Assembly (NCBI GenBank): GCA_016934715.1
Contig: JAFGSI010000045.1
Span: forward strand, 1 to 44,371
Direction of reading: 5' to 3'
Length of the DNA: 44,371 nucleotides
Source of the DNA: Anaerolineales bacterium
GTDB taxonomy: Bacteria > Chloroflexota > Anaerolineae > Anaerolineales > Villigracilaceae
A program made the translations under genes and the position numbers. The notes under the pieces are model-generated. The model did no database searches, was not told the DNA's origin, and was given only the letters and a program-made list of their open reading frames with translations. Positions 1 to 44,371 of the stretch are shown here, one piece after another. The first letter of the stretch is position 1; each line of letters starts with the position of its first letter.

Positions 1-4
1 ACAG

Positions 5-77
5 TGCCCCCAAGGGGACTCGAACCCCTGTTTTGGCCTTGAGAGGGCCACGTCCTGGGCCGCTAGACGATGGGGGC
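5..77 (-). tRNA. tRNA-Glu (CTC anticodon)
   Basis: On the minus strand the 73-nt sequence folds as a full cloverleaf. The acceptor arms GCCCCCA/TGGGGGC pair and leave an A discriminator. The anticodon arm GGCC/GGCC encloses the loop CTCTCAA, giving anticodon CTC, which reads GAG (Glu). The T arm AGGGG-TTCGAGT-CCCCT is canonical. CCA is not encoded. It lies downstream of and on the same strand as the lactate-oxidation genes. Confidence 0.95.
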
Positions 78-106
78 GTCGTAGCGGGCCTGATTTTATC
101 ACAGTT

Positions 107-2116
107 TCACATCTCGTCAACGAGGAAGACAATCAATTCTCCCGGCCCATGGACGCCGATGGTCAGGGTCATCTCAATGTCCGCCGTGCGGCTGGGACCG
201 GTGATGATCGCCGCCGCCGGGGCCTGGCTGAACTCTGGCAGAGCGAGGATCTGAGGCAGGCTCGCGTACAATGCGGACTGCTTGAGGATGGCCAGGTGGA
301 CCTCGGGGAGCAGGGAAGCTTTCAAGGCCTGTGGCTCACTCCCGACGACCAGCAGTGACCCGGTCTCGGCGACACCGGCCACGCTGCCTGTCAGCCCATA
401 CTGGACTGACGGGTCGGGCTCGCTGACCGTTTTGAAGCCCGTCCCTTTCAGGACCCAGGCCCCGGTCGCATCGACCAGGACGCGCTCGACCCCGCGCGCG
501 CCCAGGAAGGCCGCCACCCGCTTGCTCAACTCGTCTGCCCGGCAGCGGATCGTCTCGCCGCCCAGGGCTGCAAGTTCGGCTGTGAACTGCTCGACATTGT
601 CCATCTGCGGGGAAAGTGGTGCTTCTTTCTCGAGCGCGGCTTCTGGTTTTTCTGCTCCTCGGAGAACCTGTGAGTCCTTCCTTCCTGTGCGGTTGAATCT
701 TGCACGGAATGGCCTCAACGCCGGGAGGGGAAAGTCCTTGCTGTAGCCCCAGCCGGTCATGGCTGGCAGGCGTATCCAGCCGTGGCGCGGGGAGACGAGC
801 CGCGCCCCCAGCCCGAGCAGGCGCTGGCCGACGGCGAACAGGCCCGGGGTCAGGGCCGCGAAGCGGAAGGCCTTCAACCCGAGTTTACCTGTCCCGGGGA
901 TTCCAACCCCCTCTTTTCTCTTGTGTTTTTTTGTTTCGCCCGCGCGCGCTTTGCTCCTTCGCGGTTCCTCTCCAGCACGGATGCGCAGCAGTAACCCCGG
1001 CAGGTCGATGTCCACCGGGCAGACTTCCTTGCAGGCCCCGCACAGCGAGGAGGCCTGGGAGAGATAGGCAAACTGCGGGTCGACCAGCGAACTTGAGATG
1101 ACCGAGCCGATCGGCCCGGGATAGATGCTGCCGTAGGCATGCCCGCCCAGTTCACGGAAGACCGGACAGGCGTTCAGACAGGCCCCGCAACGGATGCAGT
1201 ACAATGCCTCAGCCAGCTCCGACTGGCGCAAGGCACTGCGGCCGTTGTCGAGGATCACCAGGTGACGGGTCTGGCCAGGCAATGGACTGTGGATCAGGCT
1301 GGTATAAACACTTAACTTTTGGCCGGTGGCCGAGCGCGGCAACAACGACAGGAATAGAGCCAGGTCGTCAAGGCTTGGGACAAGCCGTTCCATGCCCATC
1401 AGGGCGATGTGCACTGGTGGCAGGGTGGTGACCATCCGCCCGTTGCCCTCGTTGGTAACCACGCACAGGGTCCCGGTCTCGACCACCCCGAAGTTGACCC
1501 CGGAGAAGCCCACGTCAGCGCTCAGGAAGACATCCCGCAGGACCCGGCGAGCGGTATTGGTCAGGGTAGGAATGTCTTCAGTATAGGGGATGCCGAGCTT
1601 CTCGGTGAATAACCGGCCGACATCGTCGCGGCGCAGGTGGACGGCCGGGGTGATGATGTGGCTGGGGCGCTCGCCGCGCAGTTGGACGATATATTCGCCC
1701 AGGTCGGTCTCGACGACCCGGATGCTGTTGGCCTCCAGGGCGTGATTGAGCTCGATCTCCTCCGAGACCATCGATTTGGATTTGGCGACGAGCAGAGGCG
1801 TCACAGGTGCCGCCCTTGCGGAATGACAAATATCCAGAATAACCTGTACCGCCTGGTTTGCATCAACGGCGTGGTGGACGATGATCCCATTGGCCGTGAC
1901 CTGCTCGATGAACTGGGCCAGATATTCGTCCAGGTGGGTGACCAGGTCGGCCTTGATGCGGCGGGCACGCTGGCGGCGTTCGGCGTGGTCGGGCAGGGAC
2001 TCGAACGCAGCCTGGCGGCCGGCCAGGCGGCGTCGGGTGTTGGCGTCGAGGGCGGCTTGCAAGGTCGGGTTGGCCAGGGACTGGCGGATGCGGGGGCGGA
2101 ATTGATGCTGGGTCAT
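107..2116 (-). CDS. LutB-LutC fusion: LUD-domain iron-sulfur lactate utilisation protein
   Basis: This 669-residue protein combines two subunits of the LutABC L-lactate oxidation complex. Residues about 60-300 form the LutB LUD domain (ETGTLCVVTNEGN near 213). A dicluster ferredoxin module follows, with CIRCGACLNACP at 307-318 and CGACKEVCP at 359-367. After a low-complexity linker (about 385-400), residues about 500-669 form a second LUD domain of LutC type (AETGSLLVVGSE, ITGPSRTADIE). LutB is usually 470-490 residues and LutC about 220, so the length fits a fusion. The ATG overlaps the stop of the upstream lutA gene as ATGA, indicating translational coupling. It probably passes electrons from lactate to the respiratory chain with LutA. 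The domain calls are firm; the substrate is inferred from the family. Confidence 0.9.
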   Translation of the reverse strand: MTQHQFRPRIRQSLANPTLQAALDANTRRRLAGRQAAFESLPDHAERRQRARRIKADLVTHLDEYLAQFIEQVTANGIIVHHAVDANQAVQVILDICHSARAAPVTPLLVAKSKSMVSEEIELNHALEANSIRVVETDLGEYIVQLRGERPSHIITPAVHLRRDDVGRLFTEKLGIPYTEDIPTLTNTARRVLRDVFLSADVGFSGVNFGVVETGTLCVVTNEGNGRMVTTLPPVHIALMGMERLVPSLDDLALFLSLLPRSATGQKLSVYTSLIHSPLPGQTRHLVILDNGRSALRQSELAEALYCIRCGACLNACPVFRELGGHAYGSIYPGPIGSVISSSLVDPQFAYLSQASSLCGACKEVCPVDIDLPGLLLRIRAGEEPRRSKARAGETKKHKRKEGVGIPGTGKLGLKAFRFAALTPGLFAVGQRLLGLGARLVSPRHGWIRLPAMTGWGYSKDFPLPALRPFRARFNRTGRKDSQVLRGAEKPEAALEKEAPLSPQMDNVEQFTAELAALGGETIRCRADELSKRVAAFLGARGVERVLVDATGAWVLKGTGFKTVSEPDPSVQYGLTGSVAGVAETGSLLVVGSEPQALKASLLPEVHLAILKQSALYASLPQILALPEFSQAPAAAIITGPSRTADIEMTLTIGVHGPGELIVFLVDEM

Positions 2117-2880
2117 GGAGTTCTGGGGATTGGAATGGCGGCCGCAGCCTGGTTCTTATGGTTCAGGACCTCGGCCAGGTGGACCACCCGCTGAGGTTTC
2201 CCCTGGCGGTGCAGCCCGCCCTGGATGTGCATCAGGCAGCCGGTGTCGGCTACGACCAGTGTGGGGGCCCCGGTCTTCTCCAGGTTGGCAACCTTGCGCT
2301 GCAGGAATTCGGCCGAGAGTTCGGGGTGCTCGATCGAGAAGATCCCGCCAAAGCCACAGCAGTCCTCCCGTTCAGGGAGTTCGACCAGTTCGACTCCGGC
2401 AACGGCGGCCAACAGGGTCCTCGGCTGGCGGTCGACACCCAGGCCACGCAGCAGATGGCATGAGGAGTGATAAGTCAGCCGTCCATCCCAGCGGGCACCC
2501 AGTTCGGTGACGCCGCGCACGTCGACCAGGTATTCGCTGAACTCGAAGGTCCGGGCGGCCAGGACCTCGGCGCGGCGCAGCCAGGCCGGGTCGTCCTTGA
2601 ACAATTCCAGGTAGCCGTGGCGGATCATCGCCGTGCAGGAGCCGGAGGGGATGACGATCTCGCCGCGGGTCGACTCGAAGGTCTGGATGGTATGCTTGGC
2701 GAGAGGCCGGGCCTCCGCGCGCAGGCCGGCGTTGAAGGCCGGTTGCCCGCAGCAGGTCTGGGCGGTGGGGAATTCGACCTGCACACCGGTCCGCTGCAGC
2801 ACGGCGACGACGGCCTCGCCGATGGTCGGAAAGAAGGTGTCGATCAGGCAGGTGATGAACAACTGGACGGTTTCGGACAT
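2113..2880 (-). CDS. lutA: LutA-type (Fe-S)-binding protein, lactate oxidation
   Basis: A 255-residue protein with two CCG domains: CCGQPAFNAG near 43 and CCGFGGIFS near 174, plus the preceding cysteines CLID near 11 and SSCHLLRG near 139. This is the arrangement of LutA/LldE and of heterodisulfide-reductase-like subunits that bind Fe-S clusters. It is first in a two-gene operon and its stop overlaps the LutB-LutC fusion by 4 nt. No ribosome binding site precedes the ATG. Instead a TACAAT hexamer ends 6 nt before it, so the mRNA may be leaderless. It is divergent from glgP. Confidence 0.92.
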   Translation of the reverse strand: MSETVQLFITCLIDTFFPTIGEAVVAVLQRTGVQVEFPTAQTCCGQPAFNAGLRAEARPLAKHTIQTFESTRGEIVIPSGSCTAMIRHGYLELFKDDPAWLRRAEVLAARTFEFSEYLVDVRGVTELGARWDGRLTYHSSCHLLRGLGVDRQPRTLLAAVAGVELVELPEREDCCGFGGIFSIEHPELSAEFLQRKVANLEKTGAPTLVVADTGCLMHIQGGLHRQGKPQRVVHLAEVLNHKNQAAAAIPIPRTP

Positions 2881-2886
2881 GGGCCC

Positions 2887-2892
2887 ATTGTA
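2887..2892 (-). promoter_or_regulatory. Leaderless-type -10 element of lutA
   Basis: The minus strand reads TACAAT followed by exactly 6 nt and the ATG of lutA. That would place transcription start at or next to the A of ATG. No convincing -35 hexamer is seen 17 nt upstream. The same geometry recurs at three other genes in this window. Confidence 0.55.
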
Positions 2893-3006
2893 AACCAGAG
2901 TCGTGTTGCTGGCACGGGTTGGCCTGCCGGTCTTTCAACCTTCACCCCACCAGATCGCCGAATCGCTGGATCTCATGGTATGATTGCCGCCGCGAAGGAA
3001 AAAATC

Positions 3007-5151
3007 ATGCAAACATTCCGCACGAAAATCCCCAACCATTTTGACCTGCCGCGCCGCATCGCCCGGTTGGGCGAGCTGGCGTACAACTTGTGGTGGGTCT
3101 GGAACCCGACTGCCCAGCGATTGTACAATCGCATCGACAATGCCCTGTGGGAACGCGTCAATCACAACCCGATCCGCTTTCTGCGCTCGCTCGGGCGGGC
3201 TGAGGTCAATGCTGCAGCCCAGAACCCGGTCTACCTGGACCTCTACGACAGTGTCTTTGCCAAGTTCGACGCCTACCTGAAGACGACCGACACCTGGTGT
3301 GCCCGTACCTACAAGAAGCAGTCCAGGGGCCAGATCGCCTATTTCTCGATGGAATATGGCCTGCACGAGATCCTGCAGCTCTACTCGGGCGGATTGGGCG
3401 TGCTGGCCGGTGACCACCTCAAGGAAGCCAGTGACCTCGGCATGTCCTTGGTTGGAGTCGGTTTCCTGTATGCCGAGGGGTATTTCAACCAGCGCATCTC
3501 TGAAGATGGCTGGCAGGAGGCGATCTACACCTCACTGGACTTCGACCAGTTGCCGATCTTGAAGGTGGTGGGCGAAGACGGGAAACCGCTGACGGTGGTG
3601 GTCAACTTCCCCGACCGAACGGTCAGCGTCCATATCTGGGAACTGCGAGTCGGGCGCGTCCCGCTCTACCTGCTCGACTCGAACATCGAGGCCAACAGCC
3701 CTGCCGACCGCCAGCTGACCACCCGCCTGTACTGGAGCGACCTCGATCATCGCATCATGCAGGAGGTGGTGCTCGGGGTGGGCGGGGTGCGGGCCCTGAG
3801 GGTCCTGGGGCACACTCCAAGCGTCTGGCACATGAATGAAGGTCACGCCGCCTTCCTGACCCTGGAACGGGCCCGCGAACTGGTCCTCAAGGGGACTTCC
3901 TTCCAGGATGCCGTTGAGCAAACCCGCTCCAGCAACGTTTTCACCACCCACACTCCGGTCCCGGCCGGTAACGATGAATTCCCGCTCTGGTTGATCGATA
4001 AGTACCTGTCCTCCCTGTGGGCCGAGCTTGGCCTGTCGCGCGATCAGTTCATCAACCTGGCCCGCAACCAGCAGTCGTGGGGTGAGACCTTTAGCATGCC
4101 GGTCCTGGCCCTGCGCCTCTCCGGCAGGCGCAATGCGGTCTCCGAACTGCACGGTCATGTCAGCCGGAACATGTGGCATTTCCTGTGGCCCGAAGTCTCC
4201 AATGAGGATGACGTGCCGATCACCTACGTCACCAACGGCGTCCACACCGCCACCTGGATGGCGCGCCGCATCCGCGTGCTCTATGAGCATTACCTGGGGG
4301 AGGACTGGCTCGAACACGTCGACGATCCGGAGGTCTGGGAGCGGATTGATCACATCCCGGATCAGGAGCTTTGGGCGGTGCGCAACCACCTCAAGCGCAA
4401 GCTGGCCTTCCACATCGCCGAACGGGCCCGGACCCGCTGGACGAAAGGCGGTTTCCATCCGGTGCAGGTCATCGCCTCAGGCGTGATGCTTGACCCCTAC
4501 GTCCTGACGATCGGTTTCGCCCGCCGCTTCGCCACATATAAGCGGGCCAACCTGATCCTGTCCGATTTTGACCGCCTGCTCGCGATTCTCAACCGTCCCA
4601 ACCAGCCGGTGCAGATCATCTTCGCCGGCAAGGCCCACCCGGCCGACGAGCCCGGCAAGCAGCTCATTCAGGAAGTCTATCGGGCGGTCAAAAGGGCCGA
4701 GAATGGTGGGCGACTGGTCTTCCTCGATGATTACGATATGAACCTGGCCCGCTACCTGGTCCAGGGCGTGGACCTGTGGATGAACACCCCCCGGCGCCCG
4801 AACGAGGCCTCCGGGACCTCGGGCATGAAGGCTGCCCTCAACGGGGCACTCAACTTCTCGATTCTCGACGGCTGGTGGCGTGAGGCGTACAACGGCGAGA
4901 ACGGCTGGGCGATTGGTGAGGATGCCGAGCTGGATGCTGATGTCTTCGACGGGGATGACGCCGAGAGTCTGTACCGGACCCTGGAGGACGAGATCGTGCC
5001 GCTCTACTACGGTGAGCGCGGCGTCGACGACATGCCGCGCAAGTGGGTGGCGCGCGTCAAGCAGTCGATGCGCACGATCACCCCGCTCTTCAGCACCCGC
5101 CGGATGCTGAAGGAATACCTCGAACGATTGTACCTGCCGGCGATGAAATGA
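3007..5151 (+). CDS. glgP: Alpha-glucan phosphorylase
   Basis: This 714-residue protein is a GT35 glycogen/maltodextrin phosphorylase of the shorter bacterial-archaeal type. It releases glucose-1-phosphate from alpha-1,4-glucans in the cytoplasm. The N-terminal part carries the DUF3417-like region (NLWWVWNPTAQRLYNRID). Catalytic-core motifs include YFSMEYGLHE, GGLGVLAGDHLKEASDLG and THTPVPAGNDEF. The pyridoxal-phosphate region NEASGTSGMKAALNG near the C-terminus contains the Schiff-base lysine. The frame is open far upstream to 2467, but that part is antisense to lutA. ATG 3007 is chosen because GAAGGA lies 7 nt before it and the family N-terminus (QTFRTKIPNHF) starts there. Confidence 0.95.
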   Translation: MQTFRTKIPNHFDLPRRIARLGELAYNLWWVWNPTAQRLYNRIDNALWERVNHNPIRFLRSLGRAEVNAAAQNPVYLDLYDSVFAKFDAYLKTTDTWCARTYKKQSRGQIAYFSMEYGLHEILQLYSGGLGVLAGDHLKEASDLGMSLVGVGFLYAEGYFNQRISEDGWQEAIYTSLDFDQLPILKVVGEDGKPLTVVVNFPDRTVSVHIWELRVGRVPLYLLDSNIEANSPADRQLTTRLYWSDLDHRIMQEVVLGVGGVRALRVLGHTPSVWHMNEGHAAFLTLERARELVLKGTSFQDAVEQTRSSNVFTTHTPVPAGNDEFPLWLIDKYLSSLWAELGLSRDQFINLARNQQSWGETFSMPVLALRLSGRRNAVSELHGHVSRNMWHFLWPEVSNEDDVPITYVTNGVHTATWMARRIRVLYEHYLGEDWLEHVDDPEVWERIDHIPDQELWAVRNHLKRKLAFHIAERARTRWTKGGFHPVQVIASGVMLDPYVLTIGFARRFATYKRANLILSDFDRLLAILNRPNQPVQIIFAGKAHPADEPGKQLIQEVYRAVKRAENGGRLVFLDDYDMNLARYLVQGVDLWMNTPRRPNEASGTSGMKAALNGALNFSILDGWWREAYNGENGWAIGEDAELDADVFDGDDAESLYRTLEDEIVPLYYGERGVDDMPRKWVARVKQSMRTITPLFSTRRMLKEYLERLYLPAMK

Positions 5152-5210
5152 AATTACAGGGGTGGACATCCCGGTCCGCCCCTATCCATTAAAACACCTG
5201 GAGATTCGTT

Positions 5211-5741
5211 ATGTGGGAACAAATCCTCTCTCCGGCTGCCTGGCTGGCGGCTCTGGGCATTTTCGCCCTGCGCATCGTTGACATGACTTTCGACACACTG
5301 CGTATGCTCTTTGTGGTGCGCGGGCGCAAGGGATTCGCCTGGGTGCTGGGGTTCTGCCAGTCGGTTATCTTCGTGATTGCCATCACATCGGTCTTGAGCA
5401 ACCTGGATAACCCGCTCAACATCCTCGGTTACGCCGCCGGTTTTGCCACCGGCAACGTGGTCGGGATGCTGATCGAGGAACGGCTGGCGATCGGGCACAT
5501 CCACATGAGCATCGTCAGCCCGCGGCGCGGGGCGGCGGTCGCCGAGCGCCTGCGCGAGACGGGTTTCGCCGTGACCGAGGTTGCCGGCCGCGGTAAGGAC
5601 GGCATGGTGGCACTGCTCGAATGCAGCGTGTTGCGCAAGAATGTCGACCAGGTGCGCAAGCACGTGACCGAGATCGACCCGGACGCCTTCATCACTGCCG
5701 AGGACGTCCGCCCGGTGCGGCGCGGTTTCTGGAGGGCCTGA
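5211..5741 (+). CDS. UPF0316 membrane protein, copy 1 (DUF5698 + DUF2179)
   Basis: A 176-residue protein. Residues about 10-80 hold three hydrophobic helices typical of the DUF5698 membrane domain (LRIVDMTFDTLRMLFVVRG, GYAAGFATGNVVGMLIEE). Residues about 95-176 form a soluble DUF2179-like domain (TEVAGRGKDGMVALLECSV, DPDAFITAEDVRPVRRGFW). The function of the family is not known. The start has GGAG 7 nt upstream. A homologous copy follows after 6 nt, so the two are likely co-translated and may form a heteromer. It follows glgP by about 60 nt. Confidence 0.85.
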   Translation: MWEQILSPAAWLAALGIFALRIVDMTFDTLRMLFVVRGRKGFAWVLGFCQSVIFVIAITSVLSNLDNPLNILGYAAGFATGNVVGMLIEERLAIGHIHMSIVSPRRGAAVAERLRETGFAVTEVAGRGKDGMVALLECSVLRKNVDQVRKHVTEIDPDAFITAEDVRPVRRGFWRA

Positions 5742-5747
5742 GCGGGA

Positions 5748-6299
5748 ATGGAGTGGCTTGACTTGTTGCCGCATTCCCTGGCCATCTTCGGCCTGCGCAT
5801 GCTGGACATCACCCTCTACACGCTGCGCATGGTGATGGTGGTGCGCGGCCGGCGCAATGCCTCCTGGGGGATCGCTTTCCTGCAGTCGCTTTCTTACCTC
5901 AACACGATCCGGATCATCTTTGTCGACGCCGACAACCCCCTTTACATACTCTCCTACGCGGCCGGCTTTGCCACCGGACTGGTGGTCGGGATGCTGCTCG
6001 AGAAGCACTTTTCGCCCGGGGTGGCCCACCTGCGCATCATCAGCTCCGAGTGCGGCCCGGAACTGGTCGAGCGCCTGCGTCGGGCTGGCTACGGGGTGAC
6101 CGAGGTCCCGGCCGAAGGGCGCGACGGCTGTGTCAGCCTGCTGAACTGCTTCGTCCACCGCCATGATGCGGATGGGCTGGTCCGGCTGGCGGCCTCGATC
6201 GACCCACAGGCCTTCATTACATCCGAGGACACGCGCCTGGTCTGGCGCGGCTACTGGCATCGCTCAGCCGGCATGCGACCGTTCTTCAGCAGGCACTAG
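5748..6299 (+). CDS. UPF0316 membrane protein, copy 2 (DUF5698 + DUF2179)
   Basis: A 183-residue paralogue of the preceding gene with the same order: N-terminal membrane helices (LRMLDITLYTLRMVMVVRG, SYAAGFATGLVVGMLLEK) and a C-terminal soluble domain (GVTEVPAEGRDGCVSLLNC, DPQAFITSEDTRLVWRGYW). The two copies align along their full length and so come from a tandem duplication, yet they have diverged considerably. A perfect intrinsic terminator follows at 6324. The biochemical role is unknown. Confidence 0.85.
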   Translation: MEWLDLLPHSLAIFGLRMLDITLYTLRMVMVVRGRRNASWGIAFLQSLSYLNTIRIIFVDADNPLYILSYAAGFATGLVVGMLLEKHFSPGVAHLRIISSECGPELVERLRRAGYGVTEVPAEGRDGCVSLLNCFVHRHDADGLVRLAASIDPQAFITSEDTRLVWRGYWHRSAGMRPFFSRH

Positions 6300-6323
6300 C
6301 GACTCATCCGACCGGAAAAGCAG

Positions 6324-6353
6324 ACAGCCGAGGCGCACCTCGGCTGTTATTTT
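6324..6353 (+). terminator. Intrinsic terminator, probably bidirectional
   Basis: A perfect 10-bp stem ACAGCCGAGG/CCTCGGCTGT with the loop CGCA is followed by TATTTT on the plus strand. On the minus strand a short T-run also follows. It sits between the convergent UPF0316 and M29 peptidase genes. Confidence 0.85.
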
Positions 6354-6371
6354 GCGGCCTGTCGCCGGGTT

Positions 6372-7475
6372 TTAGAGGACGATTTTGCCGTCCCGGTAGA
6401 TCACTTCCCCATCCACCACGATCTCCGAATCGTCATTCAGCCCGCAGATCATATCCCAGTGGATAATCGACTTGTTCTTCGAGCCGGTCTCCGGGTAACC
6501 CGCCCCGAGGGCCATGTGGAACGAGCCGCCGATCTTTTCATCGAACAGGATGTTGTGCGAGAAGCGATCGATCTCGTAGTTGGTCCCGAGGGCGAACTCA
6601 CCGACGTAGCGGGCGCCGGGATCTGACTCGATCATCTCGAGCAGGACGGCCTGGTTCTTGGCGGCCTTGGCCTGGGCGACCTTGCCGTTGGTGAAGGTCA
6701 GTTCGACGCCTTCGACCATCACGCCGTTGTAGATCGCCGGGAAGCTGAAGCGCACCCAGCCGTTGACAGAATCTTCCACCGGCCCGGTGAAGATCTCCCC
6801 GTCAGGCATGTTGTGGCTGCCATTCCCATTCATGAACTTGCGACCCTTGATGCTCAGGTTCAGGTCCACGTTGGGGCCGCGCAGGATGACCTGGTTGTGG
6901 CCCTCGATGCGCTCGATGATCTTCTGCTGCTGCTTCTCGACCTCTTTCCAGTAGGCCACCGGATCGTCCTGGTCGGCGTGACAGGCCCGGAAGACGAAGT
7001 CCTCGAAGTCCTTCAGGCTGGTCTCGGCTTCCATGGCGTAGCCCTCGGTGGGGTAGAGGGTCGTGACCCATTTGAAGGCACCCTCGGCGCCGCGTCGCAT
7101 CTGGGCCTCCAGGATCGGGGCCAGGGCCTTCTGGCGGCGTTTCAGTTTGAGGGGATCCACACCGGACAGGCCGCGCGTGTTGGTGGCCGAGGCGATGCGG
7201 ATACGGCTCTCGAACTGGTCGTAGGCCAGCTTGCGGAAGGTGGGGAAGGTGTCCAGCTGTTCGTCGCTGGCCCGGGCGAACAGGATCTCATCCTGGTCGG
7301 GCAGGTCAAGCAGCAGGGACGGGTGTCCGCCGCGCTGCAGGATCAGGTCGTAGATGGCGCGCACCAGCGGCGCGGCGGCGATGGTCGCCTCAATGGCCAC
7401 CCGGTCGCCGGGCTGGATACGGGCCGAGTGATCGACCAGGATCTGGGCAAGTTTGTCGATACGAGGATCAGTCAA
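6372..7475 (-). CDS. Aminopeptidase, M29 family (thermophilic metallopeptidase type)
   Basis: A 367-residue cytosolic M29 metallo-aminopeptidase that removes N-terminal residues from peptides. It begins with the family's LAQILVDHSARIQPGDRVAIEA. The metal-ligand regions are visible as MVEGVELTFTNGKV, GEFALGTNYEI, DEKIGGSFHMALGAGYP and SIIHWDMICGL near the C-terminus. The length matches the usual 360-410 residues. The start is a TTG codon with AGGAG 6 nt upstream. A good promoter lies at 7508-7536, so it is transcribed on its own and ends at the hairpin 6324-6347. Confidence 0.92.
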   Translation of the reverse strand: MTDPRIDKLAQILVDHSARIQPGDRVAIEATIAAAPLVRAIYDLILQRGGHPSLLLDLPDQDEILFARASDEQLDTFPTFRKLAYDQFESRIRIASATNTRGLSGVDPLKLKRRQKALAPILEAQMRRGAEGAFKWVTTLYPTEGYAMEAETSLKDFEDFVFRACHADQDDPVAYWKEVEKQQQKIIERIEGHNQVILRGPNVDLNLSIKGRKFMNGNGSHNMPDGEIFTGPVEDSVNGWVRFSFPAIYNGVMVEGVELTFTNGKVAQAKAAKNQAVLLEMIESDPGARYVGEFALGTNYEIDRFSHNILFDEKIGGSFHMALGAGYPETGSKNKSIIHWDMICGLNDDSEIVVDGEVIYRDGKIVL

Positions 7476-7507
7476 GGGAATCTCCTGTCTTGAAAGATAT
7501 CATTTAG

Positions 7508-7536
7508 ATTATAGTCATTTCTACTCCCCAGACCAA
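7508..7536 (-). promoter_or_regulatory. Sigma70-type promoter of the M29 aminopeptidase
   Basis: On the minus strand TTGGTC and TATAAT are separated by 17 nt. The -10 box is perfect and the -35 matches 4 of 6 positions. Transcription should start near 7501, giving a short leader with AGGAG before the TTG start. Confidence 0.7.
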
Positions 7537-7569
7537 TTGAAGAACACTTCCGAATCTGGAGGATGAAAG

Positions 7570-8361
7570 TCATATTCGTGGTGAGCCTGATTCCTGCAAC
7601 GCGGCCAGGATCTTGGGGTGCAGGGCCGGCGTTGCGGCCAGCACGGACGGTTTGGCGGAGAGGTCGTTGGGTCCGCCGTCTACATCTGTGACCAGAGCCC
7701 CGGCCTCCTCGGCGATCAGGCCGCCGGCGGCCACGTCCCAGGGCATTAGCGAGAGTTCCCAGTAACCGTCAAAACGCCCGGCGGCCACGTAGCACAGGTC
7801 AAGGGCGGCCGAGCCCAGGCGGCGCACGCCCTGGGTCATCTTTCCGAGGCGGGCAAAATAATCGAAATTGTTGCGCGGTGAGTTCCAGGTATCGTAGGGG
7901 AAGCCGGTCACCAGCAGGCTGCGCCCAAGTTCCGTCGCGCTCGAGACCCGCAACTGGCGGCCGTTCAGCCAGGCGCCGTGTCCGCGGCGGGCGCTGAAGA
8001 GTTCGTCACGCAGCGGGTCGTAGACGACTCCCAGGTCCGGGGCGCCGCGGCTGGCGAAGGCGATCGAGACGGCGAAGAGTGGAACGCCATGGGCGTAGTT
8101 GACCGTCCCGTCGAGCGGGTCGATGTACCAGGTCCCGGCCTCGCTCCCTTCCAGTTCGCCCGACTCCTCGGCCAGGATGTGCTGCCCCGGGAAGTGGCGC
8201 TGGATCGCCTCCAGCAGGTAGGCCTCCGACTGGTGGTCCACCTCGGTGACCAGGTCGATGACGCCCTTGTAGTCCACCTGGTGGTCGCCCTCGTAGCCGG
8301 CGCGTAAAATCTGCCCGGCCCCGCGGGCCAGGGCTTGAAGATCTTCCAGTGTTGGCTGCAT
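7570..8361 (-). CDS. Inositol monophosphatase family protein
   Basis: A 263-residue Mg-dependent phosphatase of the IMPase/SuhB/CysQ superfamily. The metal-binding motifs are present in order: LAEESGE (about 66-72), WYIDPLDGTVNYAHG (about 82-96) and WDVAAGGLIAEEAGALVTD (about 208-226). The family hydrolyses inositol-1-phosphate, fructose-1,6-bisphosphate or 3'-phosphoadenosine phosphates, and the sequence does not decide between them. It starts 3 nt after the stop of the response-regulator gene, so they form an operon. Confidence 0.9.
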   Translation of the reverse strand: MQPTLEDLQALARGAGQILRAGYEGDHQVDYKGVIDLVTEVDHQSEAYLLEAIQRHFPGQHILAEESGELEGSEAGTWYIDPLDGTVNYAHGVPLFAVSIAFASRGAPDLGVVYDPLRDELFSARRGHGAWLNGRQLRVSSATELGRSLLVTGFPYDTWNSPRNNFDYFARLGKMTQGVRRLGSAALDLCYVAAGRFDGYWELSLMPWDVAAGGLIAEEAGALVTDVDGGPNDLSAKPSVLAATPALHPKILAALQESGSPRI

Positions 8362-8364
8362 GCC

Positions 8365-9003
8365 TTATTTCTTCTTCTGGGAATTCTTGAAGTCTTCCAG
8401 GATCTGGTAGATCTGGCTCAACTCGGCCTGGATCTCGTCGCGGTCGTTCTTGGCCTGCTGGAGCAGGGTCTCAAAGGCCGGCCGCTGGTTGGGCGGCAGG
8501 GTGGTCAGCAGGCGCTCGGTGCGGGCGATCTGGGTGTTCTTGTGGCGCAGCTTGTGCTCCAGGCGCTCGCGGTAGCCGGTGTAGAATTCCGCCTCGCCCA
8601 GCGGCTTGCGGACCGGCTCCGGCCCCATGGTGAGCAGTTCGGCGATGGTCAGCAGGAATTCCTCGGTGTCGATCGGTTTCTCGATGAAGCGGGCCGCCCC
8701 CAGGCTGATGGCAAATTCCTTGTCCTCGGGGGTGACGTAGGTGGCTGAAAGGAAGATGATCGGCAGGTCCTGGGTCTGCGGGGTGGTGCGAATGCGGTGG
8801 GCCAGGGCGTAGCCGTCCATTTTGGGCATCAGGATGTCGGTAATCAACAGTGCCGGGCGTTCGTTCTGGATTATCGCCCAGGCTTCCTGGCCGTCCCTGG
8901 CGGTAATCACCGGGTAACCCTTGAAGCGCAGGGTCACCTCGAGCAGTTCCAGGACGTTGCTGACGTCTTCGACGACGAGAAGAGGACCATGAGGTATGTT
9001 CAT
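8365..9003 (-). CDS. Single-domain response regulator with C-terminal coiled coil
   Basis: About 212 residues. Residues 5-120 are a CheY-like receiver domain with the acidic pair in VVEDV, the phosphoacceptor Asp in LLITDILMPKMDG (about residue 56), the switch residues in IFLSAT and the conserved lysine in IEKPID. No DNA-binding or enzymatic output domain follows. The last about 80 residues are charged, look helical and end in a lysine run, which suggests a partner-interaction coiled coil. No histidine kinase is nearby. An upstream ATG at 9012 would add three residues, but it directly abuts a TACAAT -10 box (9013-9018), so 9003 is preferred. It is co-transcribed with the IMPase gene. Confidence 0.85.
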   Translation of the reverse strand: MNIPHGPLLVVEDVSNVLELLEVTLRFKGYPVITARDGQEAWAIIQNERPALLITDILMPKMDGYALAHRIRTTPQTQDLPIIFLSATYVTPEDKEFAISLGAARFIEKPIDTEEFLLTIAELLTMGPEPVRKPLGEAEFYTGYRERLEHKLRHKNTQIARTERLLTTLPPNQRPAFETLLQQAKNDRDEIQAELSQIYQILEDFKNSQKKK

Positions 9004-9075
9004 AGCTTCCATATTGTAGTCCCCTTTGGATGGTTGGGCAAGAGAAATCCTTACAGGATTGATAACCTGGCGGGC

Positions 9076-9261
9076 CTAGAACAGGCCAAAGGAGCGCAGC
9101 AGGGCCAGGGCGGCGACCAGGATCACGATCCCCAGGCAGCCGAAGGCCAGGATCTTGGAAGTGACCTTCAGCACGAAGCGGATCACGGCGAATGCTGCCA
9201 GCAGGGTCAGAATGGCGATCGCCCACCAGATGAAATTGCCCCAGTCGATGGAAATGGACAT
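9076..9261 (-). CDS. Small two-helix membrane protein, unknown function
   Basis: A 61-residue protein with two predicted transmembrane helices: residues about 10-30 (WWAIAILTLLAAFAVIRFV) and about 37-57 (ILAFGCLGIVILVAALALL), with a single lysine-containing turn between. AGGAGA lies before the ATG, which supports expression. It follows hutI by 9 nt on the same strand and may be co-transcribed with it. I recognise no family. Confidence 0.6.
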   Translation of the reverse strand: MSISIDWGNFIWWAIAILTLLAAFAVIRFVLKVTSKILAFGCLGIVILVAALALLRSFGLF

Positions 9262-9270
9262 ATGCTTCTC

Positions 9271-10551
9271 CTAGGCAGATTGAACGGTCTCTCCATTGAC
9301 CGCGAAGACCCGGCCGCGCTTGACCACGCTGCGGACCAGGTTGGTCCCGAAGCGGTACCCCAACTGGCGGTAGTCGGGGACATCCAAAATCAGCAGGTCG
9401 GCCTGTTTGCCGGGTTCGAGCGAGCCGACCCGGTCGGCGCGCCGGATGGCGTGAGCGGCGTTGATCGTCGCCGCGGCAATCGCCTGGGCGGGGGTCAGTT
9501 TCAGGGCCCGGCAGGCCAGGGCGATGACGAACTGCATTGATTCGTTCCAGGCAGTGCCGGGGTTGCAGTCTGTGGCCACAGCCAGGATGCCGCCGGCTTC
9601 CAGGATCGCCCGGGCGGGGGTGTACTCCCTTTCGGCCAGCCCGAAGGGGGTGCAGGGCAGCGAGACAGCGACCGTCTCAGACCTGCCCAGGGCAGCAATA
9701 TCGGCTGCCGAGGTCTTGACCAGGTGATCGGCCGAGGCCGCGCCCAACTCGACTCCCAGGCTGGTCCCGCCCAGGTTGTCGAACTCGTCGGCGTGGATCT
9801 TGAGCGGGAAGCCCAGTTCTTTGGCTTTGGTGAGAATTTGTTTGCTCTGCTTCAGGTCGAAGGCCTGGTTCTCGCAGAAGACATCGACGAAGGGTAGCGG
9901 CCGCCCGGCCAGCGCGGGTTGGCTGTGCCACCAGGCCAGCACGCTTGGGAGCATCTCGCTGCAGATCAGATCGGTGTAGCCCTGCGGGTCGGTTCGGTAC
10001 TCGGGGGCTACGGCATGGGCACCCAGGAAGGTCGGGACGATCTCGAGCGGCCCCTCGGCGTCGAGGGCCAGCAGGGTCTGGAGCAGTTTTTGTTCGCTTT
10101 CGGTCTCCAGGCCGTAGCCGGTCTTGGCCTCGACGGTGGTCGTGCCGTGGGCGAACATGCGCCGGGCGCGAGCCCGGGTCTGTTCGAGCAGGGCTTCGGG
10201 GGAGGCTGCCCGGCTGGCCCGCACGGTGGACAGGATCCCCCCGCCAGCAGCCAGGATGTCGAGGTAGTGGGCCCCGGCCATCTTCATCTCGAACTCGGCG
10301 GCCCGGTCCCCGGCCCAGACCAGGTGGGTGTGCGGGTCGACCAGGCCGGGCAGGACGACGCTGCCGGAGGCGTCCAGGCGGGGTTCATCGGGGTGGGCGG
10401 CCAGCAGGGTGGGGGTCTGGCCGATGGCAGCGATTTCTCCGTCACGAACCAGCACGGCACCGTTCTCGATCAGGCCGAGGGTCCCGAGATCCGGTCCGCG
10501 CTGCGGGCCGCCCTGGAGGGTAAGGAGTTGGGAAGCAGAGTGGATCAGCAT
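9271..10551 (-). CDS. hutI: Imidazolonepropionase
   Basis: This 426-residue amidohydrolase converts imidazolone-5-propionate to N-formimino-L-glutamate, the third step of histidine degradation. Metal-binding HTHLVWAGDRAAEFEMKM is near 74-91. Further signatures are AGGGILSTVRASR (about 103-115), KTGYGLETESE (about 143-153), HADEFDNLGG (about 254) and ATDCNPGT (about 330). The length is as expected (400-430). The gene appears leaderless: TAAATT lies exactly 6 nt before ATG and there is no ribosome binding site. Urocanate hydratase, the preceding enzyme, is encoded about 20 kb away at 29911. Confidence 0.95.
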   Translation of the reverse strand: MLIHSASQLLTLQGGPQRGPDLGTLGLIENGAVLVRDGEIAAIGQTPTLLAAHPDEPRLDASGSVVLPGLVDPHTHLVWAGDRAAEFEMKMAGAHYLDILAAGGGILSTVRASRAASPEALLEQTRARARRMFAHGTTTVEAKTGYGLETESEQKLLQTLLALDAEGPLEIVPTFLGAHAVAPEYRTDPQGYTDLICSEMLPSVLAWWHSQPALAGRPLPFVDVFCENQAFDLKQSKQILTKAKELGFPLKIHADEFDNLGGTSLGVELGAASADHLVKTSAADIAALGRSETVAVSLPCTPFGLAEREYTPARAILEAGGILAVATDCNPGTAWNESMQFVIALACRALKLTPAQAIAAATINAAHAIRRADRVGSLEPGKQADLLILDVPDYRQLGYRFGTNLVRSVVKRGRVFAVNGETVQSA

Positions 10552-10557
10552 GGGGTT

Positions 10558-10563
10558 AATTTA
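10558..10563 (-). promoter_or_regulatory. Leaderless-type -10 element of hutI
   Basis: The minus strand reads TAAATT, then AACCCC, then ATG. The spacing of 6 nt places the transcription start at the start codon. There is no Shine-Dalgarno sequence. No clear -35 box is seen. Confidence 0.45.
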
Positions 10564-10707
10564 CCATAGATGCGTGCGGAAAAGAAATACCCCGGGAAGG
10601 TGTTCGGTGAAAACGGAGTGGATCAGGCGTTCAGGCAACCTGCCAGTCCGACAGGGTGTCGAAATCCTGCTGATCGGATGGTCCCGCGGGATGCTCCAGG
10701 GAACGGA

Positions 10708-11862
10708 TTAAAGCCGTTGGCGCAGGCTGCGCAGTGCCAGCATGGCCAACAGGTTGAAGAGCAGCGACCCGCTGACGACCAGCCAGAATCCGGCCCCATA
10801 AAGCCACGGCCCGACAAAGGCCCCCAGGCCCCGGCCGAGTGACAGGGCGGCGACGTTGAAAGCCATCAGGGTGGCGCGGGCCCCTGGCAGGATCTCACTC
10901 ATCAGCGGCAGGGTGCTGACCAGGGCGAACTCGAAGGTGATGTAAAAGCAGAACAGCCCGACCAGAGCCCCGGCCTCGCTGCGCCCCAGCCAGGGCAGGG
11001 CCAGGGCAGCCAGGGAGTTGAGGCTCAGCCCCAGGTTGATGGCACGCGGCTTACCCAGCCGGTCGACGAAGGCCGCCACCAGCCCTTCGCCACCCAGTTC
11101 GGAAAGCCCGATCACGGCCGAGGCCGCGCCCAATGCGGCGATCTGCAACCCGAAGGACTCCTCCAGCCAGACGCCGAAGATCAGGTTGACGACCTCGTTG
11201 GCCGCGCTGGAGAACAGCCCAACCGCCAGCCCGGTCAGAGCAGGGAGCGAGGTCAGCACCAGGCGAAAGTTGCCTTTCCAGCCGGCGGTTTTGCCGGTTG
11301 GCCGATCTGCTTCTTCTTTGGGGAGCAGCCAAAAAAGGCCGGCAAAAATCAGGCTTCCAAGGATCGCCATCAGGGGGAAGGGTGCCATCCAGCCGTTGCG
11401 GGCGATCAGGAAGCCGATCAACGGGACGCCCAGGATGAAAGCCAGCGACCAGCTGAACTCGGTGATGGCGATCGTCCGCCCGCGGCGTTCGTAGGGCACC
11501 CGGTCGCCCAGGTAGGCCAGCATCGATGGATCGAAGACGTACTTGCCGAGGGTGGAGAGCAGGATGGCCACCACCAGGCCCGGGAAGACCGGCCAGAAGA
11601 CCACCACCGCTGCCCCCAGACTGAACAGGCCGATTCCGAGCAGCATGCCGAAACGCCGCCCGAGCCGGTCGGACAGCACGGCCGTGAACGGCCCCAGAGT
11701 CCCGACCAGGCTGCGGGCGGTCAGGGCGTAGGACATGGCGGCGATGTCGACGCCCACGCCGCGCCCCAGCACGGCCAGAAATGGATAGACCATCCTGTGC
11801 AGGCTGTTCAGGATGGTCCGGATGAGGGTGAAGGAGAGGAGTTGAAGGCGAAGTTGTTTCAC
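10708..11862 (-). CDS. MFS transporter
   Basis: About 384 residues with the 12-helix major facilitator layout. The first half ends in a charged cytoplasmic loop (LPKEEADRPTGKTAGWKGN, about 190-208). The loop between helices 2 and 3 carries the MFS-A-like motif SDRLGRRFG, and GDRVPYERRGR occurs later in the first half. The substrate cannot be read from sequence. Three in-frame GTG codons are possible starts (11877, 11874, 11862). 11862 is chosen because it forms a GTGA overlap with the upstream membrane-protein gene. It is last in the unit starting at 12455. Confidence 0.8.
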   Translation of the reverse strand: MKQLRLQLLSFTLIRTILNSLHRMVYPFLAVLGRGVGVDIAAMSYALTARSLVGTLGPFTAVLSDRLGRRFGMLLGIGLFSLGAAVVVFWPVFPGLVVAILLSTLGKYVFDPSMLAYLGDRVPYERRGRTIAITEFSWSLAFILGVPLIGFLIARNGWMAPFPLMAILGSLIFAGLFWLLPKEEADRPTGKTAGWKGNFRLVLTSLPALTGLAVGLFSSAANEVVNLIFGVWLEESFGLQIAALGAASAVIGLSELGGEGLVAAFVDRLGKPRAINLGLSLNSLAALALPWLGRSEAGALVGLFCFYITFEFALVSTLPLMSEILPGARATLMAFNVAALSLGRGLGAFVGPWLYGAGFWLVVSGSLLFNLLAMLALRSLRQRL

Positions 11863-12455
11863 CGTGATAACCACCACCTGGCCAGAGAATAGGCTGCCGC
11901 CAGGGTCAGGAAGATCAGGCCGACGAAGTAAAGCTGGACCGCCAGCAGCCCCGAGCCGAAGATCGGCGAGGGCGGCGGGTGCATGACATAGTCGCTCTGC
12001 GAGAGGCCGACCCGCAGGACGATTAGGAAGAGCAGGTTGCCCAGAGAGGTGATCACGGGATTACCGATCAGGGTCAGGCCGACCTGCAGCAGAACCCCGG
12101 TCACGGCGAAGATGACCGCCAGGCGGAAGCGCGGCTCGACCAGAAACAGGCCGTTCCAATTGGCCTGCATGGCCCACAGCGAGAGCGGCAGGTAGGTGAC
12201 CCAGAAGAAGATTCCGCTGCGGCCCAGGGCCGCCGACCAGCGCTGGAGATCCTGGCGGTGGAACAGAATGCCCAGCAGACCGGTCAGCCCGGCCGCGGCC
12301 AGGGTCATCTCGGCGGTCAGCGCCCAGGCCCCGTGTAGGTAGACCACCCGCACGTTTCCGCCCAGGGTGCGCTCCTCGGGGCCGATGGCGGTCAGGCCGG
12401 CGACCAGCAGCACGGCCAGGATGAACCAGAAGAAGGGGGATTTGGGACGGGCCAT
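11859..12455 (-). CDS. Integral membrane protein of unknown function
   Basis: A 198-residue, strongly hydrophobic protein with about six predicted helices (for example FFWFILAVLLVAGLTAIG, MTLAAAGLTGLLGILF, LAVIFAVTGVLLQVGLTLIG, LLAVQLYFVGLIFLTLAAAY). The frame is open further upstream to 12620 but that part overlaps the neighbouring lipoprotein gene. ATG 12455 is preferred because TACAAT sits exactly 6 nt before it. The stop overlaps the downstream MFS gene start. The helix pattern vaguely recalls cytochrome c assembly proteins, but I see no haem-handling motif and do not assign that. Confidence 0.65.
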   Translation of the reverse strand: MARPKSPFFWFILAVLLVAGLTAIGPEERTLGGNVRVVYLHGAWALTAEMTLAAAGLTGLLGILFHRQDLQRWSAALGRSGIFFWVTYLPLSLWAMQANWNGLFLVEPRFRLAVIFAVTGVLLQVGLTLIGNPVITSLGNLLFLIVLRVGLSQSDYVMHPPPSPIFGSGLLAVQLYFVGLIFLTLAAAYSLARWWLSR

Positions 12456-12461
12456 GCGTCG

Positions 12462-12467
12462 ATTGTA
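12462..12467 (-). promoter_or_regulatory. Leaderless-type -10 element of the 12455 membrane-protein gene
   Basis: Minus strand: TACAAT, 6 nt (CGACGC), then ATG. There is no ribosome binding site, so a leaderless mRNA is likely. This supports 12455 as the real start and separates the gene from the lipoproteins upstream. Confidence 0.5.
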
Positions 12468-12486
12468 TCCCGCCGGGCTTAATGTT

Positions 12487-13083
12487 TCATGAAATCCAAA
12501 CCAGCACTTGTCCGACCAACAGCCAGGCCCCGTTGACCCAATCGAGCAGGACGTAGTAGCCCGCCCCGTCCAGCCAGTGGCTTTGTGTGCCGACATAGAC
12601 CAGGGCCTGATCCAGCGCATCGTTGAATCCGACCCGTGACAGGGCCGTGATCCCGGGCGCCTCGGGATAGCGGGCGTAGAACATCTCCCAGCCGTTCTGG
12701 TTGATGTCGAACAGATCGCGGCGCTCGGCCATGCTCATCAGGGTGTAGGGGACGCCCAGATCCATTTCGTCCGACAGCTGGCCAGGGTCCGCGTTGCGGG
12801 CCCGGTACCCATCGACGGTTTCCGCCTCGAGGCCCTCCAGGTTAGCACGGACGAGGGCGAGGGTTTCGTCGGTGACCGGGTCGAGGAGGTCGGTCTGGGG
12901 GACCTCCATCAGGACATAGGCCTCGGCGCCGTAGCATTGGGCCAGGACGGTGGCGTAGACGGCCTGCTCGGCGCTCTCCAGGTCCTGGCGGGAGGCGGTC
13001 GGGGCCGGGGATGGAGCTGCTCCGCTCGAGCAGGCGGCCAGGCTGATGCCCAGGACGGTCAGAGAGAACAGAAACTTTCCCAT
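12487..13083 (-). CDS. Predicted lipoprotein, sister of 13096-13674
   Basis: A 198-residue exported protein with a signal peptide and lipobox SLAAC at residues about 14-18, followed by a Ser/Pro/Ala-rich linker. The mature part (EQAVYATVLAQCYGAEAYVLM, GITALSRVGFNDALDQALVYVG, YYVLLDWVNGAWLLVGQV) is homologous over its full length to the gene just upstream. Start: ATG with GGAG 7 nt upstream. The gene follows its sister by 12 nt and so forms an operon. The function is unknown. The C-terminal strand pattern ending in QVLVWIS resembles small alpha-beta extracellular domains, but no catalytic motif is seen. Confidence 0.75.
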   Translation of the reverse strand: MGKFLFSLTVLGISLAACSSGAAPSPAPTASRQDLESAEQAVYATVLAQCYGAEAYVLMEVPQTDLLDPVTDETLALVRANLEGLEAETVDGYRARNADPGQLSDEMDLGVPYTLMSMAERRDLFDINQNGWEMFYARYPEAPGITALSRVGFNDALDQALVYVGTQSHWLDGAGYYVLLDWVNGAWLLVGQVLVWIS

Positions 13084-13095
13084 ACCGGATCTCCG

Positions 13096-13674
13096 TTACG
13101 ACATCCAGACGACGACCTGTTCGATCACCTGCCAGACGCCGTTGACCTGCTCGAGCAGGGCGTAGCTGCCCTCGCCGGACAGCCAGTCGGACTGGATGCC
13201 GATGTAGACCAGGGCCTGGGTCATCTCAGCGTTGAAACCGGCCTGCGAGAGGGTGAGGATGCCGGGCACCCCGGGATAGGCGGTGTAAAATCGCTCCCAG
13301 GCGTCCTCGTTGGCGAAGATCGGCTGCAGGGTCTCGGTATCGACCAGGGTGTAGGCGGCGCCCAGGTCGAGGTCGGGCGGCAGGCGGGATTCGGTCTGGT
13401 TGCGATCCAGGAAGTCGTCAGCCGTCGCCGGGTCCAGGCCGTTCAGTCCTGGCCGGACGGAGCGCTGCAGGACGTCTTCCAGGGAGACGTACGCGCTGGC
13501 CGACTGGGTGGTGTCCATCAGCACATAGGCCTCGGCCGGGTAGAGCGCCTGCAGCACGGCCGTGTAGACCGCGGCCTGCGGATCGGGCGGGGCGGGGGCG
13601 GGCTCCGACATCGGGGTGGTGGAGCAGGCGGCGAGCAGGATGATCGCGATCAGGATGATGGCGGCAGGTTTCAC
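13096..13674 (-). CDS. Predicted lipoprotein, sister of 12487-13083
   Basis: A 192-residue lipoprotein with a GTG start preceded by GAGG at 6 nt. Its signal helix AAIILIAIILLAAC ends in the lipobox LAAC. The mature domain shares AVYTAVLQALYPAEAYVLMD, GILTLSQAGFNAEMTQALVYIG and QVNGVWQVIEQVVVWMS with the next gene, showing tandem duplication. A TATAAT hexamer lies at 13693-13698, so it probably heads the two-gene unit. The function is unknown. Confidence 0.75.
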   Translation of the reverse strand: MKPAAIILIAIILLAACSTTPMSEPAPAPPDPQAAVYTAVLQALYPAEAYVLMDTTQSASAYVSLEDVLQRSVRPGLNGLDPATADDFLDRNQTESRLPPDLDLGAAYTLVDTETLQPIFANEDAWERFYTAYPGVPGILTLSQAGFNAEMTQALVYIGIQSDWLSGEGSYALLEQVNGVWQVIEQVVVWMS

Positions 13675-13692
13675 TGGAGTCCTCCCCCATGA

Positions 13693-13698
13693 TTATAT
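13693..13698 (-). promoter_or_regulatory. -10 element of the lipoprotein pair
   Basis: The minus strand contains TATAAT 17 nt before the GTG start of the first lipoprotein, with GGGGGAGG between. A convincing -35 box is not visible. It lies just downstream of the terminator of the ABC exporter genes. Confidence 0.5.
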
Positions 13699-13710
13699 CC
13701 CACTGGACAG

Positions 13711-13743
13711 AAAAGACGCCCGCCAGTCATTTGGACGGCGGGC
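13711..13743 (-). terminator. Intrinsic terminator of the ABC-2 exporter operon
   Basis: On the minus strand a GCCCGCC-GTC stem pairs with GAC-(A bulge)-GGCGGGC around a 5-nt loop and is followed by TCTTTTCT. It lies 18 nt after the stop of the permease gene. Confidence 0.85.
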
Positions 13744-13760
13744 ATCTGTGTTCGGCGGGT

Positions 13761-15539
13761 TTATCCTTCGGCCAGGCGGGCCAGCCTGCCCCGGGCGACC
13801 AGCAGCGGGACGGAGGCGCAGGCCAGGGTTACTGCCCCGCCGACCAGGGTCCCGGCCAGGTGACCGTAGATCAACGGCCATCCCAGGGCGGAGGCCAGTC
13901 CGAGCGGGCCGACGAACAGTCCGAAGGCCAGCGGCAGGTAGAGCATGGTCAGGATCTGGCCCAGGCAGCCCATCCCGCCGGCGTTCATCTTGCGTGGGTC
14001 GTCCCAGTTAAAGTTGGCTCCGGCGATGCCGAAGGCCAGCAGGATGCCGGTCATTCCACTCAGGCAAAGGGTCATGGCCAGCAGGCCGTACAGGAAGGCC
14101 ACCACTGACATGCCGCGGATGATGGTGATCACCACCAGGAAGACCAGCCCCAGGAGGAAGGTCGGCAGGTACGCCACCAGGAACTTTGCGGCCAGCAGGT
14201 GCCTGCTGTGCACGGGGGAGACCTTGATCATCCAGTAGTTCCTGCCTTCGGCCGAGAAGCCCATTCCGGCCAGGCGTGAGAGCAGCATCCAGCCGACGAA
14301 GAGCGACATGCCAATACTGCTGTAGTCCAGCACCAGCCGGCCGGCTTCCATGAACCAGGCCGGGGCATTGCCTTGCCCGGAAGAGAACTCGACACCTCCG
14401 CGGCCGCGGAAGAGCATCAGGGTGTAGAGGGCACCCAGGATCAGCGGCGAGATCAACTGCGACAGGTTGCGCAGGTCACGCCGCAGGACCATGAAGTCCT
14501 TGACCAGGATGGCCCGCACCGGGTTGGGGATCAGGCGGGCCAAGGGCGAGAGCCGGTCCGTCTGTTCGGCGGAGTGCGGGCGCTTCTCGCGAGCAGTTTT
14601 CTTCTTGCGCTCGACCACCTGCATCCCGGCCCAGCCCGAGTAGTACCAGCGCTCGGCGGTTGCCAGGGCGAACAGGAAGGTCACCCCGGCCAGGCCGAGG
14701 GTCAGGACGGCAAACAGGATCCCGCTCAGCCAGCGGCCCTCGCCGATGTCGACCAGGCCGCGCCCGGCCCAGTTGAGTGGGAGCCAGACGGTGTCGAGGC
14801 GCATCAGGAAGCGGAACAGGCTGCTGGCCTGTTCGCCCGAGACGTCGACGTTGTCGCTGGCCCAGTTGGAGAAGTTGCCCATCTGGCTGCAGAGCATGCC
14901 AAGGGTGGCGCCCAGGAAGCCGAGGATCTCGGCTGCCCGGCGTGGTGGCAGAACCCGCACCACCAGCATGACCAGCAGGGCCGAGAGCCCGGCCGCCGCC
15001 AGGGTCAGGATGACCATCTCAAGCACGACCAGCGGGTAGTAAAGAATGTTGTAATTGCTGGCAATCCCCAGACCGAACAGGACCGGCAGGCCGAACAGGG
15101 CGATCAGGGCGAAGTTGGGCAGCACGGCCTGCAGCAGTTTGGCCACGAACACCGCCCGCAATGGAACCGGGGAACTGAGCAAGAAGTCCATGTCGCGCGA
15201 CAGGTACAGGGCCTGCAGCAGGACCCCGAAGCTGGTCAGCAGGATGCCTACAAACAAGGCCGCCAGGATCAGCACCGGCATGCTTTCGAGCAGGCGGGTC
15301 GCGTCGAGGCCGACGTACTGGGTCAGGTTCGGCGAGCGCAGGAAGCCAAGCAGCAGCCAGCTCAGGAAGAAGATGAAGCCGGCGAAGGCCACCAGCAGCA
15401 GGGTGATGAAGATCGTGCCGATCTTGCGGCTGGTCTTGGCGTGGCGGAAGCTGTTCCAACTGATGCGCACCCGCAGCAGCAGCAGTTTCAAGACCGCGGG
15501 CAGGATCCGCCTGGAGGGGGCGTGGGCCAGGGCGCTCAT
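13761..15539 (-). CDS. ABC-2 type transporter permease (putative exporter)
   Basis: A 592-residue membrane protein encoded directly after, and overlapping by 4 nt, an ABC ATPase gene. Many hydrophobic segments are visible, including GTIFITLLLVAFAGFIFFLS near 40-60, and a central hydrophilic region with basic residues (VVERKKKTAREKRPHS, about 305-320). The two halves resemble each other in layout, which fits a long ABC-2 permease. The exported substrate is unknown. Strand and coupling leave little doubt about partnership with the ATPase. A terminator at 13711 ends the unit. Confidence 0.85.
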   Translation of the reverse strand: MSALAHAPSRRILPAVLKLLLLRVRISWNSFRHAKTSRKIGTIFITLLLVAFAGFIFFLSWLLLGFLRSPNLTQYVGLDATRLLESMPVLILAALFVGILLTSFGVLLQALYLSRDMDFLLSSPVPLRAVFVAKLLQAVLPNFALIALFGLPVLFGLGIASNYNILYYPLVVLEMVILTLAAAGLSALLVMLVVRVLPPRRAAEILGFLGATLGMLCSQMGNFSNWASDNVDVSGEQASSLFRFLMRLDTVWLPLNWAGRGLVDIGEGRWLSGILFAVLTLGLAGVTFLFALATAERWYYSGWAGMQVVERKKKTAREKRPHSAEQTDRLSPLARLIPNPVRAILVKDFMVLRRDLRNLSQLISPLILGALYTLMLFRGRGGVEFSSGQGNAPAWFMEAGRLVLDYSSIGMSLFVGWMLLSRLAGMGFSAEGRNYWMIKVSPVHSRHLLAAKFLVAYLPTFLLGLVFLVVITIIRGMSVVAFLYGLLAMTLCLSGMTGILLAFGIAGANFNWDDPRKMNAGGMGCLGQILTMLYLPLAFGLFVGPLGLASALGWPLIYGHLAGTLVGGAVTLACASVPLLVARGRLARLAEG

Positions 15540-16303
15540 TTCAGGATCTCGGCGATCGCAGCTTCCTCGGCCCCGCCGGTCAGGCTGAGGAAGATGTCTT
15601 CCAGGCTGGCCCCGCCGGTCTGGCCAAGGGTACGCAGTTCGTCCATCGTGCCGATGGCGATGACTTCACCCCGGTTGATGATCCCGATCCGGTCGCACAT
15701 GCGCTCGGCGATCTCCAGGATGTGGGTCGAGAGGAAGACTGCCGCACCGCGGTCGGCCATCTGGCGCAGGATATCCTTGATCAGGCGGGCCGACTTGGGG
15801 TCCAGGCCGACGGTCGGTTCGTCGAGAATCAGCACCTGCGGATCGTGCATCAGGGCAGCGGCCAGGGAGGCCTTCTGCTGCATTCCGTGGCTGAACGAGT
15901 CGACCGTATCGTCGGCGGCGGCGGTCAGGTCGAGGATGCGCAGCAGTTCGTCAATCCGGCGGGTGACTGTCGGACGGTCCATGTCGTACAGGTCGCCGAC
16001 GAAGCGCAGCAGTTCGCGCCCGGTCAGCTTGGCGTACAGGTTGGGCGTGTCCGGAACGTAGCCGCTGGCGGCCTTTGCCAGCAGCGGCTCCCGCTGGACG
16101 TCGTGTCCGGCGACTCGCACGGTCCCGCTTGTGGGCTGCAGCAGACCGACGATCATCTTGATCGTGGTGGTCTTGCCGGCCCCATTGGGACCCAGGAAGC
16201 CGAAGATCTCGCCGCCGTGAACGTCGAAGCTGACGTCCTTGGCGGCGACCTTCTCGCCGTAGCGCTTGGTCAGGTTGCGGGTCTCGATCAGGGTGGTGGA
16301 CAT
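15536..16303 (-). CDS. ABC transporter ATP-binding protein (exporter type)
   Basis: A 255-residue ABC ATPase. Walker A GPNGAGKTTT is at about 39-48, the Q-loop glutamine lies in the VGLLQPTSG region, the signature appears as FSHGMQQKASLAAALMHDP (about 137-155), and Walker B LILDEPTVGLD is at about 158-168, followed by the H-loop LSTHILEIAERM. The FSHGMQQK form of the signature is common in ABC-2 exporter ATPases. Its ATGA overlap with the permease shows a two-component exporter. GAGGAGG precedes the ATG. Confidence 0.92.
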   Translation of the reverse strand: MSTTLIETRNLTKRYGEKVAAKDVSFDVHGGEIFGFLGPNGAGKTTTIKMIVGLLQPTSGTVRVAGHDVQREPLLAKAASGYVPDTPNLYAKLTGRELLRFVGDLYDMDRPTVTRRIDELLRILDLTAAADDTVDSFSHGMQQKASLAAALMHDPQVLILDEPTVGLDPKSARLIKDILRQMADRGAAVFLSTHILEIAERMCDRIGIINRGEVIAIGTMDELRTLGQTGGASLEDIFLSLTGGAEEAAIAEILK

Positions 16304-16430
16304 GGTTCCTCCTCAGGCCATTCTCGGGGCGCGAAGCGGCCCATAACATATACGCAGTTCGCGCCGGAAATATTCGGTTCGTGCTCCTGTGTTGCGCAGA
16401 AGGCCTCAACTCCAAGGCCCCCAAGGTCCA

Positions 16431-16465
16431 CAAAGGAGAACCCGGATGGAGCCTTCGGGTTCTCC
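16431..16465 (-). terminator. Hairpin terminator after the DEAD-box helicase
   Basis: A perfect 10-bp stem GGAGAACCCG/CGGGTTCTCC with an 11-nt loop is followed on the minus strand by only TTTG. It sits about 20 nt downstream of the helicase stop. The weak T-run lowers confidence. Confidence 0.6.
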
Positions 16466-16484
16466 GGGTTTCGTCAGATGTTTC

Positions 16485-17981
16485 TCAGCGCCTGCGGCCG
16501 CGGTCACGGCGGCGCGGGGGACGGTCGCGTTCGGGGTGCGGGGGGCCGGGCTCGCGGGCAGGGGCGGGTTTCTCGTCCGGTTGGGCGACCGGGGCGTGGA
16601 GCAACTCCTGGTAGTGATCGTCGAGCAGCATGGTGATAAGCGGCAGTTCGGCCTCGTTCTCGGCCAGATCCTGGGCCAGGCGGGTAAAGCGCCGGCTGCG
16701 CTCGGTCTGCAGTTTGTCGCGCTGGCGCAGGCGGGCTTCCAGCAGGGCGGTCAGGCGCTCTTCGACGACTGCCGCTACGTCGGCATCGGTCGGGGCGGGG
16801 CGCTCCTGCATGTCGATTTTGTAGTGGGCGGTGATGCGCTTGATGGCTCCCTTTTCAAGGTTGCTGACCAGCGATACCGCCGTCCCGGCGGCACCAGCCC
16901 GGCCGGTGCGCCCGGCGCGGTGGATGTACCCCTCCAGGTCCTCAGACGGCTCGTATTGGATGACGTGCGACAGGCTGGGGATGTCCAGGCCGCGGGCAGC
17001 CACGTCGGTGGCCACCAGGAAGCGCAGGGTCCCACTGCGGACGCGCCCCAGGACGCGCTCGCGGTCCTTCTGCGACAGGTCGGCGCTGAGTTCATCGGCG
17101 TCGTAGCCGAAGCGCTGCAGCACAACCGCCACGTAATGGACCCTGCGCTTGGTGTTGCAAAAGATCAGGGCCGATTCGGGGTTCTCGATCTCGATCAGTC
17201 GCACCAGGCTGCGGTCCTTATCCAGGCCACCGACCACATAATAGACGTGCTCGGTCTCGGTGACATGGACATGATCGCTGCTCAGCGAGAGGAACTGCGG
17301 CTTGTCGATGAACTGCCGGGCGGTGCGCATGACCGACTCGGGAAAGGTGGCCGAGAACATGCAGGTATGCAGTGGCCGGCGCGGCAGGTGGCGCTGCATG
17401 GCCTGCATGTCAGGGTAGAAGCCCATCGAGAGCATATGATCGGCCTCGTCGTAGATCAGCATCTTCAGATTGTCGAGGGACAACGTCCGGCGCAGCAGGT
17501 GATCGAGGATACGCCCGGGCGTGCCGACAACAATGTGGCTGCCCTGCTTGAGGGCCTCGATCTGGGGCCCGTAGCCGACCCCGCCGTAAACGGCTGTGCT
17601 GCGCAGGCCGGTGTTCTGGCAGACCTTCTCGGTCTCGACGAAGACCTGGCGAGCCAGTTCGCGAGTCGGTACCAGGATCAGGGCCTGGCAGGTGTTGCGG
17701 GAAGGGTCGAGCCGTTCAAGCATTGGCAACAGGTAGGCGCCGGTCTTGCCGCTGCCGGTGCGGGCCTGGATGATCATGTCCCGCCCGGCCAGCAGGTAGG
17801 GAATGCCGCGCATCTGGACCGGCATCAGTTCGGTCCAGCCGGCCCGCCGGGCTGCCTGACGCAGGCGCTCGGGCAGGTCTTCGAAACGGATCTCGGGCAG
17901 TAGTTCGGCGGGTTGGGGTTGGTTTTGCAGAAGGGGAGTATTCAAAGGGAACTCAATTCTTTCTTGGCGGTAGATTTTCAT
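16485..17981 (-). CDS. DEAD-box ATP-dependent RNA helicase
   Basis: A 498-residue superfamily 2 RNA helicase, probably acting in ribosome assembly or RNA turnover. Motifs in order: Q-motif region MPVQMRGIP, Walker A ARTGSGKT (73-80), PTRELARQ, VGTPGR, DEAD (178-181), SATFPE, LIFCNTKR, ATDVAARGLDI and HRAGRTGRAG. The C-terminal about 120 residues are charged and end in an Arg/Pro-rich tail suitable for RNA contact. The open frame runs upstream to 18269 but that stretch is antisense-like and overlaps the methyltransferase gene. ATG 17981 is the start because the protein begins there with helicase-like sequence and a TATAAT box lies at 18015-18020. Confidence 0.93.
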   Translation of the reverse strand: MKIYRQERIEFPLNTPLLQNQPQPAELLPEIRFEDLPERLRQAARRAGWTELMPVQMRGIPYLLAGRDMIIQARTGSGKTGAYLLPMLERLDPSRNTCQALILVPTRELARQVFVETEKVCQNTGLRSTAVYGGVGYGPQIEALKQGSHIVVGTPGRILDHLLRRTLSLDNLKMLIYDEADHMLSMGFYPDMQAMQRHLPRRPLHTCMFSATFPESVMRTARQFIDKPQFLSLSSDHVHVTETEHVYYVVGGLDKDRSLVRLIEIENPESALIFCNTKRRVHYVAVVLQRFGYDADELSADLSQKDRERVLGRVRSGTLRFLVATDVAARGLDIPSLSHVIQYEPSEDLEGYIHRAGRTGRAGAAGTAVSLVSNLEKGAIKRITAHYKIDMQERPAPTDADVAAVVEERLTALLEARLRQRDKLQTERSRRFTRLAQDLAENEAELPLITMLLDDHYQELLHAPVAQPDEKPAPAREPGPPHPERDRPPRRRDRGRRR

Positions 17982-18014
17982 ATGGGGTGCCTGCCAGGAA
18001 GCGGGCACAGGGTG

Positions 18015-18020
18015 ATTATA
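18015..18020 (-). promoter_or_regulatory. -10 element upstream of the DEAD-box helicase
   Basis: The minus strand shows TATAAT overlapping the TAA stop codon of the rlmI-like gene. It is about 33 nt before the helicase ATG. There is no consensus -35. It would give the helicase its own transcript. Confidence 0.5.
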
Positions 18021-19041
18021 CCGGTTCCGGGCGATTTCCGGCCTTGTGTCGGACCCGCAGCAGGGCGATCTTGGTCGGGTGGTTGAAGGGGGCCGGGTCG
18101 GCCGGCGGTTCCCCGGCGCGGGTCTCTGGGTAGCCGGCGAAGTCCTCGGGCACCGGGATGAGCCTCTCGACCTGTAGGTGGCCGCCGGCGCCCAGGTCCT
18201 CCAGCGTGGACAGGTAGTCCCGTCCGGACAGGAACAGGGCGTTGTTGACCGCCACCAGCCAGCCGTCATGGGTCACCAGGGGGCGGAGCTTGTTGATCAG
18301 CCGGGCGCTGTTGGCGGTCAGGTCGATCGTCCCGCCGGAGGTGGCGGCGAAGAAAGGCGGGTCGAGGAAAACGCAGTCGAAGATCTCGCCGGCCCGCTTG
18401 AGGCGGTTGACGTGCGGCCAGAAGTCACCGGTCTGGAAATCCCCCTTGATGAGCGGGAAGCCGTTGAGGTTGTAGGAGGTCTTGGCCAGGTTAAGGTAGG
18501 TCCGGTTCAGGTCAACCTGGACCACGCGCCGGGCACCCCCGGCTATGGCAGCCACGCCCAGGCTGCCGGTGTAAGCGAAGGTATTCAGGACGGTCATGCC
18601 GGCCAGGTTGTCGATCGCCCAGCGGCGCAGATTGCGCGTGTCCAGGTACAGGCTGGTATCCTGGTGCAGGAGCAGGTCGAGGGCATACCAGACGCCGTGC
18701 TCACGGATCTTGTGATCGGGCCGCGACCCGTAGACGATCCGCCCGCAGCGGTCGCCCTGGTCCCCGTTGCGGACCTTGACGATGATCGTGTGCACCCACG
18801 GCAGGCGTTCGCACAGGATCTCCTCTGCCGCCCGGACTGCCGGGGCACCCTCCATCGGCCGCTCGGCAAAATTGTGGATCACGGCCGTCCCGGCGAACAG
18901 GTCAACGGCCAGGGCCGGCCAGCCCTCGCGAAAGCCGTTGAACAGGCGCACCGCGGTCTGGTGGCGCTCGTCGAGCAGGGGCTGGCGTGCAGCAAAGGCC
19001 CTGGCCAACAGGGTGGAAAGGGAGGGGGGAGGTTGCCTCAT
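18016..19041 (-). CDS. RlmI-like class I SAM-dependent rRNA methyltransferase
   Basis: A 341-residue protein related to RlmI/RlmK-type 23S rRNA m5C methyltransferases. The SAM-binding motif NTFAYTGSLGVAAIAGGA is near 197-214, an acidic motif follows (VVQVDLNRTYLNLAKTSYN), and the catalytic-region DPPFF is near 263. The N-terminal PUA domain of E. coli RlmI is not apparent. The Cys nucleophile usual in m5C enzymes is not obvious in the DPPFF neighbourhood, so the exact modification is uncertain. Its ATG overlaps the stop of a 35-residue ORF by ATGA, linking it to ettA upstream. Confidence 0.82.
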   Translation of the reverse strand: MRQPPPSLSTLLARAFAARQPLLDERHQTAVRLFNGFREGWPALAVDLFAGTAVIHNFAERPMEGAPAVRAAEEILCERLPWVHTIIVKVRNGDQGDRCGRIVYGSRPDHKIREHGVWYALDLLLHQDTSLYLDTRNLRRWAIDNLAGMTVLNTFAYTGSLGVAAIAGGARRVVQVDLNRTYLNLAKTSYNLNGFPLIKGDFQTGDFWPHVNRLKRAGEIFDCVFLDPPFFAATSGGTIDLTANSARLINKLRPLVTHDGWLVAVNNALFLSGRDYLSTLEDLGAGGHLQVERLIPVPEDFAGYPETRAGEPPADPAPFNHPTKIALLRVRHKAGNRPEPV

Positions 19042-19145
19042 CTTTCGTGATTCAGGTCCCGGGGTTCCGGAACCAGGGTGATCCCGTCCAGACCCGGGCG
19101 GAGGCGGCGGGGCGGCAGGTTGTCGATGTAGTCTTCTTCCACCAT
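19038..19145 (-). CDS. Small 35-residue ORF between ettA and the rRNA methyltransferase
   Basis: ATG at 19145 opens a 35-codon frame rich in Arg and Pro (MVEEDYIDNLPPRRLRPG at the N-terminus). Its TGA overlaps the methyltransferase start as ATGA. The frame is the same as ettA and is open back to the ettA TAG stop, so it could also be a remnant extension of EttA. AAGG lies a few nt before the ATG. Codons look like those of neighbouring genes (CTG, CGC, CCG, GAC). No family is recognised. It may act as a translational coupler. Confidence 0.45.
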   Translation of the reverse strand: MVEEDYIDNLPPRRLRPGLDGITLVPEPRDLNHER

Positions 19146-19175
19146 CTTCGCCTTCGACAGTCCGGTACCATCGGA

Positions 19176-20849
<1,674 letters not shown>

Positions 20850-20879
20850 GGTGGTTTCTCATGGAGAAATAAAGGAAGG

Positions 20880-21110
20880 TCAGGATCGATGGGATTCGGC
20901 AATGCTCTCGAGGGTCTCTTCGCGGGTCAGTTCGGGTTGAACGCCTTCCACGTCGAGCGGGGGAGCCCCGGCGAACCTGTGGGCGGATGACGATTCCCTG
21001 TCCAGCCCGTCGTTTGATGCGAACTTTGTCATTGCGCGCCGCTTGTTCGAGCAACGAGGCCAGTCTCTGGCGTGCTTCGGGAAAAGGAGATGTGTTCCGT
21101 CTCCGATGTA
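20880..21110 (-). pseudogene. Decayed prevent-host-death (Phd/YefM-type) antitoxin
   Basis: The N-terminal half is readable in one frame (FPEARQRLASLLEQAARND, then VRIKRRAGQGIVIRPQ) and the C-terminal half in another (PLDVEGVQPELTREETLES). Together they match the usual layout of a roughly 75-residue Phd-family antitoxin. The switch falls in a run of five G at 20959-20963 (C on the coding strand); removing one base restores GSPLDVEGV. The 5' end also looks damaged: no good start codon is in frame, and deleting one base in the T/C run near 21076-21083 would give the more typical SFSEARQ. No toxin gene follows, since ettA begins 30 nt downstream. The indels could be sequencing errors. Confidence 0.65.
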
Positions 21111-21246
21111 CAACTGGATTATAACGTGCTTTATTTTTAACAACAGCATGTCTCCACGCATTTCCCTGGCCCAAACAAGGTCGGCGAATTCTGAACTCCC
21201 AAGGAACGCAGACAATCTCACCAAATCCTTGGAGTCTATCCTGATT

Positions 21247-21252
21247 TATAAT
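21247..21252 (+). promoter_or_regulatory. -10 element upstream of the SDR gene
   Basis: TATAAT 29 nt before the ATG of the SDR gene, with AAGGAG between. No good -35 at 16-18 nt. The flanking 21110-21245 stretch is relatively A/T-rich and otherwise holds nothing I can assign. Confidence 0.5.
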
Positions 21253-21281
21253 GCAAACATTCCCGTCCCAAGGAGTCTCGC

Positions 21282-22229
21282 ATGGATACCTTCCCTCCCC
21301 GCCCGATCCTGGTCACCGGTGCCAGCAGCGGCATCGGTCTCGACCTCGCTCGGACCCTGGCCATCCAGGGACACCCGGTTTTCGCCACTGCCCGCCGGGA
21401 CGATGACCTGGCCGTCCTGGGCCAGATCGAGAACGTCGTCCCACTGCGGCTGGACGTGCGCGACCCCCGCCAGGCCCGAGAGGCGGTCGAGACCGTCCGT
21501 CAGCACGGTCTCGGCCTGTACGGGCTGGTCAACAACGCCGGGATCGGCGAACTGGGCTTGTGCGCAACGTGGACCGACGAGGAGTTGCGCAACATCTTCG
21601 AGGTCAACGTCTTCGGCCCTTTCCGGCTGACCAACGTCTGCCTGCCGCTGCTGGTCGAGTCAAGCGGGCGGGTCGTGCTGGTCGGCTCGCAGGGCGGGAT
21701 GATCTCGAAGAAGTATTTCGGCCCCTACACGATGACCAAGCACGCCCTGGAGGCCTATTCGGTTGCGCTCAGCGAGGAACTGGCACCATACGGGGTGGGG
21801 GTCAGCATCGTCCAGCCGGGCGGGGTGGCAACCGAGATCGGCGCGAAATCCTTCCCGGGCACCCGGATGAAATTCGAACGCGCCGAGGCGCCCTTCGAAG
21901 AGGAGGCCGCGGCGGTGCTGTCCTCCTTTGAGCAGCCGCCCGAGGCGCCCGGCGAATCGGCCGGAGAGTCCGAGTCCAATCGCAAGCCCTCCCCGCCGGC
22001 CCTGGTGAGCGCCGCGGTGCTGGAGGCCCTGTTCTCGGCAAAGCCGAAGCTGCGCTACTTGGTGGGGACGAAGTGGGAGGGCGATCGGGTGATCCACGCC
22101 CTGCTTGAGAAATTGCTCGATGAGAATGATAACCCGGCCCATGGGTATTCCCTGGCTGAGTTGACGGCTCTGATGGCAGAGAAGATGGAGAAGCGCAGAG
22201 CGGACGAGGGGGGTGGACGAGGGGGGTGA
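21282..22229 (+). CDS. Short-chain dehydrogenase/reductase (SDR)
   Basis: A 315-residue classical SDR. The NAD(P)-binding motif TGASSGIG is at about 13-20, NNAGIGE at about 87-93, the catalytic Ser in VGSQGG, and YTMTK (Tyr and Lys, about 149-153). The residues ATARRDD after strand 2 suggest NADP preference. The C-terminal about 100 residues form an extension with a Glu/Ala/Pro-rich stretch. The substrate is not predictable. AAGGAG is 6 nt upstream. It is about 130 nt before the ABC permease genes, which have their own promoter. Confidence 0.88.
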   Translation: MDTFPPRPILVTGASSGIGLDLARTLAIQGHPVFATARRDDDLAVLGQIENVVPLRLDVRDPRQAREAVETVRQHGLGLYGLVNNAGIGELGLCATWTDEELRNIFEVNVFGPFRLTNVCLPLLVESSGRVVLVGSQGGMISKKYFGPYTMTKHALEAYSVALSEELAPYGVGVSIVQPGGVATEIGAKSFPGTRMKFERAEAPFEEEAAAVLSSFEQPPEAPGESAGESESNRKPSPPALVSAAVLEALFSAKPKLRYLVGTKWEGDRVIHALLEKLLDENDNPAHGYSLAELTALMAEKMEKRRADEGGGRGG

Positions 22230-22303
22230 CGGTGGGGGAGATCGCCGGGGTGGTATCCCTGCGATCCGGCTGTGGAGGCCGGCTGTCATGGCTCTTCCTT
22301 TTC

Positions 22304-22331
22304 TTGCCGGTCTCCCGAACGGGGATATAAT
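22304..22331 (+). promoter_or_regulatory. Promoter of the sugar ABC permease pair
   Basis: TTGCCG, a 16-nt spacer and a perfect TATAAT lie about 30 nt before the GTG start of the first permease. The -35 matches 4 of 6 consensus positions. The leader contains GAGG 6 nt before the GTG. Confidence 0.65.
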
Positions 22332-22361
22332 GGTCCATTCCTTCGTCCTCCGAGGTTGCAG

Positions 22362-23309
22362 GTGACATCGCATCCCATCGCAAAACCGAGACCCGCCGCC
22401 CGCCGCCGCCCGCCGCGGCAGGCGCGCCATAAGCGCCTGTGGGGCCTGCTGCTGGTCACTCCATGGCTGCTCGGCTTGCTGCTCTTTAAACTGGTCCCGA
22501 TCCTGGCCTCGTTGAGCTTCTCGTTGACCGACTTCTTCCTGCTGACCCCCAACGAAGTCGATTTCGTCTGGTTTGACAACTACCTCAATGTCCTGCGGGA
22601 TGACAAGACCTGGGCCGCCCTGCTCGGGACGCTCCAGCTGGCGGCCTGGATCCTGCCGCTCCAGACCGGCGCCTCGATGCTCCTGGCGACCTTGCTCAGC
22701 AGCAAGCGGCTGTGGCTGAAGGACACCCTGCGGGTGCTGTTCTTCCTTCCCAGCATCATCCCCAGCGCAGCGGCGACCTTCATGTGGCAGGGCTTCATCC
22801 GCCCGGGCAGCGGCTGGCTGTACACCTTGATCCTGGGCCCGCTCGGCTTGGGCGACCTGATCCGGATCTCGTCGCGCAGCCCGACCTCCGGGTTGATCGT
22901 CCTGGCCTCGCTGTGGACGATCGGGCCGGGGATGCTGATCATCCTGGGGGCCATGCAGGGGGTCGAGTCGGAGATCTACGAGGCGGCCGCGATGGACGGG
23001 GCTGGCTGGCTGCGGCGCTTCTTCAGCATGACCCTGCCGATGGTCAGCCCGGCGGTCTTCTTCAGCCTGGTGCTCAACCTGACGGCTGTCTTCGGCGGGG
23101 CGATCTTGCTCGACCGCGGCCGCAGTTTCAACAGCAACCTGTCGTCCTACGACAACCTGGTCTACTACGTCCTGTTTCGCACCTTCCGCCTGGGCGAGGC
23201 CAGCAGCCTGGCCTGGCTGTTCTTTGTCCTTGTGATGATTCTGGTGGTGATCCTGTTCTGGAGCGCCAGGTACTGGGTCTACTACCCGGACCGGGAGAAC
23301 GGGTCATGA
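22362..23309 (+). CDS. ABC transporter permease, MalF/UgpA type
   Basis: About 315 residues with a basic cytoplasmic N-terminus (PRPAARRRPPRQARHKR) and six predicted helices. The EAA loop for contact with the ATPase is EIYEAAAMDGAGWLRRFFSM (about 205-225), typical of carbohydrate importers. GTG 22362 is chosen over the longer open frame because GAGG lies 6 nt upstream and the upstream promoter TATAAT falls inside the longer frame. The stop overlaps the partner permease as ATGA. No periplasmic binding protein or ATPase gene is adjacent. Confidence 0.88.
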   Translation: MTSHPIAKPRPAARRRPPRQARHKRLWGLLLVTPWLLGLLLFKLVPILASLSFSLTDFFLLTPNEVDFVWFDNYLNVLRDDKTWAALLGTLQLAAWILPLQTGASMLLATLLSSKRLWLKDTLRVLFFLPSIIPSAAATFMWQGFIRPGSGWLYTLILGPLGLGDLIRISSRSPTSGLIVLASLWTIGPGMLIILGAMQGVESEIYEAAAMDGAGWLRRFFSMTLPMVSPAVFFSLVLNLTAVFGGAILLDRGRSFNSNLSSYDNLVYYVLFRTFRLGEASSLAWLFFVLVMILVVILFWSARYWVYYPDRENGS

Positions 23310-24400
23310 AGGCCGGGCTTCGGGGAACGCTCCAGCGTCTCCGGCTGCGGGACCGGGTGCCGCCCCGGGCCTGGCGGGTCGCCGGGGTGGGAGCTGTCAA
23401 CCTGTTCGCCTGGGCCCTGCTGGCCGTGTACCTGCTGCCGGTGGCGTATATGGTGGTGACTGCCTTCGTCCCTACCGAGCAGCTCTCCGACCGCAACGCG
23501 CCCTGGTACCCGGCCCGCATTCGTACCTTTGCCTACCAGGGAGAGCAGTACCGGCTCTACGAGGTCCCGCTTCCCGGCGGGACCCGGAGCCTGGCCATGA
23601 TCGCCCCGGGGACGTTCTCAAGCGATTTCCTCGACCCGCAGGACCCGGCTGCGGGGACGATCTCCTACACCGGCGACTGGCACGCACTGCAGCCGGTCTA
23701 CCAGTTCCACCCGGTGCTGGACAGTTTCGCGGTCCTGTTCGGAGCGGTGCAGTTTCCGCGCATGCTGGTGAGCACCCTGCTGCTGGTGCTGATCGGCGAG
23801 ATCGGGGTGCTGGTCTCGTCGGTCCTGGTGGCTTACGGCTTCGCCCGCTTCCCGCTCCCGGGCGGCGAGCTGCTGTTCTACGTCCTGATCGCCACCATCC
23901 TGATCCCTGACAAGGTCACCTCGATCCCGACCTATTTCTTCTACATCAACACCCTCGACTGGCACGGGACGATCTTTCCTCTGGTAGTGCATCTGTACTT
24001 CGGAAACGCCGTGTACATCTTCCTGCTGCGCCAGAACTTCCGCAGCCTGCCGGTCGAACTAGAGGAATCGGCCATGCTGGACGGGGCCGGACCGCTGCGC
24101 CGCCTGTGGACCATCGTCCTGCCTCAGTCCTGGCCGGTGGTGATCACTATCTCGCTCCTGCACTTCTTCTTCACCTGGAACGAGGCTCGCCAGGCCTCGC
24201 TCTACCTGAGCAGCAACGCAGCCTTCATGCCGGTCTCGTTCGGGGTCCAGGTCTACCAGTCACGCGTGCCAATCCAGAACGTGATCCAGGCCAGCTCGCT
24301 GCTGGTGCTGATCCTGCCGGTGATCGTGCTCTTCGTGGCCCAGCGCTTTTTCTTGCGCGGCGTGATCGTCACCGGGCTGGAGAAGCGCCGGGGCCTTTGA
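23306..24400 (+). CDS. ABC transporter permease, MalG/UgpE type, with long extracytoplasmic insert
   Basis: A 364-residue partner permease. The first helix (AVNLFAWALLAVYLLPVAYMV truncated here: LFAWALLAVYLLPVAYMV) is followed by about 95 residues of hydrophilic sequence starting TAFVPTEQLSDRNAPWYPAR, before the remaining five helices. MalG proteins are usually about 280-300 residues with no such domain. The EAA loop is EESAMLDGAGPLRRLWTIVL. The insert may replace contacts with a binding protein. ATGA overlap with the upstream permease shows co-translation. A terminator follows at 24527. Confidence 0.88.
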   Translation: MKAGLRGTLQRLRLRDRVPPRAWRVAGVGAVNLFAWALLAVYLLPVAYMVVTAFVPTEQLSDRNAPWYPARIRTFAYQGEQYRLYEVPLPGGTRSLAMIAPGTFSSDFLDPQDPAAGTISYTGDWHALQPVYQFHPVLDSFAVLFGAVQFPRMLVSTLLLVLIGEIGVLVSSVLVAYGFARFPLPGGELLFYVLIATILIPDKVTSIPTYFFYINTLDWHGTIFPLVVHLYFGNAVYIFLLRQNFRSLPVELEESAMLDGAGPLRRLWTIVLPQSWPVVITISLLHFFFTWNEARQASLYLSSNAAFMPVSFGVQVYQSRVPIQNVIQASSLLVLILPVIVLFVAQRFFLRGVIVTGLEKRRGL

Positions 24401-24526
24401 TCGAAAAAGGGAGCCGGCGCGCGGCCGGGCGTAGACGGGCACGGAAAGCGCCGGTTTTCCTGGTCCGGCCAGCAAAGCCGTGCGTTTCTCAGTTGGATCC
24501 GCGACCTTTACAATCAAACAGCGGGA

Positions 24527-24563
24527 GCCCACAAGGGATTTGCACGGTCCCTTGTGGGCTTTT
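24527..24563 (+). terminator. Intrinsic terminator of the ABC permease operon
   Basis: A perfect 12-bp stem GCCCACAAGGGA/TCCCTTGTGGGC with a 9-nt loop, followed by TTTT. It lies between the convergent permease and carD genes. Confidence 0.88.
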
Positions 24564-24592
24564 GAAGAATCCGGTTCTTTGTATGGCCAGGC

Positions 24593-25114
24593 CTATTTCC
24601 TGGCCTGGCGCTTCTTCTGCAGGCTGGCTGCCAGGATCTTGGAGAGCTTCTCCTCCAGCGTTTTCCGGGCGATGTTCTTCACCACCGACCACTCATCCAG
24701 GAACTGGTCCTTCAGTTTTTTCAGAGCGTCATCTTCGATGAAATTCAGCCTGGCTTCCGACTGGCGGGCGTGGAGGTCACGGATCATGCGTGCCATTGCA
24801 TACAGGGAGGTATCTTTGAAGACCTCCGCAACGGCCTTGTCGCGCTGGTGGTGGTCCTTGGGCAGGTCGGCAGGAGGCTGGGCCATGAGCTTCAAGGCCC
24901 GCTGCAGGCGGTATTCGCTGGTGACCGGCCGGATGCGCTCGGCATCCAGGCGGGCCAGTGGCAGCCAGTACATACAATTAAAGGCCTTGACCTTCAAGAA
25001 GTCCTGTTTCTTCCCGTCCAGGACTTTCTTTTCCTGACCTTCGATCTGGCCGATCCCGTAGCGGGCATGGACGATCCAGTCCCCTTTGGCAAAAGTGCCC
25101 TGTTGCTCGCTCAC
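24593..25114 (-). CDS. CarD-family RNA polymerase-binding regulator
   Basis: A 173-residue protein. The N-terminal RNA-polymerase-interacting domain begins with KGDWIVHARYGIGQIEGQE (about 10-28). The C-terminal helical domain (about 75-173) would contact promoter DNA near the -10 upstream fork. CarD proteins stabilise open complexes and affect rRNA and ribosomal gene transcription. A GTG start with AGGAGG 7 nt upstream is chosen, because the nearby ATG leads to an immediate stop. It follows rpsU by 29 nt in an operon controlled by the structured leader at 25410-25607. Confidence 0.9.
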   Translation of the reverse strand: MSEQQGTFAKGDWIVHARYGIGQIEGQEKKVLDGKKQDFLKVKAFNCMYWLPLARLDAERIRPVTSEYRLQRALKLMAQPPADLPKDHHQRDKAVAEVFKDTSLYAMARMIRDLHARQSEARLNFIEDDALKKLKDQFLDEWSVVKNIARKTLEEKLSKILAASLQKKRQARK

Positions 25115-25143
25115 CGCATCACCTCCTGCGCCTGCTGTGACAC

Positions 25144-25344
25144 CTACTCTGACTGCGTTTTCCTGGCGCGCCGCCTGATGCGCTGGATCGATTTCTTCTT
25201 TTCCAGCCGGCGGCGCTCACTTTTCGAGACGAACCAGCGCTTTTTTCTCAATTGACCCAGCACACCGCTGCGGGTGACCTTCGTGCGGAAACGCCGCAAC
25301 AACTGTTGTTGAGATTCTTTGTCTCTTAATTCGACTTTCGGCAA
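25144..25344 (-). CDS. rpsU: 30S ribosomal protein bS21
   Basis: A 66-residue, highly basic protein starting at TTG (read Met-Pro-Lys-Val-Glu-Leu) with AAGGAG 8 nt upstream. Core bS21 motifs are visible: QQLLRRFRTKVTRSGVLGQL and the Lys/Arg-rich tail ERRRLEKKKSIQRIRRRARK. bS21 sits near the anti-Shine-Dalgarno region of the 30S subunit and helps initiation. The frame is open further upstream through the terminator, which excludes the longer start. It is first in an operon with carD. Confidence 0.9.
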   Translation of the reverse strand: MPKVELRDKESQQQLLRRFRTKVTRSGVLGQLRKKRWFVSKSERRRLEKKKSIQRIRRRARKTQSE

Positions 25345-25409
25345 AATAGACTCTCCTTGACTGCGGGTGGAATTGGTAGAACCATCCGGGTCCGATCGCA
25401 GGGATATGG

Positions 25410-25437
25410 AAAAAGATTTGGTTGTCCCAACCAAATC
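25410..25437 (-). terminator. Intrinsic terminator/attenuator upstream of rpsU
   Basis: On the minus strand GATTTGGTTG pairs perfectly with CAACCAAATC (10 bp, 3-nt loop) and is followed by five T. It lies 66 nt before the rpsU start and about 170 nt after the predicted transcription start. It therefore acts inside the leader and not at the end of a gene. Confidence 0.88.
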
Positions 25438-25607
25438 CCGGGAAGAAGCCCCTCCAGTATGTTAAACAAGCGATGGTACTTTGTTTAACCGAATCAACTC
25501 ATCCCCCCACCGGCATTTCCTGCATGCCGGTCTTTCCCAAACAAGCCGATTCTTGCCGAACCTTCTTCGGATCACCCTGAATGAACGGATTTGGTCCTGA
25601 TTTACTT
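25410..25607 (-). ncRNA. Candidate cis-regulatory leader RNA of rpsU-carD, unknown family
   Basis: Between an extended -10 promoter and the 25410 terminator lie about 200 nt without a convincing gene. On the minus strand they hold three local hairpins: CCGAA/TTCGG (near 25556-25570), ACCGGCAT/ATGCCGGT (25510-25532) and GTTAAACAA/TTGTTTAAC (25461-25489). The 5' segment ACCAAATCC (25587-25595) is complementary over 9 nt to GGATTTGGT (25430-25438), the left arm of the terminator. Pairing of these ends would close a multibranched domain and block the terminator. That is the design of an attenuator or riboswitch with an ON state. I match no known riboswitch, T-box or 6S consensus. A short reading frame ending near 25499 crosses it but lacks a good start. 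Confidence 0.6.
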
Positions 25608-25613
25608 GGGGGT

Positions 25614-25622
25614 ATTATAACA
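25614..25622 (-). promoter_or_regulatory. Extended -10 promoter of the rpsU leader RNA
   Basis: The minus strand reads TGTTATAAT, a perfect extended -10 element (TG, one base, TATAAT). It predicts transcription start near 25607. No -35 consensus is seen. The 100 nt further upstream (25623-25735) hold nothing I can assign. Confidence 0.7.
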
Positions 25623-25735
25623 CACCGCCGCAAGGGCGCTCGGAGATGGCCGGAGAATACACGGCGCTTTTTAGACGTCAAACAGGCCGTGCTCTTCACT
25701 GCCGAGGACTATCCGGGGTTCTGTTTTTCTCTTCG

Positions 25736-26803
25736 TTACAAGTCCGGGGACAGGTGGGTGGCGAACTCGCAGACCAGGTCGCCCTTGAGCACGGAGCGAA
25801 CAACCACCACTGTGACCGGCTTACCGGTGGCAGCCTCCCACTGCTGGCGGTACCAGCCTGCACCGCAGTAACAGTAGGTGACCGGCATGCCCTTGTCCAG
25901 CCGGGCCCGGATGATGGGGCAGAAGCAGTAGGCGGCCCGTCGCATGGCGTCGGTCCGGGCGGCAGCGTAGGCCTCTGGATCGGCAGGCTGCTTGGTCTGG
26001 TAGACCACCCATCCCTGGCGGGAATGGTCCTTTTCGTTCCAGCCGGGATCGGTCTCCATGAACGCCAGGACGGCGTCCACGGCCTGCAACGGGTCGTCAG
26101 CCTGGCCGCGGGCCTCGGCGTAGACATGCTGGATCTTCTCCAGCAGTTCAGCCGGGAAAATATGGGCGCAGCCGGAGACGGCGTCGAATTTCTGGCCCTC
26201 GTTGGCCAGGGCGTCCAGCCAGTGCATCGCTGCCCGGGACCATTCGAAGCGTTCCTCCGGCGTGGCGTCAATGGGCAGGGATTCACCACCTTGCAGGACG
26301 GCGTCCTGCCCGGGCTTTCCGAGCACGCGCTCCAGGTTGTTGGCCAGCAGGCGGTTCCAGTTGTGGATCACGAAATGGACCTCGACCGGGCCTTCGGGGT
26401 CTGGCCAGCCCGGGTAGACTTCGCGGCTGAACTCGTCCGAGATCAGGGCTTTCTGGCGGGCGAATTGGTACAGCCTGACCTTGGTCTCACGCAGGGACTC
26501 GCCCGGTCCGGCGTGGGTCAGGGCCAGGACTTCCAGCGTGGGAAGGGTCTTGCTGCTGATCCTCCCGCTTTCGATCACCTGGCGGATCGGGAAGCCGGCC
26601 TCCGCCGCATACCCCTCGGTGAAACTGCTGAAGGATTGGATGTGCAGGTAGGGCGGTCCGGCGATGCCCCCGGGGGGGATGGCGCCCTCCAATTCCTGCA
26701 GCACATCCTGTACGTCGCTGCGGGCCTGCATGTGGAAGCGGCGATACGCGACCGGGGTCGCGGCGACCTGTTTATGTTCGATCCCGAACTCTGTCAATGA
26801 CAT
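25736..26803 (-). CDS. GyrI-like ligand-binding domain fused to a Cys-rich DUF6144-like domain
   Basis: A 355-residue protein. Residues about 1-160 look like a GyrI/AraC-effector-type small-molecule-binding domain (VAATPVAYRRFHMQARSDVQ, LHIQSFSSFTEGYAAEAGFP). Residues about 165-355 end in AAYCFCPIIRARLDKGMPVT, CYCGAGWYRQQWEAATGKPV and VLKGDLVCEFATHL, a Cys pattern I associate with DUF6144-like proteins. No DNA-binding domain is seen, so it is probably a stand-alone sensor or enzyme, not a regulator. Start ATG 26803 has AGGAG 5 nt upstream; the longer open frame to 26947 is not supported. The domain names are from recall, not a search. Confidence 0.65.
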   Translation of the reverse strand: MSLTEFGIEHKQVAATPVAYRRFHMQARSDVQDVLQELEGAIPPGGIAGPPYLHIQSFSSFTEGYAAEAGFPIRQVIESGRISSKTLPTLEVLALTHAGPGESLRETKVRLYQFARQKALISDEFSREVYPGWPDPEGPVEVHFVIHNWNRLLANNLERVLGKPGQDAVLQGGESLPIDATPEERFEWSRAAMHWLDALANEGQKFDAVSGCAHIFPAELLEKIQHVYAEARGQADDPLQAVDAVLAFMETDPGWNEKDHSRQGWVVYQTKQPADPEAYAAARTDAMRRAAYCFCPIIRARLDKGMPVTYCYCGAGWYRQQWEAATGKPVTVVVVRSVLKGDLVCEFATHLSPDL

Positions 26804-26961
26804 GTTGTCTCCTGGTGAGCATGATCCCACGACCATACCATACCCCAATCGGCGCTGGCCCAAAACCCACGCCAGGATGGTTTTGCCCTCCTCCTGGAGG
26901 AGCGTTCCCCGAAGGAACGAGGCTTGAGGGGAGGCCAGGCAGGTCATCTATTCTGGGACAC

Positions 26962-26990
26962 AAAGAAAAAGCAGCGGCAGGCGCTGCTTT
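26962..26990 (-). terminator. Intrinsic terminator after the STAS gene
   Basis: A perfect 9-bp stem AAAGCAGCG/CGCTGCTTT with a 5-nt loop. On the minus strand the T-rich tract TTTTTCTTTG follows. It lies 47 nt after the STAS stop codon. Confidence 0.85.
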
Positions 26991-27036
26991 CCTGAAGCGG
27001 GTCAACGGGTGGTCGGGGACGGGAATCCGGCCTGGC

Positions 27037-27453
27037 TTATCCGAAGGACGCCAGCGCCTCATTCAGGTCGGTAAAGACCTCGAAGATGGCGGTGAAACCG
27101 ACCATCTCCAGGGTTCGCAGCACCTTTTCGGGCGGGTTGAGCAGCTTGACATGCGGATCTTTGGCGTTGCCGTCGCGCTCGCGGTCGATGGCCCGGAAGG
27201 AGGCCCACCCCTGTTCCAGATCGGGGCGTCCCTTGCCGCGCAACAACAGGGCCACGCTGTGCACTGCCGAGATGCCGGCGCTGCTCATGAAGGTCAGCCT
27301 GCCCAGGTCGAGCAGCAGGGCCCGGGTGCCGGCAGCGTAGACTTCCTCGGCCTTGTCGATCAGACTCTCGAAACTGGCCCCGTCCAGGGCACCCAGCAGG
27401 GTCAGGACGGTGACGGGAACAGCCCCCTGGTGTTGGGAAACGGTGATCTCCAT
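27037..27453 (-). CDS. STAS-domain protein (anti-sigma factor antagonist type)
   Basis: A 138-residue single STAS domain. The motif LLLDLGRLTFMSSAGISAV (about 46-64) contains Ser58, which aligns with the phosphorylated serine of SpoIIAA; the Asp before it is replaced by Ser. The loop at about 72-105 is longer than in SpoIIAA. Such proteins bind anti-sigma kinases of the RsbW/SpoIIAB type, but no kinase or sigma factor is adjacent. Start ATG with AAGGAG upstream. It lies 66 nt downstream of the phosphofructokinase gene on the same strand. Confidence 0.85.
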   Translation of the reverse strand: MEITVSQHQGAVPVTVLTLLGALDGASFESLIDKAEEVYAAGTRALLLDLGRLTFMSSAGISAVHSVALLLRGKGRPDLEQGWASFRAIDRERDGNAKDPHVKLLNPPEKVLRTLEMVGFTAIFEVFTDLNEALASFG

Positions 27454-27519
27454 TCCTTTGGCTCCTTCTTATAGAAAGTATCGCACAAGATAGCCCCTGG
27501 CGCCATCGGGACAGGTCGC

Positions 27520-29745
27520 CTATTTCTCGTCCGGTCCGAGCTTGGCGAGCAGGGCGGCGATGCCGCGCAGATCCATCCACCATTGCTGCCTGGGACGCTG
27601 GTGCTGGATGTCTACCAGGCGTTCGAAATCGCGCATGTCGTGAAACTTGAGCTGGCCCTCCAGCAGGCCGATGAAGGCGCTCCGGTCGCCGTCCTGGCTG
27701 CACTGTTCGATCAGGAACTCCAGGCACAGGCGTGCCAGGCGGTTGGCCTGGATGCGGTCGAACGGCGACGGGTCGCCGCCCTGCTGCAGGTGGCCGAGAA
27801 TGGCCGGACGCACGTCGAAGACCTCCCGGCCCTCCTCCTCGAACAGCGAACACATGAAGCCAGTGGTGTAGATTGAGTTGGCGTACTCGTTGCGGATCAT
27901 CAGCCCCAGGCGCTTTCCGCCTTCGAAGCCGCGGGTCAGCTTCGCGACGTCGATCTGCAGGTCCCTGAGGGTCACGCCCTCCTCGTTCAGGTAGACCCGC
28001 TCGGCGCCGGTGGCCAGCCCGCTCATCAGGGCCAGGTAGCCGCACCAGTGGCCCATCACTTCGACGACGAAACAGCGCCGGGTGGCCACCGCTGACTGCT
28101 TGATCTTGTCGACCGCGTCGACGATGCTGTTCAAGGCTGTATCGGTCCCAATGCTGAATTCCGAGCCGGGCAGGTTGTTGTTGATCGAGGCCGGCAGACA
28201 GACGATTGGCAGGTTGAAGGCCGGGAAGTTGTCACGGTTGGCAGTCATGTTGTAGGCCGCCTGGTAGCCGCTCCAGCCACCGATGACCAGCAGGGCGCCG
28301 ATGTCGTTATTCTCGATCGTACGGGCAATGGCGTACAGGTCCGAGCCTTTCGGGACCAGGCGGCTGGTTCCGAGCATCGAGCCGCCCCGTGAGGCCCAGC
28401 CGGTGACACCCATCCAGTCCATTTCCCGGACCTCGCCTTCGGCCAGCCCTTCGAAGCCGTTGTTGATGCCCAGCATGATGTGGCCCTGGTCGAGTCCCAG
28501 GCGGATGGCGGCCCGCGAGGCGGTGTTCATACCCGGTGCGGGGGCGCCGGCGTTGAGCACCCCGATGCGGAAGCGCTTGACGCCCTCGGTCAGCGGATGG
28601 GGCAGGGCTCGCACCATTGTCTTCAAGGTGCTGAAGGCGTCCGTGAAACTGGAACTGCGCAGTCCCATGGCCTTCTGGTAGTCCTTCTCGGCGATCGCCT
28701 CGGCGACGGCCTTGGTCTTGCGAACGCATTCCATCAGCGGCAGTCGGGTCAGGCGGTTGTTGCGGATTCCGATCACCACCGGCTCGTCCTCGGGCCTGGC
28801 GTTCAGCAGCGTGACCACAGCTTCGTGCCCAAGCAGCGTGCCCAGGATGCGATCGTAGGCCGACGGCCGTCCACCGCGTTGGACGTGGCCCAGCACGGTG
28901 ACACGCACTTCCTCCCCCAGACGCTCCTCGAGGGCTTTCTGGACCTCGGTGCTGCCGATGTAATTCCCGTTGCGGTCATGCGCTCCCTCGGCCAGGATGA
29001 CGATGCTGTCGCGCCGACCGGCCTTGCGTCCGGCCTGCAGGCGCTCGGCCATGACCTCCTGCCAGTTCTCCACGTCGGGCGGGGACTCGGGGATCAGAAC
29101 CCAGTCGACGCCGCAGGCCAGACCGCTCATCAGGGCCAGGTAGCCGCAGTTGCGCCCCATGACCTTGACCACGAAGGTGCGCTGATGGCTGGCGGCGGTG
29201 CTGGTGATGGCATCGACCGCCTCGGTGATGCGGTGCAGGGCCGTGTCGGCGCCGATGGTCATGTCGGTGCCGTGGAAGTCGTTGTCGATCGAGCCGACCA
29301 GCCCGACGATGGCCAGGCTGGGGTAAGCCCCGGCTTCTTTGGTGCTGATCTGCTTGCGCGCAAGCAGTTCGGTCACCAGCCCTGGCCACTCCTGGCGGAA
29401 CAGGTCGGCGCCGGTCAGCGAGCCGTCGCCGCCGATGACCACCAGCCCGTCGATGCCGCTCTTGATCAGGTTGCCTGCCGCGGTGCGGCGGCCATCGCGG
29501 GTCATGAATGCCTCGCAGCGGGCCGTGCCGATCACGGTTCCACCGATGTGCATGATCCCGCCGACCGAGTCCCACCCTAATTCGCGGATCCGTTCTCCGC
29601 CGTCGACCATGCCCTGATAGCCTTCATAGATCGCATAGACCTGGGTGCCTTTGTCCAGGGCGGTGCGGACCACGGCCCGCACGGCTGAGTTCATTCCCTG
29701 GGCGTCACCGCCGCTGGTCAGGACTGCTATTCGTTTCGTTGCCAT
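27520..29745 (-). CDS. Tandem (eukaryotic-type) ATP-dependent 6-phosphofructokinase
   Basis: This 741-residue protein consists of two PFK domains, as in animal and fungal PFK. The N-half (1-385) keeps the active-site elements TSGGDAQGMN (10-19), GGDGS (105-109), SIDND with the catalytic Asp (152-156) and PESPP (219-223). The C-half (about 392-741) has the matching fold (NAGAPAPGMN at 398, GTDTALNSI at 533), but the ATP motif is GGWSG (489-493) and the catalytic Asp position reads SINNN (520-524). It therefore looks catalytically dead and possibly regulatory. Most bacterial PFKs are 320 residues. The reaction is fructose-6-phosphate to fructose-1,6-bisphosphate. Start ATG 29745 is chosen because AGGTGA lies 6 nt upstream; ATG 29751 abuts that site. 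Confidence 0.92.
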   Translation of the reverse strand: MATKRIAVLTSGGDAQGMNSAVRAVVRTALDKGTQVYAIYEGYQGMVDGGERIRELGWDSVGGIMHIGGTVIGTARCEAFMTRDGRRTAAGNLIKSGIDGLVVIGGDGSLTGADLFRQEWPGLVTELLARKQISTKEAGAYPSLAIVGLVGSIDNDFHGTDMTIGADTALHRITEAVDAITSTAASHQRTFVVKVMGRNCGYLALMSGLACGVDWVLIPESPPDVENWQEVMAERLQAGRKAGRRDSIVILAEGAHDRNGNYIGSTEVQKALEERLGEEVRVTVLGHVQRGGRPSAYDRILGTLLGHEAVVTLLNARPEDEPVVIGIRNNRLTRLPLMECVRKTKAVAEAIAEKDYQKAMGLRSSSFTDAFSTLKTMVRALPHPLTEGVKRFRIGVLNAGAPAPGMNTASRAAIRLGLDQGHIMLGINNGFEGLAEGEVREMDWMGVTGWASRGGSMLGTSRLVPKGSDLYAIARTIENNDIGALLVIGGWSGYQAAYNMTANRDNFPAFNLPIVCLPASINNNLPGSEFSIGTDTALNSIVDAVDKIKQSAVATRRCFVVEVMGHWCGYLALMSGLATGAERVYLNEEGVTLRDLQIDVAKLTRGFEGGKRLGLMIRNEYANSIYTTGFMCSLFEEEGREVFDVRPAILGHLQQGGDPSPFDRIQANRLARLCLEFLIEQCSQDGDRSAFIGLLEGQLKFHDMRDFERLVDIQHQRPRQQWWMDLRGIAALLAKLGPDEK

Positions 29746-29784
29746 ACCCATTCACCTGCTTCCTGCTGGAAATACCAGGGGCGA

Positions 29785-29790
29785 ATTGTA
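29785..29790 (-). promoter_or_regulatory. -10 element upstream of the tandem PFK gene
   Basis: The minus strand shows TACAAT about 40 nt before the ATG. No good -35 hexamer is found. It lies between hutU and the PFK gene, which are on the same strand. Confidence 0.4.
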
Positions 29791-29834
29791 CCGCGATTCG
29801 CCTGCGCAGAGCACGTATATTCAGCACTCCTGGT

Positions 29835-29894
29835 TCCAGCGGGATTTCCAGCCTTTTTCCGACTGGTTCCTGATTCTAAGGGCGGCCCGCTGGA
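29835..29894. repeat. Inverted repeat in the hutU-PFK spacer
   Basis: TCCAGCGGG (29835-29843) and CCCGCTGGA (29886-29894) are perfect complements separated by 42 nt. They lie just after the hutU stop codon and could form a long stem-loop ending the hutU transcript, but no T-run follows. Weak evidence for a terminator. Confidence 0.35.
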
Positions 29895-29910
29895 CCGGCC
29901 CTGCTGCTGT

Positions 29911-31566
<1,656 letters not shown>

Positions 31567-31607
31567 GCAGTGCCTCCTTTTTTGGAATCAGAAATTTCCT
31601 CATGGTA

Positions 31608-31613
31608 ATTATA
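31608..31613 (-). promoter_or_regulatory. -10 element of hutU
   Basis: The minus strand shows TATAAT about 41 nt upstream of the hutU ATG, with AAAGGAGG in the leader. There is no consensus -35. It is divergent from the lipoprotein gene at 31847. Confidence 0.5.
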
Positions 31614-31812
31614 CGCCAAGCAGGGCTGTGGCTTGCATTTTGTCGGCGGGCTCTATCTCGACAATGTCGAATTCGAACGAGTGTTCTGAAAACGACTACA
31701 TTTTGAGGTTTTCATGCCCAGAAAACGAGTGTACGTTAGCCGATCTTTGCATCTGAAACAGGCTTTGATGCGGCAAAACCAGATCGCATTTTCTAACCTA
31801 ACATTGTCGAGC

Positions 31813-31818
31813 TATAAT
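31813..31818 (+). promoter_or_regulatory. -10 element of the 31847 lipoprotein gene
   Basis: Perfect TATAAT 28 nt before the ATG, in an A/T-rich intergenic region (31567-31846). The 10 nt just upstream, ACATTGTCGA, nearly repeat ACAATGTCGA at 31661-31670, which lies in the imperfect palindrome TCGACAATGTCGA. These may be regulator half-sites. Confidence 0.5.
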
Positions 31819-31846
31819 ATACCCAAAAACGCCATAGGAGGTTCCC

Positions 31847-32227
31847 ATGGTTCGCCACCGTGTCCGGTTAGCTGTTGTGCTCATCTTTCTTGCCCTTACC
31901 AGCCTGGCCTGCACGCTTTCCTCTCTGAGGGGGCCCAGCATCGTTGGCACCTGGCAAGGTACCTACGATGGGGATAGAATCGAAATGGTCTTTGAACGCG
32001 ACGGGCATTTTGTCATCAATGTTGCGGGGTCCACGGAAACGGGCCAGTACCGGGTGGATATGTCTACCATGCCAGTCCAACTCGATCTGATCACAGATGC
32101 TGGAACGATTCTGACGATCATCGAGTTCGTCGATAACAACACCCTGCGGTTGGAGAACAATTATAACGATGAACCGCGACCGACGGCTTTTTCAGATACA
32201 GCCACTTTTCACCGGGTCAATCCCTGA
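31847..32227 (+). CDS. Small predicted lipoprotein, lipocalin-like
   Basis: A 126-residue exported protein. The signal helix LAVVLIFLALTSLAC ends in lipobox SLAC at about 19-22. The mature part starts with GTWQGTYDGDRIEMVFERDG and continues with alternating strands (HFVINVAGSTETGQYRV, TLRLENNYND), which resembles the META/lipocalin-like domains of small bacterial lipoproteins. AGGAGG lies 6 nt before the ATG. The function is unknown. Confidence 0.75.
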   Translation: MVRHRVRLAVVLIFLALTSLACTLSSLRGPSIVGTWQGTYDGDRIEMVFERDGHFVINVAGSTETGQYRVDMSTMPVQLDLITDAGTILTIIEFVDNNTLRLENNYNDEPRPTAFSDTATFHRVNP

Positions 32228-32319
32228 GCGCCAGGGTTAGTCGAGGGTGCCTGTGAAGGCTGGAAGAGTCCGTGCTCATCCTGTGTGGGTTCTCTGCGCA
32301 GGGGATGGGACCGGGCGAC

Positions 32320-32344
32320 AAAAAACCCGTGCAGGGTGCACGGG
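32320..32344 (-). terminator. Intrinsic terminator of the Rrf2 gene
   Basis: On the minus strand CCCGTGCA pairs perfectly with TGCACGGG around a 3-nt loop and is followed by TTTTTTG. It is 25 nt after the stop codon. Confidence 0.92.
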
Positions 32345-32369
32345 GAGAAGGGTTGTTCATGGGACCGGT

Positions 32370-32780
32370 TCAGCGACCCTTGCCGTTGGTCAACTGTTCG
32401 AAATGGGTGTTGCGCAGGCGGGTGACCAGGTGCTCCTGGGCTTCCTGCCAGATCGGGTGCATCGGGCACTCATCTTTGAAGTCGCAGGTGCCGGATTCGC
32501 CGACGCACTCGTTAAGCAGGATCGGCCCGTCGATGGCCTCGACCACATCCAGCAGAGAAATTTCTTTCGGCTCACGCGCCAGCGAAACGCCGCCGCGCGC
32601 GCCGCGCGAGGTATGCAGCAGGCCAGCAATGGATAACTGCGAGATGATCTTGGCCAGGAAGGAAGGTGGGATGCGCTTTGCCTGGGCCACCGTGCTGGTG
32701 GCCGCGCGCTGGCTTGTCCCCAACTGGGCCAGGTAGTGAACTGCCCGGATGGCATAATCGGCCTGTCGTGTGATCTGCAT
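32370..32780 (-). CDS. Rrf2-family transcriptional regulator with candidate Fe-S cysteines
   Basis: A 136-residue winged-helix regulator. The N-terminal part MQITRQADYAIRAVHYLAQL and the recognition region PPSFLAKIISQLSIAGLLHT followed by SRGARGGVSLAR are typical of Rrf2/IscR/NsrR. Three cysteines (ECVGESGTCDFKDECPMH, residues about 91-108) are spaced C-x6-C-x5-C, like the cluster ligands of IscR, NsrR and RsrR. It is probably a redox, nitric oxide or iron-sulfur sensor. A promoter and a palindrome at its start site suggest autorepression. No isc/suf genes are next to it. Confidence 0.9.
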   Translation of the reverse strand: MQITRQADYAIRAVHYLAQLGTSQRAATSTVAQAKRIPPSFLAKIISQLSIAGLLHTSRGARGGVSLAREPKEISLLDVVEAIDGPILLNECVGESGTCDFKDECPMHPIWQEAQEHLVTRLRNTHFEQLTNGKGR

Positions 32781-32802
32781 GCTGCACCTCTTTGCTAAAC
32801 TG

Positions 32803-32815
32803 GATATAAATTATC
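32803..32815. promoter_or_regulatory. Candidate operator at the Rrf2 transcription start
   Basis: GATATAAATTATC is an imperfect palindrome with GATA/TATC arms. It lies at the predicted +1 of the Rrf2 promoter, a usual place for a repressor site. Binding by the Rrf2 protein is inference. Confidence 0.35.
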
Positions 32816-32821
32816 GGCTTA

Positions 32822-32850
32822 ATTGTATTGAATGCCCGTTCACTAGGCAA
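32822..32850 (-). promoter_or_regulatory. Sigma70-type promoter of the Rrf2 gene
   Basis: On the minus strand TTGCCT and TACAAT are separated by exactly 17 nt. The predicted start is near 32815, giving a short leader with GAGGTG before the ATG. Confidence 0.65.
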
Positions 32851-32857
32851 GTGATGG

Positions 32858-32880
32858 AGGTCATGCCCGAAATATGACCT
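32858..32880. repeat. Inverted repeat AGGTCAT-9-ATGACCT
   Basis: Two perfect 7-nt arms separated by 9 nt, about 10 nt upstream of the Rrf2 -35 box. The position suits a regulator binding site. On the plus strand TTTT follows, but no plus gene ends here. Confidence 0.4.
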
Positions 32881-32914
32881 TTTACTCCGATTTATATGAA
32901 AAATAGGTAAAATA

Positions 32915-32926
32915 CCCCAATTGGGG
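32915..32926. repeat. Perfect palindrome CCCCAATTGGGG
   Basis: A 12-bp perfect palindrome in the A/T-rich spacer between the Rrf2 promoter and the terminator of the next gene. It has no loop and so is more likely a protein site than a hairpin. Confidence 0.35.
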
Positions 32927-32931
32927 AATAG

Positions 32932-32959
32932 AAAAGGCCCCGTTCCGCTGCGGAACGGG
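32932..32959 (-). terminator. Intrinsic terminator of the 32976 lipoprotein gene
   Basis: A 9-bp perfect stem CCCGTTCCG/CGGAACGGG with a 3-nt loop is followed on the minus strand by GCCTTTTC. It is about 17 nt after the stop codon. Confidence 0.82.
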
Positions 32960-32975
32960 ACCCGGGTCTTGATGA

Positions 32976-33827
32976 TCAGTGGGTGACCGTCAGGTTGCCG
33001 GCCCCGATCTCGATGATGATCGTCAGGGTCGGGCCGTCTCCAGGCTGGGTGTAGGTGTTGTTGTTCTGTGTCCAGCCCGAACCGATGGTGACGTTGGAGA
33101 GCCCGCTCTCCACGGTCAGCACGACGTGGACATCGTCGGGTATCACCAGGGTCATATTGCTGATGCCGGTCTCGATGGTCACGGTGGCATCACGGCGCAG
33201 CTCGCCGGAGAAGTCGAGGGTGAAGTTCCCCGCTCCGCCGTCGAACTCCATGGTGTCGAAGTTCGCATTGGCCAGTCCGCGCAGGGTCACGGACGAGGCC
33301 CCGGTCTCATAGCGCAGCAGTTGCATCTCGGTCCGGTTGGGCTCGGAGAAGGACAGTTCGACCTCCGCTGCGCCGTCCTGAACGGTCAGATTCTCAAGCG
33401 CCAGGCCGCCGAGCTCGTATTCGGCCTTGTAGGCCCCGGCCTGGATGGCCAGGCTCATCGGGATTCGACCCAGGACCAGGTCCCAGTGATTTACGACGTC
33501 GTTCCAGTTGAGGTTGAGCTCGTTCTCCAGGCCGCGCTGCTCGAGGCGTACGTTATCGCCGCGCACATGCACCTCGGGCTGGAACAGATCCACATTGTAG
33601 GTGACCGTACCGGAGAGGAGACCCTCTCCGCCGGGGACGATCTGGAGCTGGCCGGCTCCAAACTCCAGGGTCAGGTCGACCGACTCGGCCTCTTCGGGCA
33701 CCGGGATGTCGATCTCTTCAGTGACTTCCGGGCCGGGGGTCACCGAGTTGGGAACGGAGATCGAGAAACCGCACGCCACGGTGGACAGGGCGAGGATCAG
33801 CAGGACAGGCAAGAATTTTCGGAACAT
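32976..33827 (-). CDS. Predicted lipoprotein with repeated beta-strand domain (LiaF/DUF4097-like)
   Basis: A 283-residue protein with signal helix LPVLLILALSTVAC and lipobox. The mature part has an N-terminal domain (VDLTLEFGAGQLQIVPGGEG) and repeated strand units (TGASSVTLRGLANANFDTME, GGAGNFTLDFSG, ETGISNMTLVIPDDVHVV, ESGLSNVTIGSG, EIGAGNLTVTH). This right-handed repeat is typical of toast-rack/DUF2154 and LiaF-like C-terminal domains at the cell surface. The start is ATG 33827 with AAGGAG 7 nt upstream; a longer frame to 33866 is not supported. The function is unknown. Confidence 0.78.
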   Translation of the reverse strand: MFRKFLPVLLILALSTVACGFSISVPNSVTPGPEVTEEIDIPVPEEAESVDLTLEFGAGQLQIVPGGEGLLSGTVTYNVDLFQPEVHVRGDNVRLEQRGLENELNLNWNDVVNHWDLVLGRIPMSLAIQAGAYKAEYELGGLALENLTVQDGAAEVELSFSEPNRTEMQLLRYETGASSVTLRGLANANFDTMEFDGGAGNFTLDFSGELRRDATVTIETGISNMTLVIPDDVHVVLTVESGLSNVTIGSGWTQNNNTYTQPGDGPTLTIIIEIGAGNLTVTH

Positions 33828-33941
33828 GGAAACACTCCTTTCGGGGTCTTGGCAGGCTGACGCCAACCGTCCGCCGTGCCTACAGGATATACGGGGCGGG
33901 CGGCGGTTGGTTGCAGTCCTTCCATTTCCACGTTTGGAGAA

Positions 33942-34622
33942 TCAGTCTTCTTCCAGCACCTGCATTAGTTCGGAGGTCGTGGTGAGGATCATGTCAGCGC
34001 CGTGCTGGCGCAGTTCGAGTTCCTCGCCGAAACCGCACAGCACGCCGACGGTCTGGGTTCCGGCGGTCTTGCCGGCCCGGATGTCCACCGTGGTGTCGCC
34101 GATCATCAGGCAGTTCTCGGGTTGCACGGCCAGCTGTTCCGCAGCCCAAAGGACCGGGTCGGGGAATGGCTTGGTGTGTTTGCAGGTCTGGGCGGTGGCG
34201 ATACACTGGAAGTACGGGGTCAGCTCGAATTGTTCAAGAAAGAGCATCGTTGTGCGCGTATCGCGGGCGCTGACCACTGCCATCGGATAGCGTTGGCTCA
34301 GGGCCGCCAGGGTCTGCCTGACGTCCGGGATGATCTGGTAGTGCCTGGGATTCCGGTGACTCTTGCGGGCCAGCCAGTCGACCAGGGCGAAAATCTCGTC
34401 GTCCATCCCGATCAGGTCAGGGATGCCGATCAAAAAATTTGCTGGAGCCTCGCTGGCCATCACCAGCCGCCGGGCGAGGTGCTCGAGATCCTGCCCGGGG
34501 AACAGGAAGCCGAAGGGGCGCAGAAGTTTGGCGAACCTGGCGGTCATCACGTCATCGGTGTCGCTCAACGTGCCGTCCACGTCGAAGCACAGGGCCTGGA
34601 TGCGGGATACGTGCAGGGGCAT
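33942..34622 (-). CDS. HAD-superfamily phosphatase (phosphoglycolate phosphatase-like)
   Basis: A 226-residue subfamily IA HAD hydrolase. Motif I is CFDVDGTLSDTDD (about 11-23) with the nucleophile and acid Asp, motif II is VVSARD, motif III Lys lies in KHTKPFPDP, and motif IV is LMIGDTTVDIRAGK. A helical cap of about 70 residues follows motif I. The physiological substrate is not clear. ATG 34622 is chosen because GAGG is 5 nt upstream and the family N-terminus follows; the open frame to 34781 is not supported. Confidence 0.85.
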   Translation of the reverse strand: MPLHVSRIQALCFDVDGTLSDTDDVMTARFAKLLRPFGFLFPGQDLEHLARRLVMASEAPANFLIGIPDLIGMDDEIFALVDWLARKSHRNPRHYQIIPDVRQTLAALSQRYPMAVVSARDTRTTMLFLEQFELTPYFQCIATAQTCKHTKPFPDPVLWAAEQLAVQPENCLMIGDTTVDIRAGKTAGTQTVGVLCGFGEELELRQHGADMILTTTSELMQVLEED

Positions 34623-34810
34623 GGCAACCTCGGGTTTGATGATGAAGGGGCCTCCACAAAGGCACACGAAAGGCGAAAAAAGACCTCCAGCCAGAACCAC
34701 AAGGCGAATCCCGGCCCATACGTGTTTCTTCGTGGATCGATTCTTGATCCTGGACAAAGAGCTTGGTGCATTGTACCGCACTTGGGTCGGGCGCTTCCGG
34801 GGAATTGCTT

Positions 34811-34816
34811 TATAAT
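34811..34816 (+). promoter_or_regulatory. Leaderless-type -10 element of the Zn-phospholipase-like gene
   Basis: TATAAT, then ACCCAC (6 nt), then ATG at 34823. There is no ribosome binding site, so a leaderless transcript is likely. Confidence 0.55.
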
Positions 34817-34822
34817 ACCCAC

Positions 34823-35548
34823 ATGGCCACCTGGATCGTTCACCTGCGCCTGGCCGAAGCCCTGCTCGAGCGCATTTCCGGCCTGGACCCCGAGAAGTTT
34901 GCGGTCGGCAACATCGCCCCTGATTCGGGCATCCCCGACGAGAAGTGGGAGAACTTCACTCCCCCGGCCTATGTCACGCATTTCGGGACCCCCGACGGCT
35001 CACGGCAAGAGCTGGCCGACCTGGAGTTCTTCCGCCGCTACCTGCTGCCCCTGCGTGGCGATTCCAATCTGCAGCAGTTCTCCTTTCGCCTGGGCTATTT
35101 CTTCCACCTGGTCACCGACAATCTCTGGGGCCGACAGATCAGCCGGCCGACGAAAGAACGCTGGCTTGAGCAGTTTGCCGCCGACGAGGATTTCATCTGG
35201 GAAGTCAAGAAGGACTGGTACGGGCTGGATTTCATCTACGTGCGCGACCACCCCGAGTGCCTGTTCTGGAGCGTGTTCCTGGCTGCCCGCCCCGAGACCG
35301 GCGACCTGGATTTCATGCTTCCTGAAGGCATCCTCCGCCAGGTGGCTCACATCCAGGAGTATTACCAGCGCACGGACGAAAGAGTTCAGGATCTGTACCG
35401 CCGCCCGTATGTCTACCTTGGCAAGGCGGAGATGGACCGCTTCGTAACCGAGGCCGCCGAGCAACTTTTCCGTATATATAAGCATCTATGGGTAGACGGG
35501 GCCGGTCCTGGTGCCAGGACGACTGCTCTAGACCTCGAGATCCATTAG
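34823..35548 (+). CDS. Zinc-dependent phospholipase C-like protein
   Basis: A 241-residue helical protein of the Zn_dep_PLPC-like family. It starts TWIVHLRLAEALLERI and has GNIAPDSGIPDE (about 33-44), AYVTHFG (about 52-58) and LGYFFHLVTDNLWGRQI (about 93-109). The His and Asp residues in these motifs match the expected metal ligands. There is no signal peptide, so it is probably cytoplasmic. The substrate is unknown and lipase activity should not be assumed. The start codon is supported by TATAAT exactly 6 nt upstream. The C-terminal 15 residues are poorly typical. DUF1232 follows after 10 nt. Confidence 0.8.
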   Translation: MATWIVHLRLAEALLERISGLDPEKFAVGNIAPDSGIPDEKWENFTPPAYVTHFGTPDGSRQELADLEFFRRYLLPLRGDSNLQQFSFRLGYFFHLVTDNLWGRQISRPTKERWLEQFAADEDFIWEVKKDWYGLDFIYVRDHPECLFWSVFLAARPETGDLDFMLPEGILRQVAHIQEYYQRTDERVQDLYRRPYVYLGKAEMDRFVTEAAEQLFRIYKHLWVDGAGPGARTTALDLEIH

Positions 35549-35558
35549 GAGAGATAAC

Positions 35559-35948
35559 ATGACCCCCAAAAAAGATGACCTGATTGATTCCCAGAACAGC
35601 GGCTTCTTCCAGGACCTGGTCCTGCGTGTCAAGGTGCTCTGGCGCCTGATGGGCGACCGACGCGTCAATTTCCTGCTGAAGCTGCTGCCGTTGTTTTCCC
35701 TGATCTACCTGATCTCCCCGATCGACCTGTTGCCTGGCCTGACCCTGCCGGTGATCGGCGCCCTCGACGATGCCGCCGTGGTCTGGATCGGCACCTCGCT
35801 CTTTATGAACCTGGTTCCGGAAGGGATCGTGCGCGAGCATCTGAACGCCCTGCAGCGCGTTGTTTCGGGGTCCTGGCGCGACGCCCCCGAGGAACCGCAG
35901 CCCGATGACATCATCGAGGCTGACGCCCGAGACCCCGATGAGGCCTAG
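35559..35948 (+). CDS. DUF1232 (YkvA-like) membrane protein
   Basis: A 129-residue protein with the DUF1232 signature LIYLISPIDLLPGLTLPVIG (about 48-67) followed by ALDDAAVVWIGTSLF. One or two membrane helices are predicted and the C-terminus is acidic. The family's function is not established. AGGAGA lies before the ATG. The last 11 nt overlap the following sugar dehydrogenase gene. Confidence 0.88.
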   Translation: MTPKKDDLIDSQNSGFFQDLVLRVKVLWRLMGDRRVNFLLKLLPLFSLIYLISPIDLLPGLTLPVIGALDDAAVVWIGTSLFMNLVPEGIVREHLNALQRVVSGSWRDAPEEPQPDDIIEADARDPDEA

Positions 35949-37197
35949 CCGCTCCCGGACCGGGGCCTTGGCTTTGGCGCTCGGTCTGCTCCTGGCGGCC
36001 TGCGGGACCGCTACTCCTGCGCCCATCCCTGCCACCATGACGTCCGTCCCCGCGACGGACGTCCTCGTCCCGGAGGCGGCCGCCAGCGAGGTGCCGGCCG
36101 TTGTCACGACCGCCGGAGCCACAACCACCCCGCAGATCTACCTGGCCGCCTTCCCTGACCCCGGCGGCTACGCCTGGGAGCCGGTCGTCTCCGGGCTGGA
36201 GCAGCCGGTCGACATCCAGAATGCCGGCGACGGGTCGGGGCGGTTGTTTGTTGTCGAACGCACCGGGCACATCCATATCATCCGGGACAATGTCCTGGTT
36301 TCCGACCCGTTTCTCGATCTGCGTGACCGGATCACGAACGACGGCCTGGAGCAGGGCCTGCTTGGGCTGGCCTTCGATCCCGACTACGCCCTCAGCGGGT
36401 TTTTCTATGTCAACTACACCGACCGGCGCGGGAACACGGTCGTGGCCCGTTTCCAGGTCCTGGCAGATGATCCCGATCGTGCCGACCCCTACAGCGAGAC
36501 ACGCCTGCTCTCCATCGAGCAGCCCTATGCCAACCACAATGGTGGTGGGCTGGCCTTCGGCCCGGACGGCTATCTCTACATTGGCCTGGGCGACGGCGGT
36601 TCGGCCGGCGACCCGTTTGGCAACGGGCAGGATCCCAACAGCCTGCTGGGCAAGCTGCTGCGCATCGACGTGGATACACCCGGAACCGGGCCCGAGATCT
36701 GGGCCGTTGGGCTGCGCAACCCCTGGCGCTTCTCCTTCGATCCGGCCACCGGTGACCTGTACATTGCAGATGTCGGGCAGAGCAACTGGGAGGAAATCAA
36801 CTTCATCCCGGCCGGCGGACCCGGCGGCCTGAACTTCGGCTGGAATTACTGGGAAGGCCAGCATGTTTACAACCCGGCACCTGGAGGCGTTGACTTCGTT
36901 TTCCCGGTTGCGGAGTACGCGCATGCCGGCGGGAATGGACTGCCCGGCGGCTGCTCGGTGACAGGCGGGGTCGTCTACCGCGGCGCTCAACTCCCTGAGT
37001 GGGGCGGGGTCTACTTTTTCGGCGATTACTGCAGCGGCTGGGTCCTCGGTCTGGCACGCGCGGATGCCCGGACCTGGCAGGTGCAGCCGCTCTTTGCGAC
37101 CGGTGTCACCGTGACCAGTTTCGGAGCCGACGAGACCGGGGAACTGTACCTGTCCGATTTCGGGTCCGGGCGGCTCCTGCACCTGGTCCAGCGCTAG
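35938..37197 (+). CDS. PQQ-dependent sugar dehydrogenase-like lipoprotein (six-bladed propeller)
   Basis: A 419-residue exported protein. Signal helix LALALGLLLAAC with lipobox is followed by a Thr/Ala/Pro linker. The propeller region carries the family motifs PVDIQNAGDGSGRLFVVERTG, LDLRDRI, EQGLLGLAFDPDY, NHNGGGLAFGPDGYLYIGLG, DGGSAGDP, LLRIDVDTPG, GLRNPWRFSFDPATGDLYIA (split here) and DVGQSNWEEIN, as in soluble aldose/sorbosone dehydrogenases. It would oxidise sugars or similar outside the cell if PQQ is available. PQQ synthesis genes are not in the window, so it might be a cofactor-free relative. Start ATG 35938 overlaps DUF1232 by 11 nt. Confidence 0.88.
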   Translation: MRPSRSRTGALALALGLLLAACGTATPAPIPATMTSVPATDVLVPEAAASEVPAVVTTAGATTTPQIYLAAFPDPGGYAWEPVVSGLEQPVDIQNAGDGSGRLFVVERTGHIHIIRDNVLVSDPFLDLRDRITNDGLEQGLLGLAFDPDYALSGFFYVNYTDRRGNTVVARFQVLADDPDRADPYSETRLLSIEQPYANHNGGGLAFGPDGYLYIGLGDGGSAGDPFGNGQDPNSLLGKLLRIDVDTPGTGPEIWAVGLRNPWRFSFDPATGDLYIADVGQSNWEEINFIPAGGPGGLNFGWNYWEGQHVYNPAPGGVDFVFPVAEYAHAGGNGLPGGCSVTGGVVYRGAQLPEWGGVYFFGDYCSGWVLGLARADARTWQVQPLFATGVTVTSFGADETGELYLSDFGSGRLLHLVQR

Positions 37198-37400
37198 GAG
37201 GGCAGACATCCAGAGTTACTGCGTAAATAGCCGAACTGCGAGCGTCGCTACCACCGGCTGCGCGGCAACTTCCGTTCCGCTATTTCTGCAAGAAGCAGAT
37301 GGGCATCCGAAAAGCGCGCTATGTCAGTAAGAATGATGATGCTTGTCACTGGAATCTGCGTAGTGGTGTGTTAAACTGAATGTGGTTTTGGAGGTGTGCG

Positions 37401-37622
37401 ATGGCGCATAAAACATGGGAAGTAAGCCAGGTCTGTTTTTGCGAGCACGTCGACCGAGAGGTGGCGCTGGAGGCGGAAGTGGTCTACCCGATCGACTTCC
37501 TGCCTGATCCCCCGCGTGTCGTCGCCCGGCGCTGCTCACATGGCGTCTACTGCAACCGCATGCAGCAGGCTGCCTGCAGATGGGCCGGCACCAACCCCGA
37601 CGTCGACCCGTTCCGGAAATAG
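37401..37622 (+). CDS. Conserved small Cys/His-rich protein
   Basis: A 73-residue protein with Cys at 12, 14, 45, 51 and 59 and His at 3, 16 and 47 (motifs VCFCEH, RRCSHGVYCN, AACRWAGTNP). The pattern suggests a metal site or zinc ribbon. I recall similar small proteins from Chloroflexota, with RRCSHALxCN and CxWAGTNP motifs, but could not search. ATG 37401 has GGAGG 6 nt upstream; the frame is open further to 37380. The 200 nt before it (37198-37400) hold nothing I can assign. Confidence 0.65.
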   Translation: MAHKTWEVSQVCFCEHVDREVALEAEVVYPIDFLPDPPRVVARRCSHGVYCNRMQQAACRWAGTNPDVDPFRK

Positions 37623-37641
37623 CACCGATTTCGCCTTCTGC

Positions 37642-37670
37642 ACCGGCCCCGCATACCTGGCGGGGCTGGT
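37642..37670 (+). terminator. Strong hairpin after the small Cys/His gene
   Basis: An 11-bp stem (ACCGGCCCCGC with GCGGGGCTGGT, one G-T wobble) and 7-nt loop. There is no real T-run (ACATTTATG), so it may be a weak or factor-assisted terminator. Confidence 0.5.
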
Positions 37671-37803
37671 ACATTTATGGGGATTGTCTTCGCCAAAGGA
37701 AGGGCGTACTCTGTATGTGATAAGTAGCACAATACTGAGCGCATGTGTTTTGTAGATTCCACTGCAGGCGCGTTTCCCTCGTGATCGAAAGTGGAGGTGA
37801 ACG

Positions 37804-39012
37804 ATGTTCAAGCCGCATTTTCTCAGGTGCTGGTTTTATTTTTGCGTGCTCCTGCTTGTTGTTTCCGCGTTGGGGGGCTGCGATTTACCCAGCGACGAAC
37901 CGTGCACGGCGGCCGAGCTCGAATCCGTCATTGATCCCGCCCCATTCTATGAGGTCGTAGACACCTTAACCCCTGTCCTGACCTGGAGTTATCCGGACCC
38001 GTCCTGTCACCCGGATCATTATCATATTACGATTTTCGATCAGGATGTGGCCCGCTGGCCAAACGATTTCTCGCGCTATCCTCCGGCCCCCATTTTTGAA
38101 GTCGATACCGAGACGGACGATACCTCTTTCTATGTCCCGGCCTCGGCAGGGCTGCTTCCTGGTGAGACCTACTTCGTGGAGGTGGAACCCAAGACTGCTG
38201 ACAACGGGGGACATGACTTCACCATCTGGTGGTTCTCCACCGGCCCGTCATGCCCCACCGGTACGCGCCTGCTGCCGCCCACGCTGCTCTACCCGCCGGA
38301 CGGAGCGACCATGTACTTTCCCGACACCGTCGACCTGGCCTGGGACAACCAGATGACCTGCTGGCCGGCCAATGATTTCTATCTTCAAATCTCTACAACC
38401 GAGGACTTTGCCGCTCCGATCTGGTATGGGACGACCTATCACAATGAGTTCATTTGGATCTCGGACGGTCCGCCGATGTTCTCGGATTGCACGCGTTATT
38501 ATTGGCGGGTACAGATGACCTCTGATTCGGCCGGTGGGCCGTTTTCGGAGACCTGGTCCTTCATTCTTAGTTGGAGTGAAGTCTTCTGCCCGCTTGAGCT
38601 CGCAGTGACCCTCATTCCTCGCGAGCCGGTTGTGATCCCACCGGTTGCAGAGGTCAAGACCAGCGCCGCCTGCCGGTCCGGCCCGGGGCTTGATTACGAG
38701 ATCCGGGATTACCTGGTTGCGGGCCAGATCCTGCCGGTCGAGGGCCGCAATGCGGACAGCACCTGGTGGGTTGTGTTCAATCCCGCCCTGCAGGCGCAAT
38801 GTTGGATCTCCGGCCGACTGGTCGACTTGAGCGGCGATTATAGCCAGGCCCCGGTCGTCCCGGCACCGCCGCTCCCGCTCCCAGCCGTCACCGATACCCC
38901 TGCGCCTTTTGATTGTGGCCAGTATGCAACCAACCCGGCCGCCTGCGATTCCAGCAATTCCTGCCGCTGGGATGCCAGCATCCCGCCGAACGGGGCTTGC
39001 GTGAATAGATAA
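37804..39012 (+). CDS. Predicted lipoprotein, twin A: two FnIII-like units, SH3b-like domain, Cys-rich tail
   Basis: A 402-residue exported lipoprotein with lipobox ALGGC (about residues 20-24). The first unit (about 50-150) contains LTPVLTWSYPDPSCHPDHYH, the second (about 155-260) YPPDGATMYFPDTVDLAWDN and WRVQMTSDSAGGPFSETWSF, resembling fibronectin-III-type strands. Residues about 280-345 form an SH3b-like domain (ACRSGPGLDYEIRDYLVAGQ). The tail FDCGQYATNPAACDSSNSC plus CVNR is Cys-rich, probably disulfide-bonded. GGAGG lies before the ATG. It is paralogous to the next gene at the same length. It may act in cell-surface binding; no enzyme motif is seen. Confidence 0.75.
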   Translation: MFKPHFLRCWFYFCVLLLVVSALGGCDLPSDEPCTAAELESVIDPAPFYEVVDTLTPVLTWSYPDPSCHPDHYHITIFDQDVARWPNDFSRYPPAPIFEVDTETDDTSFYVPASAGLLPGETYFVEVEPKTADNGGHDFTIWWFSTGPSCPTGTRLLPPTLLYPPDGATMYFPDTVDLAWDNQMTCWPANDFYLQISTTEDFAAPIWYGTTYHNEFIWISDGPPMFSDCTRYYWRVQMTSDSAGGPFSETWSFILSWSEVFCPLELAVTLIPREPVVIPPVAEVKTSAACRSGPGLDYEIRDYLVAGQILPVEGRNADSTWWVVFNPALQAQCWISGRLVDLSGDYSQAPVVPAPPLPLPAVTDTPAPFDCGQYATNPAACDSSNSCRWDASIPPNGACVNR

Positions 39013-39021
39013 GGGACGATC

Positions 39022-39035
39022 TGCCCGAAAGGGCA
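39022..39035 (+). terminator. Possible weak terminator between the twin lipoproteins
   Basis: A 5-bp stem TGCCC/GGGCA with a GAAA tetraloop and a T-rich tract CTCTTTTTCTTTC a few nt later. The stem is short, so the call is tentative. Confidence 0.35.
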
Positions 39036-39171
39036 CAGCCTCTTTTTCTTTCGAGGGATTGTTTCAATCCCAGATACGGTTGATGAGGAAAACGTGACAC
39101 ACTTTACCATCGCGCGCCTGTTCACTATGGAGTCATTGCTGACGCTGTCCTGATTATGAGAGGAGGTCGCA

Positions 39172-40380
39172 ATGTCTCATCGACACCTTCCTAAGCGCCT
39201 GGGGTTTGTTTGCGCCCTGGCGTTCCTGCTGGCTTCGCTGGCTGGCTGCTACCTGCCGACTGATGAACCCTGTACCGCGGACGAATTGACCTGGGTTGCG
39301 GATGTTTCCCCTGTGGGAGCTGTGGTTGACACCCTGACGCCCACCCTGAGCTGGTCCTATCCAGACCCGTCCTGTCACCCTGACCATTACCTCCTCACGC
39401 TCTATGATCAGGATGTGATTCGCTGGCCCAATGATTATCTGGAACATCCGCCGGTCCCCATTCACCGGGCCCAGACGACCGAAACCGACTACCGCATCCC
39501 GGCCGAGGTGGGCCTGCTGTCTGGCACGACCTACTTCTGGGAGGTGATGACCGCGACTGACTCCGGGGAAAGCGGCGGCCGGGTGATCTCCTGGTTCACT
39601 GTCGGTCCACGCTGCCATGCGGACACCCGCCTGCTCCCGCCGCTGCTGGAATACCCGCCCAACGGCCAAGCGGCGTATTTCCCCGGTTCGGTCGACCTGG
39701 AGTGGGACAACCAGAATGCCTGCCTGCCCGCCGGAGGGTTTCGCATCGAAATATCGACCCAGGAAGATTTTTCTTCTCTGGTCTGGTACGCCGATGCGCG
39801 CTTCCAGGAGATCACCTGGATTAGCAGCCATCCGCCGCTGTTCGAAGACTGCCAGCAGTATTTCTGGCGCGTTCAGGCCAACCCGGAAGGGGGTGGGGCG
39901 GGGGTTTATTCTGAGACCTGGTCCTTCATTTTGATGTATACGGGTTTCTTCTGTCCGCTCGATCTGTTCCCGACCCTGATCCCGCATGAGCCCATCCGCC
40001 TGCCGCCCTCGGCGACGGTCGAGGAGGCGGCCTCCTGTCGCGCTGGCCCAGGGCTGGATTACCCGATTATCGATTACCTCGAACCTGGCCAGGTCATGCC
40101 AGTGGAGGGCCAGAACCAGGACCGCAGTTGGTGGTACGTTCTGAGTCCGAATGCTCAGGTGCGCTGCTGGGTTTCCGCCCGGCTGCTAGACGTGAGTGGG
40201 GACATCGAACGGGTACCGCTCGTCGAGGCCTCGCCGCCTCCCGGTCCGACCGAGACCGGGACCGAGCCATCGTTCAACTGTGCCCAGTACAACACCGACC
40301 CGACCAGCTGTAACAATGCCGCCAATTTCTGTGTTTGGGATTCAAGCATCCAACCCAACGGGGCCTGTGTGAACCGCTGA
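39172..40380 (+). CDS. Predicted lipoprotein, twin B: two FnIII-like units, SH3b-like domain, Cys-rich tail
   Basis: A 402-residue paralogue of the preceding gene with the same domain order and many shared motifs: lipobox SLAGC, LTPTLSWSYPDPSCHPDHY, YPPNGQAAYFPGSVDLEWDN, GVYSETWSFIL, SCRAGPGLDYPIIDYLEPGQ and the Cys-rich tail FNCAQYNTDPTSCN plus GACVNR. GAGGAGGT lies just before the ATG. The pair comes from a recent tandem duplication. SH3b-like modules often bind peptidoglycan or proteins; substrate inference stops there. A 12-bp hairpin follows. Confidence 0.75.
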   Translation: MSHRHLPKRLGFVCALAFLLASLAGCYLPTDEPCTADELTWVADVSPVGAVVDTLTPTLSWSYPDPSCHPDHYLLTLYDQDVIRWPNDYLEHPPVPIHRAQTTETDYRIPAEVGLLSGTTYFWEVMTATDSGESGGRVISWFTVGPRCHADTRLLPPLLEYPPNGQAAYFPGSVDLEWDNQNACLPAGGFRIEISTQEDFSSLVWYADARFQEITWISSHPPLFEDCQQYFWRVQANPEGGGAGVYSETWSFILMYTGFFCPLDLFPTLIPHEPIRLPPSATVEEAASCRAGPGLDYPIIDYLEPGQVMPVEGQNQDRSWWYVLSPNAQVRCWVSARLLDVSGDIERVPLVEASPPPGPTETGTEPSFNCAQYNTDPTSCNNAANFCVWDSSIQPNGACVNR

Positions 40381-40394
40381 TCGCTTAACGCAAC

Positions 40395-40422
40395 CGGCGA
40401 CCTGTCAGCCGACAGGTCGCCG
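40395..40422. terminator. Strong hairpin between convergent genes
   Basis: A perfect 12-bp stem CGGCGACCTGTC/GACAGGTCGCCG with the loop AGCC. A T-run is missing on both sides. It sits between the twin-B lipoprotein and rplL and could serve both strands. Confidence 0.6.
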
Positions 40423-40447
40423 ATCCATTCTGCGCTCTGGTGGAAGG

Positions 40448-40828
40448 TCAGGCGACTTCGACGACCGCGCCGGCTTCTTCGAGCTTCTTCTTGGCATCCA
40501 TGGCGGCATCCTTGCCGACCGCTGCCAGCACCTTGCTGTCGGCGGTCTCGGCCATGGCCTTGGCCTCGGTCAGGGACAGGTTGACCAGCTGGCGGATGAC
40601 CTTGATGACCTCGATCTTCTTGGGACCAGGGTCCTTGATGACGACATCGAATTCGGTCTTTTCCTCGACGGCCTCAGCGGCGCCACCAGCGGCAGGACCA
40701 GCAGCGACCATGGCGACGGGAGCGGCAGCGGAAACGCCCCACTTCTCTTCCAGTTTCTTGACCAGTTCGGCAGCTTCGAGAACGGAGAGTTCGCTCAACT
40801 GCTCGACGATTTTTTCCAGATCAGCCAT
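40448..40828 (-). CDS. rplL: 50S ribosomal protein L7/L12
   Basis: A 126-residue acidic stalk protein. Residues 1-35 form the dimerisation domain ([20 protein letters not shown]), residues about 38-55 the Ala/Gly-rich hinge, and the C-terminal factor-binding domain has [20 protein letters not shown] and [19 protein letters not shown] 40828 has AAGGAG 7 nt upstream; the frame is open further upstream by chance. It is downstream of rplJ and regulated by the L10 leader. Confidence 0.97.
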
Positions 40829-40901
40829 TTCAATACTCCTTGAATATGCTAACAGATGATTTTGATGCAGGGTAACGGCATGAGCCGTTCCAATGCACGG
40901 G

Positions 40902-41435
40902 TTAGGCCGCCGCGGGGGCGGTTTTGTCGGAATAGGCCTTGAGGACCGACGCAACCTGTCGGCCAGGTTCGGCCAGCAGGCGGACCAGTTTGCTGGCGGG
41001 CGCCTGCAGGACGCCCAGCAACTGGGCCTGCACCACAGGCAGCGGCGGCAGGTCGGCCAGGGCTTTGACCTGGGCAGCGCTGAGCATCTCGAGACCCATG
41101 AAGCCAACCTTGACCTTGATGGCTTCCAGGCCCTTGGTCGCCTCTTGAAGCGCCTTGACGAAGCTTGCCGGATCGTTGAAAGCGAAACCGATCGCAGTGC
41201 TCTTCTCCAGGGCGTTCTCGGGGATCGTCAGCCCGGATTTTTCCAGGGCCAGTTTGACCAGGGTGTTCTTGACGATGTGAAACTCGCCGCCGGCCTCGCG
41301 GGCCTTGGCCCGGATGGCATCCAGATTCTTCATCGTGACGCCGGTGTACTCGACCAGGACGATCGCCTGACTCTGGTCAAGCCATTGTTGGTATTGGGCT
41401 ACCAGGGCCTCTTTTTCCTGCTTTGATTTTGCCAA
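40902..41435 (-). CDS. rplJ: 50S ribosomal protein L10
   Basis: A 177-residue L10 protein that anchors L7/L12 dimers to 23S rRNA. Visible motifs are [40 protein letters not shown] and [12 protein letters not shown]; the C-terminal helix ([20 protein letters not shown]) binds L7/L12. The start is TTG, with GGAGG about 9 nt upstream. The leader at 41503-41616 matches the known L10 autoregulation element. Confidence 0.95.
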
Positions 41436-41459
41436 AAGAATTCACCTCCTTTCCAGATT

Positions 41460-41496
41460 AAAAGTCTTTGCCCGAGGCTACCAGGCAAAGACTTTT
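41460..41496 (-). terminator. Attenuator-type hairpin in the rplJ leader
   Basis: A perfect 13-bp stem AAAAGTCTTTGCC/GGCAAAGACTTTT with an 11-nt loop. The T-run is part of the stem. It lies just before the rplJ ribosome binding site and probably contributes to transcriptional attenuation of rplJL. Confidence 0.75.
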
Positions 41497-41502
41497 CTCT
41501 CC

Positions 41503-41616
41503 GGAAAGGGAGGGGGTGTTACCACCGGTCTTCACCTGAGCAGGGGATTAAGCTCTGGGCGCAGGGCCATTGGGGAGCCCGCAGTCGAAGAGCGCCTGCT
41601 GTCTTCGGCGAAGGAA
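41503..41616 (-). ncRNA. Ribosomal protein L10 leader
   Basis: The rplA-rplJ spacer contains the characteristic blocks of the L10 leader on the minus strand: GCCGAAGACAGCAGG, then GCTTAATCCCCTGC and AGGTGAAGACCGGTGG. The AGCAGG and CCTGCT segments pair. L10(L12)4 binds this element to repress its own synthesis. Exact ends are approximate. Confidence 0.8.
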
Positions 41617-41636
41617 TATGTCTCGGGCGGGTTTTG

Positions 41637-42356
41637 CTACTTGCCGGCCTCCATCGATTGGGCCAGGTTGGGTTCCACTTTTACTCCCGGCCCCATCGTA
41701 GCGGTCATGGTAATACGCCTGATATAGTTGCCTTTGGCGCCTGTCGGACGGGCTTTACGAACGGCGTCCATCAGGGCAGCAAAGTTCTCGACCAGCTTCT
41801 GTTGGTCGAACGAAGCCTTGCCAATCACCACGTGGATGTTGGCGGTCTTGTCCAGGCGGAACTCGACGCGTCCGGCCTTGGCTTCGGTCACAGCCCGGCC
41901 AAGGTCCTCCGCCGGGACGACGGTTCCGGCCTTGGGGTTGGGCATCAAGCCCCGGGGACCGAGCACACGGCCGATCTTGCCGACCTTGCCCATCATATCC
42001 GGCGTGGCGATGGCGACGTCGAAGTCGAGAAAGCCGCCCTGGATCTTGCTCAGGGTCTCATCGTCGTCGGCGACCAGGTCGGCTCCAGCGGCGCGAGCTT
42101 CGGCGGCCCCTTCAGCAGCGGCGAAGACCAGGACGCGTACATTCTTGCCCAGGCCGTGCGGCAACACGACCACGTCGCGCACCTGCTGGTCGGCCTGGCG
42201 CGGGTCGAGGCCCGTGCGCATGTGTACTTCAATGCTGGCGTCGAACTTGGTGTAAGCGGTCTCCTTGACCAGTTTGACCGCCTCTTCGGGCGTGTATTCT
42301 TTGTCGTGGTCGATCTTCTCGGCCGCGGCCAGATATTTCTTTCCGTGTTTTGCCAT
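41637..42356 (-). CDS. rplA: 50S ribosomal protein L1
   Basis: A 239-residue L1 protein with [16 protein letters not shown] at the N-terminus, [17 protein letters not shown] (about 75-91), [14 protein letters not shown] (about 131-144) and [16 protein letters not shown] near the C-terminus. AAGGAG lies 5 nt before ATG 42356; the frame is open further upstream to 42416. L1 forms the ribosomal stalk at the E site and is co-transcribed with rplK. Confidence 0.97.
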
Positions 42357-42405
42357 GGGTTCTCCTTCGTGGTCCAGACGGGCCGGGGACGGCCCTCCCA
42401 CCGGG

Positions 42406-42831
42406 TTAATCTTCAACCGTGATGCCCATGTTGCGGGCAGTGCCTTCGATCTGGCGCATGGCGCCCTCGATGTCGATCGCGTTCAGGTCCCTCATCTTGA
42501 TCTCGGCGATCTCACGCACCTGGGCACGGGTCACTTTGCCGACCTTCTCGCGGTTGGGTACGCCCGAACCCTTTTCCACCCCGGCAGCCTTGCGCAGCAG
42601 GACTGCCGCCGGTGGGGTCTTCAGGATGAAGGTGAACGATCCGTCGGTGTAGACGGAAATCTCCGCCGGGACGACCTCGCCCTGGCGGTTGGACGTCTTG
42701 GCGTTGTATTCCTTGCAGAATGCCATGATGTTAATGCCGTGCCCGGCCAGGGCCGGACCGATGGGCGGTGCCGGGTTGGCTTTGGCGGCTTCGATCTGCA
42801 GACGAACGATTGCTTTGACTTTCTTTGCCAT
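42406..42831 (-). CDS. rplK: 50S ribosomal protein L11
   Basis: A 141-residue L11 protein of standard length. Motifs: [39 protein letters not shown] and the rRNA-binding C-terminal domain ([20 protein letters not shown]). GGAG precedes the ATG by 6 nt. It is part of the nusG-rplK-rplA-rplJ-rplL block. Confidence 0.97.
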
Positions 42832-42927
42832 ATTTAGCTCCTCGTGGTGTTAGCGGACGATTAGGGGACGCCCTCCCACCGTATCAGGTCTGGGCCATTC
42901 TGGACCCGGGGCCTGTTACCGTTGTTC

Positions 42928-43623
42928 TTAGGCTTTCTCCACCTGGAGAAAGTCCAGTTCGACGGGCGTCTCGCGCCCGAAGAAACTGACCATTACGCGC
43001 ACCTTGGTGCGCTCCATATCGATTTCGGCGACCACGCCGCGAAAATCGTTGAACGGCCCATCGATGATCCGCACCCTCTCGCCGACCTTGAAGGTCACCT
43101 TGATGGTCGGGGCCTCGGCTTCCATGCGTTTCAGGATCTGGGCTACTTCCTCCGGCCGCAGCGGGGTGGGCAGGTTGCCCATCCCGACGAACCCGGTCAC
43201 GCCCGGGGTGTTGCGTACCACGAACCACGATTCCTCGGTCAGGATCATGTTGACCAGCACGTAGCCAGGGAAAATGTGGCGCTCCACCGTGCGGCGCTTA
43301 CCGTCGCGCACCTCGATCTCTTCCTGGGTCGGGACGACGACGTCGAAGACCTTGTCCTTCATTCCCATTGTCTCGATGCGCTGCTCGAGGTTGTGGCGGA
43401 CCTTGTTCTCGTAACCGGAATAGCAATGAATGACGTACCAGGCCGGACCTTCAGGGTCTGGTTCGTCACTTGGCTCCAGGCTGGGAATCTCGAGAGCAGC
43501 CTCGGCCGCCTCTTCCGGTGCCGCGTCGCTTAGGACGGGCTCATCCGAGCCAGGGGTTTCCTCTTCCTGCTCGGGTTCCAGAGGCTGTTCTTGGTACTGC
43601 TCTTCCGGGTCCTGCTCAACCAT
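42928..43623 (-). CDS. nusG: Transcription termination/antitermination factor NusG, with acidic N-terminal extension
   Basis: A 231-residue NusG. The NGN domain starts near residue 60 (AWYVIHCYSGYENKVRHNLE) and has RHIFPGYVLVNM and VRNTPGVTGFVGMG. The C-terminal KOW domain has VGERVRIIDGPFNDFRGVVA. The first about 58 residues are almost entirely acidic/Pro/Ala (many E and D) and are absent from the usual 175-185-residue NusG. GAGG lies 7 nt before the ATG. It couples RNA polymerase to Rho or the ribosome. Confidence 0.96.
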   Translation of the reverse strand: MVEQDPEEQYQEQPLEPEQEEETPGSDEPVLSDAAPEEAAEAALEIPSLEPSDEPDPEGPAWYVIHCYSGYENKVRHNLEQRIETMGMKDKVFDVVVPTQEEIEVRDGKRRTVERHIFPGYVLVNMILTEESWFVVRNTPGVTGFVGMGNLPTPLRPEEVAQILKRMEAEAPTIKVTFKVGERVRIIDGPFNDFRGVVAEIDMERTKVRVMVSFFGRETPVELDFLQVEKA

Positions 43624-43652
43624 ACACTAACCTCGTTGCTCTTCGAGAGATT

Positions 43653-43868
43653 TCAATTGCCGATCGCCAGGCGCAGCAGCTCCGTCGCGATGCGGTCGAC
43701 CAGGAAGAGGAAGATGGCCATGCCGGTCATCACGACCAGCACAATGGCGGTCAACCGAAGGGCCTCCTGGCGGGTGGGCCAGGTGACTTTGCGAAGTTCG
43801 CCGATTGTTTCGCGCCACCACCGGGCGAGGGCGTTCTCACGCTTGGACTTGGTGTCTTTTCCGGCCAA
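43653..43868 (-). CDS. secE: Preprotein translocase subunit SecE
   Basis: A 71-residue protein with one membrane helix (LRLTAIVLVVMTGMAIFLFL, about 40-60) preceded by the amphipathic SecE motif WRETIGELRKVTWPTRQEAL (about 20-39). The TTG start at 43868 is chosen because AAGGAG lies 6 nt upstream. The longer open frame to 43964 runs into the tRNA-Trp gene. SecE stabilises SecY in the translocon. Confidence 0.93.
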   Translation of the reverse strand: MAGKDTKSKRENALARWWRETIGELRKVTWPTRQEALRLTAIVLVVMTGMAIFLFLVDRIATELLRLAIGN

Positions 43869-43937
43869 TGGGTACTCCTTCTTCAGCCTTTTGACGGTTA
43901 AAACGCCGCCTCGTGAGGACGGCGTTGTTCTCTCAGG

Positions 43938-44011
43938 CAGGCCAGGCAGGACTTGAACCCACAACCACTCGTTTTGGAGACGAGAGCTCTACCAAATTGA
44001 GCTACTGGCCT
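43938..44011 (-). tRNA. tRNA-Trp (CCA anticodon)
   Basis: A 74-nt minus-strand cloverleaf. The acceptor arms AGGCCAG/CTGGCCT leave a G discriminator. The anticodon stem CTCGT/ACGAG encloses a loop with CCA. The T arm contains GTGGGTTCAAGTCCTGC. It lies between rpmG and secE, a common bacterial position for tRNA-Trp. Confidence 0.95.
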
Positions 44012-44017
44012 ACATCG

Positions 44018-44074
44018 GTGTCACGTGTTCCCGTGTTTTCTCCCGAGGGCATTGGACACAGGAACACGCGACAC
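44018..44074. repeat. Long interrupted hairpin between rpmG and tRNA-Trp
   Basis: GTGTC-A-CGTGTTCC-C-GTGT pairs with ACAC-A-GGAACACG-C-GACAC (17 pairs, two single mismatches) around a 19-nt loop. There is no T-run. It may be a processing signal separating the rpmG message from tRNA-Trp. Confidence 0.6.
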
Positions 44075-44084
44075 TGGAACACTC

Positions 44085-44255
44085 TTACTTGGTCTCGCGG
44101 TGCAACGTGTGCTTCCGGCAGCGGGGGCAATATTTATTGAACTCCAGCCGGTTCGGATCGTTGCGCCGGTTCTTTTCCGTCACGTAATTGCGTTCTTTGC
44201 AGTCATTGCATGCCAGGATGATCACCGGGCGAACGTCTTTCTTTTTCGACGCCAT
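44085..44255 (-). CDS. rpmG: 50S ribosomal protein L33
   Basis: A 56-residue bL33 protein too short for usual ORF thresholds. It starts [20 protein letters not shown] and ends KHTLHRETK. Four cysteines in two pairs (CNDC and CPRC) form the zinc-binding form of L33. It follows the tuf gene and precedes tRNA-Trp. Confidence 0.95.
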
Positions 44256-44284
44256 TCTTGTTGATTACCTTTACTTCCGAATAT

Positions 44285-44371
44285 TTATTCGATGATCTTG
44301 GTGATGACGCCAGCGCCGACGGTCAGGCCGCCTTCACGGATGGCGAACTTGGAACCCTGCTCGAGGGCCAC
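44285..44371 (-). CDS. tuf: Elongation factor Tu, C-terminal end (partial)
   Basis: The last 28 codons are visible: FAIREGGLTVGAGVITKIIE followed by TAA, the conserved C-terminus of EF-Tu domain III. The rest of the gene lies beyond the window edge. Its position next to rpmG and secE is typical. Confidence 0.95.
   Translation of the reverse strand: MALEQGSKFAIREGGLTVGAGVITKIIE

Follow-up and report, generated by a model that had tools for sequence, protein, structure and literature searches.

The question raised by this locus is what a strongly structured RNA of about 200 nt would do in front of a gene for ribosomal protein bS21 and a gene for a regulator of RNA polymerase. The window (i.e., the whole 44,371-nucleotide stretch of DNA that was analysed, from an uncultured member of the Chloroflexota) carries on its minus strand rpsU2, a second bS21 gene with a TTG start (25144..25344; Pfam PF01165, 40.3 bits), and carD2, a gene with a GTG start for a CarD-like RNA polymerase-binding regulator (24593..25114; Pfam PF02559 and PF21095). 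The housekeeping rpsU of the window genome (G000) is on contig C87 and another carD is on contig C36. The window rpsU is a second bS21 copy adjoining a second carD, not the housekeeping gene. An earlier, sequence-only reading of this DNA had described the region as a leader of rpsU-carD; the leader was confirmed, but that reading had missed that the pair is accessory and that the housekeeping rpsU has a different, conserved leader of its own. We consider it reasonably probable that the region is a transcription attenuator of this second rpsU-carD operon, with free bS21 as the most likely signal, and the best reading is that it is built like a so-far undescribed family of rpsU attenuators. Elsewhere in the window, inspection by eye showed a 743-aa ORF with two phosphofructokinase-like halves in tandem (27520-29751, minus strand) and, next to each other, two 402-aa ORFs that resemble one another and begin like lipoproteins (37804-39012 and 39172-40380, plus strand).

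All parts of the leader lie on the minus strand. An extended -10 promoter, TGTTATAAT, was read directly at 25614..25622 and is without a -35 hexamer. It is followed by a leader RNA of ~198 nt with an attenuator (25410..25607), which is supported by sequence, folding and shuffles and has no Rfam match. Near its 5' end is the 5' strand of a helix termed P1, ACCAAATCC at 25587..25595, a 9-nt complement of the left arm of the terminator and therefore the candidate antiterminator. Three hairpins follow, all read directly and recovered in folds: CCGAA-GAAGG-TTCGG within the P1 domain (25556..25570), a perfect 8-bp hairpin ACCGGCAT/ATGCCGGT (25509..25531) and a 9-bp hairpin GTTAAACAA/TTGTTTAAC (25461..25489). 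The 3' strand of P1 (25430..25438; read directly, folding and partition function) is common to the left arm of an intrinsic terminator of 10 bp plus a T run (25410..25438), which was read directly and also found by hairpin scan and partition function. The terminator arms, GGATTTGGTT at 25438-25429 and AACCAAATCT at 25423-25414, form 9 Watson-Crick pairs and one G-U pair; the T run occupies 25414-25410, 65 nt separate it from the TTG start at 25344, and the hairpin had an energy of -12.1 kcal/mol in our own scan. The extended -10 element, the hairpins and the 10-bp terminator described by the sequence-only reading were all present as given. Promoter, leader and intrinsic terminator all precede rpsU2, and the leader precedes a ribosomal protein gene (PF01165 in rpsU2). 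A possible pairing CTTCTTC/GAAGAAG within the leader was seen by eye only and is not claimed.

Folding of the leader was compared with that of dinucleotide shuffles, only 4/200 of which folded as well (z -2.77). In dinucleotide shuffles, a Watson-Crick complement of at least 9 nt to the terminator left arm was rare: 15/20,000 had one within the first 40 nt, and 55/20,000 had one at any position 5' of the terminator. The best structure with P1 forced (-68.0 kcal/mol) and that with the terminator (-68.6 kcal/mol) were near-equal in energy. In the partition function, P1 had a probability of 0.93 when the transcript ended at the left arm; once the T run was complete, P1 fell to 0.05 and the terminator reached 0.91. 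This computed behaviour is what a switch deciding during transcription would need. The earlier claim that 25587-25595 is complementary to 25430-25438 was confirmed, and the claim that closing the leader domain would block the terminator is supported by the rarity of the match in shuffles and by mutually exclusive helices of near-equal energy. The attenuator logic, in which P1 excludes the terminator, can be read from the sequence itself, and chance is an improbable source of it.

The rpsU2-carD2 pair recurs in two further genomes, G031 and G112, where it is likewise preceded by promoter, leader (~200 nt) and terminator. The search among 152 genomes of the window's family used a two-row rpsU2 alignment (window and G031); 21 genomes of G031's family were searched as well. 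In the former, the window rpsU2 reached 126.7 bits, against 101 for the next match; in the latter, G031 and G112 both scored 123.4 bits and the next match 95.9. Because the window and G031 copies are inside the queries, only G112 and the score gap are independent. The G031 copy is 57% and the housekeeping copy 58% identical to the window rpsU2, so that identity alone is no marker of the pair. The leaders of G031 (locus L091) and G112 are near-identical: each carries the promoter element TGTGTTATAAT, measures about 200 nt and has a TTTTT terminator ahead of rpsU2. In folds the terminator was clear in both, while an antiterminator was absent in G031 and only a 5-bp candidate was found in G112. 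In the 5' hairpin of these leaders four pairs are changed, and all are still paired (by eye).

A CarD2 alignment was searched in 396 genomes of the class. Its closest relatives, in G050, G075, G108, G411, G510, G527 and G554, had no adjoining rpsU match; the check for a neighbouring rpsU covered a subset of the carD matches, namely the 29 loci L094-L122 plus L123 and L124. A CarD2 scan of the genome_contigs collection found nothing. At L114 (G265), an S21-like gene lies about 510 nt upstream of carD, with two small ORFs in the interval, and this locus was not counted as an rpsU2-carD2 pair; the row there (L114:848-1510) consists of the S21-like gene, an L35-like gene (by eye), a small basic ORF and then carD. 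The sporadic occurrence of the pair suggests transfer or frequent loss.

Rfam 15 at gathering score identified only 2 tRNAs in the whole window. Covariance search of the leader against Rfam, which the sequence-only reading had proposed as a check, gave no family match: at E up to 10 the leader region had five matches with E of 1.8 to 7.4, each far below gathering score and at chance level, and none of them was a riboswitch or a T-box. Among these matches, identification of the leader as a T-box or metabolite riboswitch found no support. At nine related loci Rfam matched only rRNA, and the rpsU upstream regions there had no match. A DNA search with the window leader in 41 genomes matched only itself; in 201 genomes of the order, at E up to 1, it matched itself and short chance-level sequences, the best other match having an E of 0.008. 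Local alignment of the window leader with that of G031 was marginal (24/500 shuffles as good). A leader of such kind at rpsU was not found in the open-access literature that was searched, and the description of the family as undescribed holds against Rfam 15 and the literature searched.

The housekeeping rpsU of the same genome is preceded by a leader at G000:C87:56964-57106 (L092:1465-1607, minus strand). Its lowest-energy fold closes P1, joining the 5' end to the terminator arm (CACAG..CAGCC with GGCTG..CTGTG). We compiled the regions upstream of rpsU in genomes of the window's family and of further families of the order, 131 in all, including the three rpsU2 leaders. A terminator-like hairpin was found within the final 175 nt in 90 of the 131 regions vs. 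6 of 73 controls (ORFs of 200 aa or more), at a hairpin limit of -8 under which the G000 housekeeping leader (-7.9) counted as a miss. Sorting by regular expression assigned 43 regions to type A, 27 to type B (including the G000 leader) and 61 to a class "other," some members of which visibly carry the motif (e.g., L158, L171, L173, L174, L178, L191, L197, and L200). Type A leaders have the order TATAAT, GCAG-n-TTCGGC, a variable hairpin, AAGGAGTGTGAAGCG, TGATCnnnnGATCA, CGTTTC, CCTCGGCYGAGTCTG, AGCCGA, and a run of T. In their P1, GCAG-n-TTCGGC pairs with CCTCGGCYGAGTCTG, which is also the terminator left arm.

Conserved pairing, sought in relatives, is present for the housekeeping leader, and most of the covariation lies outside P1. 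This was assessed on an alignment (A4) of 32 of the 43 type A leaders, from which L034, L041, L156, L159, L168, L182, L186, L215, L219, L230, and L231 were removed manually, without a rule set in advance, as near-duplicates, one cut sequence, or leaders of odd length or shifted terminator. In the P1 state, 91.4% of cells were paired, compared with 33-53% in slid controls. Five measures of covariation were applied to this state, two of which gave weak results. Double-change cells numbered 32 against a shuffle mean of 16.6, with 0/500 shuffles as high; 27 of them were in the variable hairpin (67.3% paired) and only 5 in P1. The weak measures were the number of pairs with a double change (8 vs. 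5.6; 31/500 shuffles as high) and of further pair types (25 vs. 22.9; 97/500 as high). In the terminator state, 90.0% of cells were paired and 43 showed double changes against a mean of 19.5 (0/500 as high); 16 of the 43 were in the terminator, with one pair being C-G in 13 leaders and U-A in 13. The core GAAGCG/CGTTTC (RNA GAAGCG/CGUUUC) was invariant in 32/32 leaders and therefore gives no covariation evidence; its invariance suggests recognition of sequence.

In an alignment-free test, the 5' ends paired better with their own terminator arms than with swapped arms: in 5000 permutations none was as good in type A (43), type B (27) or both together (70). The corresponding control with a mid-segment gave 1205/2000 for type A, 1/2000 for type B and 5/2000 for both. 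Since this control was significant in B and in A plus B, though null in A, relatedness or another helix contributes; relatedness among the leaders was not removed in these permutations. The G000 housekeeping leader did not stand out in the swap test, as 21/69 other arms and 44/69 other 5' ends gave better pairing. In the housekeeping leaders, a helix AAGG/CCTT adjoining P1 was seen by eye only and is not claimed.

The covariance model of this family, R1, was searched over 396 class genomes; at E up to 0.01 it matched 20 places in 19 genomes, all of the window's family. Nine of the 19 matched genomes had contributed rows to R1, and the other ten account for 11 of the 20 matches. With the strict search filters used, R1 had no match in six other listed genomes of the window's family. 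Each of the 20 matches is followed, 34-42 nt further downstream on the same contig, by an rpsU match. In a phylum sample of 350 genomes, which overlaps the 396-genome sample, the 17 matches in 16 genomes were the same places, all upstream of rpsU. An exact pattern searched over genome_contigs identified 15 records, all labelled Chloroflexi, Chloroflexota, Anaerolineae, Anaerolineales or Villigracilaceae, with 15/15 matches 79-101 nt upstream of an rpsU match; some of these records are genomes behind R1 rows (e.g., L252 and G009:C39). The G000 housekeeping leader matched R1 (36.5 bits, E 2.5e-6), several of the pairs being non-standard. This housekeeping rpsU leader belongs to a conserved, attenuator-like family of Anaerolineales and is probably a more important find than the window leader.

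Several further observations concern the rpsU genes of these genomes. An extended Shine-Dalgarno sequence, AAGGAGGTGA, is frequent at the housekeeping rpsU and occurs in 79 of the 131 regions. In the 15 loci L252-L266 it was found in 11 places, 10 of which precede rpsU and one of which reads as antisense of a 16S 3' end (by eye); these loci were chosen for rpsU, so that the count is not a genome-wide rate. The window rpsU2 is without AAGGAGGTGA and has only AAGGAGAG. Tandem rpsU pairs about 750-900 bp apart were noticed at G172:C15, G211:C47, G613:C80, G656:C1, G664:C52, and G647:C122. In L253, L256, L259, L261, and L264, which have a second rpsU, the exact pattern precedes one of the two copies, and in L034, L036, and L044 23S and 5S rRNA genes lie upstream of rpsU.

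In design, the window leader resembles the housekeeping leader of the same genome: in both, the 5' end pairs with the terminator left arm, and the housekeeping leader, of ~150 nt, is likewise directly before rpsU. They differ in sequence, however, with no similarity beyond that of shuffles (398/500 as good in local alignment). R1 had no match in the window at E up to 10 and was rejected as a common model for the two leaders, and the housekeeping core (GGAGTGTGAAGCG plus CGTTTC) is absent from the window leader. The window leader would thus work like the housekeeping family, but its membership in that family is not supported by R1 or by alignment. For a mixed alignment of 28 rows, RNAalifold predicted no structure (energy 0).

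Known systems offer partial parallels. Ribosomal protein leaders that mediate autoregulation by conditional Rho-independent terminators have been described (Eckert and Weinberg, 2020; PMC7247131), and these resemble the window leader in being structured 5' leaders of ribosomal protein genes with a terminator and an alternative fold. Unlike them, the window leader matches no Rfam family and its binding of a protein is only hypothetical; the main text of that 20-leader paper has no hit for rpsU, S21 or Chloroflex. According to PMC9976891, bS21 of Flavobacterium controls its own translation via an extended Shine-Dalgarno sequence, the control being exerted by ribosomes without bS21. Control of rpsU by bS21 supply, hypothesized here, would be alike, and the AAGGAGGTGA Shine-Dalgarno sequence that is frequent at the housekeeping rpsU is reminiscent of this Bacteroidota autoregulation. 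The Flavobacterium control is, however, translational, whereas a terminator/antiterminator leader is predicted here and rpsU2 has only AAGGAGAG. Outside the ribosome, bS21 was described in PMC12054373 as binding the structured OLE RNA and changing its fold; that RNA uses a mimic of the Shine-Dalgarno/anti-Shine-Dalgarno duplex, while the window leader is without CCTCC and has only GGAGG at 25455-25451. A 2024 review (PMC10931766) states that regulation of E. coli rpsU remains unknown and that bS21 autoregulation in Flavobacterium is translational.

We propose that RNA polymerase would start near 25607 and first make a multi-hairpin domain of ~165 nt. As the terminator left arm emerges, the P1 5' strand would capture it, which would allow read-through into rpsU2 and carD2. 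If closure of the domain were prevented or P1 displaced, the 10-bp terminator would form and an RNA of ~200 nt would be released. A ribosomal protein acting autogenously would need either to open P1 or to stabilize a structure incompatible with it. Free bS21, whether made from rpsU2, from the housekeeping gene or from the two together, may bind the leader and open P1, such that the rpsU2-carD2 pair would be made when bS21 is short and its transcription terminated otherwise. We infer the start site, termination in vivo, the direction of control and the ligand. By this inference bS21 would be the likeliest ligand: its genes lie downstream of both leaders, the sister family was not seen elsewhere, and binding of bS21 to OLE RNA is known.

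Three other explanations were weighed. The main rival is a general stress or growth attenuator, in which cold-shock proteins or other RNA chaperones, pausing of the polymerase or temperature would melt leader terminators at several growth genes (rpsU, carD and csp) alike without specificity for bS21. Given that terminator hairpins are also found upstream of the housekeeping carD of G000, of 8/20 other carD loci scanned and of one of the three G000 csp genes, such a general signal is possible. The rpsU leaders, on the other hand, have an invariant core, a 5' end matched to the terminator arm and significant matches only at rpsU, and the carD leaders are short and differ in look from them; we regard this rival as improbable. 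The short leader of the housekeeping carD has a recurring terminator-like hairpin, GCCAGTCCTTTT..AAGGCTGGC plus a T run, at about 1990-1915 of L093 (minus strand) and also in L005, L006, L007, L011, L012, L015, L017, and L018; L093 and L007 had no Rfam match. In L267 (minus strand), a terminator-like hairpin plus eight T lies about 90-120 nt before the domain start of one csp gene.

The region might instead encode a stand-alone small RNA of ~200 nt, with rpsU2-carD2 transcribed from elsewhere and the P1 match due to chance. Promoter and terminator would delimit a complete small RNA, and the window P1 has no alignable homologue in which covariation could be sought. A generic consensus scan found no promoter-like site between the terminator and rpsU2 from which the genes could be transcribed. 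It should be noted that the same scan listed neither the window terminator nor the leader promoter, so its empty terminator-gene interval says little; the promoter escaped because the scan demands a -35 hexamer, and the terminator was perhaps skipped as its outer G-U pair may use up one of the five T. Against a small RNA, the P1 complement was rare in shuffles (15/20,000), and promoter, leader and terminator also precede rpsU2 in G031 and G112; we regard this explanation as very improbable. The least probable of all is a metabolite or tRNA riboswitch that happens to precede rpsU2-carD2, for which the aptamer-like multi-hairpin domain, closed by P1 and excluding the terminator, would speak. None of the five Rfam matches at E up to 10, however, was a riboswitch or T-box, and neither rpsU2 nor carD2 is a metabolic gene. 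The similarly designed housekeeping leader was seen only in front of rpsU; this favours bS21 over a metabolite, since a switch responding to a metabolite should also turn up at other genes.

With a bS21-sensing attenuator as the preferred reading, the existence of a leader family whose significant matches were only at rpsU and of a second leader of the same design at rpsU-carD makes transcription attenuation controlled by bS21 directly testable. The same-design RNA at the housekeeping S21 gene of the window genome and of many relatives may represent a new kind of self-regulation. The presence of a bS21 paralogue and a regulator of RNA polymerase in one operon ties ribosome heterogeneity to polymerase control. 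A bolder proposal, which we advance tentatively and consider unlikely on balance, is that both leaders are independently evolved bS21-sensing transcription attenuators and that the accessory operon swaps bS21, which handles the Shine-Dalgarno sequence on the ribosome, together with a polymerase regulator when housekeeping bS21 is short. If two independent attenuators of this kind do exist, they would be the first known examples of RNA elements that detect bS21 through transcription termination.
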